Below, piece after piece: positions 1 to 51,817 of a stretch of DNA of 51,817 nucleotides. This DNA comes from Ilumatobacteraceae bacterium (GTDB lineage: Bacteria; Actinomycetota; Acidimicrobiia; Acidimicrobiales; Ilumatobacteraceae), in contig JALRBT010000004.1 of NCBI GenBank assembly GCA_023262255.1, positions 1 through 51,817 on the forward strand. Reading direction: 5' to 3'. The first letter of the stretch is position 1. Each line of letters opens with the position of its first letter. The notes under the pieces are model-generated. The model was not told where the DNA came from, ran no database searches, and worked only from the letters and a program-made list of their open reading frames with translations. The position numbers and the translations under genes are program-made.

Positions 1-1290
1 GCGACCGACAGCATCAATGGCTCTGGGGCAACGTTCCCGCAGCAATTCCAGGCATGGGCAACCTCGATGTTCAACCGCGATACGGGCGGATCGGTGCTGT
101 ATTCGAATCCCGGTGGCGGGTCATCGAAAGGCAAGTCCGACTTTCGTACGGGCCTCAACGATTTCGGTGGGACCGATTCGGCGGTGTCCGACGAACAGGC
201 GCCCGATTTCGATTGGGTCTACGTGCCATACGTTGGTGGTGCAGTTGCGCTGTCGTATCGACTCGACGATCTGAACGGCGCGGTGCTTTCCCTCAGCGAA
301 TCGACGATCGGCGGCATCTTCGATGGATCCATCGATCGTTGGAACCACCCCGCAATCATCGCCGACATGGCGACCGGCGCGACATGGTCCAACACGCGAC
401 GGGAATCGGAAGTCTCCGGTGTCACCGCGATGATTCACCTCACGAGCGAGTCGAACCTCTCCATCTCGGTCCTGGCAAACCCGAGCATCCTGCGCTCCCG
501 GTCGAACGAGGCGGTGACGGTGGTCGATGCGAACACCGATTCAGTGCTGGCACGGGAGCTGCTCAAGCGCGGTGAAGTAACGCTGGTCGTACCAAGCGAT
601 CCTCGGGCCACCTACTCCGTGCGCTTCGAAGATGCCGAAGTCGCAAGATTCGAACATGTCGAGGTGGAGATGCCGGATACACCAATCACCGTTGCATATC
701 GCCAGGATGGATCGGGCACGACCAACAACTTCTGTCGATTCCTCTCTGCGGCATCGAGTGGGCAGTGGGACGTCGGCGATGCATTCGTATCGTGCGTTCC
801 CGGCGGTTCGAGTCGTGTGGCAGGTTACGGATCACGATTCCAAGGTCACAGTGGTTCTGCGAATCTCGCCAACTACGTCTCCAATACCGACGGGAGCATC
901 GGATACAACGAGGTTTCCTTTATTCTCGAGCCGTCACGATGGAGTCGCGGCATGCGCGCCGTGAACGTTCGTAACGCTGCCGGTGAATTCGTACCGCCAT
1001 TGGCCTCGGCAGTGTCGTCGTTTCTTGCCGGGTCATCGGTTGATGAGCGTGGTTTCGTGACCTTCGACTATCTTCAAACCGGAAACGCCACCGCATATCC
1101 GATCGGAGCGGTCACGTATGCACTTGGTCGCACCGCGCAGTCGGAACGCAACGAAGTGGTGTCGGAGTATCTTCTCTGGATTCTCACCGACTTCGCACCG
1201 CGTTATGCAGAGGCGCTCGGCTATGCACCGCTCACCGGGGCCCTCCGCGAGCGGGCAGTGCGTCAGGCGCGAAGGGTGAACTCCGAATAG
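1..1290 (+). CDS. PstS-like phosphate ABC transporter substrate-binding protein (5' end cut by window)
   Basis: Extracellular binding protein of the PstS family. Frame 1 is open from the first base and aligns throughout with the next gene, so the start and signal peptide lie upstream of the window. Seen: the NGSGATFPQ N-terminal block, NPGGGSSKGKSDF, FGGTDSAVSDEQ, the phosphate-loop motif QDGSGTTNNF, SRFQGHSGS and the C-terminal ALGYAPL block. Between the WNHPAIIADM block and PITVAYRQDGSGTT it carries about 95 extra residues that standard PstS proteins lack; the downstream paralogue has the same insert. No pstCAB genes are visible, so the permease must be encoded elsewhere. The family call is firm. 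Phosphate as ligand is inferred from the conserved loop. Confidence 0.9.
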   Translation, partial: ATDSINGSGATFPQQFQAWATSMFNRDTGGSVLYSNPGGGSSKGKSDFRTGLNDFGGTDSAVSDEQAPDFDWVYVPYVGGAVALSYRLDDLNGAVLSLSESTIGGIFDGSIDRWNHPAIIADMATGATWSNTRRESEVSGVTAMIHLTSESNLSISVLANPSILRSRSNEAVTVVDANTDSVLARELLKRGEVTLVVPSDPRATYSVRFEDAEVARFEHVEVEMPDTPITVAYRQDGSGTTNNFCRFLSAASSGQWDVGDAFVSCVPGGSSRVAGYGSRFQGHSGSANLANYVSNTDGSIGYNEVSFILEPSRWSRGMRAVNVRNAAGEFVPPLASAVSSFLAGSSVDERGFVTFDYLQTGNATAYPIGAVTYALGRTAQSERNEVVSEYLLWILTDFAPRYAEALGYAPLTGALRERAVRQARRVNSE

Positions 1291-1443
1291 TTCGCGTCCC
1301 TCTGGTCGATGACGATCCAGATGGGTTCACCCGAAATTCATCTCACGTAAACGCTCCCGTGGTGCGTTCGACAGGCTCCCGAAAGTTGCCGAACCTACGG
1401 TTCGTTCGTACATCAACGACTCTGAAAAGGAGAGACGAACCTT

Positions 1444-2802
1444 ATGAAGAAGAAATTCATCACCTCGGTTGCCATCGCACTGGTGGGTGCGCTTGGGGCG
1501 GGGACCGTCGCCCTGGCCGAGAGCGCCAACGGCTCGGGTGCCACCTTTCCGCAGAATTTCCAGGCGGCCGCGACCGTTGCCTACAACGCGGCCACCGGTC
1601 AGAACGTGTCCTACGCCAATCCGGGAGGTGGTTCGGGGAAGGGCAAGCGCGACTTTAAGGCTGGACTCACCGACTTTGGTGGTTCGGATTCCGCGGTGGC
1701 GACGAAGGATGAAGCTTCGTTCGACTGGGTGTACGTACCGTACGTGGGTGGTGCAATCGCCGTGGCATATCGTCTCGACGAGCTGAAGGGTGCCACCCTG
1801 TCGCTCAGCGAGGGAACGATCAACGGCATCTTTGGTGGAGTCATCACCAAGTGGAACGACCCCGCAATCGTCGCCGACATGAAGAAGAGCCCCACCTGGG
1901 CCAACTCGAAGAAGAAGTCGGACCTGAAGGGCGCCACCGCGTTGATTGCCACCACCGGCCGCACGAGCGTGAACATCACGGTGTCGGCGGTGCCGAGCGT
2001 GCTGCGTTCCTACAAGGGCAAGACCATCGAGATCATTGACCAGACCACGAAGAAGTCCGTGAAGAAGGGAACCCTGTCGCGGGGCGAGGTGACGCTCAGC
2101 GCGACCGGAAATGCGAAGTCGAAGCTGTCGGTGAAACTCGGTGGCAAGGAAATCGCCGTCTTCCAGGAAGCCAAGGTCACCATGCCGTCCAAGGACATCA
2201 CGGTGGTGTACCGATCCGACGGTTCGGGAACGACGAACAACTTCTGCAACTTCATGAAGAATGCGGCGAACAATGACTGGGCCGTGAACGATGCATTCAC
2301 ATCGTGCGTGCCCGGTGGTTCGGCCAAGGTTGCCACGTTCGGTTCGCGCTTCCAGGGTCAGAGTGGTTCGGCCAACGTCTCCAACTACATCGCCGACAAC
2401 AGCGGAACCATCGGATACACCGAAGTGTCGTTCGTGACCGATGCGACCCGCGCAGCCAAGGGCATGAAGGCCGCAAACGTGCGCAACGCTGCCGGTCGCT
2501 ACATGGCGCCGACTTCGGCTGCCGCCTCGGCGTTCCTCTCCGGTTCACGAGTGGACACGAAGGGCTTCGTCACGTTCGACTACGCCCAGAAGCGGAACAC
2601 CTCCGCCTACCCGATCGTCGCCGTCACCTACGTGCTGGGCAAGACCGCAAAGTCATCGAAGAACGCGGTCGTGAGCGACTATCTGCAGTGGATCCTCAAC
2701 ACCTTTGCACCGACGAATGCCGAGGCACTCGGCTACGCACCACTTTCTGGGGCGTTGAAGGACAAGGCACTGGTCCAAGCGAAGTTGATCAACTCGAAGT
2801 AG
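1444..2802 (+). CDS. PstS-like phosphate ABC transporter substrate-binding protein, tandem paralogue
   Basis: Secreted PstS-family protein of 452 residues, against roughly 350-380 for typical PstS. A signal peptide (about residues 1-25, cleavage after TVALA) has no lipobox cysteine, so it is probably released or held otherwise at the envelope. The phosphate-loop motif RSDGSGTTNNF is at 257-267. Residues ~147-248 form a beta-rich, Lys/Ser/Thr-rich insert between the WNDPAIVADM and MPSKDITVVY blocks. Two cysteines (268 and 288) are conserved in both copies and could form a disulfide. The ATG is preceded by a strong AAAGGAG Shine-Dalgarno. The gene follows its paralogue by 153 bp in the same direction and is closed by a stem-loop at 2833-2864. 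Confidence 0.92.
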   Translation: MKKKFITSVAIALVGALGAGTVALAESANGSGATFPQNFQAAATVAYNAATGQNVSYANPGGGSGKGKRDFKAGLTDFGGSDSAVATKDEASFDWVYVPYVGGAIAVAYRLDELKGATLSLSEGTINGIFGGVITKWNDPAIVADMKKSPTWANSKKKSDLKGATALIATTGRTSVNITVSAVPSVLRSYKGKTIEIIDQTTKKSVKKGTLSRGEVTLSATGNAKSKLSVKLGGKEIAVFQEAKVTMPSKDITVVYRSDGSGTTNNFCNFMKNAANNDWAVNDAFTSCVPGGSAKVATFGSRFQGQSGSANVSNYIADNSGTIGYTEVSFVTDATRAAKGMKAANVRNAAGRYMAPTSAAASAFLSGSRVDTKGFVTFDYAQKRNTSAYPIVAVTYVLGKTAKSSKNAVVSDYLQWILNTFAPTNAEALGYAPLSGALKDKALVQAKLINSK

Positions 2803-2832
2803 CGCCGCGCCTCGTACCCCTCGCGAGGTGTA

Positions 2833-2864
2833 GACGGGTCCCGGGTGAGAGCCCGGGGCCCGTC
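2833..2864. terminator. Stem-loop terminator between convergent genes
   Basis: GACGGGTCCCGGG (2833-2845), loop TGAGAG, then CCCGGGGCCCGTC (2852-2864) form a 13-bp stem with a single U-G wobble. It lies 30 bp after the pstS-like stop and 10 bp before the end of the convergent aquaporin gene, so it can serve both. No U-tract follows, which is common in high-GC actinobacteria. Confidence 0.75.
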
Positions 2865-2873
2865 TCGTGGTGA

Positions 2874-3527
2874 TTAACCGCGTAGGAGTTTGAGAAGCGG
2901 CAATGCAACGAGAAGTCCGATGAGTTGCATGACGATGAACATGGGAACCGATTCGGGAGCGATGCCCGCAAATGACTCGCTAAATGCTCGCGAGATCGTG
3001 ACGGCTGGATTTGCGAGCGACGTGGACGACGTGAACCAATAGGCGCCACCAATCCATAGACCGACCGCCAGCGGAACCGTTTCGGCTCGATGTCGTTCGA
3101 TGAGGAAGATCACCGACAACAATCCGAATGCTGCGACGACCTCGCCAAGCCAGATTCCGCCACCATCTCGAATCTTGGTCGAGGGTCCGAGAACATCCAG
3201 TCCGAACATCATGTTGGCGAGGGCGGCTCCGGAAATACCTCCCACGGTTTGTGCAACGAAGTACGGCACCACCTCCCGCCAGGAGCGACCGTTGAGGGCA
3301 CAATCGGTGATCGTCACGATCGGATTGAAATGTGCACCCGAGATCGGACCGAACATGAGGATGAGGGCGATGAGTGCGCCAACGGTTGCGCCAGCATTGG
3401 CCAAAAGTTGCACCGCCACGTCGTCGGTGAGATTGCTGGCCATGATGCCCGAGCCGACCACTGCAATGATCAGAAAACCGGTGCCGATCGCTTCGGCAAT
3501 CACACGGCGCGGGAGCGGTGGAGTCAT
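2874..3527 (-). CDS. MIP-family aquaglyceroporin of the arsenic operon (AqpS-like)
   Basis: Integral membrane channel of 217 residues. In ars operons lacking ArsB/Acr3, such a channel is known (AqpS of Sinorhizobium) to let arsenite made by arsenate reductase flow out. The second NPA box is intact (SLANPAVTISRAF). The first reads HFNPIVT, with isoleucine in place of alanine. Hydrophobic segments span almost the whole protein (IGTGFLIIAVVGSGIMA, VGALIALILMF, GEVVAAFGLLSVIFLI, MFIVMQLIGLLVALPLL). The open frame continues upstream, but the ATG at 3527 overlaps the ArsC stop as ATGA and begins exactly at the MIP domain, so it is chosen. It is the third and last gene of the ars operon. Confidence 0.85.
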   Translation of the reverse strand: MTPPLPRRVIAEAIGTGFLIIAVVGSGIMASNLTDDVAVQLLANAGATVGALIALILMFGPISGAHFNPIVTITDCALNGRSWREVVPYFVAQTVGGISGAALANMMFGLDVLGPSTKIRDGGGIWLGEVVAAFGLLSVIFLIERHRAETVPLAVGLWIGGAYWFTSSTSLANPAVTISRAFSESFAGIAPESVPMFIVMQLIGLLVALPLLKLLRG

Positions 3528-3934
3528 CTGATAGCCACCCCAAGGTCGACCATGAGGCGCTCGACTCGTCGACGAATCTCGTCTCGAATTGGACGTACCG
3601 CATTGATATCGAGGCCGGCTGGGTCGTCGAGCGCCCAGTCTTCGTAGCGTCTGCCGGGGAAGATCGGACACGTATCCCCACATCCCATGGTGATGATGAC
3701 ATCGGCGGCTCTTACGGTTTCCGTGGTGAAGGCCTTGGGTGATTGATCGGTGATGTCGATACCCACTTCCCGCATGGCCGCCACGGCAGCCGGATTGAGT
3801 GCCTCGGCCGGGAGTGAGCCTCCGGAGTACACACTCACGCATCCCGCAGAGAGGTGCCGCAGCCAACCCGCTGCCATCTGGGAGCGACCTGCATTGTGCA
3901 CGCAGACGAACAGGACCGAAGGGGTTTCATTCAT
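3524..3934 (-). CDS. arsC: Arsenate reductase, low-molecular-weight phosphatase type
   Basis: Cytoplasmic enzyme of 136 residues reducing arsenate to arsenite. The catalytic loop CVHNAGRSQMA starts at Cys11. MGCGDTCP supplies Cys85 and Cys89, and DDPAG (103-107) supplies the acid/base Asp. The MGCGDTCPIFPGRRYEDW block is typical of actinobacterial ArsC proteins, where mycothiol or thioredoxin completes the cycle; which one is used here cannot be told from the sequence. The start ATG overlaps the stop of the upstream ArsR-ArsC fusion (ATGA), and its own stop overlaps the aquaporin start in the same way. The three genes are therefore translationally coupled. Confidence 0.9.
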   Translation of the reverse strand: MNETPSVLFVCVHNAGRSQMAAGWLRHLSAGCVSVYSGGSLPAEALNPAAVAAMREVGIDITDQSPKAFTTETVRAADVIITMGCGDTCPIFPGRRYEDWALDDPAGLDINAVRPIRDEIRRRVERLMVDLGVAIR

Positions 3935-4620
3935 GCTGCGTCGCTGTTCGTGCTTGGTGACATCCTGCCGCTCGAGAGCAGCTGTATTCGATTGATGAGT
4001 TCGTGATACGTGGCTTCGAATGCCGTGGGCGTACCTGCTTCGACCGGGTCGGGCAGCGACCAATGCAAGCGAGCGAGTGGATTCGCGAGGTCATCGTGCG
4101 ATTGATCGCACACCGTGATGACGGTGGATTCACGACACATTCTTGCCGTGTAGCGCTGCGGACGTGCCGCGTTCAGATCCAGGCGATGTCGCTCAGCAAC
4201 CTTGATTGCAAGCGGATGCACGACGGCTGCCGGTTGCGTTCCAGCGCTGTCGGCTGGGGTTCCCACGATCTGGCGCCACAGAGCGGCTGCAAGTTGCGAG
4301 CGGGCCGAGTTGTGTGTGCATACGAACGTCACTTTGCGTGCTGCTGCGGCGATGTGAAGCACTGCGCGATGGCGTGGGAGCAGTCGAACGAATCGTTTGC
4401 GGCCGTCTGCGTGCGAGTTGGTTCGCTCGACGAGACCTGCACTCTCCAGCACGTCGAGGTGATGCGCCAGAAGTGCCGACGAAAGCTCGAACTTCTCGAT
4501 GAGTTCACCAGGTGTGCGGTCGGACCGCGACAGCTCCTCGGCAATCTCCAAACGGCGAGGGTCACCGAGGGCAGCAAAGACCTCGGCACGACGCTGAAGG
4601 CTGCTTCGTTGGGTGGCCAC
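3931..4620 (-). CDS. ArsR-ArsC fusion: winged-helix repressor joined to arsenate-reductase-like domain
   Basis: Protein of 229 residues. Residues 1-85 are an ArsR-type winged helix (LGDPRRLEIAEELS, SALLAHHLDVLESAGLVERT). Residues 96-216 are a low-molecular-weight phosphatase/arsenate reductase domain with catalytic loop CTHNSARSQLA (Cys101) and PDPVEAG (Asp191). No cysteine occurs before Cys101, so the classical ArsR metalloid site is absent; the only cysteines are 101, 162 and 171, all in the reductase half. The GTG start at 4620 sits 6 nt after a TAAAGT -10 box and next to a perfect palindrome, which points to autorepression of a leaderless transcript. Fusions of this layout are known in actinobacteria; the way this one senses its signal is inference. 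Confidence 0.88.
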   Translation of the reverse strand: MATQRSSLQRRAEVFAALGDPRRLEIAEELSRSDRTPGELIEKFELSSALLAHHLDVLESAGLVERTNSHADGRKRFVRLLPRHRAVLHIAAAARKVTFVCTHNSARSQLAAALWRQIVGTPADSAGTQPAAVVHPLAIKVAERHRLDLNAARPQRYTARMCRESTVITVCDQSHDDLANPLARLHWSLPDPVEAGTPTAFEATYHELINRIQLLSSGRMSPSTNSDAA

Positions 4621-4626
4621 GCTTCT

Positions 4627-4632
4627 ACTTTA
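4627..4632 (-). promoter_or_regulatory. -10 box of the ars operon (leaderless)
   Basis: TAAAGT on the minus strand (TANNNT type) is followed by six nucleotides and then the GTG start of the ArsR-ArsC fusion. Transcription would start at or next to the start codon. Confidence 0.6.
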
Positions 4633-4633
4633 G

Positions 4634-4657
4634 GTCTCTCAAACAAAGTTGAGAGAC
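4634..4657. promoter_or_regulatory. Palindromic operator of the ars operon
   Basis: GTCTCTCAA (4634-4642), six bases, then TTGAGAGAC (4649-4657): a perfect 9-bp inverted repeat. It fills the spacer and -35 region directly upstream of the TAAAGT -10 box, the usual position for an ArsR-family repressor site. It is the likely binding site of the fusion repressor. Confidence 0.75.
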
Positions 4658-4678
4658 TCTACGCAGTGAATTTCAGGT

Positions 4679-4700
4679 GAACCCGGCTGTCACCGGGTTC
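4679..4700 (-). terminator. Stem-loop downstream of the serC-PAC2 operon
   Basis: GAACCCGG (4679-4686), loop of six, CCGGGTTC (4693-4700): a perfect 8-bp GC-rich stem 40 bp past the stop of the PAC2 gene, reading on the minus strand. It also separates that operon from the ars promoter. No clear U-run follows. Confidence 0.55.
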
Positions 4701-4739
4701 CCCGGGTGAACTCGGTCGCCACCGTGGTCGCGGGCGAAC

Positions 4740-5633
4740 TCAGTCGTCTTCCTGGTCGCGCAGGAACTGCTCGAACGCGGTACCAAGGTCGTCGGCCGAT
4801 GGAAGCACCGTGTCGTTACGGCGGTCGTACTCACGCTCGAGCATCTGCACGTACTGGACCGTTTGTTCGTCGTCCTCGACGGCTGCGTCGTGCAGTTCGG
4901 TCCAGCGCTGGATGTCCTCGTAGAGGCCGGCGTGTTGCGTGGGGATCCCGAGCACCCGTTCCAAATGCCGAAGCAGAGCGGCCGATGACTTGGGATGCTC
5001 GGACGACGCCAGGTAGTGCGGCACGCCGACGCGAAGCGACACCGCTGGAATCCGTTCCTGCTCCAGTCGCTCCTGCAACACGCCGATGACCCCGGTCGGG
5101 CCTTCGTACTGGGGTCGTGAGAGACCGAGCTTGCTCGCCAATGCGTTACTGGTGGTGCTCCCGGTGACGACCGGGGTACGGGTATGGGGTACCGCATCGA
5201 GCATCGCGCCGACGGTCACCACGGCCGCACACCGCAGGTCCCTGGCACACTTCACGATGCAGGCGACGAAGGTTGGCCAATGCAGATGTGGCTCCACTCC
5301 CGAGATGATCACCAGGTCGCGACCGTCGGTGGCGTTGTGCACGGCGACCACCTCGTTCTCCGGCCAGCGAACGTGGCGCTCGTCGTCCTCGTCGATCCAT
5401 ATCTCCGGACGTGCCTGTGTGAAGTCGAAGAACGGGTCCGATTCGATGCTGGCGACGGTGACACAGTTCCGAGCGTCCATCAGCCAGTCGAGTGCACCAG
5501 TTGCGGCTCTCGTGGCATCGAACCAGCCCTGCAGGGCCACCAACATGACCGGACGGTGGAGTTGTGGAATCTCGTCAATGTGCGAGTCGAGCACCTCTTC
5601 GACGGTCGGATAGGAATCGGAGTAGTGCTGCAT
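4740..5633 (-). CDS. PAC2 (proteasome assembly chaperone) family protein
   Basis: Protein of 297 residues related to the PAC2 family, which is widespread in actinobacteria and has no settled biochemical role. Seen: the N-terminal LHRPVMLVALQGWFDA block, LVIISGVEPHLHWPTFVACI, TVGAMLDAVPHTRTPVVTG and the GPTGVIGVL block, in the order usual for the family. The C-terminal ~60 residues are acidic and charged (AAVEDDEQTVQYVQ; ends RDQEDD). The gene lies 3 bp downstream of serC and is co-transcribed with it. The conserved-domain assignment is solid. Any link to a proteasome is inferred from the family name only. Confidence 0.85.
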   Translation of the reverse strand: MQHYSDSYPTVEEVLDSHIDEIPQLHRPVMLVALQGWFDATRAATGALDWLMDARNCVTVASIESDPFFDFTQARPEIWIDEDDERHVRWPENEVVAVHNATDGRDLVIISGVEPHLHWPTFVACIVKCARDLRCAAVVTVGAMLDAVPHTRTPVVTGSTTSNALASKLGLSRPQYEGPTGVIGVLQERLEQERIPAVSLRVGVPHYLASSEHPKSSAALLRHLERVLGIPTQHAGLYEDIQRWTELHDAAVEDDEQTVQYVQMLEREYDRRNDTVLPSADDLGTAFEQFLRDQEDD

Positions 5634-5636
5634 GAG

Positions 5637-8033
<2,397 letters not shown>

Positions 8034-8094
8034 CCGGGTTCGTTGCGGCGTTCGCCGCGGACTCAGGCACCTGCTACCGTCGGGAGTGCCGCGG

Positions 8095-8212
8095 CAATAG
8101 TTGCGGTGCATGCTCGTCAGCGAAGTCCGGTGAGATTCCGGCACTGTCCCGCAACGGTAATGCGACTTCCGATACACGTCGGTACGTCGTAAGTCCGGTC
8201 GCCTGCCGCGCG
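8095..8212 (+). promoter_or_regulatory. Cobalamin (B12) riboswitch
   Basis: The conserved core is plain: AAGTCCGGTGAGATTCCGGC (8123-8142), then ACTGTCCCGCAACGGTAA (8143-8160, the CCCGC B12-box neighbourhood), and after a variable arm GTAAGTCCGGTCGCCTGCCG (8190-8209). It sits 46 bp before the BtuF-like gene. The leader between riboswitch and gene contains CTCTCGCGAGAAGAG, which could pair as a short hairpin near the Shine-Dalgarno. It most likely shuts the importer operon down when cobalamin is plentiful. Confidence 0.93.
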
Positions 8213-8254
8213 TGATTCATCTACCGCTCTCGCGAGAAGAGCAAGGAGAACATC

Positions 8255-9208
8255 ATGAAGTTTCCTCGACTGGCCGGCATCGCCGGCCTTTTTTTGTTGG
8301 CATCATCACTGGCTGCGTGCGGTGACTCATCGGGTGAATCCGCGGAGACTGCTTCCACTGCGACACGGGCGGTGGAACCCACGGAAATCGCGGAGTTTCC
8401 CGCAACCGTCGGCGACCTGACCATCCAGGCCGAGCCGCAACGAATCATCTCGCTGTCGTCCTCGGCCACCGAGATGCTGTTTGCCATTGGTGCCGGTGAT
8501 CGCGTGATCGCCGTGGACAACTTCTCCAACTTCCCGGAGGAGACGGCGTCAATCGAGAAGCTCGATGCCTATCAGCCCAACGTGGAGGCAATCTCCGCCT
8601 TGCAACCCGATCTGGTGGTCATCAGTTACGACCCCGGCAAATTGGTCGAGCAATTGACCGCATTGTCCATTCCGGTGTTCGCCGCATATGCGGTGGCCGA
8701 CCTCGCAGGTGCGTACGAACAAATCGAACAACTCGGTGAGCTGACCGGTCAACTCGCCGAAGCAGTGCAACTCTCCGGACAGATGCAAACCGAAATTGAA
8801 TCGATCATCGCCGAAACCGACAAGGCGAATCCTCCGCTCACCTACTTTTACGAGCTCGATCCAACGCCCTACACCGTTACATCCACCACGTTCATCGGCG
8901 GAATCATGGGCATGCTCGGTTTGGTGAACATCGCAGATGGCGTGGAAGAGGGAAACGATTATCCACAACTCTCGGCCGAGGTCATCGTGGAGAAGGACCC
9001 CGACATCATCCTCCTGGCGGACACAAAGTGCTGTGCACAGTCTGCAGCAACGGTGGCCGCTCGCGACGGGTGGGGAGGCCTCACCGCAGTGAAGACCGGT
9101 TCGATAATCTCGCTGGACGATGACGTCGCCTCCCGATGGGGGCCGCGTTTGGTGGAGCTCGTACGAACCGTGGCCGAAGCGGTGGAATCCGTACTCGCCA
9201 AGTCGTAA
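8255..9208 (+). CDS. Cobalamin ABC transporter substrate-binding lipoprotein (BtuF-like)
   Basis: Lipoprotein of 317 residues. The signal peptide ends in the lipobox LAAC with Cys22 as lipidated residue. The mature protein is a periplasmic-binding-protein fold of the BtuF/FhuD type: PQRIISLSSSATEMLFAIGAGDRVIAVD, QPNVEAISALQPDLVV, SAEVIVEKDPDIILLAD and the final GWGGLTAVK block are all family hallmarks. The ATG has an AGGAG Shine-Dalgarno. It is the first gene after the B12 riboswitch and is followed by permease and ATPase genes. Together these make cobalamin, or a related corrinoid, the expected ligand. Confidence 0.9.
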   Translation: MKFPRLAGIAGLFLLASSLAACGDSSGESAETASTATRAVEPTEIAEFPATVGDLTIQAEPQRIISLSSSATEMLFAIGAGDRVIAVDNFSNFPEETASIEKLDAYQPNVEAISALQPDLVVISYDPGKLVEQLTALSIPVFAAYAVADLAGAYEQIEQLGELTGQLAEAVQLSGQMQTEIESIIAETDKANPPLTYFYELDPTPYTVTSTTFIGGIMGMLGLVNIADGVEEGNDYPQLSAEVIVEKDPDIILLADTKCCAQSAATVAARDGWGGLTAVKTGSIISLDDDVASRWGPRLVELVRTVAEAVESVLAKS

Positions 9209-9227
9209 TCGGATCGGCGCACATACC

Positions 9228-10286
9228 ATGACGACACCCACCGCATTCAGCGAAGAGCGCGCCGGTCGCGCAGTGTGGTGGCTGTTGGGTGGCTTCGCCG
9301 TGGTGATCGTGGCGGTCGTGGGACTCATGCTCGGCCCAGCCGGCCCCGCATGGTGGCGAGTACCCGTCGCATTGCTCGATCGTTTGCCGTTCACCACCAT
9401 CGACAGTGGCGTGAGCGATGCGCAGTGGAACATCGTGTGGCAGATTCGTGCTCCACGTGTGGTGTTGGCTGCCGTGGTCGGGGCCATGTTGTCGCTTGCC
9501 GGAGCCAGTTATCAAGGCGTTTTTCGCAATCCGCTCGTCGACCCGTATCTGCTCGGTGTTGCCGCCGGCGCGGGACTTGGCGCAACCCTGGCATTTTCCG
9601 TCGCTCGCGATACGACGTCCACGTGGCCCGTCGACCCGGTGCCGTTGGCGGCATTTGTCGGCGGAGTCGTCGCGGTTGCTCTCACGTACACCGTTGGTAC
9701 CGCGTTCGGTCGTTCGCGCTCGGCTACGACGCTGGTGTTGGCGGGTGTGGCGGTGACCTCGCTGGCGACCGCCATCCAAACCTTCGTGTTGCAGCGCAAC
9801 AACGACGTGGTCCGTCAGGTGTATTCGTGGATCTTGGGACGTCTCACGTCCGCGACGTGGGGCGACGTTCGACTGGTTCTTCCCTACATTCTGACGAGTT
9901 CCATCATTCTGCTGATGTACCGACGAGTCATCGACGTATTGCGGGTGGGTGACGACGAGGCCCGCGCCCTCGGAGTGAACGTGAACCAGGTGCGAGTGGT
10001 GGTGGTGCTTGCCGCAACGCTTGGTACGTCGGCCGCGGTGGCCGTGAGCGGATTGATCGGCTTCGTGGGCATCATCGTTCCGCACGCCGTTCGATTGTTG
10101 ATGGGATCTTCGAATCGAATCGTGCTGCCATTGAGCATGTTCGCCGGTGCCGTGTTCCTGATCGGCGCGGACATTCCCGGACGACTACTCACGTCACCCT
10201 CCGAAACCCCCATAGGCGTGGTGACGGCATTCTTCGGGGCACCATTCTTCTTGTTCCTGCTGCGTATGCGTGAGGTTCGTCAGTGA
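9228..10286 (+). CDS. Cobalamin ABC transporter permease (BtuC-like, FecCD family)
   Basis: Multi-pass membrane protein of 352 residues of the FecCD family with about ten hydrophobic segments. Typical blocks are RAPRVVLAAVVGAMLSLAGA, FRNPLVDPYLLGVAAGAG, SGLIGFVGIIVPHAVRLLMG (the ATPase-coupling loop) and ETPIGVVTAFFGAPFFLFLL near the C terminus. The frame is open upstream, but ATG 9228 lies 19 bp after the BtuF-like stop and precedes the first membrane segment, so it is preferred. It forms the translocation pore with the ATPase encoded next. Confidence 0.92.
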   Translation: MTTPTAFSEERAGRAVWWLLGGFAVVIVAVVGLMLGPAGPAWWRVPVALLDRLPFTTIDSGVSDAQWNIVWQIRAPRVVLAAVVGAMLSLAGASYQGVFRNPLVDPYLLGVAAGAGLGATLAFSVARDTTSTWPVDPVPLAAFVGGVVAVALTYTVGTAFGRSRSATTLVLAGVAVTSLATAIQTFVLQRNNDVVRQVYSWILGRLTSATWGDVRLVLPYILTSSIILLMYRRVIDVLRVGDDEARALGVNVNQVRVVVVLAATLGTSAAVAVSGLIGFVGIIVPHAVRLLMGSSNRIVLPLSMFAGAVFLIGADIPGRLLTSPSETPIGVVTAFFGAPFFLFLLRMREVRQ

Positions 10287-10311
10287 CCACCGTTATGAAT
10301 GGAATGCAACG

Positions 10312-11100
10312 ATGACATCGCTTGCACTTCGCGGCGTACGCGTGGAGTATGGCGGATGCGCCGTGGTGAGCAACGTGGATGAATCCCTGGCTGCTGGCGA
10401 GTGGTTGTGCCTCATCGGTCCGAACGGCGCCGGAAAATCCTCGTTGTTGCGGGCAATCGCCGGGCTGGTTACGTGTTCCGGTGATGTTCTGTTCGATGGC
10501 GGAGCGCTGGATTCGTTCAGCGCCCGCGAACTGGCGCGCAAGGTGGCCTTCGTTCCGCAGAATCCGCTGCTGCCGGATGACATGTCGGTGAGTGAATACG
10601 TGATGCTCGGCCGCAATCCCTTCATCTCCACCTTCGGTCGAGAATCCGCGCGGGATCGCCGTGTGGTGACATCACTCGTCGAGGAACTCTCGCTATCGGT
10701 GTACGCACGCAGACCGCTGGGAACGCTCTCGGGTGGCGAGCGCCAGCGCGTGGTGATTGCCCGAGCCCTCGCCCAGGAAGCTCCGGTGTTGTTGCTCGAC
10801 GAACCAACGAGTGCGCTGGACCTTGGCCATCAACAACATGCGCTGGAGCTGGTCGACCAGCTGCGTCGCCGACGCAACCTCGTGGTCGTTTCGGCAATGC
10901 ACGATCTCACACTCGCCGGGTTGTATTCGGATCGGTTGCTGCTGATGCATCAAGGTGTTGTCGTGGCGCGCGGTAGTGCGCGTGAAGTGCTGCGAAGCGA
11001 AACACTCAACGAGTTCTACGGCGTTTCGGCACGAGTCATTCATGCGGACGACGGTACGGTGGTGGTGGTGCCGCAACGCAGTCCCAACGAGGTGCAATAG
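10312..11100 (+). CDS. Cobalamin ABC transporter ATP-binding protein (BtuD-like)
   Basis: Cytoplasmic ABC ATPase of 262 residues. Walker A GPNGAGKSS (36-44), Q-loop FVPQNPLLP, signature LSGGERQRV (139-147), Walker B VLLLDEPTSALD (159-170) and the H-loop in AMHDLTLAG are all present, and the protein groups with iron-siderophore/B12 ATPases. ATG 10312, 25 bp after the permease stop, is the likely start; an in-frame ATG at 10270 would overlap the permease. It completes the BtuFCD-like importer governed by the upstream cobalamin riboswitch. Confidence 0.92.
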   Translation: MTSLALRGVRVEYGGCAVVSNVDESLAAGEWLCLIGPNGAGKSSLLRAIAGLVTCSGDVLFDGGALDSFSARELARKVAFVPQNPLLPDDMSVSEYVMLGRNPFISTFGRESARDRRVVTSLVEELSLSVYARRPLGTLSGGERQRVVIARALAQEAPVLLLDEPTSALDLGHQQHALELVDQLRRRRNLVVVSAMHDLTLAGLYSDRLLLMHQGVVVARGSAREVLRSETLNEFYGVSARVIHADDGTVVVVPQRSPNEVQ

Positions 11101-11102
11101 CA

Positions 11103-11771
11103 GTGGATGGTGCAGCCGCACGAGCCCTTGACGCACAGGTTGCCGGGTGCGCTGCGTCGCACCAGCGGCTACTCGCCGCAATTTCCCAGTTGACCGACCA
11201 CGATTGTCGCACTCCATCACCCCTGTCGGGATGGACGCGTGGTCATGTACTCAACCATCTTGCGCGCAACGCCGACAGCCACTCGCGAATGTTCGAGGCA
11301 GCCAGCCGGGGTGCCGAGGTTGAGTTTTACCGGGGCGGCATGGAAACGAGAGTTGCGGAAATCGAAGCGGGCGCACACCGACTGGCAAGCGACTTGATTG
11401 CCGATGTTCGTGTCTCGATCTATGCGCTCGAGGCGGCATGGGCCGGGGCGACGGCCACGACATGGAGTGGCTTCGGCATCAAGTCGCACTCCGATGGCTC
11501 GCGGGTAGCAATTAGCGACTTGGTGCTCATGCGTTGGTGCGAAGTGGAGGTGCACCATGCCGACCTCAACATTGGCTACACCTGGCACGACTGGGACCCT
11601 CTGTTCGTGCGATACGACCTGGACCGCAAGGTGATGGGCTGGAAGGCCAGGAAGCCGATGGGTCTCACCACGCTGCCTGACACGCTGCAGAAACTTTCGC
11701 CGAACGAACGATTGGCGTGGTTCTACAACCGGGTGACCGTGGACGGCATTCCACCTGCCGACCCTTACTAG
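11103..11771 (+). CDS. Mycothiol-dependent maleylpyruvate isomerase family protein (DinB-like)
   Basis: Protein of 222 residues with the MDMPI N-terminal four-helix domain. The blocks LSGWTRGHVLNHLARNADSH and RWCEVEVHHADLNIGY hold the histidines and glutamate that bind the metal in characterised members. The family uses mycothiol in isomerase or transferase reactions and is an actinobacterial marker. The GTG start at 11103 comes 2 bp after the BtuD-like stop, so the gene is translationally coupled to the B12-riboswitch operon. The reaction here is unknown; the family has many paralogues and only a few with assigned activities. Confidence 0.82.
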   Translation: MDGAAARALDAQVAGCAASHQRLLAAISQLTDHDCRTPSPLSGWTRGHVLNHLARNADSHSRMFEAASRGAEVEFYRGGMETRVAEIEAGAHRLASDLIADVRVSIYALEAAWAGATATTWSGFGIKSHSDGSRVAISDLVLMRWCEVEVHHADLNIGYTWHDWDPLFVRYDLDRKVMGWKARKPMGLTTLPDTLQKLSPNERLAWFYNRVTVDGIPPADPY

Positions 11772-11795
11772 ATGACGTTTGGGAAGGGGAGGTAC

Positions 11796-12242
11796 ATGAA
11801 GCGCTCCGTTCGGGCGATTGCGTCGCTGGCCATCGTGCTCGTCTCATGTGGCGGCGCCGACGACTCGCAAGAAGCTTCGGGCGGGCCACGTGAAGGTGTG
11901 CACAGCCACGGTGGCGAGGATGCGTTCAATGTTTCGCTCGTCACTCGGGACGTCATCGCCGACGTGATCGTGGAACCGACCAACGTCGGCGACGTCATCG
12001 TTCACATGGAATTTGCGCCTCCGGGTGGCAAATTGCAGCAGGTGCTGTCGGTAACCGGAGTTCTTCGTCCGATCGATGATGCGCAGTCGGCGCTGAAACT
12101 TACGTTCGAGAACAGTGGTGTCAACCACTTTCACTTCGACGTCCGTGTGCCCACCCCGGGTGATTGGATGCTCGACTTCGACGCCGTGCTGGCCGATGGC
12201 ACCACGTTGCAGTACGCCACCACCGTGACGTTCGAGTCGTAG
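11796..12242 (+). CDS. Small lipoprotein with YtkA/FixH-like beta-sandwich domain
   Basis: Predicted lipoprotein of 148 residues. Signal MKRSVRAIASLAIVLVSC ends in a lipobox with Cys18. After a short Ser/Gly linker and HSHGGED, residues ~40-148 resemble the YtkA/FixH-like fold (DVIVEPTNVGDVIVHMEF, FHFDVRVPTPGDWMLDFDAVL), often found in copper- and redox-related envelope proteins. The frame opens at 11772, but GGGGAGG ends 5 nt before the ATG at 11796 and decides the start. It is the last gene in the same direction as the B12 operon. No copper-binding motif is clear apart from the HSH stretch, so function is open. Confidence 0.7.
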   Translation: MKRSVRAIASLAIVLVSCGGADDSQEASGGPREGVHSHGGEDAFNVSLVTRDVIADVIVEPTNVGDVIVHMEFAPPGGKLQQVLSVTGVLRPIDDAQSALKLTFENSGVNHFHFDVRVPTPGDWMLDFDAVLADGTTLQYATTVTFES

Positions 12243-12247
12243 CGCGT

Positions 12248-12712
12248 TTACGAACCAAGGTCCAGAAGTACGAGGTGGTGCGGCACGCCGGAGGCTGGCT
12301 CGATGAACTGTTCGCCCTCCACCGAGAACGCGCATCGTTCGTAAAAGTACAGGGCGCTGTCACGTGCCTTGGCCCACACCCATCGTGCACCGAGTGATCG
12401 TGCGTGGGCGATACCGGCATCGATCAGTGCCCGACCAACCCCGGTGTTCTGCATTGCATCACGCACCGCCATTCCGCGAAGCTGCACGGCGAACGGACCC
12501 TGGTCGCCGGGCCAGGGGCGCACCAGCCATGTGGATGTCGCAACGATCGACCGGGAGTCGAGCAGTGCTGCGCCGATGTGCACGGTGGTGGACTCGTGGT
12601 CGCCGTCGTATGCGGCATCATGTGCAGGTGTGCCGCGGCGCAACACGTCGAGGCGAACGGGCAGGGCTTCGTCGAGTGAGATACGGCGAACGATGAAACT
12701 CGATGAAGTCAT
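12248..12712 (-). CDS. GNAT-family N-acetyltransferase
   Basis: Protein of 154 residues with the GNAT fold. QLRGMAVRDAMQNTGVGRALIDAGIAHAR contains the acetyl-CoA pyrophosphate loop (QNTGVGRAL), and LYFYERCAFSVEG is the usual C-terminal Tyr/Phe-rich strand. The start ATG overlaps the stop of the thiamine-transporter ATPase gene as ATGA, so it is the last gene of the TPP-riboswitch operon. Whether it acts on a thiamine-related amine or is simply carried along is unknown. It converges with the lipoprotein gene, with 5 bp between stops. Confidence 0.85.
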   Translation of the reverse strand: MTSSSFIVRRISLDEALPVRLDVLRRGTPAHDAAYDGDHESTTVHIGAALLDSRSIVATSTWLVRPWPGDQGPFAVQLRGMAVRDAMQNTGVGRALIDAGIAHARSLGARWVWAKARDSALYFYERCAFSVEGEQFIEPASGVPHHLVLLDLGS

Positions 12713-13350
12713 GGAATTGAGTCTGGTGGCGACTGGAGGTCGATCGACCGGTGACAGAGCGCGGAGCCTTCGGCACGGTCGTGGGTGACGTGCACCACCG
12801 TGGTGCCGAGGTGATCAAAGAGGTTACGGAGGTCGGCCAGTAGTTGTTCGTGCAGCAGGGGGTCGAGTCCGGTGAGTGGTTCGTCGAGCAACACCACCCG
12901 TGGCGTCCCGGCGAGTGTGCGAGCCAGTGCCACTCGTTTGGCTTCACCTCCCGACAAGTCGGATGTTTCCCGGTGGGCAAAACCGTCCAGGCCAACGCGC
13001 GACAGCCACTTGTCAGCGACACGATTGCGTTCCCGCTTGGAGACACCGCGAACACGGAGCGCGTACGACACGTTGTCGGCGACGTCGAAGTGGGGAAAGA
13101 GTTGATTGTCCTGGAAGACGAGCCCCACACCTCGACGATGCGCGGGTACGTGTGTGACATCGGCGCCGTCGACATGGATGGCGCCACGGTGAGCGGGAAG
13201 TAGACCGGCGATCGCATGAAGCAACGTGGTCTTTCCACACCCACTCGGACCGTGGATGGCGAGTCGTTCACCCGATTGAACGGAGAGTGAGACGCCGCGG
13301 AGAATCAAGCGTTCGCCTCGTTCGACGGCGAGGTCAACGACGCGAAGCAT
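12709..13350 (-). CDS. Thiamine ABC transporter ATP-binding protein (ThiQ-like)
   Basis: ABC ATPase of 213 residues. Walker A GPSGCGKTT (34-42), Q-loop GLVFQDNQLFPHFDV, signature LSGGEAKRV, Walker B VVLLDEPLTGLDP and VTHD H-loop are present. The short length (no regulatory C-terminal domain) matches ThiQ. The ATG at 13350 lies 17 bp inside the end of the permease gene and begins directly at the domain. Position in a TPP-riboswitch operon next to ThiB- and ThiP-like genes makes thiamine or a phosphate ester the expected cargo. Confidence 0.9.
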   Translation of the reverse strand: MLRVVDLAVERGERLILRGVSLSVQSGERLAIHGPSGCGKTTLLHAIAGLLPAHRGAIHVDGADVTHVPAHRRGVGLVFQDNQLFPHFDVADNVSYALRVRGVSKRERNRVADKWLSRVGLDGFAHRETSDLSGGEAKRVALARTLAGTPRVVLLDEPLTGLDPLLHEQLLADLRNLFDHLGTTVVHVTHDRAEGSALCHRSIDLQSPPDSIP

Positions 13351-14932
13351 GCTCACCCCGCTGGAGTGCCGTCTCCACGATTGCAAGTGTCATCACACAC
13401 ACCACGACGAGAATCGACGCCAAGGCGAACGCCTGTGCCCGTACCTCGTCACCCGTCCGGGAGAGCAATCGGGCGATGGCCACCGGAATCGTCTCCGCAC
13501 CTTCGCGCGACAACATCGCTGCCGCACCAAACTCGCCGAGCGATACGGCAACGACCAAACCGAGTGACGCAACGATTGCGGGTCGCATTCGTCGTAGGTC
13601 GATGTCGATGAGACGTCGCCCACCGCCGGCACCGAGTACTGCTGCGGCCCGATGCAAGCCGACCGGCGTGGTGCGCCAGGCGGGAACCAGCACTCGCACC
13701 GCCAGCGGAAACGAAACCAAGGTGTGGGCAAGTGCCACGAACCACCAACGAGAGCGCCAATCGAACCATCCCGAGTCGAATGTGACGAGCAGTCCGAGCC
13801 CGATGGTGACGGGAGACATTGCCAAGGGCGCCAGCGTGAGCGAGTTCACCACGTTTCCACCGGTTCGAAGTCTGGTGATTGCAAGGGTCGCCAGGATGCA
13901 GAGCACCGTTCCGACGAGTCCTGCTACGAGGGCCGTTCGGGTCGATGTCCACACACTCTCGATGAGTGACGTGTTGAAGATCGATCTCCACGCACGGATG
14001 GAGATCGTGTCACCCACGTGAACGGACTGCCAGAACAGGGCCGAGAGTGGCGCAATGACGAAAGCAACCGTTACCGCTGCAATTGCGATGGCGGTTCCAC
14101 GCCGATCGTCGGGGATCGTGGGGAGCATCGCCGACGGTGCGCGGGTTGGCTTTCCAGTGCTGCGAGCCAAGAGGTGAATGGCGCCTGCCACCACTCCGAT
14201 ACACAGCATCTGGAGGAGAGCCAGTACCGAGGCGCCACCCACGTCACCGATGCCGAATGCACGTAGGGCAATGGCACTCTCAATGGTGCTTCGTCGCGGA
14301 CCCCCGAGTACCCGAATGACGGCGTACGAACCGAAGCAGTAGAGGAAGATGACGGTGCCGGCCGATGCGATGGAGTTGCGCAGCATCGGCACGGTGATGG
14401 TTCGCCACGCCATGGGCGGTGTTGCGCCGAGTGTTTGCGCAGCGAGCGAGAGTTGGGCATCCAACGACTCGGCGCGTGCACCGACCACTCGGACCACCAC
14501 GGCGATGTTGAAGTAGGCATGGGCAATCACCACTGCGAACACGCTGTAATGCAACGATCGCGGTAGTACGGCAAGGAATGAGGTGGCAACCACCACGGAA
14601 GGCAGGAGAAAGCCGACGGTCGCCACGGCGCGAAGTGCGCGACGCCCACGAAACCGGTGCCGGGAGATCAACCAGGTCACGGGTGTGGCAATGACGAAGG
14701 TCGCTGCGACGCTGAGCGCAGCCTGCCAAGTGGAGAACCACACCACGTTCCATGTCGAGCGACGCGTGAGGACCCGAGTGACATCATCGAAACCGGTGTT
14801 ACCAGTGACGAGCAAGACGACCGGCACCACCAGGAATGCAACCAACCACGCCACGGGGATGAATGCCGCTCCAGGACCGACGAGCGGGTGAAACACCGGG
14901 TCGGTCGGAGGGCGAGTGCGTGCCGACGTCAT
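13334..14932 (-). CDS. Thiamine ABC transporter permease, fused two-domain (ThiP-like)
   Basis: Membrane protein of 532 residues made of two tandem binding-protein-dependent permease domains, as in ThiP. The EAA-type ATPase-docking loops are LGATPPMAWRTITVPML in the first half and LGAGGGRRLIDIDLRRM in the second. About twelve hydrophobic segments are visible (for example AWLVAFLVVPVVLLV, LVAGLVGTVLCILATLAI). ATG overlaps the ThiB-like stop (ATGA). Ferric-iron permeases (FbpB) share this architecture; the riboswitch and the neighbouring pyrophosphokinase favour thiamine. Confidence 0.9.
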   Translation of the reverse strand: MTSARTRPPTDPVFHPLVGPGAAFIPVAWLVAFLVVPVVLLVTGNTGFDDVTRVLTRRSTWNVVWFSTWQAALSVAATFVIATPVTWLISRHRFRGRRALRAVATVGFLLPSVVVATSFLAVLPRSLHYSVFAVVIAHAYFNIAVVVRVVGARAESLDAQLSLAAQTLGATPPMAWRTITVPMLRNSIASAGTVIFLYCFGSYAVIRVLGGPRRSTIESAIALRAFGIGDVGGASVLALLQMLCIGVVAGAIHLLARSTGKPTRAPSAMLPTIPDDRRGTAIAIAAVTVAFVIAPLSALFWQSVHVGDTISIRAWRSIFNTSLIESVWTSTRTALVAGLVGTVLCILATLAITRLRTGGNVVNSLTLAPLAMSPVTIGLGLLVTFDSGWFDWRSRWWFVALAHTLVSFPLAVRVLVPAWRTTPVGLHRAAAVLGAGGGRRLIDIDLRRMRPAIVASLGLVVAVSLGEFGAAAMLSREGAETIPVAIARLLSRTGDEVRAQAFALASILVVVCVMTLAIVETALQRGEHASRR

Positions 14933-16005
14933 CGCAACACGATGTCGCTATAGGTGTCGAGCCACTCGGCACGACGCGAAGCAATGATGGCAGGGTCGAT
15001 CGTCAGCGGATTCTCGGGCCGCAGTGAAAAGTCGAGAAACTCTTGCGGCACCTTGGCGGTGGTGTTGATCGGCCAGACGAACTGCGTGAGCGGGAGATCC
15101 TCCTGGAAGACCTTCGACACGAGGAAGTCGATCAGCGAACGTGCGGCCTCTTCGTGCTTGGTGCCCCGGAGAATGCCCGCGAATTCGTACTGCCGGAAGC
15201 ACGTGAGTGCAGCAACGGCGGTTGGAGCCCGTTTCGGTCGTGGTTCGGCAAACAACACCTCGGCGGGCGGGCTCGTTGCATAACTCACCACCAGTGGGCG
15301 AGTGCCATCCGACGCTGCGGTGAAGTGCCCGTAGTACGCGTCACTCCACGATTCGACGATGAGCACGTTGTTGTCGCGCAGTGCCCGCCACCAATCCGGC
15401 CATGCATCGCCGAACTCGGCAATGCTCGCTAGCAAGAACGCGAGTCCCGGCGATGATGACACTGCGTTCGGAACAACCAGCAGGTTCCGGTAGGTGGACG
15501 AAGTGAGGGCCTGCAGGGTGAGCGGTGGCGAGACGTTGCGTGCAGAAAACCATTCCTTGTCGTAGTTGATGCAGACGTCACCGGAATCAACCGGAGTCAC
15601 CGCACCGTTCGGTGAGAGGTCCCGCGCCATCGGTTCGAGATCTTCGCGGTGAACGTTGAGATAGGGCAGGAAGACGTCGGCTACGAGGGCTCGCGACAGC
15701 AGGGTGTTGTCGACACCCCACAGCACATCGGCCTCGGGATTTCCGGATGCCAACACCGCCTTGGTGACCAGGGTGCCGGCATCGCCACCACGAACGACGT
15801 CCACACCGATGCCGGTGCGGTCGGTGAAGGAGTCGAAGATGCCCTCGGTGGGCGTGAATGAGTCGTGGGCCAGCAGTCGCAGCGTGATCTTCTCGGGTTC
15901 ACCTCGCTCCACGGTGGAGCACGCGGAAACACCCAGACCGATGGCAAGTCCGACGATGCCGCATACGAGTCGTAGCCCCAGGGGAGTGAGGCGTGCGTAC
16001 CTCAC
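14929..16005 (-). CDS. Thiamine ABC transporter substrate-binding lipoprotein (ThiB-like)
   Basis: Lipoprotein of 358 residues with lipobox VSAC (Cys29). The mature part follows the ThiB/TbpA pattern: LRLLAHDSFTPTEGIFDSF, ADVLWGVDNTLLSRAL, DSGDVCINYDKEWF, YRNLLVVPNAVSSSPGLAFLLA, PLVVSYATSPPAEVLF and TQFVWPINTTAKVP. The GTG start at 16005 overlaps the TGA of the pyrophosphokinase gene (GTGA), indicating coupling. It captures thiamine or its phosphates outside the cell and hands them to the ThiP/ThiQ-like pair encoded downstream. Confidence 0.92.
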   Translation of the reverse strand: MRYARLTPLGLRLVCGIVGLAIGLGVSACSTVERGEPEKITLRLLAHDSFTPTEGIFDSFTDRTGIGVDVVRGGDAGTLVTKAVLASGNPEADVLWGVDNTLLSRALVADVFLPYLNVHREDLEPMARDLSPNGAVTPVDSGDVCINYDKEWFSARNVSPPLTLQALTSSTYRNLLVVPNAVSSSPGLAFLLASIAEFGDAWPDWWRALRDNNVLIVESWSDAYYGHFTAASDGTRPLVVSYATSPPAEVLFAEPRPKRAPTAVAALTCFRQYEFAGILRGTKHEEAARSLIDFLVSKVFQEDLPLTQFVWPINTTAKVPQEFLDFSLRPENPLTIDPAIIASRRAEWLDTYSDIVLR

Positions 16006-16685
16006 GAGGCAACACCCTGCACGTTCGTGGAGTCGACGGTGACGATCAATCGACCGGAGCCGACGGACACCCGTACGTCGGTGGAAACCGCACGGTTGCT
16101 GATGCCCCGCGATGCGGCGACCCTCAACGAATCATTGGAGAGGGCCCATTGCAAACCAATCGTCGTGACGCCGTGCGCATCACCGCCGAACGGGAGGAGC
16201 CCGACGTTGTCGCCCATCGCACAGGGGATGCTGATCTCGGCACCGTCACGAACGGCGTACGCCCGCGAGCGTGCAAGCCGAGCCTCCACACGGGCATCGC
16301 GCAATTCATCGATGAACATCACCGCAAAGAGTGCGAGTTGATGGTCGAGTCGGCCCCCACCGCCGCCAACGAGGATTACCCGTCGGACGCCGCGATCACG
16401 CACGAAACGAAGGGCGAGTTCGGCGTCGCTCTCGTTCTTGTCGGCTGGATGTCGGACCACCTCGGTACCGAGTGTTCGAAGTGCCGAGAGCGCCGTCGGC
16501 GATATCGAGTCCATGTCGCCAACCACCACGTCCACGTCGAGTCCGAGTAACCGGGCAACTTCCACTCCGGAGTCGGCTGCCACGACGAGCGAGTCTGCGG
16601 GAATCGTTCCGAGTGGTGGAATGTCGACGGTCTCGCCGCCGAGCAGCACGATGGCGGTGGAACCCGATGGTGCTTCGGTTGTCAT
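16002..16685 (-). CDS. Thiamine pyrophosphokinase (thiamine diphosphokinase)
   Basis: Enzyme of 227 residues that converts thiamine and ATP to thiamine diphosphate. The ATP/Mg and thiamine blocks are complete: AADSGVEVAR (37-46), GDMDSIS (56-62), DKNESDAELAL (82-92), GGRLDHQLAL (110-119) and the C-terminal RGISN. It is the first gene after the TPP riboswitch, with GGAGGGA six nucleotides before ATG as Shine-Dalgarno. Its coupling to the importer genes means the operon imports thiamine and traps it as the diphosphate, a salvage rather than de novo route. Confidence 0.93.
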   Translation of the reverse strand: MTTEAPSGSTAIVLLGGETVDIPPLGTIPADSLVVAADSGVEVARLLGLDVDVVVGDMDSISPTALSALRTLGTEVVRHPADKNESDAELALRFVRDRGVRRVILVGGGGGRLDHQLALFAVMFIDELRDARVEARLARSRAYAVRDGAEISIPCAMGDNVGLLPFGGDAHGVTTIGLQWALSNDSLRVAASRGISNRAVSTDVRVSVGSGRLIVTVDSTNVQGVAS

Positions 16686-16689
16686 GTTG

Positions 16690-16780
16690 CTCCCTCCGCT
16701 GGCATTACCCAGATCAGGTCTGCGGGTCGGTGGTGGCTTCCACCCTCTCAGTCCGAGAACCCCGGACTCCCCGTGCGTGT
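16690..16780 (-). promoter_or_regulatory. TPP (THI-box) riboswitch
   Basis: On the minus strand the leader reads ACGGGGAGTCC ... GGACTGAGAGGGTGG ... CGACCCGCAGACCTGATCTG then GGTAATGCCAGCGGAGGGA, i.e. the CUGAGA and ACCUGAUCUGGGUAAUGCCAGCG elements of the TPP aptamer. The 3' end of the aptamer (GCGGAGGGA) contains the Shine-Dalgarno of the pyrophosphokinase gene, so ligand binding would hide the ribosome site directly. A TAGTGT -10 box at 16788-16793 on the same strand would start the transcript close to the aptamer. Confidence 0.93.
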
Positions 16781-16814
16781 GACCGAAACACTAATGGCAT
16801 CGGCACAGTAGGGA

Positions 16815-17513
16815 ATGCAGACGCTCAGTAGCCTGCGGGACGTGTCGGATTCCAAGACCTCGCCGCTCGCAGCAGGCGCTCTGGCACCCGTTTCCCCGTT
16901 CGATTCGGAACAGCCGCGCGACACCATCATTTCGGTGACGCCCACCGCTCTTTCCAAGTTGAAGGAGCTTCGCGCCACCGAGCCCGATGCAGAAAAGTTG
17001 GGATTACGGCTCTCGATCGTTTCGGGGCCGGGTGAAGACTTTCGTTACGACCTGGTCTTCGAGGAGTACCTCAAATCGGCGTTCACCGACGAGGTTCGCA
17101 CCATCGATGGTTTCAAGTTCATCATGCCCGGCAGCGACGTGGATTCGCTGCGCGGTTCGGAACTCGATTACAACGATCAGGCCGGACTGGTGTTACGCAA
17201 CCCCAACCGCCCGAGGGCCCCAGTGGTGGAAGGATTGGTTCGTGACGACGAAACCTCCGCGCAAATCGAGGCAATCGTCTCAGTCGATGTGAATCCGATG
17301 TTGGCGTCGCACGGAGGATTCGTGACCTTTGCCGGCCACGACAAGGAAGGCACCGCGTACTTCACCATGGGTGGTGGTTGTCATGGTTGTTCGATGAGCA
17401 AGCAGACCATGTTGGAGGGTGTGCAGAAGATCATCACCGACCAGGTGAGCACCATCACTCACGTGCGCGACCTTACCGATCACGCAACAGGTGCGAATCC
17501 GTACTACCGCTAG
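16815..17513 (+). CDS. NfuA-like iron-sulfur cluster scaffold protein
   Basis: Protein of 232 residues with an N-terminal IscA/HesB-like domain (about 40-145: ISVTPTALSKLKELRA, GLRLSIVSGPG, IMPGSDVDSLRGSELDY) and a C-terminal NifU-like domain with the Cys-X-X-Cys cluster ligand in GGGCHGCSMSKQTM. The IscA-like part has lost the usual cluster cysteines, as in NfuA proteins. It would carry and deliver Fe-S clusters to apo-proteins. The first ~35 residues are low-complexity and a later start (GTG near 16842) is possible. It is divergent from the thiamine operon and stands alone. Confidence 0.88.
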   Translation: MQTLSSLRDVSDSKTSPLAAGALAPVSPFDSEQPRDTIISVTPTALSKLKELRATEPDAEKLGLRLSIVSGPGEDFRYDLVFEEYLKSAFTDEVRTIDGFKFIMPGSDVDSLRGSELDYNDQAGLVLRNPNRPRAPVVEGLVRDDETSAQIEAIVSVDVNPMLASHGGFVTFAGHDKEGTAYFTMGGGCHGCSMSKQTMLEGVQKIITDQVSTITHVRDLTDHATGANPYYR

Positions 17514-17520
17514 TTGGGCG

Positions 17521-18177
17521 TCACCCGTCCCCACCGCGTCGCTGTGCCGTCGCAGCAACCAGACATGCTGCCGGGCTCTTGCGAGTGAGTCGCTGGATCT
17601 CTTTGTTTGGTGAAGTGTTGACCCCACGTTTCCAATCGTCGAGGTAGGGCTGCGGCCACACCTCGCCCCGTCGCACGTTCTGCTCGGACATCGGACAGAT
17701 GCGCGACATTCCGAAGTGCAGGTGACAGAGCGAGGTTTTGGCGTTGCCCGATTGACCGACCGTCGCGATTTTCTGGCCCGACTCCACTCGTTGACCCTTC
17801 TTAACCATAAGGCGACCGAGGTGCGAGAAGTAGTAGCGAACGAAATCGTCGCCGTGCATGGTGATGGTGAGACCACCACGAGTACCCGGGTCGTCAATGG
17901 CCGGATCCCATTTGTCGATGTCACGCACGTCGGTGATGACGCCCGAAATAGGTGAGCGCACCAGTTGACGGCAACCGGTGAGATCGGCTGCGGGATAATT
18001 GAGGTGATCGCGCGGGTAGAACACATCCGGACCGGAGACGGGGAAGGTGTACACCCACTCGTTCCGCTTCTTGCGTTGGTCGTTCTTGGCGTCGTTGCTC
18101 GACGGTGCAGACGCTCCAACCTTTGCGGACACCAAGGTGGAGAACACCGTCGCGATGATCACGACGGCTTTCCGCAT
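17521..18177 (-). CDS. Secreted M23-family peptidase
   Basis: Protein of 218 residues with an N-terminal signal peptide (MRKAVVIIATVFSTLVSAKVGA) and a lysostaphin/LytM-type M23 fold: the zinc ligands appear as DHLNYPAADLTG (His...Asp) and LCHLHFGMS (H-x-H), with VRSPISGVITDVRD and YYFSHLGRLMVKKGQRV as the usual beta-strand blocks. The fold generally cleaves peptide cross-links in peptidoglycan or serves as an activator. The C-terminal ~40 residues are basic and unusual (RRGGDG end). It lies 4 bp downstream of the propeller protein gene, so the two are co-expressed. Confidence 0.8.
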   Translation of the reverse strand: MRKAVVIIATVFSTLVSAKVGASAPSSNDAKNDQRKKRNEWVYTFPVSGPDVFYPRDHLNYPAADLTGCRQLVRSPISGVITDVRDIDKWDPAIDDPGTRGGLTITMHGDDFVRYYFSHLGRLMVKKGQRVESGQKIATVGQSGNAKTSLCHLHFGMSRICPMSEQNVRRGEVWPQPYLDDWKRGVNTSPNKEIQRLTRKSPAACLVAATAQRRGGDG

Positions 18178-18181
18178 ACGG

Positions 18182-19228
18182 CTACTTCTTCTTGAAACCC
18201 TTCGGGCATTTCGCGCCGGATACCCTCCGCACGACCTTGCCCTTCACGCAGGTGGTCATCTTCTTCGATGCCTTCTTGACCGTCGAGTTCTTGCCGGATG
18301 GCTTGGAAGTAATGCCGACGTCACCACCATTGGAGGTGTCCCGAATTCGAATGGTTCCGCGTTTGATCGTGTAGGTCACATCCCCGAGCACACCGGGGGT
18401 GGCGGTTGCGTAGTACACCCGATACACGTTCGGTGACACCTCGTATCCGGTCGGGTCCAAACGACGTAGATCAGACCCCGAACCAGAGAGGCGCTGTGGA
18501 GCGGACCACACGAGCCCGTCCAGCGAGGTGGATGTGTAGAGCCTCTGGACACGATCACCACACCCCGGTCCGTCGGCGAGCACTATCAGCCAGTCACCGT
18601 TCTTTGCACGCAGAATCTCCGGATCGACGGCGATTCCGTTCTCGAGTCGCCAGCCTGGCTCTTTGGTGAAGGTGATGCCGTCGGACGAGATGTAGCTCGC
18701 GAGTTTCTCGGTGCAGTTGCCTTCGACGGGGGACTCGACGACGTACAGCCTGATGCGCCCGTCCGGAGTGACCACCGCATCGGGAACCCCCCAGGCTTTC
18801 GTGTTCTGGGAGACGGTCAATTCAGGATTCGCCACCGTCGACGTTCCGACCGCAGTACACGCCGATGAGGTGCACGGTGCAGAAGCAACCGACTTCGTCG
18901 GTGCACCAGGTGTGATTTCCACGAAGTACGCCCGTCGAGTGCCGTCGGGCAGGGTAATGGCGGTGAAGTCGCTGCCGAGACGTCCGCTGACGGGAACACT
19001 CGTGCAACTTCCCGCGTCCGAACAGTCGGCGACCGCGGTTCCGGAGAGTCCGCCCGGATACCACAGCCGATCCACGTTTCCGGTGCGCTCCACGTGTGGT
19101 GACACGCCGGTGAGTCCGAGCGACGTCGAGTCCTCCTTCAATTCCCACTCCACCACCGCCTGGGCCGACGATGCCGGCACGGCCGCGAGAAGCAGAACGA
19201 CAACCGAAAGAAATCTGACGTTGCGCAT
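18182..19228 (-). CDS. Secreted beta-propeller (glycosidase/sialidase-like) protein with CVKGK...CPKGFKKK tail
   Basis: Protein of 348 residues. A signal peptide (MRNVRFLSVVVLLLAAVPASSA) is followed by repeated propeller-type blades: PDGTRRAYFVE, PDAVVTPDGRIRLYVVES, ISSDGITFTKEPGWRLENG, AVDPEILRAKNGDWLIVLAD, STSLDGLVWSAPQRLS. Such blades resemble five-bladed glycosyl hydrolases or bacterial sialidase/Asp-box folds, but I see no clear catalytic residues. The last ~30 residues are Lys-rich and end MTTCVKGKVVRRVSGAKCPKGFKKK in pieces (two cysteines, terminal KKK), like tails seen on many secreted proteins of freshwater and marine actinobacteria. ATG 19228 follows a TACGGT -10 box by 6 nt. Confidence 0.7.
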   Translation of the reverse strand: MRNVRFLSVVVLLLAAVPASSAQAVVEWELKEDSTSLGLTGVSPHVERTGNVDRLWYPGGLSGTAVADCSDAGSCTSVPVSGRLGSDFTAITLPDGTRRAYFVEITPGAPTKSVASAPCTSSACTAVGTSTVANPELTVSQNTKAWGVPDAVVTPDGRIRLYVVESPVEGNCTEKLASYISSDGITFTKEPGWRLENGIAVDPEILRAKNGDWLIVLADGPGCGDRVQRLYTSTSLDGLVWSAPQRLSGSGSDLRRLDPTGYEVSPNVYRVYYATATPGVLGDVTYTIKRGTIRIRDTSNGGDVGITSKPSGKNSTVKKASKKMTTCVKGKVVRRVSGAKCPKGFKKK

Positions 19229-19234
19229 ATCGTT

Positions 19235-19240
19235 ACCGTA
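19235..19240 (-). promoter_or_regulatory. -10 box of the propeller-M23 pair (leaderless)
   Basis: TACGGT on the minus strand, six nucleotides, then ATG at 19228. This supports ATG 19228 as the start rather than the upstream ATG at 19249. Confidence 0.5.
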
Positions 19241-19267
19241 GTATGCCATGGGAAACGCGGTGTTCGG

Positions 19268-19633
19268 ATGACTGAGACGACGGATGAACGCGATCAATTG
19301 ATTGCCGACCTCCTCGAGGAGGCACACGGCCTGCGAATGAAGTACGAGGAATTCAGCCAATACACGGAGTCGAAGGTGGCCGAATTCGTCATTGCTCGAA
19401 AGGAACTTACCCAGGAGCGTGACAGTGCCGTGCATCACCTATCACTCGCTCAACAAGACCTCCAGGTGCTACGCCAGAGACAGGACCAGCTGCAAGCACA
19501 GATGATTCAGATCAACTCGCGTATCGACAAGCTGACCAAGCAACGCGACCGTGCTCGTGAGCGAGTAGCCGTGCTGGAAGCGTCGCGCGCATTTCGAATT
19601 GCGGCTCAGCTTCGAAAGTTATTGGGCCGCTAG
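19268..19633 (+). CDS. Small coiled-coil protein
   Basis: Hydrophilic protein of 121 residues with heptad-like spacing over almost its whole length (ERDQLIADLLEEAH, RKELTQERDSAVHHL, QDLQVLRQRQDQLQ, QMIQINSRIDKLTKQR). It has no signal peptide or membrane segment. The end, SRAFRIAAQLRKLLGR, resembles the short amphipathic tails that follow coiled coils in some glycosyltransferase-associated proteins. It starts 39 bp from the divergent propeller gene and its last 15 bp overlap the end of the convergent esterase gene. I do not recognise a named family. Confidence 0.6.
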   Translation: MTETTDERDQLIADLLEEAHGLRMKYEEFSQYTESKVAEFVIARKELTQERDSAVHHLSLAQQDLQVLRQRQDQLQAQMIQINSRIDKLTKQRDRARERVAVLEASRAFRIAAQLRKLLGR

Positions 19634-20494
19634 AAACTCCGCGAAAAGTGCGGTCCAGTCGGGTTGCCAGTCGTGCGTCCACGCAGGATTGCTGACGAGT
19701 TTGGCAACGCCAGTTCCGTTGCGCATGAAGACGTCGACGGACTGCCGGGCGCTCGGAAACACGATTCCAGCAATATCGCCACCAAGGAGTGGAACTACGG
19801 TGTCCAGTTCGCCATGCACGTGGAGCGCCGACACGGATTGCGTCGGTGAGCACGAGTCGATCATCATCGCGCCGGCTGCCACACCTATGGCGGTGATACG
19901 GGTCGAGAGCTCGCAAGCCAATCGATACGCCATCATGCCGCCATTGGAGTGACCGACCACCCATACACGCTCGGGGTCGACGTCGTACTCCATGGTTAAC
20001 GCGTCGATGAGTTGATCGAAGAAGGCAACGTCGTCGACGAGATCGAAGGTGGAAAACGGGCAACATCCCCCGGCGTTCCACGACTGAGGTAGCCCGGATT
20101 CTGCACCGGTACCGTTCGGATACACCACAACGGGGTAAAGGTCGTAGCGATCGGCGAATGTCTGGTCGATTTCAGAGGACTCACTCATCATGGCGGCCGT
20201 TCCGCCAAAGCCATGCAGGACGAAGAGAAGAGGAGCAGGTTCCCCGTTGGAGAAATCGACTATCCGGTACGACCGAATACGCCCATCAGCGGTCGTGATC
20301 GACTCGAATCCCGGTGGCACGACACTTGCCACGCTTGGCTCCGCTACCGGAGACGGTTCAGCGGTGGTCGTTGAAACGACACCCTTGGTGTTGTCGACCA
20401 GGGCACCGTCGGCATTGCGATTGTCCGTCGTTGAAGTGCATCCGGCCAGCGCAATTAGCGCGATGCTTGTAAACAGAACCTCGAATCGCCGCAT
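19619..20494 (-). CDS. PHB depolymerase/LpqC-like esterase lipoprotein
   Basis: Lipoprotein of 291 residues (lipobox LAGC, Cys19, then a Ser/Thr-rich linker to ~60). The alpha/beta-hydrolase domain carries the oxyanion HGFGG, the nucleophile elbow GHSNGGMM, the CCPF disulfide-type block and HGELDTVVP with the catalytic Asp. The stretch after FPSARQSVDVFMRNG is shorter than in typical LpqC/feruloyl-esterase relatives: it goes straight to WTHDWQPDW, where the histidine probably completes the triad, with no GGHxWP motif. ATG 20494 follows a TAGTTT -10 box by 8 nt. It probably hydrolyses a secreted or environmental ester. Confidence 0.8.
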   Translation of the reverse strand: MRRFEVLFTSIALIALAGCTSTTDNRNADGALVDNTKGVVSTTTAEPSPVAEPSVASVVPPGFESITTADGRIRSYRIVDFSNGEPAPLLFVLHGFGGTAAMMSESSEIDQTFADRYDLYPVVVYPNGTGAESGLPQSWNAGGCCPFSTFDLVDDVAFFDQLIDALTMEYDVDPERVWVVGHSNGGMMAYRLACELSTRITAIGVAAGAMMIDSCSPTQSVSALHVHGELDTVVPLLGGDIAGIVFPSARQSVDVFMRNGTGVAKLVSNPAWTHDWQPDWTALFAEFLAAQ

Positions 20495-20502
20495 CGGCCA
20501 TC

Positions 20503-20508
20503 AAACTA
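20503..20508 (-). promoter_or_regulatory. -10 box of the esterase gene (leaderless)
   Basis: TAGTTT on the minus strand, 8 nt, then the ATG at 20494. Confidence 0.4.
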
Positions 20509-20580
20509 CAGTCGCAGTCCGACGTGCAATCGTGCGACATGCAATCAACTGGGACGGCCGAGTGCGATTTGGCACTTCGG

Positions 20581-20586
20581 TAGTGT
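20581..20586 (+). promoter_or_regulatory. -10 box of the alkyl sulfatase gene (leaderless)
   Basis: TAGTGT, then six nucleotides, then the GTG at 20593. It fixes GTG 20593 as the start. Confidence 0.5.
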
Positions 20587-20592
20587 CCGAGC

Positions 20593-22521
20593 GTGACCTT
20601 GTCGGACAGCGCAGCCCCACAGCCAAAAGACGCCTCACCCCATACCGTTGCGGCCAACCGCCGAGCGGCACAACGCACACCCGACCCTTCCGACCTCGAG
20701 CGAGTTCGGCGTGGACACATCGCGTCGTTGTCGTCATCCACCATCGATTCGCCGGAAGGTCGCGTGGTATTCAACGTCGGCGCCTACGAGTTTCTGAGGA
20801 ATGGGGACGCTGCGCCGGACACGGTGAATCCCAATCTCTGGCGACACGCAGTGCTGAACGCGCATCACGGATTGTTCAACGTCATCGATGGCGTGTGGCA
20901 GGTGCGTGGATACGACATCTCCAACATCACCTTCATTCGTGGTGCCACCGGTTGGATCGTGGTCGATCCATTGACGACGGAGTTCACTGCTCGCGCCGCC
21001 CTAGAACTCATCAATCTGCACGTGGAGACGAGACTCGTTACCGCGGTGATCTACACCCACTCACACGCCGACCACTTCGGTGGTGTGTTGGGTGTTACCT
21101 CGCGTGAGGATGTCGACGCGGGACGATGTCGCGTCATCGCCCCGGAACACTTCCTGCGCGAAACCGTCGGGGAGAACGTGATTGCGGGCCCGGCCATGGT
21201 GCGTCGCGCCACGTACCAGTTCGGACCGTTGTTGCCCCCGGGGCCCCGTGGACACGTGGACTGTGGTCTCGGCACCGCCGTGCCAATCAGCCCACCAACG
21301 TTGCTGGCTCCGTCGGAGGAGATCACCGCAACGGGACAAGAACTTCTGGTGGACGGAGTCCGGGTGATCTTTCAGCTCACTCCGGAAACCGAAGCGCCGG
21401 CCGAGATGAACTTCTACTTCCCGGACCTCAAGGCGCTTTGCATGGCGGAGAACTGCTCGCACACAATGCACAACCTGGTGCCGATTCGCGGTGCACTGGT
21501 TCGAAACGCACTTAATTGGTCGAAGTACATCAACGAGAGCCTGCAGATGTTCGGCGAACGTGCCGAGGTGCTGTTTGCATCGCACAACTGGCCGAGATGG
21601 GGTGGAGACGATCTTCGGGAGTTCTTGACACTGCAACGCGACTTGTACAAATGGATCCACGACCAGACGATGCGGCACGCGAATCTCGGACTCACTCCCT
21701 TGGAAATTGCGGAAACACTCCAGCTACCCGACGAATTCCTCGCTCATGAACACACACGCGGGTTCTACGGTGATCTCGTCCACAATGCGAAGGCCGTGTA
21801 TCAGCGTTACTTGAGCTGGTACGACGGCAATCCTGCGAATCTGCACAAACTGCCACCAACGGAGGTTGGACGTCGATACGTCGCGCTTGCCGGCGGCGCG
21901 GAAGCCCTCCTCGCGCATGCGCGGGAAGCGTTCGAACGCGGTGACTATCGCTGGGTGGCGGAGTTGGTGAATCACCTCGTGTTTGCCGACCCGACAAACG
22001 AAACCGCGCGAAACCTGCAAGCAGATGCGCTCGAGCAGTTGGCGTACCAAGCGGAGTCATCCACGTTCCGAAATGCGTATTTGATGGGCGCACAAGAACT
22101 TCGCAAGGGGCCGCCGTCGAACCCCAATTCCAACGTCCGTGCACGCGGCGTGCTGCGCGAGATGACCATCGAACAGGTCTTCGACGCGCTGGCGGTTCGC
22201 ACGATGTCCGAGCAATTGGGTGGCGTCGCACTCGCAATCAACTGGGTCTTCACGGACCTGCGCAATTCACCCGACGAGCGTTGGACACTTGGCGTGTCGA
22301 ACCGCACCATCTACTCGACTCGTGGTACTCACCAAGAGGATGCGCTCGCGACGGTTACCATCTCTCGGTCGACGTTGCTGGATGTGATCGGTCAGGAGAC
22401 CACGTTCGTCGACGCGATGAAAGCCGGAAAAGCCTCGATTGATGGCGATGCCGGGGCGCTGCTTACCGTGTTCGGCAACCTCGACAAGTTTTCGATGGGG
22501 TTCGCAATCGTCGAGCCGTAA
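20593..22521 (+). CDS. Alkyl sulfatase (SdsA1/BDS1-type metallo-beta-lactamase fold)
   Basis: Enzyme of 642 residues that removes sulfate from primary or secondary alkyl sulfates. The domain order is that of SdsA1: an N-terminal metallo-beta-lactamase domain with the zinc motif THSHADHFGG and the later ligands in MAENCSHTMHN and FASHNWPRWG, a helical dimerisation domain (~400-510, DLVHNAKAVYQRYLSWYDGNP, AEALLAHAREAFERGDYRWVAEL), and a C-terminal SCP2-like domain (ALAINWVFTDL ... DGDAGALLTVFGNLDKF). There is no evident signal peptide, unlike SdsA1, so it may act in the cytoplasm. It opens the way to using alkyl sulfates as a sulfur or carbon source. Confidence 0.92.
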   Translation: MTLSDSAAPQPKDASPHTVAANRRAAQRTPDPSDLERVRRGHIASLSSSTIDSPEGRVVFNVGAYEFLRNGDAAPDTVNPNLWRHAVLNAHHGLFNVIDGVWQVRGYDISNITFIRGATGWIVVDPLTTEFTARAALELINLHVETRLVTAVIYTHSHADHFGGVLGVTSREDVDAGRCRVIAPEHFLRETVGENVIAGPAMVRRATYQFGPLLPPGPRGHVDCGLGTAVPISPPTLLAPSEEITATGQELLVDGVRVIFQLTPETEAPAEMNFYFPDLKALCMAENCSHTMHNLVPIRGALVRNALNWSKYINESLQMFGERAEVLFASHNWPRWGGDDLREFLTLQRDLYKWIHDQTMRHANLGLTPLEIAETLQLPDEFLAHEHTRGFYGDLVHNAKAVYQRYLSWYDGNPANLHKLPPTEVGRRYVALAGGAEALLAHAREAFERGDYRWVAELVNHLVFADPTNETARNLQADALEQLAYQAESSTFRNAYLMGAQELRKGPPSNPNSNVRARGVLREMTIEQVFDALAVRTMSEQLGGVALAINWVFTDLRNSPDERWTLGVSNRTIYSTRGTHQEDALATVTISRSTLLDVIGQETTFVDAMKAGKASIDGDAGALLTVFGNLDKFSMGFAIVEP

Positions 22522-22556
22522 CGACGGACCGACGATCCGTGCATCGAACCGTAACG

Positions 22557-23651
22557 TCAGGGTCGGATTGCGTAGAACGCATTCACTGAGTGTTCAACGT
22601 CCAAGCGTTCAAACCTGGTGAAGCCAGCGGTGCGTGCCATGGACTCCGCGGTCATTTCCGATAGCCCGAGCGTGCCGAGACCGGCTCCATCGGGTGTGGA
22701 GAGTGCCGACGACATGCACGACAACACGCTGATGCCGTACATCAACGACGCCATTGGGTTCTTCTCGGCGTTCATCGCAAACGTGTCGTGTGCCTTGATG
22801 TCCACCAACAGCCACACACCGTCGTCGTGAAGTGATGCACGAATCGCCTTCATCACCGCGAGTGGGTGTGTCATGTCGTGGATGCAGTCGAAGGTGGTCA
22901 CGAAGTGCAGGCTGTTGTCCGTGGGGAGGGGTTCCACCTGTGGATCGGCAAAACGTGCGTTGGTGAGACCCGAGGCCGCAAGCCGTTCGTTGGCTCGTTC
23001 GAGCGCATAGTGCGAGATGTCGTAGCCAACGATGTTGGACGCCGGAAACTCCTTCGCCATGCGCAGCACCGCACCACCGGCACCGCAGCCAACATCGGCC
23101 ACGTTGGCGCCCGCACGCAACACTTCCAAGACCCCCACTGCCGGCAGCACGACGGGGATCAGATTGGCGTTGTTCCATGGTTCGAAGCTGCGTTCGATTC
23201 CCACAGCGCCATCCGGCCCGTGACTGTCGTAGTTGAAACCGATGCCCGTACGGAACGATTCGGGCATTCGCTTGAGCGACTCCATGGTTTGCGGCAGTCG
23301 GTGGAACATGCCCATGCCGAAGGCGGGGTGCGACTCGTCGGCAAGTACCGCCGCTTGCTCGGGTGAGAGAAAGAACGTGTCGTCGTTGAGTTGTGGCGGT
23401 TGCGAGGGTTGCGAGGAAACATTGATGAGCTTTGCCGCGGCCTGGTTGTACGCCCACTCGCGCACCCATCGTTCCTTCAGCCCGGTTGCTGCGGACAGTT
23501 GTGTCGTGGTGAGCGGTTGGTCGGCCGCTGCGAGCGCGCGGTACAAGCCGAGTTGATCGCCCAGGTGCACCATGCCCGAGGTAACCGCACCCTCCAGTTT
23601 CGTGAAGAGAAGAAAGGAGAAGAACTTGAGCTTGTCCGGGTTGATGGTCAC
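22557..23651 (-). CDS. Class I SAM-dependent methyltransferase with N-terminal winged helix
   Basis: Protein of 364 residues. The first ~90 residues form a winged-helix dimerisation region (LGDQLGLYRALAAADQPLTTTQLSAATGLKERWVREW, in pieces). The SAM-binding domain follows with motif I VADVGCGAGGAVLRMA, acidic loop GYDISHYALERA and FDCIHDMTHPLAVMKAI. This layout is shared by O- and small-molecule methyltransferases such as the mycobacterial Rv2258c group. It starts 9 bp after the indoleamine dioxygenase gene, so a product of that enzyme (a kynurenine-type amine or acid) is a possible substrate; this is inference. Confidence 0.88.
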   Translation of the reverse strand: MTINPDKLKFFSFLLFTKLEGAVTSGMVHLGDQLGLYRALAAADQPLTTTQLSAATGLKERWVREWAYNQAAAKLINVSSQPSQPPQLNDDTFFLSPEQAAVLADESHPAFGMGMFHRLPQTMESLKRMPESFRTGIGFNYDSHGPDGAVGIERSFEPWNNANLIPVVLPAVGVLEVLRAGANVADVGCGAGGAVLRMAKEFPASNIVGYDISHYALERANERLAASGLTNARFADPQVEPLPTDNSLHFVTTFDCIHDMTHPLAVMKAIRASLHDDGVWLLVDIKAHDTFAMNAEKNPMASLMYGISVLSCMSSALSTPDGAGLGTLGLSEMTAESMARTAGFTRFERLDVEHSVNAFYAIRP

Positions 23652-23660
23652 TTCGCAAAA

Positions 23661-24827
23661 CTAGGCGATGGTTTGACTGCGCGTTTCATCGCGATGTTTG
23701 CGAAGATATGGAATGAACGGCGTGCCGCCGGTGCCAACGGCCGATGGGTTGCCCGGGGTCTTCTGGGCCTGGGCGAAGATGTAGGTGCTTGCGTATTGCA
23801 GGTGCATCGCCCGAAAATCGGCCACGAGATCCACCGATTGATTGAACAACTTCGTGGTACCTGCCCGTCCTGCAGACGCGACGAAGTTACGAATGCTCGG
23901 GCCGTTCTCGACGGCTTCGATGAATTTCACGTGGGCCGGCGGCATGTAGGTGCGCATTTCCATGAGGTACTCACGCAGTTCGTCACGCTCGTGTTCGATA
24001 CCGAGCGCCCCGTCGAGTGCCGGCACGATGGCGCTCTGGGCGCCCGTTTCTCCCCGGTACGTCATGCCCCTGCCACCCAGTTCGCTGACCCCTTCATAGA
24101 CCACGCCGCTGGGCAGTGCCGGGTTGTTCTTCCAGCCGAAAATGTAGGGACGCACGCGGTGGAAATACACGTATGGATCGCATTTCTCCGGCATCCGCGC
24201 GAGCACGTCGTACATCGATTGGATTCCGTCCCGGAGTTCGCGAAGCGCGGCATCGAGTTTGTCGGCATCGTTCGCGACCACGGCGTGCTGGGCGTCTTCT
24301 ATCGCCTGGAGTGCGCGTCCAGCCTTCTTTTCGATGTCGATGTGGATGAGAATGAACCATTCCTCGTCCTGGCCGCCGAGAAAGCACTGCAAGAGGGCGA
24401 TGTTTCCGCACTCGATCGGGCCGGACGAGTCGAGACGACGCCAGTTGTCGATGGAGTAACTGGAGTAACTGAGAATCGGTGGACGACCGACCAGTTGCCC
24501 GACGGCATACCACGGTTGGGCGAGTACCGCCGGAAGCGTGTGGGCGGCCGTGGTATCGCACCATTGGTATGCCTGACCGATGTAGCTGAGCGCGAGCATG
24601 GCTCGACGAATCTCACCTTCTCCGGAGAGCGCCTGCACGTTGAACGGCGGCATGGCACGTACGCGCTCACGAAACCCCGAACCCATGAGCTGCTTCGGTA
24701 GGTCGGATGCAAGGGCGTCCCACTCCGCATTTTCCGTGCCGAGATGTGCGACGGGGTCCACCGTCTGCATGTAACCGAATTCCTTGGTGATGCCGAAATC
24801 GGCGATTCGTACCGGCGCGTTGCTCAT
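23661..24827 (-). CDS. Indoleamine 2,3-dioxygenase family heme protein
   Basis: Protein of 388 residues of the IDO/PrnB-like heme dioxygenase family. Seen: PPILSYSSYSIDNW, the family block FHRVRPYIFGWKNNP, ELGGRGMTYRGETGAQS, and FRAMHLQYASTYI with the proximal heme histidine at position 342; the end block GTGGTPFIPYLRKHRD is also standard. IDO enzymes open the pyrrole ring of tryptophan to N-formylkynurenine. The ATG at 24827 has GGGAGGGG about 9 nt upstream. It lies 37 bp after the SDR gene of the catabolic cluster and 9 bp before the methyltransferase. No kynureninase or formamidase is nearby, so the substrate may not be tryptophan itself. Confidence 0.9.
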   Translation of the reverse strand: MSNAPVRIADFGITKEFGYMQTVDPVAHLGTENAEWDALASDLPKQLMGSGFRERVRAMPPFNVQALSGEGEIRRAMLALSYIGQAYQWCDTTAAHTLPAVLAQPWYAVGQLVGRPPILSYSSYSIDNWRRLDSSGPIECGNIALLQCFLGGQDEEWFILIHIDIEKKAGRALQAIEDAQHAVVANDADKLDAALRELRDGIQSMYDVLARMPEKCDPYVYFHRVRPYIFGWKNNPALPSGVVYEGVSELGGRGMTYRGETGAQSAIVPALDGALGIEHERDELREYLMEMRTYMPPAHVKFIEAVENGPSIRNFVASAGRAGTTKLFNQSVDLVADFRAMHLQYASTYIFAQAQKTPGNPSAVGTGGTPFIPYLRKHRDETRSQTIA

Positions 24828-24864
24828 AGCGATGCCCCTCCCAGAGCCAATATCAAACGGTAGT

Positions 24865-25626
24865 TCACACGGTGCGGGGGAAGATACCCGCCGAAAGCCC
24901 GAAGTCGATCGACAAATTGGCACCGGTAATTGGTGCAGCTGCGGGCTGGGCCAAGAACCAGATCAACTCCGCAACTTCCTGGGGGGTGATGAAGCGGGCG
25001 TGGTCGCGTTGCGGATAGCCCGCAAGTAGTTGCTCGTAATACGTCTGTTCACCGATACCGGAGTTGCGCGCTTGACCCTGCAGCATCGGAGTGTCGACGT
25101 CACCTGGACATACCGCATTCACGCGCACGCCACGTGGGGCAAGTTCGAGTGCCAGTGCCTTAGTGAAGAGCGATACCCCGCCTTTGGAGGCACAATACGC
25201 AGCGGCGCCGGAGTTGCCCTGAATTCCAGCGTCGCTCGACAAGTTGATGATGCACCCACGCGATCTCGACAGGTGGGGAATCGCCGCCGCGCTGATGAAG
25301 TACGTTCCCTTCAAGTTCACGTCGATGACACGATCGAACTCTTCTTCTGTCGTCTCGACCGTATCGCCCTCGTGCCAGACTCCGGCAGCGTTGACCACCA
25401 CGTCGAGTCGCCCGAGTGACTTTACGACAGATTCCATCGCTTTCCGGCAATCAGCGACATTTCGAACATCTGTAACCACTGCATAGTCGCACGCGACTAC
25501 GGACACATCAAGATCGATATTTGCAGTGCGCCATCCACCCAAACTGAAGCGAGCGATGGTCGCAGAACCAACTCCTCCCGAACCACCTGTCACGAGTACT
25601 ACGGGCGACGGTGCCTCAATCAACAC
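24865..25626 (-). CDS. SDR-family NAD(P)-dependent oxidoreductase
   Basis: Classical short-chain dehydrogenase of 253 residues: cofactor motif VTGGSGGVGSAT, VNAAGVWHEG (NAAG), INLSSDAG (catalytic Ser), YCASKGG (Tyr-x3-Lys) and VCPGDVDTPM. The frame is open upstream through the amidase end, but the GTG at 25626 overlaps the amidase stop by 7 bp and starts immediately before the first beta-strand, giving a standard SDR length. It is the last gene of the ABC-ALDH-SDR-amidase block. It probably oxidises or reduces an alcohol/carbonyl in the same pathway. Confidence 0.88.
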   Translation of the reverse strand: MLIEAPSPVVLVTGGSGGVGSATIARFSLGGWRTANIDLDVSVVACDYAVVTDVRNVADCRKAMESVVKSLGRLDVVVNAAGVWHEGDTVETTEEEFDRVIDVNLKGTYFISAAAIPHLSRSRGCIINLSSDAGIQGNSGAAAYCASKGGVSLFTKALALELAPRGVRVNAVCPGDVDTPMLQGQARNSGIGEQTYYEQLLAGYPQRDHARFITPQEVAELIWFLAQPAAAPITGANLSIDFGLSAGIFPRTV

Positions 25627-27065
25627 GGTGCCCCGTACGAAGGTATCGACCAGTCGGGTTTCGCCGATTGTGGTCGGTGTGCTTCGTACCAAGCGGCTGC
25701 TCGAAGAACCTCGAGGTCTGCGAATCGGCGACCTGCCAATTGAAGTCCGATTGACTTTCCTTCGGTGGTGAATCCGCAATTCACCGAGATTGCTGGTTGT
25801 TCGGACATGTTGTATGGAACGGTGAAGGCAATGTGTGCCATCGAGTTGGACGGGTCGTTACTCGGCATCGCCCAATCAACTGGGAACGTTGGCACAGGCG
25901 AGACTGGCGACAACACGAGATCGTATCCTTCGGTCGCTGCTTGAGTAAGTCTTCGAATCTCAAGTTTTCGGTTGAAGCAGCGCATTAGTCGGTCACTAGT
26001 TACGTGCTCACCAACCGAGATCCACTCGATGATAAAGGGCAACAACTTGGCTCGTTGTAACTCGCTCATCGAACGCGAATCAACCCAACTTCGGACTCGC
26101 CAGAACGTATCCAGATCATTCAACATGTCATCGCTAAAGAAGGGATCAACTACTTCAACGCGCGCACCAGCAGACTCAAAGAGCATCGCCGCCACCTTGA
26201 CAGCTTCAATCGTTGAGTCTTCAACCCTCATTCCAGCGTTGGCATCGAGATGGAGTCCGATTCGAAGACCGCGAGGATCAAAATCATCCAAGGTGTCCCA
26301 TACGATGTCCGCGGGGGGCAGTGCCATGTAGTCGTCAGCATCAAAATTGGCCAAGACACTCATAAGTAATGCCGAATCTCTTACGGTGCGAGTCATCGGA
26401 CCTGCTACCCGACCGAAATACGGAGGATTAATTGGTACACGTCCGTTGCTCGGTTTGAGAGAGACGATCGCATTCCAGCTGGCTGGAAGTCGGAGACTCC
26501 CACCAATGTCTGTGCCGAGATGAAGGGGGCCGTATCCTGCCGCAGCGGCAGCACCTCCACCGGCACTCGACCCGCCTGGATTCCACTCGTGATTCCATGG
26601 GTTGCTCGTCAGGTGGTGGAATGTTGACAGCCCCGAAGACAACATTCCGAGATCTGGCATGGTCGTCTTGGCGAGCAGTATCGCTCCAGCCTCACGGACG
26701 CGTGCCGCTGGCGGGGCATCGGCTTTCGCAGGTACGAGTTCCGTGGCCGCAGTACCGAGCGGCACCGGTAGCCCTGCCGTGGCGATGTTCTCCTTCAATG
26801 TGATTGGTACACCGTCGAGCACCCCCACGGGCGTTCCATTCCTCCACCGATTTGTGCTCTCACGCGCCTCTCGCATGGCCCGCTCTGGATCGGCGGCCCA
26901 TAATGCCTTGACCAATGGTTCACGAGCGTTGATTCGTTGTTGGACAGCCTCCATGACCTCAACTGGAGAAAACTCGTGAGAACGAAATCCATCGAGCATC
27001 TCGACAGCGGAACAGTCGGCGAGCGAACGACTTGGTGAACCGGGGCTGCCGTTGTTCTTCTCCAT
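25620..27065 (-). CDS. Amidase, amidase-signature family
   Basis: Enzyme of 481 residues hydrolysing a carboxamide. The Ser-cisSer-Lys triad is visible: Lys in GVPITLKENIAT, serine in NPGGSSAGGGAAAAAGYG, and the nucleophile serine in GTDIGGSLRLPASWN. The sequence is catalytic-type rather than GatA-like, since there are no gatB/gatC genes nearby and it sits in a catabolic operon. Start ATG overlaps the stop of the upstream SDR gene by one base (TGATG). In context it would split an imported amide or an amide made by the pathway. Confidence 0.92.
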   Translation of the reverse strand: MEKNNGSPGSPSRSLADCSAVEMLDGFRSHEFSPVEVMEAVQQRINAREPLVKALWAADPERAMREARESTNRWRNGTPVGVLDGVPITLKENIATAGLPVPLGTAATELVPAKADAPPAARVREAGAILLAKTTMPDLGMLSSGLSTFHHLTSNPWNHEWNPGGSSAGGGAAAAAGYGPLHLGTDIGGSLRLPASWNAIVSLKPSNGRVPINPPYFGRVAGPMTRTVRDSALLMSVLANFDADDYMALPPADIVWDTLDDFDPRGLRIGLHLDANAGMRVEDSTIEAVKVAAMLFESAGARVEVVDPFFSDDMLNDLDTFWRVRSWVDSRSMSELQRAKLLPFIIEWISVGEHVTSDRLMRCFNRKLEIRRLTQAATEGYDLVLSPVSPVPTFPVDWAMPSNDPSNSMAHIAFTVPYNMSEQPAISVNCGFTTEGKSIGLQLAGRRFADLEVLRAAAWYEAHRPQSAKPDWSIPSYGAPC

Positions 27066-27838
27066 CAGAGCGGGGGCGTGAATCGGCCGTCAATGGCAGT
27101 CCATCCTGCATCGACGGCAATTGTGGTGCCAGTAACGTACGTTGAGGCATCGCTAGCCAGGAATACGACTACACCGGCCATCTCCCATGCCTGGGCCCAG
27201 CGCTGCAACGCTGGTTTCTCTGCGTAAGCAGAGTACCAACTCGGATTGTTCTTCAACTGCGCGGTGAGTGGAGTTTCAACCACACCGGGTCGAATAGCGT
27301 TTACTCTCACGTTTGAAGGTCCAAATTCGGCTGCAGCAGTCCTTACCAACGACTCGAGCCCTGATTTCGTGGCGGCGTAGACCCCTTGGCCGGGTTCAAC
27401 CGTCTGTGCGCGAATGGAAGAAACGGTAACAATACTTCCATTGCCGTTCGAACACATCGATCGCCCAAATAATTGGAGAATATGGAAAGTGGAACGGAGA
27501 TTCAATCCAACCACTCGATCGAATTCGGTCAAAGTGTAGTCGCAAATTGACTTGCGCACGTTGATTGCTGGTGTGTGTACGAGAATCGAACAGTCGGTGT
27601 TGGCTCGTGCAAAGTCCGAAAGCGAACGCTCATCGCTCACGTCAACAGTCACGCTTTCAGCACGACCAGCCAATTGCGCAGTAGCTGCTGCGGACTCTGC
27701 ATCGGCATCCGCGCAAACCACTAGTGCACCGTGCGCGGCCAGTGCCACCGCAGCTTCTCTTCCTATGCCGCTTCCTGCTCCGACAACGACTGCTTTCCTG
27801 CCATCGATTCGGAATAAGTTCGTGTAGTCACGTGTCAT
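27065..27838 (-). CDS. SDR-family oxidoreductase
   Basis: Short-chain dehydrogenase of 257 residues: VVVGAGSGIGREAA cofactor motif, VDVSDERSL, SIVTVSSIRAQ with the catalytic serine, GVYAATKSG with Tyr and Lys, and VNAIRPGVVETPL. The usual NNAG is replaced by HTPAIN, an odd change in the loop that supports the cofactor. It lies 4 bp downstream of the aldehyde dehydrogenase and overlaps the amidase start by one base, so all are read from one message. Substrate unknown. Confidence 0.88.
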   Translation of the reverse strand: MTRDYTNLFRIDGRKAVVVGAGSGIGREAAVALAAHGALVVCADADAESAAATAQLAGRAESVTVDVSDERSLSDFARANTDCSILVHTPAINVRKSICDYTLTEFDRVVGLNLRSTFHILQLFGRSMCSNGNGSIVTVSSIRAQTVEPGQGVYAATKSGLESLVRTAAAEFGPSNVRVNAIRPGVVETPLTAQLKNNPSWYSAYAEKPALQRWAQAWEMAGVVVFLASDASTYVTGTTIAVDAGWTAIDGRFTPPL

Positions 27839-27842
27839 GTCT

Positions 27843-29300
27843 TCAGTCTCCTGCTACGGGTCGAATTATTGCCATCCGTGTCACAGTGAACTCCTCAATT
27901 GCGAAGCGCGGACCCTCTCTCCCAATTCCAGAGTCCTTGACGCCACCGTAGGGCATCGTGTCGGACCGGTACCCTGGGACTTCGTTCACGACGACGCCGC
28001 CAACCTCCAGTTCTTCTATCGCACGAAATGCATTCTGAATTGAGCTGGTGAAGATGCTTGCCTGCAAGCCGAACCGAGACGTATTCACTTGCTTGATGGC
28101 TTCATCGAGGTTGGCTACCGTTCTGACGCACACCACCGGGCCGAAGACCTCTTCATCCCAGACTTTTGCCCCCTCGGGAATGTCGATGAGCACGGTGGGT
28201 TGAATACATGATCCAAAACTCGTACCACCGTGCAACACACGTGCGCCGGCGGCAACTGCGTCATCAATCCACATCGCGACCCGCGAAGTGGCTTCACCAT
28301 TTATCAGGGCAGACACTTGTGTTTCAAGGTTGCGGGGATCACCAACCACCACATCCTTCATGAGCTGGGTGAGGCGATTGAGATACGCATCGCGAATCGA
28401 ATCAACGACGAGAATTCGTTGGATGGAGATGCAAGCCTGTCCGGATGCGTAGTAGCCACCTCTCACCGTTGCCTTAGCTGCTGCGTCTATATCGGCATCA
28501 CCGTCGACGATCAGTGCGGAATTTGATCCCAGTTCGAGGACGACCTTCCGTGGTGCAGCCGCTTTGGCAATGGCGTGTCCGACTACTGACGAGCCGGTAA
28601 AGCTGACGATTCCGATTCTGGGGTCTGTGGTGAGTGCCTCCCCAACGGACACATCTCCAGTCACCAGCTGAACTCCTTCCGTCGGTGCGCCGACTTGTTC
28701 AGCACACTGGCGTATGAGGTGAACCAGCCAGAGTGTCGATAGTGGCGTTGATGGTGCAGTCTTCAAGACAATCGGACAACCGGATGCAATTGCCGGGGCA
28801 ACTTTGTGGGTTGCGAGAAGTAGCGGATAGTTGAAGCCTGTGATACCGATGACAACACCGATGGGTTTGCGTTGCCAGAATCCGATCATGCCTTCGCCGG
28901 AGGGAAGCAGGTCCAACGGCACCGTTTCGCCATGTAGACGGGCAACTTCATCGGCACCAGTGTCTAGCGTGACGAGAGCGCGAGAAACCTCAACTTTGCA
29001 GTCACGAAGCGGCTTGCCGGTTTCGAGGACTAGAAGATGTTCGAACTGATCGCGTCTCGCCTCGACAGCGGCGTGGACGCCACGTAGCCACGCCCTACGG
29101 ACGTGTGATGGAAGCTGCCCCATCGTTCTTCGTGCGGATACTGCCGCGTCGACTGCGGCAAGGGCATGCTTGACGGTGCCTACCGGAGCGGCAGCAACAC
29201 TCTGGCCGTCGTAGGGAAAGATGACGTCCTGTTCACTCGCAGGGAGCCACGATGCACCAATCGGCAGACCATCCGGCCACGACTTTTCAAAGAGGCTCAT
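27843..29300 (-). CDS. NAD(P)-dependent aldehyde dehydrogenase
   Basis: ALDH superfamily enzyme of 485 residues. The active-site cysteine is in SGQACISIQR (Cys290) and the general-base glutamate in VVLELGSNSALIV (Glu256); VIGITGFNYPLLLATHKVAPAI supplies the oxyanion asparagine (FNYP), and EEVFGPVV and FGLQASIFT are standard C-terminal blocks. FNYP in place of PWNFP points to the lactaldehyde/phosphonoacetaldehyde/succinate-semialdehyde-like part of the family. It would turn an aldehyde released from the imported compound into an acid. The start overlaps the end of the upstream ATPase gene (ATGA). Confidence 0.92.
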   Translation of the reverse strand: MSLFEKSWPDGLPIGASWLPASEQDVIFPYDGQSVAAAPVGTVKHALAAVDAAVSARRTMGQLPSHVRRAWLRGVHAAVEARRDQFEHLLVLETGKPLRDCKVEVSRALVTLDTGADEVARLHGETVPLDLLPSGEGMIGFWQRKPIGVVIGITGFNYPLLLATHKVAPAIASGCPIVLKTAPSTPLSTLWLVHLIRQCAEQVGAPTEGVQLVTGDVSVGEALTTDPRIGIVSFTGSSVVGHAIAKAAAPRKVVLELGSNSALIVDGDADIDAAAKATVRGGYYASGQACISIQRILVVDSIRDAYLNRLTQLMKDVVVGDPRNLETQVSALINGEATSRVAMWIDDAVAAGARVLHGGTSFGSCIQPTVLIDIPEGAKVWDEEVFGPVVCVRTVANLDEAIKQVNTSRFGLQASIFTSSIQNAFRAIEELEVGGVVVNEVPGYRSDTMPYGGVKDSGIGREGPRFAIEEFTVTRMAIIRPVAGD

Positions 29301-30079
29301 TTTGTGCCGGGCAGACGAGGTACTGCTGTGATCAGTCTCTTGGTGAATTCGTGACGTGGCGCGCGAAAGACGTCCATTGTCTTTCCTTTTTCAACCGCAG
29401 TTCCATGTTGCATCACCACCACATCATCGCACAGTCGGGCGACCACACTGAGATCATGTGAGATGAGTATGAGTGTAAGGCCAAGATTGGTGGTGAGATC
29501 AGCAAGCAAGGAGAGAATTTCATCTCGCACGAGCACGTCAAGTGCACTCACTGGTTCGTCGGCGATCAGAACCTTGGGACGAGGTGCGAGGGCTCTTGCG
29601 ATTGCGACACGCTGACGTTGTCCACCTGACAACTCGTGAGGGAATCGTTGAACGAGATCTTTCGGCAAACCGACTTCGGTAATCACCTCAATGATTCGTG
29701 TGTCGTGATTCTCGGTGACGTTGAGGCACTCGAGGGGCTCTCGAACGATGTCGCCTACTTGCATCCTTGGATTGAGGGAGCTTCGCGGATCCTGGAAGAC
29801 CACCTGCACTTGTCTGCGAAATGAGTGCATGTCTGCGAGTGGGATGGCCTGCCCGCGGAATCTCACCTCACCTTCGCTCGGAGTATCCAGCCCAAGCAAA
29901 AGTTTGGCCAGTGTTGTCTTTCCAGAACCTGACTCTCCGACAATTCCGAGTCGAGCACCTTCTTCTACTTTAAGATTGACATCCACGACCGCTCGACGAA
30001 CTGCGCGCTCCTTGCCAAATCCGGCTCGTGGTAGCGAGAAGATTCTGGACAGACCACGTGTCTCAAGAATCAGACTCAT
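29297..30079 (-). CDS. Peptide/nickel-type ABC transporter ATP-binding protein (DppF-like)
   Basis: ABC ATPase of 260 residues. Walker A GESGSGKTTLAKLLLGL, Q-loop VVFQDPRSSLNPRMQVGDIV (typical of Dpp/Opp ATPases), signature LSGGQRQRVAIARAL, Walker B VLIADEPVSALD and SHDLSVVARLCDDV are present. It ends about 60-70 residues earlier than most DppF proteins, lacking the C-terminal oligopeptide-transporter extension, as does its partner. ATGA overlap with the upstream ATPase gene shows coupling. Confidence 0.92.
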   Translation of the reverse strand: MSLILETRGLSRIFSLPRAGFGKERAVRRAVVDVNLKVEEGARLGIVGESGSGKTTLAKLLLGLDTPSEGEVRFRGQAIPLADMHSFRRQVQVVFQDPRSSLNPRMQVGDIVREPLECLNVTENHDTRIIEVITEVGLPKDLVQRFPHELSGGQRQRVAIARALAPRPKVLIADEPVSALDVLVRDEILSLLADLTTNLGLTLILISHDLSVVARLCDDVVVMQHGTAVEKGKTMDVFRAPRHEFTKRLITAVPRLPGTK

Positions 30080-30879
30080 GCGCTCGGACTCTCAGTGAAG
30101 TGACCGAATTCTGCGTCGCTAGTGCGTGCAGCTTGAATCAGCTTGCGCGAGTACTCATGGCTGGCATCCTGAAACATCGAGTTGACGGATGCAAGCTCGA
30201 CAATCTCACCGTTTTGCATTACCGCAACTCGTTCAGTTATCGACGCCACCACAGGTAGATCGTGAGAAACGAAAATAAGTGATGAGCCCTCCTCTGCAAC
30301 AAGCGAATTCATGAGGCTAAGGACTTCCTTTTGCACCGTCACATCGAGTGCCGTAGTTGGCTCGTCGGCTATGAGTAGTGCAGGGCTACATGCCAGCGCA
30401 ATCGCCAATCCAATTCGCTGACGCTGGCCACCCGATAGCTGGTGTGGATACGAGCGGATGATTCTGTCGGGGTCTGGTAAACCAACACGCGCACACAACT
30501 CCATAGCCCGTTTCAAACCCTCCTTCAGCGTCACGCCTTGGTGATTTCTTAGCGGCTGGGCAATTTGCTTACCCACTCGCATGAGGGGGTTCAAAGCTGT
30601 CAGGGGTTCCTGGAAAACCATGCCAATTCTGTTCCCTCGGATCGCTGAGAAATCCCGGTCTGCGAGTCCGAGAAGTTCCTGGCCCTCGAACGTGACGCTG
30701 CCGGATACTTTCGCAGTTTCGGGTAGGAGACCGATAATTGCAAGTGTTGTTAGCGTCTTGCCCGAACCTGACTCCCCAATAATTCCGAGTCGCGAGCTCG
30801 CCTCGAGGTCAAACGAGACGCCATCCACTACGGTCTTTGAACCGAATCGGACGGTGAGATTGCGCACTTCGAGCAGCAT
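30076..30879 (-). CDS. Peptide/nickel-type ABC transporter ATP-binding protein (DppD-like)
   Basis: ABC ATPase of 267 residues: Walker A GESGSGKTLTTLAIIGLLP, Q-loop GMVFQEPLTALNPLMRVGKQI, signature LSGGQRQRIGLAIAL, Walker B LLIADEPTTALDVTVQKEVL and SHDLPVVASI. It forms the heterodimeric motor with the next gene product. It is short for a DppD and ends before the usual Cys-containing extension. Its ATG overlaps the last base of the upstream permease gene. Confidence 0.92.
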   Translation of the reverse strand: MLLEVRNLTVRFGSKTVVDGVSFDLEASSRLGIIGESGSGKTLTTLAIIGLLPETAKVSGSVTFEGQELLGLADRDFSAIRGNRIGMVFQEPLTALNPLMRVGKQIAQPLRNHQGVTLKEGLKRAMELCARVGLPDPDRIIRSYPHQLSGGQRQRIGLAIALACSPALLIADEPTTALDVTVQKEVLSLMNSLVAEEGSSLIFVSHDLPVVASITERVAVMQNGEIVELASVNSMFQDASHEYSRKLIQAARTSDAEFGHFTESPSA

Positions 30880-31697
30880 CAGTGTTTCGACTCACGCAGC
30901 GTGGGATCGAGCACTTCACGAAGACCATCGCCGAGGAGGTTGAATCCCAACACGGTGATGACAATCGCGAGACCCGGCCACAGAGGGAAAATCGGATCGA
31001 TGAGCAGGAACTGTTGAAGCGACGCCATCATGCGACCCCATGAAGGAGCTGGCGGCGTAGTGCCGAGCCCGAGATAGGAGAGTGTCGACTCCGCAAGTAT
31101 GGCTACTGCGCAAGCGCCTGAGGCCTGAACGAAGAGAGATGCTCGGATGTTCGGCAGGATGTGCCGGCGAATCACTCGCCGAGTGCTGCTTCCCGAAGCG
31201 CGTGCCGCGGTTACATAGTCCGATGTGAGCAGCACGTTCACCTCACGTCTCGTCACCTGTGCTACGGACGCCGAGAGTGCAATACCGATTGCAAAGATTG
31301 CGGTAATCGTTGACGGTCCGTATACCGCTGCGAGGACGATTGCAAAGAGCACAGTTGGAAGAGCCAATACGATGTCGATTCCGAAAATTGCTGGCGATTC
31401 AATCCATCTCGGTGATACAGAAGTCGCTATCCCGACCGTCACTCCGACAACCATGCAAATCACCACTGCCATCACACCCGTAATCAAAGTTGCACGTGAG
31501 CCAACGATGAGGTTGCTCAGGATGTCGCGGCCGTTCTCATCGGTACCGAGGAGATGCGCAGTTGACGGGCGGGTCAGTGACAAAGCTGGTTCGATTTCAA
31601 GTGGATCGTAGGGCGTCCAGACAAGTGACAACATTGCTACAAGTACATTGAAACCAACAAGTGATGCTCCGATGAGGAGGTTTCGATTCCACATCAT
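30879..31697 (-). CDS. Peptide-type ABC transporter permease (DppC-like)
   Basis: Integral membrane protein of 272 residues. LLGTDENGRDILSNLIVGSRATL is the N-terminal DppC signature (HxLGTDxxGRD). YVTAARASGSSTRRVIRRHILPN is the EAA coupling loop, and STLSYLGLGTTPPAPSWGRMM the conserved C-terminal block. It pairs with the DppB-like permease encoded 2 bp upstream. Six membrane spans are expected. Confidence 0.93.
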   Translation of the reverse strand: MMWNRNLLIGASLVGFNVLVAMLSLVWTPYDPLEIEPALSLTRPSTAHLLGTDENGRDILSNLIVGSRATLITGVMAVVICMVVGVTVGIATSVSPRWIESPAIFGIDIVLALPTVLFAIVLAAVYGPSTITAIFAIGIALSASVAQVTRREVNVLLTSDYVTAARASGSSTRRVIRRHILPNIRASLFVQASGACAVAILAESTLSYLGLGTTPPAPSWGRMMASLQQFLLIDPIFPLWPGLAIVITVLGFNLLGDGLREVLDPTLRESKH

Positions 31698-31699
31698 CT

Positions 31700-32647
31700 T
31701 TAGCGCCGCCTCGCTCGTGGATCGATCACGCCGAGAATGCTGTCGACGAGAAAGCTCACAACGAAAACGAGTGCGGTTGTGGCTGTTACTGTGCCCTGCA
31801 CTTTGGTGTAGTCCCTCACATTCACGTCCTGAAGCAGCATCTGGCCCACGCCAGGTAGTGCGAATACGCTCTCGACGATGATGGCACCGACGATGAGTGT
31901 CGATATTTGCATTCCAAGAACGGACACAACCGGAACCATTGCGTTGCGCATGCCGTGAATTCTTAGTGCCCTGGCCCGGCTGAGGCCGGTAGCTCGGGCG
32001 GTGCGGAAGTAGTCCTGTTGAATCACGTCAATCGTGGCGGATCGTGCGAATCGTGTGAGCACAGCCCCCTGGGCAAGTGCGAGGGTTGTGGCCGGCAGCA
32101 CAAGCGACCGTACCGCGTTTGGAAAATCAGACCATCCGTCATAGGGGAACCCGCCGGATGGGAAAACTTGGTTCTGGACGGCGAATACGGTGATGAGGAT
32201 TACACCTACCCAAAATGTTGGTACTGCGATTCCCAATTGGCTGACAGTCGATGTCGCGATACCATCCCATCGTCGGAACCGCAGTGCCGCAAACATCCCA
32301 AGTGGTATAGCAATCAAGATCGCGATTAGCGAGGCGATGACAATAAGGGGAAGCGTGACCGTAGCTTTTGCTAGCAATTCTTGGGTGATATCAGCTCCGG
32401 TCAAGACAGAGAGGCCCAAGTCGCCTCGAATTGCTCCGGACAACCACGACAAGTATTGAGCGGCTAGCGACTTGTCGAGCCCGTACTCTTCTCGCAATTG
32501 CGCAAGGGCCTCGGGAGTTCCGTAGATGCCGAGTTTTGCCTGCGCGAGATCACCAGGCAGGAGACGTAGGAGCAAGAAGACGAGTGCGCTGGAGGCAATC
32601 AGTGAAGCCAGTAGCAGCGTGAACCGCCGCAACATATTCCAGAGCAT
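31700..32647 (-). CDS. Peptide-type ABC transporter permease (DppB-like)
   Basis: Integral membrane protein of 315 residues. LLRLLPGDLAQAKLGIYGTPE is the DppB N-terminal block, YFRTARATGLSRARALRIHGMRNAMVPVV the coupling loop, and GAIIVESVFALPGVGQMLLQDVNVRDYTKVQG the C-terminal hallmark. The gene follows the substrate-binding-protein gene after a 150-bp gap that contains a strong stem-loop. Confidence 0.93.
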   Translation of the reverse strand: MLWNMLRRFTLLLASLIASSALVFLLLRLLPGDLAQAKLGIYGTPEALAQLREEYGLDKSLAAQYLSWLSGAIRGDLGLSVLTGADITQELLAKATVTLPLIVIASLIAILIAIPLGMFAALRFRRWDGIATSTVSQLGIAVPTFWVGVILITVFAVQNQVFPSGGFPYDGWSDFPNAVRSLVLPATTLALAQGAVLTRFARSATIDVIQQDYFRTARATGLSRARALRIHGMRNAMVPVVSVLGMQISTLIVGAIIVESVFALPGVGQMLLQDVNVRDYTKVQGTVTATTALVFVVSFLVDSILGVIDPRARRR

Positions 32648-32746
32648 GGTCAGCTCGTTAAATCCTTTCCCTCAACCCAGTCACCCTTCGTTGGGTAATC
32701 GGAAGTTGTCACTAGGCACACATTGAACAGGTAGGTCCTCTGCACA

Positions 32747-32784
32747 TTGTGGCGGGACACACCGATTGGCGTGTCCCGCCACAA
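32747..32784 (-). other. Strong intercistronic stem-loop between the SBP and permease genes
   Basis: Fourteen perfectly paired bases (TTGTGGCGGGACAC at 32747-32760 with GTGTCCCGCCACAA at 32771-32784) enclose a 10-nt loop. It lies 13 bp past the stop of the SBP gene and 100 bp before the DppB-like start, inside the operon. Such a hairpin can protect the SBP message from decay or partly terminate, giving much more binding protein than membrane parts. Confidence 0.7.
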
Positions 32785-32797
32785 AGTGGACCTGGCG

Positions 32798-34303
32798 CTA
32801 ACCCTTGACGATGTTGGCCACGGTGTAGGAGTCGCCTACCGAATTGGTTGGGAAGCCAGTGACCGTCTTTCGAGCTACTTGATTGTTTCCGAGTAGCCAG
32901 AGCCAGTCACTGGGCGAATCCTCGGCAAGGATTCGTGCTGCCTGCCTCAAGTAGTCGGCCTGTTTTGCCGGGGTCCGCGCCGAGCTGGCCTTGGTGAGCA
33001 GTGACTGGTATGCACTGCTGTTGTACTTGAAGTAATAGTTCGGATTTGCGTAGATGCTCATGTCGTTGCGCTCAATGTGACACACGATGGACATGTCATA
33101 GTTCGCCTTTGTGAACACCCGGTCAATCCATTCACCCCAGGCGACGGGTTTCAAAGTCACGTTGATCCCTATCTTCTTCAGCGACGCAGCGATGAACTCC
33201 TGCGAGTCGATGGCGTAGAAGGGCGGTGGAACGTCCAATTGCACGTTGAAGCCGTTCGGATATCCACCCTTCTTCAAGAGGTCGCGTGCCTTCTTCAAGT
33301 CGTAAGGGAATAGTCCCGTCAAATCTTCGTACCAAGGATCGGTAGGTGGAACGAAGCTACCGATCTGCGTACCATATCCGGCTGCAGCTGTCTTGATGAG
33401 TGCCTTGTGGTCGATAGCAGATCTAACTGCTTGACGCACGAATTTGTTGTTGAACGGAGCCCTCGAGTTGTTCATGCTTAGCACCACCTCGCAGTTGGTG
33501 GTTCCACTCGTGACTTTGAGCTTCTTGTTGGACTTGAAGTTCGAGAGAAGTCGCGGTTCAGAGACGGTGGTGAGAATATCAAGCTGACCAGACAACATCG
33601 CATTGCTGAGCGCCGTACCGTCAAGGATGTACCGGAAGACCACGTTCTTCGTCTTGGCCTTCGGTCCCCAATACTGTTCGTTTCGAATGAGGGTGATGTT
33701 GTTTCCGCGGTTCCAGCTCTTGAACTTGTAGGGTCCGGTTCCGTTCGCCGTTGTGGCGAGGTTGGCGGAACCGGCTTTGAAGACCACGCCACCGCGTTGG
33801 GTCAGACTGAAAAGTAAATTGTTGTCTCGCTGTTTTAGGGTGAACACGATCGTGTTCCTCCCCTTAGCTACTACTGACGCCACGTTCTTGAATTCGTTCT
33901 TTTGAGCCGGCAGCACAGAGGTGTCGCCAGGATTGAGAACTCGATTGAAACTCCACACCACGTCGGCGGTGTTGAGGCTCCGACCGTCGTGGTATTTCGC
34001 ATTTCGCAGTGTGAAGGTCCATGTGAGGCCGTCCTTGGACTGACTGTATGACTGAGCAAGGCCCGGGACAATTTTCCCACTCGGCTCAATTCGGAGAAGC
34101 CCCTCGTATACGTTGTTCAACAGCACCTGTGGTATCGCCGCGCCTGCGGTGCCGCTGATGTCGAGATTCAGTGGTTCCAACGCAAATCCAAGAACCACGG
34201 TGTCGGATGCAGCTGACGCCGGTGTCGCAAGAGTCATCGACCCCACGGCGATACCAGAAATCAACCCGGCGGCAAGCCATCTACGAATTCGATACTTAAT
34301 CAC
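32798..34303 (-). CDS. Peptide-type ABC transporter substrate-binding protein (SBP family 5)
   Basis: Secreted protein of 501 residues with a signal peptide of ~32 residues (cleavage after TPASA). Family-5 blocks are clear: LEPLNLDISG, YEGLLRIEPSGKIVPGLAQSY, LTWTFTLRNAKYHDGRSLNTADVVWSFNRVL in pieces, PYKFKSWNRG, RQAVRSAIDHKALIKTAA and ARDLLKKGGYPNGF. There is no lipobox, so it is not a lipoprotein. GTG 34303 is chosen over the upstream in-frame TTG because GGGAGG precedes it by about 5 nt. A TTGTAA (34368-34373) / 18 bp / TAGGTT (34344-34349) promoter lies upstream. The ligand is unknown; context suggests an oligo-amide or peptide-like molecule. Confidence 0.92.
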   Translation of the reverse strand: MIKYRIRRWLAAGLISGIAVGSMTLATPASAASDTVVLGFALEPLNLDISGTAGAAIPQVLLNNVYEGLLRIEPSGKIVPGLAQSYSQSKDGLTWTFTLRNAKYHDGRSLNTADVVWSFNRVLNPGDTSVLPAQKNEFKNVASVVAKGRNTIVFTLKQRDNNLLFSLTQRGGVVFKAGSANLATTANGTGPYKFKSWNRGNNITLIRNEQYWGPKAKTKNVVFRYILDGTALSNAMLSGQLDILTTVSEPRLLSNFKSNKKLKVTSGTTNCEVVLSMNNSRAPFNNKFVRQAVRSAIDHKALIKTAAAGYGTQIGSFVPPTDPWYEDLTGLFPYDLKKARDLLKKGGYPNGFNVQLDVPPPFYAIDSQEFIAASLKKIGINVTLKPVAWGEWIDRVFTKANYDMSIVCHIERNDMSIYANPNYYFKYNSSAYQSLLTKASSARTPAKQADYLRQAARILAEDSPSDWLWLLGNNQVARKTVTGFPTNSVGDSYTVANIVKG

Positions 34304-34343
34304 TGTCCCTCCCTTTGTGGGATTGTTTCCCAACTGTGGGTCT

Positions 34344-34373
34344 AACCTACGTCCGAACGATGGCGAGTTACAA
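34344..34373 (-). promoter_or_regulatory. Promoter of the ABC-ALDH-SDR-amidase operon
   Basis: On the minus strand TTGTAA (34373-34368), an 18-bp spacer and TAGGTT (34349-34344) match the -35 and -10 consensus fairly well, with a leader of about 35 nt before the SBP start. It is back to back with the start region of the divergent P1 peptidase gene, so the two could share a regulator. Confidence 0.45.
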
Positions 34374-34428
34374 CTCTGGAAGTCCTGCAATTACTGGAAA
34401 TTTGATGGCGTCGTAGACTTCGGCGTAC

Positions 34429-35490
34429 ATGCTGATGACGCAATCCACGACTGGGGCATGCAATCACTTGGTGGATGTGGATGGATTTCGAGTAGGACAC
34501 TATGAACGTGTCGGCGATGGGTGGCTCTCCGGTACCACTGTGGTGCTAGCTCCACCGGGCTCCGTCGGTGGCGTTGATGTGCGTGGTGGGGGACCCGGTA
34601 CGCGTGAGACCGACTGTCTCGCGCCAACCACGATGGTAAGCAACGTGGATGCGATCTGTTTCTCGGGCGGCAGTGCATATGGCCTTGATGCAGCAAGTGG
34701 GGTAGTGCGATGGCTCGCCGAGAGAAATCTCGGCTTGAAGATCGGTACCGAATCGCACCACGTAGTGCCGATAGTTCCGGCGGCAGTACTGTTCGACCTG
34801 GGTGCCGGCGGCCGATTCGGTAACCGCCCCGACAACACTTTCGGATATGAGGCGGCCAACAGGGCTTCTCGGGACGAGGTGCGACTTGGCAATGTTGGCG
34901 CAGGTACTGGTGCGCGTGCCGGCGGATTGAAGGGTGGAATAGGTTCGGCAAGTGTCATATTGGCGAATGGCATCACCGTCGCGGCGCTCGTCGCATTGAA
35001 CTCTGCGGGGAGTCCGATAGATCCAAAATCCGGAACGCTGTTCGGATCTCGATTCGGCATTGGCGATGAATTTGACGCCGTGCGTACGCCATCTGACCGC
35101 GAAGTTCGGGAGTGGCTAGACACCCCACGAATCCTTCCGCCGTTGAATACCACGCTTGCCGTAATTGCTACGGATGCTCCACTCGCTAAGCATGAGTGTT
35201 CAAGAGTGGCTGCAGCCGGACACGATGGGATGGCAAGGGCGATCTCGCCGATACATCTCTACACAGATGGAGACACAGTATTTGTGCTGGCTAGTGGTAC
35301 GCGAGAATTCCCGGAGGGTGAGGCTGCAAAAGGTGCCATTCGCACCGGTGATGAAAGAATCTACAAAGTCAATGAGGTGATGGCGGCCGGCGCAGATTGC
35401 ATCGCACGTGCGGTAGCACACGCGATGCTCGCGGCCGATTCAGTTGGGCAGTGGCGTTGTTACAGAGATGTTTTTCCATCCACGCACTGA
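34429..35490 (+). CDS. P1-family (DmpA/NylC-type) self-processing aminopeptidase or amide hydrolase
   Basis: N-terminal-nucleophile hydrolase of 353 residues. Seen: VDGFRVGHYERV, GTTVVLAPPGSVGGVDVRGGGPGTRETD, ICFSGGSAYGLDAASGV, VPIVPAAVLFDL, VGAGTGARAGGLKGGIGSAS and PPLNTTLAVIATDAPLAK, each in the expected order. In NylC the chain cuts itself between Asn and Thr; here the matching pair is Asn240-Thr241. Relatives split D-amino-acid or beta-amino-acid amides, small peptides or nylon oligomers. ATG 34429 and ATG 34435 are both possible. It is divergent from the ABC importer operon and probably acts on what that system brings in. Confidence 0.9.
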   Translation: MLMTQSTTGACNHLVDVDGFRVGHYERVGDGWLSGTTVVLAPPGSVGGVDVRGGGPGTRETDCLAPTTMVSNVDAICFSGGSAYGLDAASGVVRWLAERNLGLKIGTESHHVVPIVPAAVLFDLGAGGRFGNRPDNTFGYEAANRASRDEVRLGNVGAGTGARAGGLKGGIGSASVILANGITVAALVALNSAGSPIDPKSGTLFGSRFGIGDEFDAVRTPSDREVREWLDTPRILPPLNTTLAVIATDAPLAKHECSRVAAAGHDGMARAISPIHLYTDGDTVFVLASGTREFPEGEAAKGAIRTGDERIYKVNEVMAAGADCIARAVAHAMLAADSVGQWRCYRDVFPSTH

Positions 35491-36800
35491 GTTGAAGCCA
35501 GTCGGTTCTTTGCCCAAACGCTGCTTGGACGATCCGAGAGCCTTGCCTGGAGACACGTTTGCGCAGCCGAAATCTGACCGTCTCGCACGAGCGCATCAAT
35601 ATACGTCCGGTGGACTACATCCCGTTGTGCGTGGCTACCTCCGAACGTGAATAGTTGATCGAGTACGGGCTCGAGAGTGAGCGCAGTTTGTCTGAACTCT
35701 CCATTCGCGTGATGTAGTAGAGCTCGACACACCGGCAGGCCAATCTGTCGCGTCATCTCCCAGTTTGTGTTGGACTGCGGAGTCGAGACGTATTTCTCCA
35801 GACCTCGTATGACTTCGGTTGCGTCGGATTCTCGAGATGCTCCGACAAAGGCCATCACGGCGTGCATGTCGTTGAAGACGTACCAGGGTTCATCGAGTCG
35901 TGTCTCCCACCCGGTGGCGAGCGATTCCCATCTATCGCCGACGCTGACCTCATCGAGATGCAACCTCCATAACAATGAGGATGCATCGACCAGTTCCAAG
36001 GCAATGTCGTTTGAAGACGTTCCTCTAATCAATCGGTCATAAATTGAGAGAGCGGCGCTCCAGTCTTCGCGTTCGAGCATGAAGAGTGCGTGGTGCCATG
36101 CGAGATGCACGTTGAGGAATGTGCCCGTCTGCCAGTCATGTTCGCGCTTTTGGAGAAAGTCAATCCCGTCTTCAAACGTCCCACGCATTTCATTCACGTG
36201 GGTAACGGCGTGAATTCCCCATGCATCGTCGCAGTTACGCTCAAGTGCTCGCTCACCGGCTTCGATTGCTTCGTCGTAGCGACCCAATTCTTCAAGTCCA
36301 AAGGCGTGCATACCCCACAGGTATCCGATGTATGGATCGTCGTCAGACCAGTGTGGGAGTAGCGAGGCGATTCGTGCTTCAAGTTGGGATGACGCTCCTG
36401 TGAAGAAGTCGATCTGGTGGCCCACGAACGCTGCCAGAGCATCGCGCGGAGAGGTTTGATTTATTGCCGCAATTGTTGAAGATGCACCGCCGAGATCGCC
36501 GTCAGCGAGGCAATTGGCAGCCGCAATATGCAACTTCTCTCGTTCATTCAGCGCTCGAGGTTGTTCAATGAATTTCTGCAGTCGTTCGCCTGCAGCTAGC
36601 GCATCTCGTCGTTCGCTCGACAGCAGACCGAGGTATGCCACGAGGCATTCAGCCATTGTGCAGGTCGGATCGACTTCACACGCTCGACTCGCGTCTCCAC
36701 CAACGGTCGTTCGTAAGCTCATCAGGTTTCGGAGAGCTAAATCGAATGCATCCCGCCCGGCCGATGTGGCGTTGATGAGATTTCCAGCGAGGTCTTTCAC
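35460..36800 (-). CDS. TTC38-like tetratricopeptide repeat protein
   Basis: Cytoplasmic all-helical protein of 446 residues resembling the eukaryotic/bacterial TTC38 family (PRDALAAFVGHQIDFFTG, IGYLWGMHAFGLEELGRYDEAIEAGERALERN, HAVTHVNEMRGTFEDGIDFL, FLNVHLAWHHALFMLE, in pieces). The helix-turn-helix repeats serve protein or ligand binding, and the conserved histidines in HVNEMRG and HLAWHHALF are family features of unknown purpose. GTG 36800 is favoured, with TTG 36824 also in frame. Its last 31 bp overlap the end of the convergent P1 peptidase gene. Co-location with the amide cluster suggests a linked role, but none is proven for the family. Confidence 0.8.
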   Translation of the reverse strand: MKDLAGNLINATSAGRDAFDLALRNLMSLRTTVGGDASRACEVDPTCTMAECLVAYLGLLSSERRDALAAGERLQKFIEQPRALNEREKLHIAAANCLADGDLGGASSTIAAINQTSPRDALAAFVGHQIDFFTGASSQLEARIASLLPHWSDDDPYIGYLWGMHAFGLEELGRYDEAIEAGERALERNCDDAWGIHAVTHVNEMRGTFEDGIDFLQKREHDWQTGTFLNVHLAWHHALFMLEREDWSAALSIYDRLIRGTSSNDIALELVDASSLLWRLHLDEVSVGDRWESLATGWETRLDEPWYVFNDMHAVMAFVGASRESDATEVIRGLEKYVSTPQSNTNWEMTRQIGLPVCRALLHHANGEFRQTALTLEPVLDQLFTFGGSHAQRDVVHRTYIDALVRDGQISAAQTCLQARLSDRPSSVWAKNRLASTQCVDGKTSL

Positions 36801-36808
36801 AACCAAAG

Positions 36809-36841
36809 TTCTACACGAGCTCAACCTGAGGTCGTGTAGAA
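36809..36841. repeat. Long inverted repeat upstream of the TTC38-like gene
   Basis: TTCTACACGA (36809-36818) and TCGTGTAGAA (36832-36841) are perfect 10-bp arms. The 13-bp centre GCTCAACCTGAGG extends the symmetry (CTCA-ACC-TGAG) with one mismatched pair between, so the palindrome is almost complete over 33 bp. It lies 9 bp before the preferred GTG on the minus strand and ~137 bp after the NADH dehydrogenase stop. It could be an operator or an RNA hairpin. Confidence 0.75.
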
Positions 36842-36977
36842 GTCTTCATGTCCGAAACCCACGTGCGCGATTACCTATCCGGTACGTTGTCATTTTCAAT
36901 AGAGGTCTCGTCAGCCGTACCTGTCGTAGCGACTTTGAAGCGTCACGGTGAAGTGCGATGAACTTTTTGAGATTGGC

Positions 36978-38213
36978 TCAATCCACGATGGTGCGCCGCG
37001 GAGTCCACACCAGGTAGTTCCAGATCCAGTCGGCGAAAATACTGGTGCGATTGCGTCCACCCGAGAGGTACGCCAGGTGCAACGCCAACCACGTGAGCCA
37101 CGCGAGGGTTCCGTTGAAGCGCAACCATGGACGAACCTCGACCACGGCCTTTCGCCGACCAATCGTGGCCATCTGACCCTTGTCGCGGTACGTGAACGAC
37201 TCGAATCTTTCACCGCGTTCGCGGCGAACCAATTGTCGGGCAACGTGTCGACCTTGCTGGATGGCCACCGGCGCAATCATGGGAAGTGGTCGTCCGTCGG
37301 TTCCGGCGAAACTTGCGACGTCGCCGACGATCCAGGTCGAGTCGTTGAGTTGCAGATATGGATTCACTTTGATTCGGTTTCCTCGTTCGGTGTCACCGAG
37401 CACCTTCCAACGTGGCGGGGCAACCACACCTGCCGCCCAGATGCGCGTGCCGGCAACCAACTCGCTGCCGTCCTTCAGCCGCAGCGACGTGGGGGTCGCT
37501 TCGACCACCGCGGCATCGACTCGCACGTCCACGCCCATCTTGGTGAGTGCATTGCGCGCGTGCTCACTTGACGAAGGCTGGAAAGTCGGCAGTAATCGAG
37601 GTCCTGCCTCGAGGAGCGTGACCGTGGCCTTCGGTGCAAGATGTTCGAACTCCCGCTTGATCTCACCCTGGAGTTCGCGCACCGCCCCCGCGAGTTCCAC
37701 ACCGGTCGGTCCACCGCCGACGATGACCACGTTCAGACTCTCAATGGGAAGCAGTCCATCCTCGACGCTTTCATAGTTGCGCAGCAGCGACGTTCGAATT
37801 GCACGCGCATCGCCCACCGACTTCATTTGCAGCGTGTGTTCCGCAACTCCGGGAATTCCGAAGGTGGTTCCTTCGGATCCCACCGCGAGAACGAGATCGT
37901 CGTACGCCATCGTCTTCCCATTGTTCAGCGTGATGCACTTTGCTTCGGTGTCGATGTTCGTCACCTCTGCACGAATGAACTGCACCTCGCGGTAGGCCGT
38001 ACGAACGGGAAAAGCAATGTCATCTTCCGGAAGCGACGCCGTCGCAACTTGATATAACAGAGGCGAGAACAGTTGGTACGGATTTCGATCGATCAGTGTG
38101 ACCCGATAGGCACTGGATTTTCTCAGCTTGCGCGCGCATGCGAGCCCACCGAAGCCGGCACCAATCACCACGACTTCCTTCTTGGGGGCGGGAGTGCCGA
38201 ACTCCATGAGCAT
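36978..38213 (-). CDS. ndh: Type II NADH dehydrogenase (NDH-2)
   Basis: FAD-dependent, non-proton-pumping NADH:quinone oxidoreductase of 411 residues. The FAD site VVVIGAGFGGLACARKL lies at the N terminus, followed by NPYQLFSPLLYQVAT, the NADH site VVIVGGGPTGVELAGAV, RIWAAGVVAPP and STWIVGDVASF. The C-terminal FNGTLAWLTWLALHLAYLSGGRNR is the amphipathic/hydrophobic element that binds the membrane surface. ATG 38213 follows a TAGATT -10 box by six nucleotides. Sulfide:quinone oxidoreductases share the fold but have different cysteines; NDH-2 fits best. Confidence 0.9.
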   Translation of the reverse strand: MLMEFGTPAPKKEVVVIGAGFGGLACARKLRKSSAYRVTLIDRNPYQLFSPLLYQVATASLPEDDIAFPVRTAYREVQFIRAEVTNIDTEAKCITLNNGKTMAYDDLVLAVGSEGTTFGIPGVAEHTLQMKSVGDARAIRTSLLRNYESVEDGLLPIESLNVVIVGGGPTGVELAGAVRELQGEIKREFEHLAPKATVTLLEAGPRLLPTFQPSSSEHARNALTKMGVDVRVDAAVVEATPTSLRLKDGSELVAGTRIWAAGVVAPPRWKVLGDTERGNRIKVNPYLQLNDSTWIVGDVASFAGTDGRPLPMIAPVAIQQGRHVARQLVRRERGERFESFTYRDKGQMATIGRRKAVVEVRPWLRFNGTLAWLTWLALHLAYLSGGRNRTSIFADWIWNYLVWTPRRTIVD

Positions 38214-38219
38214 GGGGCA

Positions 38220-38225
38220 AATCTA
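38220..38225 (-). promoter_or_regulatory. -10 box of ndh (leaderless)
   Basis: TAGATT on the minus strand, six nucleotides, then ATG at 38213. Confidence 0.5.
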
Positions 38226-38338
38226 CGCCCACACGGGAGATCGGTAACGATTACCTCACAATGGCGTGGCACGAGTGACGTAGCCACGGATGCGTTCCTA
38301 GGGTTCGACGCGTTCCGGCATCAACGTAGGAGTGAAGC

Positions 38339-39190
38339 ATGTTGAGTATCGACGTCGATTTCGTGGAGGTTTCGGTCTTCGCCGGGCAGGTAATTGCGGC
38401 GTGGATCGTCGTGGTTGCCGTGGCAATGCTGGTGCGCCGCTTGATCAGGTCAGGAATTCGTCGGGCTCTAGGTAGTGCGCCGATCGGTAACGACGCGTCG
38501 CGACGTCAACAGCGCGGCGATTCGTTGGCGGCGCTGTCCTCGAGCATCGTCACGGTGGTTGCGGTGCTGCTCGGATTGATCATGACGCTGAGCCTGCTTG
38601 GTGTGAATCCTGCACCGCTTGTGGCGTCGGTGGGTGTGGTGGGAATTGCGGTCGGCTTGGGTGCGCAAAAGTTGGTCCAGGACTTCCTTGCAGGTGTGTT
38701 CATGCTGCTTGAGGATCAATTTGGCGTTGGCGACATCATCGATGTTGGTGATGCGGCCGGCGTGGTGGAAGGAGTAACGCTGCGTACCGTGCGCCTTCGG
38801 TCGTTGGATGGCACGCTGTGGCACGTGTCGAACAGTGAGATTCGTCGAGTGGGAAACAAAAGCCAAAATTGGTCGAGGGCCGTGATTGATCTGAGCCTCT
38901 CCTACGAGCAAGACGTCCAACGTGCATGGACGGTGGTCGAAGAGTGCCTACGTGAATTTGCGGCGGATTCCGAGTGGGCGTCGAAACTGGCGGGAACTGC
39001 CGAGGTTCTCGGTGTCGAGCGATTCGCCGAATCGTCGGTCGACCTCCGGGTGCTCATCCCGACGCTCCCCGCAAACCAATGGTCGGTTGCTCGCGAATTT
39101 CGGCGACGCATCAAGCAGCAGTTTGATGCGAATTCGATTTCGTTCCCATATCCGCATCTGACGCTGAGCGGATCGGTCAGCCCTCGGTAG
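38339..39190 (+). CDS. MscS-family mechanosensitive ion channel
   Basis: Membrane protein of 283 residues with three hydrophobic helices (AGQVIAAWIVVVAVAMLV, ALSSSIVTVVAVLLGLIMTLSLLG, LVASVGVVGIAVGLGAQKLV) and the pore-lining TM3 signature GVVGIAVGLGAQKLVQDFLAGVF. It continues into the beta-domain with FGVGDIIDVGDAAGVVEGVTLRTVRLR and the alpha/beta domain (NSEIRRVGNKSQNWSRAV). It opens under membrane tension and protects against hypo-osmotic shock. The ATG has a GTAGGAG Shine-Dalgarno. It is divergent from ndh. Confidence 0.92.
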   Translation: MLSIDVDFVEVSVFAGQVIAAWIVVVAVAMLVRRLIRSGIRRALGSAPIGNDASRRQQRGDSLAALSSSIVTVVAVLLGLIMTLSLLGVNPAPLVASVGVVGIAVGLGAQKLVQDFLAGVFMLLEDQFGVGDIIDVGDAAGVVEGVTLRTVRLRSLDGTLWHVSNSEIRRVGNKSQNWSRAVIDLSLSYEQDVQRAWTVVEECLREFAADSEWASKLAGTAEVLGVERFAESSVDLRVLIPTLPANQWSVAREFRRRIKQQFDANSISFPYPHLTLSGSVSPR

Positions 39191-39226
39191 GAGCCCTTGG
39201 GTGAACGTCAACCCGATACAACGGTG

Positions 39227-39232
39227 TACCGT
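39227..39232 (+). promoter_or_regulatory. -10 box of the SDR gene at 39241 (leaderless)
   Basis: TACCGT, 8 nt, then the GTG start at 39241. Confidence 0.4.
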
Positions 39233-39240
39233 CGGTTTGC

Positions 39241-40224
39241 GTGGGGCAACTTGACGGCAAGGTGGCGGTGGTAACCGGTGGTGGGAGTGGTCTCGGGATG
39301 GCGCACGCCATTGCGTTGGCGGCAAGTGGCGCATCCGTCGTCGTCAACGACCTGGGAGTTTCGGTTGACGGGGATGAGTCACACGGCGACGTGGCGACAA
39401 GGGTGGCCGATCGAATCGTTTCACTCGGAGGACGTGCGGTCGCCAACCATGACAGTGTCGCGGACTGGACTGGCGCAGGAAACCTGATTGAGACGGCCCT
39501 CACGGCGTTCGGTCGTCTGGATGTAGTCGTCAACAATGCCGGCAACAACCGCCCAGGTTCACTGGTGGATCTCAGGGAACACGATGTCGACTCGTTGTTG
39601 GGTACACATTTGAAGGGAACACTCGCCGTAAGCCACTTTGCGGCTCGATACTGGGCACAGGTTGGTTCGCGTAGTGGCCGCTCAATCATCAATACCGCGT
39701 CGGCCGTTGGATTGCATCCCGCAGCGGGTGGCGGCGTGTACGGGGCGGCAAAGGCCGGAATAATCGCACTCACCATGAGCCATGCGCAGGAACTCGCGCA
39801 TTACGGCGTTCGCGTGAATGCAATTGCTCCGTGCGCACGTACTCGAATGGTGGAGGCCTCGCCCGCCGTTGCAGCTCTCATGCCGCGGTCATCGGGTTTT
39901 GATCGCCACGATCCGGGGCACGTCTCGCCGTTGGTTGTGTATCTGGCCAGTACGTCCTGCAGATTCACTGGCCGAGTATTTGCCATTGAGGGACCCGATC
40001 TTGCGATGTATCGGGCAAACAGTGTGGAGGCCCACTGGACGAACGATGGTGGATGGACTCCCGAATCAATCGAAAAAGTTTTCGCAGCGCACCCCCAACG
40101 CTCCGATGTCGAAGCGTTCTTTCCGGGTGGCGTCATCTCGCATGCGGAGCCATCGGGACGCACATTGCGGGACCTCGAAGAGTCGGCGCAGGGTACCGGT
40201 ATAGACAAATCAAGTCGGGTCTAA
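39241..40224 (+). CDS. SDR-family oxidoreductase with C-terminal extension
   Basis: Protein of 327 residues. A classical SDR domain (VAVVTGGGSGLGMAHAIALA, VNDLGVSVDGDE, VVVNNAGNNRPGSL, IINTASAVGLHP with the serine, GVYGAAKAGI with Tyr and Lys, RVNAIAPCARTRM) is followed by ~75 further residues (GRVFAIEGPDLAMYRANSVEAHWTNDGG in pieces). This resembles the SDR part of multifunctional enzyme type 2 and actinobacterial steroid/acyl-CoA hydroxyl dehydrogenases. Start is GTG 39241, probably leaderless. It stands alone on the plus strand after the MscS gene. Confidence 0.87.
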   Translation: MGQLDGKVAVVTGGGSGLGMAHAIALAASGASVVVNDLGVSVDGDESHGDVATRVADRIVSLGGRAVANHDSVADWTGAGNLIETALTAFGRLDVVVNNAGNNRPGSLVDLREHDVDSLLGTHLKGTLAVSHFAARYWAQVGSRSGRSIINTASAVGLHPAAGGGVYGAAKAGIIALTMSHAQELAHYGVRVNAIAPCARTRMVEASPAVAALMPRSSGFDRHDPGHVSPLVVYLASTSCRFTGRVFAIEGPDLAMYRANSVEAHWTNDGGWTPESIEKVFAAHPQRSDVEAFFPGGVISHAEPSGRTLRDLEESAQGTGIDKSSRV

Positions 40225-40327
40225 ACCACGACACCCTGGCGAGTTAGGAATCTCTCACGGTTGGTCGTGACGAACGTCCCCTCGCAAAGTAATGTTCAAA
40301 GAAGTATCGGCTGCGAGAGATGGTTTT

Positions 40328-40783
40328 CTAGTCCCCAATCCTCTGAATGCGGAATCCAATACCGGGTCCCGCCGCAAATTTAGGGGCTCCGAGAGCGCCT
40401 TCTAGGAAAATCCATGGTTCTGGAAGCGGTTCGTCACCTGTCATTCCGAGAAACTGATTAAAAATTCCCGCCTCACCGATTACATCATTGCACCGAAGCC
40501 CAAACGAATGAATGAGGTATTGACCAGGCTGGAACTCCTGACCAGCAATAATTTCTAGATCTTCCAGTTCAATAATTCCGCATGCCGGCACTTTGGGTCC
40601 TCCGGTTGGAATGGATTCTGCATCCGTCGCAGAAGTTTGCGATGTGGAATCTGGCAATAAGGCAAAGTTCGACGAACGTGTGATTAACGTTTGGTCTGTT
40701 CCAGAGCATGCAACGAGGAAAAATGAACCGACTCCAAGAAGTACGGCGAAGCTGATCGGTGTGATTGTCAGTGATGACTCCAA
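40328..40783 (-). CDS. Hypothetical lipoprotein
   Basis: Predicted lipoprotein of 151 residues with a hydrophobic signal (ISFAVLLGVGSFFLVAC) ending in a lipobox cysteine and a low-complexity Ser/Thr linker (TSQTSATDAESIPTG). Two cysteines in the mature domain (VPACGIIELEDL and GLRCNDVIG) could pair. The start would be a TTG at 40783, which is weak; no better in-frame start is visible. Codons are more A/T-rich than in the genes to the left. I recognise no family. Confidence 0.6.
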   Translation of the reverse strand: MESSLTITPISFAVLLGVGSFFLVACSGTDQTLITRSSNFALLPDSTSQTSATDAESIPTGGPKVPACGIIELEDLEIIAGQEFQPGQYLIHSFGLRCNDVIGEAGIFNQFLGMTGDEPLPEPWIFLEGALGAPKFAAGPGIGFRIQRIGD

Positions 40784-41029
40784 GCGGTGAGAGGCGATGC
40801 CAAGAATCTAGTTGTCGCGCTGGACGATTACGGCATGAGAGAGAGTTCTGCAGGACCAGACGACGAGCTCAGATCTGGTCAAATTCAGGACAAATTTATC
40901 TATCACTACCAATCATTTTGGTCGCTTCTGTTCTGAAACTCATGGTTCACAACGTTGGCGCTGTAGCTGTTGCGACGCGGCCTCCCGAGGTGAGTTAACG
41001 CTTGATCCTCGATCTCAGGCCATGAACGG
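40784..41029. other. Gene-free stretch
   Basis: About 250 bp between two minus-strand genes. It is A/T-rich in the middle (ATTCAGGACAAATTTATC) and holds no convincing gene, hairpin or promoter. A promoter for the lipoprotein would have to lie here. Confidence 0.4.
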
Positions 41030-41689
41030 TTATGAAGCGCTTTCGATGACTCGACGTATTGCAAGGATCTCTCGACGACGAATTTCGTGTAGTGAATCTT
41101 CAAAAATCTCCATCTCAACCGTGGCTCCAGCAGATTCGTACTGTTCCGCGGATTCCTGCGCCCGCTCATAGGGAACCCATTCGTCATGCGCTCCAATTCC
41201 GAAGTATGCAGGCATGTAGTTAAAAGTGCCATTTATGTTTGCGATTGATCCACGTTTTCCAATTCGGGCTCCGGTCAAAGCAGCCAATCCACCCCATCTG
41301 CACGGATGTCTTGCCATCCATTCGGTGACCAAACATGCTCCCTGTGAAAATCCGAGCCAGATCGTATTTTTCGGTTCGACACCAACAGACGCCAAATACA
41401 GTGCGACGAGGTCGAGGGCCTCCAACGCGTAATCAAGTCGCGGCCGATTTTCTTCAAGGGGTGCCTGAAAACCTGCTGGATACCAGCTCTTCTCATGTGC
41501 TTGGGGCAGCAACCATGCGACATCAGATTCCAAGAGTGGTTGTACGACATGATCGACCATGTATTGACCGGACTGGCCGCGTCCATGGACGGCAACTACC
41601 GCAGTGATACCCGGCTCAAGTCGGTTGCCGAGGTGAAGTACTTCTTGCGATAAGTGCGGATTTGCTTCAAACTCTCTTCGGAGCGACAC
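41030..41689 (-). CDS. MhqD-like phospholipase/carboxylesterase-family hydrolase
   Basis: Alpha/beta hydrolase of 219 residues. AVVAVHGRGQSG is the oxyanion region, GFSQGACLVTEWM the nucleophile elbow, GAHDEWVP holds the Asp and EDSLHEI the His. It belongs to the phospholipase/carboxylesterase family as does Bacillus MhqD. The GTG at 41689 begins 2 bp after the stop of the ring-cleaving dioxygenase gene; an ATG at 41728 inside that gene is the alternative start. The dioxygenase-hydrolase pairing mirrors mhqO-mhqD, which protects Bacillus against hydroquinones and catechols. Confidence 0.82.
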   Translation of the reverse strand: MSLRREFEANPHLSQEVLHLGNRLEPGITAVVAVHGRGQSGQYMVDHVVQPLLESDVAWLLPQAHEKSWYPAGFQAPLEENRPRLDYALEALDLVALYLASVGVEPKNTIWLGFSQGACLVTEWMARHPCRWGGLAALTGARIGKRGSIANINGTFNYMPAYFGIGAHDEWVPYERAQESAEQYESAGATVEMEIFEDSLHEIRRREILAIRRVIESAS

Positions 41690-41691
41690 CG

Positions 41692-42648
41692 TCAGTATTT
41701 CAGTGGTTCCAAGTAGCCCTTGATCCATTCGGTCTGGCTTGCGAATACAGGAGGAATCTGGAATTCACTTCCGAGCTTCTCGTAAGGCTCATCAATCATG
41801 AAGCCCTCTGGCTTGCTGACCGTCGCTTCGAATAGCGCCCCACCTGGTGTTCGCACGTACACGCTTTCGAAGTATCCGCGATCCTTTCGATCGCTCACAT
41901 CGGTGTAACCGAGACCCTCGAGATGTCCCTTCACTTCAGTCTGGATGTCGAGATTATCTACCGCGAATGCAACATGGTGGACTGTTCCCTCTCCGAATGT
42001 CCAACTTCCGGCGGGGAGGTCCGGATCTCGTCTGAAGTCGACAATTGTTCCGCTTCCGCCCTTGCCCACTTCGTATCGCTGATAGTTGCCTTCTGACTTG
42101 GTTGCATGTCCGTTCCATCCTGCTTCCATGAACTCGAAACTTTCTTGGAAGTCCCTCACGGTCACCGTAACGCCATGGGTGCCTCGAATTCCCATGTCCG
42201 CGGGTACACCGCCACCGGTCCACGGTTTACGATCATCATCGGCTATCCCGACCAGTTCATACTCGATATGCCCCGGGTTCTCAAACACCAGCATGCTTTC
42301 ACCGAATCGTTCGCGGTCGCTGAACGGGTAACCCGCCTCACGGAATCGTGAGCGCCAAAAATCCAGACTGCCCTTCGGGACACTGAGGCTGACGGCGCTG
42401 ACTTGACCGCTTCCTTTACGACCGACTCGGCCGCTTTGACGCATCGGGAAAGAAGTGACAATTGTGCTCTCATCACCCAAGTCGTTTGCATAGTAGAGGT
42501 GATAGATCGGTACCGTGCCGTCGTAGAGCGCTGTCTTCTTCACGCTCTTCAATCCGAGCAATCCGGTGTGAAAGTCGTAGTCCTCCTGTGCTGAACCGGT
42601 GCACATCGTGAGGTGATGATGATGCTTAATTGCGGTTGCTGCGCTCAT
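41692..42648 (-). CDS. Ring-cleaving dioxygenase, VOC/glyoxalase family (MhqO-like)
   Basis: Protein of 318 residues with four vicinal-oxygen-chelate modules in two halves. Metal-binding candidates are KHHHHLTMCTG with DYDFHTGLLGL at the N-terminal half and GTVHHVAFAVDN with TPGGALFEAT at the C-terminal half. The order matches MhqO/LinE-like extradiol dioxygenases that open hydroquinone-type rings using Fe(II). ATG 42648 has a GGAGC Shine-Dalgarno. It forms a two-gene operon with the hydrolase. No MarR-type regulator is seen nearby, unlike the Bacillus system. Confidence 0.88.
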   Translation of the reverse strand: MSAATAIKHHHHLTMCTGSAQEDYDFHTGLLGLKSVKKTALYDGTVPIYHLYYANDLGDESTIVTSFPMRQSGRVGRKGSGQVSAVSLSVPKGSLDFWRSRFREAGYPFSDRERFGESMLVFENPGHIEYELVGIADDDRKPWTGGGVPADMGIRGTHGVTVTVRDFQESFEFMEAGWNGHATKSEGNYQRYEVGKGGSGTIVDFRRDPDLPAGSWTFGEGTVHHVAFAVDNLDIQTEVKGHLEGLGYTDVSDRKDRGYFESVYVRTPGGALFEATVSKPEGFMIDEPYEKLGSEFQIPPVFASQTEWIKGYLEPLKY

Positions 42649-42928
42649 AAGTAAGCTCCGTTTTTCGGGTCGTTGAATCTGACGTGTTCAATCCAAGTCT
42701 GTATTGCCGATTTCCAACTGTCAAGACCCCTATTTACTTAGTTGTGGTTACCACCGGCTTGCAATTCGAACTTGGCGAAAAAGTCGAATCACTCCTGCAA
42801 GATGGGGATTCCGAGTTCCAATGTGACCCCGGAAATGTTCAGATTGCAGTTGTTACATGAAGATGTGAATCCAGGAAAGTCTGGCCTGACGGGGATGCTT
42901 CAGGGCGATCAGGTTTGAGGGCTAAACG
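42649..42928. other. Intergenic stretch with one copy of a 59-nt repeat
   Basis: About 280 bp upstream of the dioxygenase operon. It should hold that operon's promoter. It contains the first copy of the 59-nt repeat (42844-42902); nothing else was recognised. Confidence 0.5.
42844..42902. repeat. 59-nt direct repeat, copy A
   Basis: Begins TTGCAGTTGTTACAT, contains TGAATCC and AAAGT, and ends GGGGATGCTTCA. By eye about 46 of 59 positions match copy B at 44806-44864, without gaps and in the same orientation. The two copies flank the tRNA scar. Confidence 0.6.
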
Positions 42929-43321
42929 TTGTGGGACTCCGCAACCAGCTCTTCGTCCGACATCATCTCATTCAGTTGTACCAATCGAAGATTTTCGTTC
43001 AATCGCGATGAAGAAGAGACCCATGATTTCGTAAGACGTAAGCAAGTAAGCCCAACCGCGGAGTTTCTCCAGAGCCAATGCCCGTTTGGGCAAGAATTTG
43101 AAGTCAGTAGGGAGGTTGCAGTGCGACTTCACGAGACATCATTCTGGATGATTGATCAAGTTGGAATGACATGCATATTCCTAACAAGAGACGGACCGTG
43201 GTTTGGCGATAAGGGTGGTTCAAAAGATGATTTAGATGAGACGAAAGAAACCCATTTCGCCTGGCTCGACAGTTGCAACGTCACTAGCGAGACCGAAAAG
43301 CACTACGTTCTGAAACTGTAG
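42929..43321 (+). CDS. Doubtful hypothetical protein
   Basis: Open frame of 130 codons starting with GTG, without clear Shine-Dalgarno or -10 box. The second half (FEVSREVAVRLHETSFWMID, DGPWFGDKGGSKDDLDE) is acidic and looks protein-like; the first 40 residues are Ser-rich and less convincing. No family recognised. It lies just on the host side of the tRNA scar and may be a decayed gene. Confidence 0.35.
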   Translation: MWDSATSSSSDIISFSCTNRRFSFNRDEEETHDFVRRKQVSPTAEFLQSQCPFGQEFEVSREVAVRLHETSFWMIDQVGMTCIFLTRDGPWFGDKGGSKDDLDETKETHFAWLDSCNVTSETEKHYVLKL

Positions 43322-43411
43322 TTTTTGAAGCGATGTTCAGCTAGTCGTCAAACGAGTGCGCTCCCGAAGCGTGAATGGGAATGTACGACGAGCTGAAAGC
43401 GTTGCTGCTAC

Positions 43412-43456
43412 TGGCGCGCTCGGAGGGACTCGAACCCCCAACCCTCTGATCCGAAG
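43412..43456 (-). repeat. 3' fragment of tRNA-Arg(TCG): attachment-site scar
   Basis: On the minus strand the 45 nt read from the anticodon loop CTTCGGA through TCAGA (3' anticodon stem), the T arm GGGGGTTCGAGTCCCTC, the acceptor strand CGAGCGC, G and encoded CCA. The 5' half is missing: the bases before the loop (GGACTT) cannot pair with TCAGA, so this is not a working tRNA. Tyrosine recombinases commonly use exactly this 3' portion as att core. An intact tRNA-Arg(TCG) gene beginning with GCGCTCG is expected at the far end of the element. Confidence 0.8.
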
Positions 43457-43555
43457 AAGTCCGCATGTGTGTTCACTCGGTGTGGATACGGGTCAACAGG
43501 TCCATGGTTGTTGAGATGTTTGGTTATCAGCGGGTCGATGAGTGTTCGTCAGTGG

Positions 43556-43583
43556 CTGACAGTTCACTGACTCGAGTGCTGAC
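43556..43583. repeat. Three helically phased CTGAC repeats near the scar
   Basis: CTGAC occurs at 43556-43560, 43567-43571 and 43579-43583, i.e. every 11-12 bp, about one turn of the helix. The array lies 100 bp inside the element next to the att core, where arm-type recombinase or excisionase sites would be expected. Confidence 0.45.
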
Positions 43584-43716
43584 TGCCAGGACGTGACACG
43601 ATCGGAAGTACCGAGTCGGGTGGAGTGTCTGCGGTCGGGAACATTCGCGTGGTTCGGAGGCACAAAGACGTGCTATTCTTTACCAGTGGTTACGTGTTAT
43701 TGGCTGGGAGGCTGAC

Positions 43717-44244
43717 ATGGACTCAGAAGTAACAGGCAGCAAAATGAAATCAAAATATCTGCCCTTTGTATTGTCTGCAGTTGCCTTAATTATCTCTCTC
43801 GTCTCACTTACACGCACGCCAGATGCATCGAATTCAATTTCAAAAGTAATCGTGGTAACCCATGGAGTTGTTACTCCAACGGCCACCACCGGCTCTGGTA
43901 TCGGCACAATCCGTACGTTTAATATCCCGATTGCCATTGACGGCATGGAATCTGATGATCAGTACATGCTCGGAACACTTACAACGCTTGAAGTGGGAGT
44001 GAATAGCAATGAAGAACTTCGAAGCACAAATCTAAATTTTGTACTCGGTGGAGAAGCAAACCAAGTAGTACTCGGTGGTATCTCGCTTTATCCACCAGCT
44101 GGCGCGACAATCGCTCCTGGAAATGAAACGATACGGCCGATCATCGGTGGGTCTGGCTTGTACGAAGGTGCTACCGGCCAAGCGATGTCGAAGAATATGG
44201 GCAACGAAGGATGGTCGCATACTTTTTCGATTACTCTGCCGTAG
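43717..44244 (+). CDS. Membrane-anchored protein with allene-oxide-cyclase/dirigent-like barrel
   Basis: Protein of 175 residues. An N-terminal anchor or signal (YLPFVLSAVALIISLVSL) precedes a beta-barrel-like domain. The block PIIGGSGLYEGATGQAM, followed by WSHTFSITLP, matches the GGTGxYxGAxG pattern of dirigent and allene-oxide-cyclase-like proteins. The ATG has GGGAGG 5 nt upstream. The gene is distinctly A/T-richer than the chromosome to the left. Barrel proteins of this class guide radical coupling or cyclisation in plants; bacterial members are mostly unstudied. It converges with the cupin gene, 9 bp apart. Confidence 0.65.
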   Translation: MDSEVTGSKMKSKYLPFVLSAVALIISLVSLTRTPDASNSISKVIVVTHGVVTPTATTGSGIGTIRTFNIPIAIDGMESDDQYMLGTLTTLEVGVNSNEELRSTNLNFVLGGEANQVVLGGISLYPPAGATIAPGNETIRPIIGGSGLYEGATGQAMSKNMGNEGWSHTFSITLP

Positions 44245-44253
44245 ATCTTCTGG

Positions 44254-44712
44254 TCAGAGTTTTACTGAGTTATCTAAGTCGCGTGAACCGAAATTCACTA
44301 CAAGAATCCTCACCGGTTTGCTTGTGTTATTGACACCGTTGTGTGGGGTGTACAGCCCTTCCATGATTGCTTCACCCTTTTTGTACACGTTTCTCTTTTC
44401 AGTTCCGTCCAATTTGTAGGTCACTTCCAGTGTTCCTTCAAGAACGTATGCATACATCGGTGCCTCGTGGAGGTGCCATCCGGTTTGAGCACCTGGAGGC
44501 AAGGTGATAATGCTTGAACTCACTTCTGGGTTGTCGGTGACTGGGTAGTTAAAAGATTCTTCAAGAATGGTTTTTGCTTCTTTATTGAGGAGTATTTCGG
44601 AACCGATTTCGCCGGGTGTCGAATTGGAGCAACTAGCTACCGCTGGCAGCAAACCGCAGATTGCAAAGAAGAAAACGAGTTTTGTGGGGAACAATGTCGA
44701 GGATTTTTGCAT
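44254..44712 (-). CDS. Cupin-domain lipoprotein
   Basis: Lipoprotein of 152 residues: a signal ends in AVASC, then a single cupin barrel with motif 1 TGWHLHEAPMYAYVLEGTLEV (His-x-His and Glu region) and motif 2 TPHNGVNNTS. The metal-binding set (two His in GWHLH, His in PHNG) looks complete. TAGTGT (44719-44724) stands six nucleotides before the ATG, so the message is leaderless. The gene is A/T-rich like its neighbour. Function unknown; extracytoplasmic single-domain cupins may bind metal or small acids. Confidence 0.75.
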   Translation of the reverse strand: MQKSSTLFPTKLVFFFAICGLLPAVASCSNSTPGEIGSEILLNKEAKTILEESFNYPVTDNPEVSSSIITLPPGAQTGWHLHEAPMYAYVLEGTLEVTYKLDGTEKRNVYKKGEAIMEGLYTPHNGVNNTSKPVRILVVNFGSRDLDNSVKL

Positions 44713-44718
44713 TGACGA

Positions 44719-44724
44719 ACACTA
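44719..44724 (-). promoter_or_regulatory. -10 box of the cupin gene (leaderless)
   Basis: TAGTGT on the minus strand, six nucleotides, then ATG at 44712. Confidence 0.5.
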
Positions 44725-44805
44725 GTTTCTCGTGGCCTGCTGGAGTTGTCTACAGTTTGCGCATGAACGCTCCGTCGTTGTGCTCACCACTTGTGGGGAC
44801 AGTGG

Positions 44806-44864
44806 TTGCACTTGTTACATCAGGGCTTGAATCCCTGAAAGTTCGACCCGAGGGGGATGCTTCA
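44806..44864. repeat. 59-nt direct repeat, copy B
   Basis: Begins TTGCACTTGTTACAT and ends GGGGATGCTTCA; ungapped match to copy A at 42844-42902 with about 46 of 59 identities by eye. Differences fall mostly in a way that keeps a minus-strand reading frame open. Confidence 0.6.
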
Positions 44865-45284
44865 ACGGGCGAGCGAGGACCTGTCACATGCCAAGATGTT
44901 GGCGGTGGTACGCCGTTGCGCTTCGGAAGTCTCTCACCGAGACGGCTGTTGACTGCTTTTATTTGCTGGGTCGGCTTCATGAGTTCAATTTCGCGAAATT
45001 CTGGACCCAAGCCCGTCAAGAGTTTCAGTGTGACGTGTTGGGGGATTTCGTTCAGTGGCGGATCTCCGCACAGGTGTCAGGGCATCAAATCGAGATAGAC
45101 CTCGACTGTTGGAGAGAGGAAATGCTTCTGATGAATTACAGAACCCCGATGGACTTCACCGTCACCCTGAATTGTGGAATGGCGGGACAGCTCGTGGGCT
45201 AGAGCGACGCTTCGACCATGAGATTCTTATGGGTAAGTTCGTGGACGAGCATGGTGGAGGGGAATACGGCGAGTACTAGTTCGG

Positions 45285-46787
45285 TTACGGTTTCCCATGG
45301 CGCGCATTGTCGACGTCCGGTGAGGAGAAAGCGACCACAATTGTCAATGTTGCCATGATCATGGAGGAGAGAACCGTGGTCGCTTGGTATCCGGTAATGA
45401 ATGCTGAGCGGGCGACTTCGGTCAGCATCATGCCGTCGGGAAGGGTCTGCGCTACGCGGAGGGCACCGGCAAGGCCGCCCTTGACGGTCTCAGCCTGGGC
45501 TGCGGTCAACGGTTGGGTCGAGGTTCCCAAGCCCCAGCCATAGACCAAACTAAGCACGGCCCCGAGTAGGGCTATCCCCATCGAGAACCCGAAACGAGCC
45601 GCCGCTCCATTCGTAGCGGAGCCGACTGCCCGGCGCTCGGTGGGATAGCAGTCAACCACGGTATGCGTCATAAGTGCGGGACCGATGGCCATCAGACCGG
45701 TGAGGACGAGCCCGAGGATGAGCAATACTGTGCTCGGCGCGGTTCGATGAGATGCTGCGAATGCAAGCACGGCGAGTCCGACTGAAGACAACGCGAGGCC
45801 GAAGGTAACGGCCCGGCGCGCACCGAGGACAGCTGCTGTACGGCCTGCGACGGCAGAAGCGAGCACCCAGCCGGCGAGAGCAGGGATGAGCAGTAGCCCG
45901 GCGATGAGTGGGGAGTATCCGAGAGCGAGTTGTAGGTACTGGGTTAGGACGAACAGAACTCCGCCCAGGACCAATTGCGCACCAAACACCACGAGAATTG
46001 CAACCCGGAAGCGGTGCTGGCCTAGAACAGCGGAGTCAAAAAGCGGGTGCTGGGCACGGCGCTCCCAATTGATGAGCGTGACGACCGCGACGATCGCTAT
46101 CACGAGCGATATTAGTGCCGTCACAAGTTTGCGCTCTGAAAGCGCTGTCGCAGAATAGACCGCTGCGACACTGGCGATCAAGGTCAGGCCCGCTCCTCGC
46201 GAGTCCATCGGTGTGTCGGCACCGGGCATATTCTTAGGAAGCCGACGAGCACCGATCAGCGCGATCGCGATGAAGGGCACCACGGTGAGAAAGGCGGCTG
46301 GCCACGACCACATGGCCATCGCACCGCCAGCGAGGACGGGGCCGATGAGTGAACCTCCTGCCTGTGTCGCGCCCAGTAGGCCGACGGCGGTTCGGCGGCT
46401 CGTGTCGGGTACTACGTCGAAGGTGAGAGCCAATGCCGCAGGCATGGCGAGGGAGGCCCCCACGCCCGTGATGGCGCGCATTGTGATCAGGAGTGTCACA
46501 TCGCGGGTGAGTGCCGACAGGATTGCGCTCACCAAGAAGATAGTCAGTCCTATGACGAGCACCTTTCGGCGTCCGAACCGGTCAATCCAGGCGCCCGCGA
46601 AGAGCATCACGCCGATACTCACCAACGGCGTGATCTTGTAGACCCACGATAATTGTGCTGTTGATGCACCCAGATCGGTTCCGATGGACGGCAGCGCGAT
46701 GCTCGTCACGCTCACATTCACGTTGACTGCGAGGTACGTGAGGGACAGGCTCAGGAACGCGATCGGTAGGCGCCCGGCCCTTGTCAT
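45285..46787 (-). CDS. MFS drug-resistance-type transporter (DHA2, 14 TM)
   Basis: Membrane exporter of 500 residues of the major facilitator superfamily. The loop motif AGAWIDRFGRRKVLVIG (motif A) and MRAITGVGASLAMPAALAL (motif B) are present, and motif C appears as ATQAGGSLIGPVLAGG. The length and about fourteen hydrophobic segments put it in the EmrB/QacA-like DHA2 group. ATG overlaps the sulfotransferase stop (ATGA). The coupling suggests export of a sulfated product, or of a compound made alongside; this is inference. Confidence 0.9.
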   Translation of the reverse strand: MTRAGRLPIAFLSLSLTYLAVNVNVSVTSIALPSIGTDLGASTAQLSWVYKITPLVSIGVMLFAGAWIDRFGRRKVLVIGLTIFLVSAILSALTRDVTLLITMRAITGVGASLAMPAALALTFDVVPDTSRRTAVGLLGATQAGGSLIGPVLAGGAMAMWSWPAAFLTVVPFIAIALIGARRLPKNMPGADTPMDSRGAGLTLIASVAAVYSATALSERKLVTALISLVIAIVAVVTLINWERRAQHPLFDSAVLGQHRFRVAILVVFGAQLVLGGVLFVLTQYLQLALGYSPLIAGLLLIPALAGWVLASAVAGRTAAVLGARRAVTFGLALSSVGLAVLAFAASHRTAPSTVLLILGLVLTGLMAIGPALMTHTVVDCYPTERRAVGSATNGAAARFGFSMGIALLGAVLSLVYGWGLGTSTQPLTAAQAETVKGGLAGALRVAQTLPDGMMLTEVARSAFITGYQATTVLSSMIMATLTIVVAFSSPDVDNARHGKP

Positions 46788-47818
46788 GAGAATCTCGAGG
46801 CGAGGTACGGGGCAAGCGGATCCATGAGCGAGCGTACGCGTTCGGCGAATGACCTGATGTCACCGCTGCCGGGGTCGAACGCTGAAGCACTCATCGACAT
46901 GTAGTTGCGATCTAAGCCATTGCCGATCAGCGCGTCAGCATTCAGCCCAGTGAACTCGGCGATCGCTCCGAGCGTTCCGTGAGGTTCGCTGACGATTTGC
47001 TCGTAGGTCGTCACGATAGCTCGACCTTGTTTGATGAGTGGGATGCCGTGGTCGGCGACGGGGGAGATCGCGGCGCCCCACTGCTGTGATGCGACCTCCT
47101 CTAGGGGAGCGTCGACAAGTCCCTCCCAGCCGGGAAACAAGTTGAAGTTCCACCAGTGCTTGCCCCACGGCGCGAAGTCGCTGTAGCCGGTGATGTTCAA
47201 CGACGTCGTCAGGCGGTAGGTGAAGAACCATGTCGGATGTCGCCAACCGGCGACCAGACTGCGGATGGCGTCCTGAGGTTCGCGCACCACGAAGACGAAT
47301 TTCGCGTCGGGGAATTCGTTCGCCAGCTCAGGCAAGCGCCAACAGTGGCCGGTGTCCTTGTCAACGATGCGCACCGGCCCGTCCGTATCAGTGGCCCACG
47401 TCGCATCGAGGGGTGGCAGGGTGAATGGCGCAGTCTCGGTCTGCACCGATTCGGCGAACGGACCGACGTCATTGGTGCGGAGTGCTTCGATCAGGTCGTG
47501 GGGAAGATCGAGGTATTGGGCGGGCATGCCCTGACTGGTGCTGCGCAACGCCCACCGCCTCTGCTCCTCCGGTGTCCAGGCACGCTCGCCTCGATAGGCC
47601 TCCGAGAGGTACTCGGATGCGACATGACGTTGGTCAGGGAAGACGCCAGTGACTTCCTGCCCACCGATCCGATGCCACAGGAACCTGCTCTCTCTCCCGA
47701 GCTTGAAGACGCTTGGATCCCGGCAGAGCAGGTTCTGCAGCAGGGTCGTGCCAGAGCGAGGCGATCCGACAACGAAAATGGGCCTTTCCAGCCGATCATG
47801 GTCTCTAGCGTCACCCAT
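46784..47818 (-). CDS. PAPS-dependent sulfotransferase family protein
   Basis: Protein of 344 residues with the P-loop-like 5'-phosphosulfate motif FVVGSPRSGTTLLQNLL near the N terminus and the 3'-phosphate motif KFVFVVREPQDAIRSL in the middle. The family transfers sulfate from PAPS to hydroxyl or amine groups of small molecules or glycans. ATG 47818 overlaps the stop of the upstream sensor gene by 8 bp; a GTG at 47836 is also in frame. It is translationally linked both to a sensor upstream and an exporter downstream. The acceptor is unknown. Confidence 0.87.
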   Translation of the reverse strand: MGDARDHDRLERPIFVVGSPRSGTTLLQNLLCRDPSVFKLGRESRFLWHRIGGQEVTGVFPDQRHVASEYLSEAYRGERAWTPEEQRRWALRSTSQGMPAQYLDLPHDLIEALRTNDVGPFAESVQTETAPFTLPPLDATWATDTDGPVRIVDKDTGHCWRLPELANEFPDAKFVFVVREPQDAIRSLVAGWRHPTWFFTYRLTTSLNITGYSDFAPWGKHWWNFNLFPGWEGLVDAPLEEVASQQWGAAISPVADHGIPLIKQGRAIVTTYEQIVSEPHGTLGAIAEFTGLNADALIGNGLDRNYMSMSASAFDPGSGDIRSFAERVRSLMDPLAPYLASRFS

Positions 47819-49238
47819 CTCGGTCTCGAAGTTCACGCGACCGGGACTTCAACCGCTGAAAATAGTCGCTCTCGGTGATCTCTTGAACTTCTGCCGCGAC
47901 CTTGGCTCGATCGATCTGCACGGACAACTTCTCGACTTGATCACGAAGGCGTCGTTCGCGTTCGATTATCTCGGTGCCCATCGTCTGGAAGGTGCGCGCC
48001 AAGTCGCCGACCTCGTCGGATCTCCGCGAGGCCGCCTCGAGGGACGTCGGGTCGAAAGATCCGGCGGCGAGGTCGCGTGCCGCCCTGGTGATGTCATCGA
48101 CGGGCTTGGTGATCCGTCGACTGACAAAAACACCCAGCGCAAGACCGATGGTCAGGACGACGATGGCGAGCACGGTGAGGTTACGTGCGAGGGTTCGTCC
48201 GGGCGCTTCAAGGTTCGCCTTTGGTACAGCCGAGACCACTACCCAGTCCAGGTCACCTCCCGTGGTTGAGACGCGCACAGACCATGCTTTCTGAGATCCA
48301 TTGGCCCAGGGCGCGCTGATGGTCTGCTCGACCTCAATGCCGGGTTCGGCCGGTGCCTCGGAAAGAATCGCGGCGAAGGCGCGCTTGGCCTCGGGCGTCG
48401 CAGCGTGGTACGCGAGATCGGGTGCACCGCTCGCGATCACATCACCGGATCGATCGATGATCGAGACGAATCCATTGCCGTTGAAACTGATCTCCTCGAA
48501 GTGATTCGCAAGACTGCTGCCGAGTTCTTCAATGCGCCGGTCCACGTCCGCCTCGATGTCGTCTACGTAGACGCCGGTGCCGATCATCCATTCCCAGGGT
48601 TCGTAGAGGAATACGTATCCAACCTTGGGTGATGGCTCCGCGCCATTCAGCCGCTCCCAGCGGTAGTAGGTGTAGCCGCTGCCTTGCTTCAGCACCAGAT
48701 CTCTCGCCTCACGCAGGACATACTTGCCGTCGGGATCCCGCAAGTCGGTGAGATTGCTTCCCTGGAAGCGCTCGTCTGGGTGGGCGATCGCATTGAGATC
48801 GAGGTCGTAGGTGAAGAAGTAGTCGTTGTCCGCGAACCGAACTGTCTTGAGAAGTGTCTTGGCACGGGTCTGAGCCTGTTCCTTCGTGAGCTCACCCGCC
48901 TGTTCGGAGGCCCTCAGTTCGTCAAGTGCGACGACCAAAGGAGCGGCTACGTCTCGAAGGGTCTGCTTGCGTCGCTCGAGGGTCTGCTCTCGATAGCTGT
49001 CGATGCCGTCGAACTCGGCCTGGACGAGGGCTGCGACCGAAGCGTGCACGTTTCCCACCGCTTCGTTTGACTGCGCGTAGAGCTGTACGCGAACCGAATT
49101 GACGGCGAAGGTTGTCGACGCGATTGCGGAAACGAAGAGCAGGACAGCGATCAGCAGCGAGATTCGCCAACTGAGGTTCAGTCGCGAATGGCGACGCGGA
49201 GTTTCCGGCTTTGCCGTCAATACGTCATCCTCGCCCAT
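47811..49238 (-). CDS. Cache-HAMP transmembrane sensor without output domain
   Basis: Membrane protein of 475 residues. TM1 is at ~25-46, an extracellular sensing region of Cache type at ~50-350 (FADNDYFFTYDLDLNAIAHP, LRDPDGKYVLREARDLVLKQGSGYTYYRW, in pieces, and VGYVFLYEPWEWMIGTGVYVDDIEADV), TM2 at 353-373 and HAMP at ~374-425 (SRRITKPVDDITRAARDLAAG). A coiled coil to ~460 ends in a charged tail. There is no kinase, cyclase, methyl-accepting or phosphatase domain, so the signal must pass to a partner. It heads the operon with the sulfotransferase and exporter and is divergent from the MinD-like and RsbW-GNAT genes. Confidence 0.88.
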   Translation of the reverse strand: MGEDDVLTAKPETPRRHSRLNLSWRISLLIAVLLFVSAIASTTFAVNSVRVQLYAQSNEAVGNVHASVAALVQAEFDGIDSYREQTLERRKQTLRDVAAPLVVALDELRASEQAGELTKEQAQTRAKTLLKTVRFADNDYFFTYDLDLNAIAHPDERFQGSNLTDLRDPDGKYVLREARDLVLKQGSGYTYYRWERLNGAEPSPKVGYVFLYEPWEWMIGTGVYVDDIEADVDRRIEELGSSLANHFEEISFNGNGFVSIIDRSGDVIASGAPDLAYHAATPEAKRAFAAILSEAPAEPGIEVEQTISAPWANGSQKAWSVRVSTTGGDLDWVVVSAVPKANLEAPGRTLARNLTVLAIVVLTIGLALGVFVSRRITKPVDDITRAARDLAAGSFDPTSLEAASRRSDEVGDLARTFQTMGTEIIERERRLRDQVEKLSVQIDRAKVAAEVQEITESDYFQRLKSRSRELRDRDG

Positions 49239-49383
49239 TTTGGACTTTCACTTGTCCAACTACGGTTGCGTTGCAGTTAGTTGCGCTAAGAATCCGAGCG
49301 ATCCATGTCATCAGATTTGCTTTGTGGGTCACGAACGCTGCGATGCCGATTATCTCGATACTTTCCACTCACATTAGCAATGG

Positions 49384-49389
49384 TACACT
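49384..49389 (+). promoter_or_regulatory. -10 box of the MinD-like gene (leaderless)
   Basis: TACACT, six nucleotides (TTGTGC), then GTG at 49396. It decides GTG 49396 over the TTG at 49390. Confidence 0.55.
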
Positions 49390-49395
49390 TTGTGC

Positions 49396-50166
49396 GTGGC
49401 AAGAGTGGTCTCCGTTCATTCGTTCCGTGGTGGCACGGGTAAGAGCAATACGACGTCCAACGTCGCTGCAATTCTTGCTGCGCTGGGTCACCGGGTCGGC
49501 GTTATGGATTGCGATATTCAAAGTCCGGGAATCCATGTTCTCTTCGGCTTTGATGAAACGCTCGAGAGAACGTTGAATGACTATCTCTGGGGAACCCGTA
49601 CGATCAAAGAAGTCGCACACGACATCACCGATCGCGTAGCGATGTCCACTCCAGTAGCGAACGGGGGTTCCCTCCATCTCGTTCCATCCAGTATGCGTCC
49701 AGGGGATATTGCTCGAATTCTTCGTGATGGGTATGACGTCGAGGCCCTTAGCGATGGAATGCGCCAGCTTTCGGATGAATTGGATTTGGACTTCCTGTTC
49801 GTCGACACGCATCCAGGTCTCAACGAGGAAACCCTGCTGTCAATCACGATGAGCGATGTTCTGCTCTTAATCCTCAGGCCCGACCGTCAGGACTACCAGG
49901 GCACGGCTGTGACCGTTGACATTGCCCGAAAGCTCGAGGTACCAGCGTTGTTCTTGGTTGCCAACAAAGTTCCCGCGGGACTCGCCAATCTTCGAGAGCA
50001 ATTGGACTCGGCTTATGGGGCCGAGACCATCGCCGTTCTTCCGTTGTCTGAGGACGTCGTCGTAAATGCATCGGGTGGTCTGTTCTCACTCCTGCAGCCA
50101 GCACATCCGTGGTCGGAGCAGGTTCGCGGAATTGCTGACCGTCTTCATCGAGAGGCACGAGCGTGA
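49396..50166 (+). CDS. MinD/ParA-family P-loop ATPase
   Basis: Cytoplasmic ATPase of 256 residues. The deviant Walker A box is HSFRGGTGKSNTTSN, with arginine where MinD/ParA have the signature lysine. VGVMDCDIQSPGIHVLF is the switch I/A' region and LDFLFVDTHPGLNEETLL the Walker B region; RPDRQDYQGTAVTVDIA and LFLVANKVP follow. The usual C-terminal membrane helix of MinD is absent. Such proteins dimerise on ATP and position or organise partners. GTGA overlap with the next gene shows tight coupling, and the divergent Cache-HAMP protein is the likely membrane partner (inference). Confidence 0.88.
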   Translation: MARVVSVHSFRGGTGKSNTTSNVAAILAALGHRVGVMDCDIQSPGIHVLFGFDETLERTLNDYLWGTRTIKEVAHDITDRVAMSTPVANGGSLHLVPSSMRPGDIARILRDGYDVEALSDGMRQLSDELDLDFLFVDTHPGLNEETLLSITMSDVLLLILRPDRQDYQGTAVTVDIARKLEVPALFLVANKVPAGLANLREQLDSAYGAETIAVLPLSEDVVVNASGGLFSLLQPAHPWSEQVRGIADRLHREARA

Positions 50167-51683
50167 GCACGTTGGTCTTGAAGATGTCACTGACCCACGC
50201 GTCGACGCTCGGTGTCGCTGCCCGGGCGGTCGCCGACACTGTTGGAGCACTAGGTCTCGGCCCAGCAGAGCGAACCCACCTTGAGGCACTCATGAGTGAG
50301 GCTCTCACAGCGGTCATAGCCGACTCCTTCGACGGCGCCGATGTGATTGATGTGGACGTCGCCGTGAATCACGAACCGGGAAGCGTCAACATTGTGCTCC
50401 AGCAGCGCGGCGCTCCCTCAACGTATGTCAGCGGCGAGTTGCCCATCCGACTGGAGACCTTGCTGAGCCTGGGATACGCCGACTCCATAACATTTTCAAG
50501 CGACGGATTGAGGGGCAGCGAGCTTCAGATTACTCGGGAGGTAATCACACGTACTCTTAAGGACGATCCTTCGTTCGTGGACGATGCGGCCAAGGACGAC
50601 GCAGCAGACCTTTCCATTGACGACGAAGACGTAGTCATCCGTCCGATCACTCGTGAAGATGTCGTCGAGGTCGCCCGCTTGTACTTCCGTACTTACGGCT
50701 ACACGAAGATTGGTGCGAGCTGGCTGTATGAACCCGAGGTCTTCCAGCACAAGATCGACGCCCGGCTCCATGAGGGTTATGTCGCGGTCCTGCCCTCAGG
50801 TCGCATTGTGGGCCACGTCGGCATCGGACGGCCCACTGCGGATTCGGAGTCGGCCTCGGGCGGACCAGCAGCAGTGGATCCGGCGTTCCGCAAGCGTGGG
50901 ATCGTCACCCGCCTCGACGAGGTCTTCTATCCGCACATCGTCGGCCTGGGTCTGCGCGGACTCTACGCGGAGGGAGTGACGGCACATCCGGCCAGCCAGG
51001 CCGCCATCCGCAGGGTTGGGCTTCGCGAGACCGGGCTCGTGCTCGGTCGGCAGCCATCCGACGTGGAGTTCCTTGGGTTTGACGGACCCAAGGGCTTTCG
51101 TCGCGCCGTCATGGTCCTCTACCGATCTTTCGGTGAATCGGTCGTGGAGTCGGCATACGTGCCCGCTCGTTATCACGACATCGCCGCTCGAATCTACGGA
51201 GAGGTCGGACTCCAGCGGACCATGCATTCCGATGCTGGTCGTCCTCCTGCAGACCTGACCGCGCAGTCCCAATTCGCCACTGAACTACTGTCCGCGACCA
51301 AGCACGCCCAGATTCGCGTAATCGACTACGGGCAGGACTTCGTCGAGGCCCTGCAGCGGCTCATCGTCCGCTTTGAAAGCGAACGGTTCGAGGCCATCAC
51401 TGTGCACCTCCCACTGATGAACTCCCTCACCGCCCACTTCGGCGCAGGTCTGGGGGAGCTCGGCTTATCCTTCAATGCGATCTTTCCAGAGCAGGATCGT
51501 GGAGACGAGCTCGTTCTGGGGGTCAACCTGTCCGAGCAGGATCGTGGGACCATTCATGTGGCTTCAGATTTTGGTCAGGAACTTCTCGACTACGTCATTG
51601 CCGACCGCGATCGGGTGACGGCAGCACTTCAGTCGCGGGCGAGGTCGCGGGCATCCATGGCACGCATCCTTGACGCATTGTGA
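50163..51683 (+). CDS. Fusion of degenerate RsbW-like domain and GNAT acetyltransferase
   Basis: Protein of 506 residues. Residues ~1-130 follow the anti-sigma RsbW/HATPase pattern (LEALMSEALTAVIADSF for the N box, SDGLRGSELQITRE for the end), but the N-box asparagine and the DxGxP motif (here QQRGAPS) are lost, so ATP binding is doubtful. An acidic linker (~135-155, DDAAKDDAADLSIDDED) leads to a GNAT domain at ~157-300 with acetyl-CoA loop VDPAFRKRGIVTRLDEV and HPASQAAIRRVG. The last ~200 residues form a further alpha/beta domain not recognised. It is coupled to the MinD-like gene by GTGA. Its role may be regulatory acetylation or ligand sensing. Confidence 0.82.
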   Translation: MSTLVLKMSLTHASTLGVAARAVADTVGALGLGPAERTHLEALMSEALTAVIADSFDGADVIDVDVAVNHEPGSVNIVLQQRGAPSTYVSGELPIRLETLLSLGYADSITFSSDGLRGSELQITREVITRTLKDDPSFVDDAAKDDAADLSIDDEDVVIRPITREDVVEVARLYFRTYGYTKIGASWLYEPEVFQHKIDARLHEGYVAVLPSGRIVGHVGIGRPTADSESASGGPAAVDPAFRKRGIVTRLDEVFYPHIVGLGLRGLYAEGVTAHPASQAAIRRVGLRETGLVLGRQPSDVEFLGFDGPKGFRRAVMVLYRSFGESVVESAYVPARYHDIAARIYGEVGLQRTMHSDAGRPPADLTAQSQFATELLSATKHAQIRVIDYGQDFVEALQRLIVRFESERFEAITVHLPLMNSLTAHFGAGLGELGLSFNAIFPEQDRGDELVLGVNLSEQDRGTIHVASDFGQELLDYVIADRDRVTAALQSRARSRASMARILDAL

Positions 51684-51757
51684 AGCCAGTGCCCTCCGGC
51701 GACAAGCGTTCGTAGTCGAGAACCACTGATGGTGTCGGCATCTCGGGGAGTCGTGTG

Positions 51758-51817
51758 ATGTCTGCAACCACCGGAGCCCTTCGTCGTCATCGAGCCGCAC
51801 CGATCGTTGCGGTGGTG
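51758..51817 (+). CDS. Start of an unidentified gene (cut by window end)
   Basis: ATG at 51758, about 8 nt after GGGGAG, opens a frame that reads MSATTGALRRHRAAPIVAVV and runs off the window. It would follow the RsbW-GNAT gene by 74 bp in the same direction. Twenty residues are too few to name a family. Confidence 0.4.
   Translation, partial: MSATTGALRRHRAAPIVAVV

Follow-up and report, generated by a model that had tools for sequence, protein, structure and literature searches.

A conserved C-terminal tail suggests a link between diverse bacterial sensors and a MinD-like ATPase with an RGGTGKS motif

Short basic peptides drive ATPases of the ParA/MinD type, which place cargo (PMC7993993; PMC9178275). 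The pairing of these ATPases with activators such as ParB, MinE and PomX resembles the tail-ATPase pairing proposed here. A further likeness is found in PpfA-TlpT of Rhodobacter, in which a ParA/MinD-type ATPase and a sensory/structural protein are joined via a short end peptide; the positioning of TlpT clusters by PpfA is a model for an ATPase that acts on its own receptors. The family motif is given in PMC9178275 as KGGxxK[S/T], with a signature lysine. PpfA reads KGGVGKT (Table 1 there), whereas the ATPase studied here has arginine in place of the signature lysine, a residue that BcsQ (RGGVGTT) and McdA (SGGQGKT) likewise lack. Two other systems invite comparison: the icfG cluster of Synechocystis (slr1856-slr1861; gene list in PMC12329169) and the SpoIIAB/RsbW kinases. 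How does the present locus compare with these?

The locus lies in a 51,817-nucleotide stretch of an Ilumatobacteraceae contig, which we call the window. A sequence-only reading had placed three genes at 47811-51683, namely a Cache-HAMP sensor that lacks an output domain, a MinD-like ATPase and a degenerate RsbW-GNAT fusion. All three were confirmed, and the spacing of 157 bp that had been given between sensor and ATPase is correct with the ATPase start at GTG 49396. The contig stops at 51817, just right of the fusion gene; the host genome is small, and its assembly is 82% complete.

The sensor (47811..49238, minus strand) is a membrane protein of 475 residues, identified by Pfam (dCache_2, 7e-42; sCache_2, 2e-36; HAMP, 2e-11) and by homologues at two other loci, L017 (74% identity) and L086 (42% over residues 48-474). 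Behind the HAMP domain, Pfam returned no kinase, MCP or other output domain above its cut-off. We considered whether the protein might be a remnant that had lost a SiaA-like phosphatase half, as the SiaA model aligned to residues 328-457 with 50 bits (cut-off 700). This candidate was rejected: the L017 and L086 sensors also terminate at the same tail, so the protein looks complete. The sensor gene shares 26 bp with a sulfotransferase gene on the same strand (46784..47836, minus; Sulfotransfer_3, 3e-24). This overlap is kept in L017, whose sulfotransferase (11578-12630) is 75% identical to the window copy. The sulfotransferase gene in turn overlaps by 4 bp an MFS efflux-type transporter gene (45285..46787, minus), possibly the last gene of the sensor operon; no counterpart of the transporter adjoins the cluster in L017.

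The ATPase gene (49396..50166, plus strand) begins at a GTG that fits its relatives, although the reading frame is open from TTG 49390. The protein is related to ParA/MinD (Pfam ParA, 4e-16; AAA_31, 1e-13; CbiA, 6e-13; phmmer against archaeal MinD 1hyq, 2e-14), and its unusual Walker A motif was read correctly at the outset (HSFRGGTGKS). The substitution is characteristic of its relatives: among 22 ATPases picked by a regular expression, the signature lysine was replaced by arginine in 21 and by methionine in one, and was present in none. Because the expression demanded GTGKS, the ATPases of L086 (GTGKT) and L038 were read separately; both have arginine at this position. Even the best curated sequence models, NCBIfam AAA_KGGVGR (NF047398) and archaeal MinD (TIGR01969), gave 71.5 and 68 bits against cut-offs of 90 and 201.75, and MinD model TIGR01968 gave 36 against 212.9. 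The KGGVGR family, judging from its name, alters the other lysine, unlike the window ATPase. BcsQ differs as well: its model (cut-off 157.85) gives the window ATPase a score of 30 bits, and the window protein has retained the P-loop lysine. By eye, there is no obvious C-terminal amphipathic membrane helix in four aligned ATPase ends. An anti-phage role was also considered; the only PADLOC matches were of the ATPase to two generic-looking, MinD-like PDC-M28B models (8e-10 over residues 5-99; 1.5e-6), and no PADLOC model matched the sensor or the fusion.

What, then, could the sensor's end do? The sensor closes with a conserved tail (47817..47999, minus strand; profiles A4 and A8) that comprises a coil, EITESDYFQRL and a basic end. 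Its consensus is a coil, EITESDYFxxL and a basic end, with the acidic/aromatic core E-I-T-E-S-D-Y-F. Proteins of very different types carry it, including HAMP, HisKA-REC-HAMP, receiver, GAF, CHASE2 and soluble proteins, and two Nostoc proteins have it in tandem. It lay 0-69 residues from the stop in all 23 carriers counted, a set that left aside carriers L076 and L077. A search against solved structures gave three chance-like rows (best E, 0.04). Profile A8 was built from cyanobacterial, Deinococcus and Rhizobium tails only, the short CHASE2 tail of L077 being excluded; the Rhizobium tail, a row in both A4 and A8, rests on a regular expression plus a weak match (E 2e-3, 26%).

The tail keeps company with the ATPase. 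We examined 23 ATPase loci (the window, L017, 12 stretches of other genomes and 9 of 13 ATPase-bearing plasmid records), and 18 of them have a tail gene within 4.2 kb of the ATPase. Two of these loci, L078 and L079, entered via tail matches, yet they are also ATPase hits H5 and H2. Thirteen of the 18 tail loci contributed no row to A8, but A8 detects them. As a control, the tail occurred in none of 12 stretches chosen for other reasons, a set from which L070, L071 and L072, chosen for holding a tail, were excluded. In the order, A8 matched 4 of 298 genomes, exactly the four with the ATPase (3e-9 if genomes were independent). Among 72,556 plasmid records, a single query with the L046 tail matched six, all with the ATPase and all among the eight records with an ATPase at E<=1e-74 (about 1e-25 under independence). 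Both probabilities are overstated because the genomes are related. Across 396 genomes of the phylum, the ATPase was found in eight and the tail in nine, including all eight, a result that profile A4 makes partly circular, as 8 of its 14 rows came from phylum genomes afterwards searched. Genomes G034 and G052 also carry the ATPase and, as far as the listings show, fall outside both draws.

There are exceptions. Genome G518 has a tail protein and no ATPase at E<=1e-15. Conversely, L037 and L038 carry the ATPase but lack a tail, and L021 has no tail on its 9.6-kb contig. At L034 and L035, the tail occurs only elsewhere on the plasmid, not near the ATPase. None of the Streptomyces plasmids H10-H13, whose ATPases are diverged and not among the 23 loci, matched the tail query. 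Taken together, the loci and the plasmid, order and phylum draws provide strong comparative support for a link between the HAMP sensor's tail and the ATPase. The original suggestion that the HAMP coil passes a signal to the ATPase is thus upheld as far as the link goes; binding by the tail, the direction of signalling and the output are what comparison of sequences leads us to infer.

From these data, we favor a receptor-to-ATPase signalling module in which the tail would bind the RGGTGKS ATPase and govern it, with a probability of about 0.55. A small periplasmic ligand would be bound by the Cache domain, and the change would be relayed by HAMP, as the families suggest. The tail would be a portable docking tag on the ATPase, setting its nucleotide state or its position. 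One genome, G362, has a single ATPase match and four tail genes, which suggests that the ATPase could be a common receiver for several sensors.

Could the ATPase instead merely space or cluster the tail-bearing sensors, the tail being an ATPase-activating peptide? The known practice of ParA/MinD ATPases, described above, speaks for this, as do the soluble carrier L033 and the charge of the segment after YF (net positive in 21 of 23 carriers and neutral in two). However, the tail differs from the PpfA-TlpT and ParA/MinD pairs in being C-terminal rather than N-terminal and in its conserved acidic/aromatic core; many of its carriers are single membrane receptors that differ in their input domains, and ATPase relatives adjoin partner-switching or effector genes. 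We therefore regard positioning without signalling as unlikely, though a contender that deserves weight.

The third gene encodes a 506-residue fusion (50163..51683, plus strand; Pfam, structure comparison and homologue alignment) and overlaps the ATPase gene by 4 bp. It comprises an RsbW-fold part (residues about 1-130), a GNAT domain (155-329) and, over residues 330-506, a half-GNAT-like part that includes a long helix. SpoIIAB 1thn_A aligns to residues 1-126 (VIA Z 15.6, rmsd 2.7, 123 aligned; Bergerat/GHKL fold), with a pLDDT of 54-80 in this part of the model. N-box and G1 are the names of ATP-site motifs in RsbW/SpoIIAB. The description of this part as degenerate proved apt: N-box Asn and His are missing in all eight aligned homologues, and the D-x-G-x-P box, retained in six of the eight, is broken in the window and L017. 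(This alignment excluded L019 and L024, which have a stop codon inside the match, and the GNAT-range matches L011-L016 and the second place in G034.) Residues 156-332 align to GNAT 5isv_B (VIA Z 12.7, rmsd 3.9, 155 aligned), and the protein matches Acetyltransf_3 above its cut-off (1e-5). The acetyl-CoA motif of GNATs is [QR]xxGx[GA]; motif A reads RKRGIV in the window and RQRNIA in L017, both imperfect, and RRRGIA in L022 and L021. The C-terminal domain, folded alone, gave weak GNAT-like matches (Z about 7-8). Since NUDT7/NUDT6 N-terminal domains and GNATs, its best VIA rows, tie within 1 Z near 8, the half-GNAT assignment is tentative.

Do the three genes form a unit? Their recurrence in other genomes had been named as the test, and they do recur: the ATPase, the fusion and a tail-bearing sensor occur together at the window, L017, L020 and L022. 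The sensor is of the Cache type in the window and L017 and of a different HAMP type in L020 and L022, and order and flanks vary in the other genomes. The trio itself, on the other hand, was dropped as the conserved unit, for the tail and the ATPase occur without the fusion in L030, L031, L045-L050 and L086. Of the 23 loci, 5 have the fusion behind the ATPase. What is conserved is a tail protein plus the ATPase, often with a third family, F, which adjoins the ATPase at 11 of the 23 loci; no F domain was found in the host genome at E<=1e-4. The fusion is an optional add-on. Nor does it need the ATPase, because its family occurs without one in stretches L019, L023, L024 and L025 and in G016 (77% complete; E<=1e-15). 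A tblastn search of the plasmids with the fusion gave no match, and plasmids are thus unusable for surveying it. Within the signalling module, the fusion, translationally coupled to the ATPase, would be the likely effector in this lineage: its anti-sigma fold, stripped of ATP-binding motifs, may offer a platform for binding instead of kinase activity, and its GNAT domain, which the ATPase might place or activate as first proposed, may acetylate a target.

The fold raises a second alternative, that partner switching is the output, with the fusion as a SpoIIE-fed anti-sigma/STAS-binding switch and the ATPase and sensor as mere neighbors. Indeed, when STAS and SpoIIE genes were sought, as had been proposed, they were found in varying combinations next to ATPase relatives: in Streptomyces, STAS and SpoIIE together with an ATP-binding protein; in Deinococcus, both STAS and SpoIIE; in Nostoc, STAS; and in Rhizobium, STAS-, RsbW- and PP2C-like genes (partly by eye, partly weak). 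In Nostoc, Deinococcus and Streptomyces, the company of AGE, STAS and GlgX resembles the icfG cluster, for which the consulted part of PMC12329169 names no MinD-like ATPase. The host is poor in such genes, however; a search of its genome (82% complete) gave no STAS match at E<=0.001, and for SpoIIE there was a single weak match (25.6 bits; cut-off 25). Neither in the window (Pfam, ORFs at 38.3-51.7 kb) nor in L017 (ORF listing) was a STAS, GlgX, RsbW or PP2C gene recognised next to the ATPase, in contrast to the icfG cluster, and at L046-L050 the tail and ATPase are paired with no partner-switching gene recognised by eye. The fusion, moreover, departs from SpoIIAB/RsbW in lacking the N-box residues, in its broken G1 box and in the attached GNAT. 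Partner switching as the output is accordingly improbable.

Finally, the genes could be unrelated passengers of a tRNA-Arg-associated island. An att-like 3'-end fragment of tRNA-Arg(TCG) lies at 43411..43457 (minus strand; 46 bases, 100% identical to the tRNA-Arg of G003). There is no whole tRNA in the window, and RNA folding of the fragment gave no stable structure. The fragment lies in a hotspot with variable cargo in congeners, 12 of which are missing the cluster, and the sulfotransferase and MFS genes belong to the same gene run. The proposed mobile element is borne out to this extent, but Pfam identified no integrase or transposase in the main ORFs between 38.3 and 51.7 kb. The passenger explanation is weakened because the gene set recurs, with other order and flanks, and the tail and ATPase co-occur across phyla; we consider it very improbable.

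The signalling module could have a broader form, in which an interchangeable C-terminal tail plugs diverse sensors (periplasmic, GAF, CHASE2, receiver and histidine-kinase-like) into one RGGTGKS ATPase hub, which would be an undescribed class of signal output. We give this form somewhat less than even odds. A positioning-type ATPase would then receive what receptors otherwise pass to a kinase, a cyclase or a chemotaxis array, and outputs would be lineage-specific: the RsbW-fold/GNAT fusion, F-domain permease-like proteins or partner switching. Open PMC text, a scope outside which preprints and most subscription papers fall, yielded no description of a tail-ATPase system and no match to RGGTGKS, KGGVGR or ITETDYF.

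An output is difficult to assign to a HAMP sensor whose end resembles no known domain. Should the tail prove to be an output tag for one ATPase family, a partner could be predicted, in several phyla, for such sensors and for the receiver and GAF proteins that carry the tail. The tail peptide is short and the ATPase soluble, rendering the prediction directly testable in vitro. If it is true, ParA/MinD ATPases would be extended from cargo placement to signal reception. The pairing of tag and ATPase across distant bacteria suggests an undescribed route by which a receptor reports to the cell.

The gene for the Cache-HAMP sensor (47811-49238, assigned by Pfam) runs leftward, as do those for a sulfotransferase (46784-47836), which overlaps it by 26 bp, and for an MFS transporter (45285-46787), which overlaps the sulfotransferase gene by 4 bp. 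Rightward run the gene for the MinD-like ATPase (49396-50166) and, overlapping it by 4 bp, that for a 506-aa fusion protein (50163-51683), whose end lies 134 bases from that of the contig. The window is one entire contig of a draft assembly (1.65 Mb, 212 contigs, 82% complete) that is probably metagenome-assembled. At 1-2802, an adjacent gene pair has starts resembling, by eye, PstS-type phosphate-binding proteins.

Pfam recognizes dCache_2/sCache_2 and HAMP domains in the sensor. Behind HAMP, no Pfam match exceeded its cut-off, in agreement with the sequence-only reading, which had described a sensor without an output domain. The top NCBIfam models, MctS and CtpM, scored far under their cut-offs; because both are sensors of small organic acids, a small organic molecule is a reasonable guess for the ligand.

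In alignments, the final ~60 residues are common to the sensors at related loci, though the extracytoplasmic parts differ. This tail comprises a coil, then EI(T/V)xSD(Y/F)FxxL, and, in 21 of 23 carriers, a basic end; it lies 0-69 residues before the stop in all 23 carriers counted. The tail is a module, found C-terminally on varied carriers. Among stretches fetched from other genomes and plasmids (L-numbers), it occurs on Cache-HAMP proteins (the window and L086 by Pfam, L017 by similarity), on other HAMP sensors (L020, L022 and L045 by Pfam; L030 and L031 by similarity), on a HisKA-receiver-HAMP protein (L046), on receiver proteins (L049 by Pfam; L048, L050 and L070 by similarity), on a small soluble protein (L033) and on proteins annotated GAF (L076) and CHASE2 (L077). 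In two Nostoc proteins the motif is present as a tandem pair, an arrangement that a linear docking motif would be expected to show. Directly downstream of a tail sensor gene, L020:11895-13358 and L022:1713-3179 encode an MFS-like protein that is extended at its N-terminus by a long segment (DPLDxLxGxxRPxRNIDNAL).

A profile scan placed a tail gene within 4.2 kb of the ATPase gene at 18 of 23 loci and in none of 12 control stretches (3 to 18 kb long) fetched for other reasons. The five loci without a nearby tail were L021, a contig of 9.6 kb; L034 and L035, where a tail is located elsewhere on the same plasmid; L037; and L038. Of the 18 adjacent tails, 13 had contributed no row to tail profile A8, whose rows come solely from cyanobacterial, Deinococcus and Rhizobium tails, and were nevertheless detected by it; three of the remaining five (L032, L078 and L079) were detected by profile A4, likewise without having contributed. 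The tail gene is immediately upstream of the ATPase gene at L046 and L047 and divergent from it in the window, L031 and L086. In one genome (G362), a single ATPase match stands against four tail genes; two of these lie at a distance from the ATPase.

Counts over genomes and plasmid records show the same association. Within the order, the window ATPase (E<=1e-40) and A8 (E<=1e-4) each matched 4 of 298 genomes, and the sets are identical (G000, G021, G211 and G334). In the phylum, the ATPase occurs in 8 of 396 genomes (E<=1e-50) and A4 in nine, namely all eight plus G518, a count that is partly circular, as 8 of the 14 A4 rows were drawn from the searched genomes. No ATPase was found in G518 at E<=1e-15. 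Among 72,556 plasmid records, 13 have the ATPase at E<=1e-12: eight at E<=1e-74 and five, all Streptomyces, near 1e-34. The single actinobacterial tail of L046 matched six records (E<=0.01), all within those eight. On the Rhizobium jaguaris plasmid, one of the other two, a regular expression picked out a tail gene of greater divergence and weak similarity, whose overlap with the ATPase gene is 4 bp; the Nostoc sp. UHCC 0870 plasmid yielded no tail. Were the distributions independent, such overlaps would have probabilities of ~3e-9 (order), 6e-16 (phylum) and 1e-25 (plasmids), values that are too small, the genomes being related. The pattern covers Cyanobacteriota, Deinococcota and the host's phylum, and it probably extends to Pseudomonadota (Rhizobium).

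By sequence, the ATPase is closest among solved structures to archaeal MinD-1 and FlhG-type proteins, and it scores under every cut-off among the curated models listed. Of 22 family members selected with a regular expression, 21 have Arg at the position of the ParA/MinD signature lysine, one has Met and none has Lys; Arg is also present in L086 and the Streptomyces relative L038. The Met variant (MRGTGKS) is a second, more diverged copy in Deinococcus sp. KNUC1210 (L036:10398-11159); it directly follows a tail gene and precedes, by eye, an MFS/ADP-ATP-translocase-like gene. The P-loop lysine and Ser/Thr are kept, and the DxDxxSPG and DTHPG motifs hardly vary, so the protein probably binds and hydrolyses ATP. 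The signature position varies in relatives too: PMC9178275 gives RGGVGTT for BcsQ and SGGQGKT for McdA, both altered at the lysine as in the window.

The AlphaFold model of the fusion (mean pLDDT 79, pTM 0.81) aligns with SpoIIAB/RsbW structures over residues 1-130 (best Z 15.6) and with GNATs over 156-332 (Z 12.7); the Foldseek matches listed (50 rows) were all GNATs. Folded separately (pLDDT 88), the last 181 residues look weakly like half of a GNAT fold with a long helix added; Foldseek gave one row at E<=0.001, and VIA Z was about 7-8. The proposed degeneracy of the anti-sigma-type domain is upheld: the Asn and His of the N-box at the ATP site are missing in all eight aligned homologues, and the D-x-G-x-P box, present in six, is gone in the window and L017. 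The fusion occurs at 5 of 23 ATPase loci, always immediately after the ATPase gene. A separate role of its family exists, as seen at L019, L023, L024 and L025, stretches with neither ATPase, tail nor F genes (described below); G016 encodes it on a contig of 3 kb and gave no ATPase match at E<=1e-15. As for the suggested trio, ATPase, fusion and a tail-bearing sensor recur at L017, L020 and L022, but the Cache-HAMP version has been seen only in the window and L017; the sensors of L020 and L022 are of a different HAMP type with the same tail.

A further domain, F ((F/L)SREEVLxG), has no Pfam or NCBIfam name and adjoins the ATPase at 11 of 23 loci (L020:8271-8786, L030:8753-9289, L032:5385-5837, L046:2534-3004 and others), either by itself or as a fusion with permease-like membrane parts. 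It is joined to a Trp/Tyr-permease-like part at L048 and to a weak amino-acid-transporter match at L046. All six F-positive genomes among the 396 of the phylum are ATPase-positive; since all six supplied profile rows, this count shows only that the search detected no further F genes. A profile search did not find F in the host genome, so it is either missing from the window's set or beyond the contig end.

Partner-switching genes adjoin ATPase relatives elsewhere: STAS and GlgX in Nostoc NIES-3756, where the CHASE2-tail gene comes after STAS, ATP-binding and PP2C genes; STAS, GlgX and SpoIIE in Deinococcus; these three and an ATP-binding (RsbW-type) protein in Streptomyces; and, by eye, STAS-, RsbW- and PP2C-like genes in Rhizobium (STAS and HATPase_c matches weak). 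Such neighbourhoods resemble the Synechocystis icfG cluster, for which PMC12329169 lists the genes and describes a role in carbon regulation. The host genome (82% complete) is poor in such partners: it has no STAS at E<=0.001, one SpoIIE match barely over cut-off and one RsbW-type match under it.

The suggestion of a mobile element stands in part. An identical 46-bp copy of the tRNA-Arg(TCG) 3' end lies at 43411-43457. Congeners G004 and G007 have a whole tRNA-Arg near the same NDH/SDR genes plus an additional 3'-end fragment, and G003 has both 7 kb apart on a different contig; because such fragments recur near the whole tRNA, the site is an integration hotspot with variable cargo. The cluster DNA was unmatched in all 12 congeners; none has the fusion, and four show GNAT-range matches alone. 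Across 38.3 to 51.7 kb, however, Pfam identified neither an integrase nor a transposase among the main ORFs. From 51690, 7 bases past the fusion stop, to 51817, the window matches the beginning of a transporter gene (EamA/DMT-type by eye) that occupies a different native locus (G000:C149, 97%; G003:C20); strain variation, an assembly branch or a junction may account for this. L017, labelled a Candidatus Nanopelagicales MAG, has the same four genes in a different order (74-87% protein identity); gene transfer and mis-binning would look alike here.

How might these parts work together? The sensor would detect its ligand, and its tail would bind the ATPase and control its nucleotide state, with the fusion as putative effector. 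The main rival reverses the direction: the ATPase would position the sensors. The ParA/MinD activators have in common, according to PMC7993993, a short basic N-terminal peptide. The basic end of the tail is instead C-terminal; the tail may therefore act like these activators without being one.
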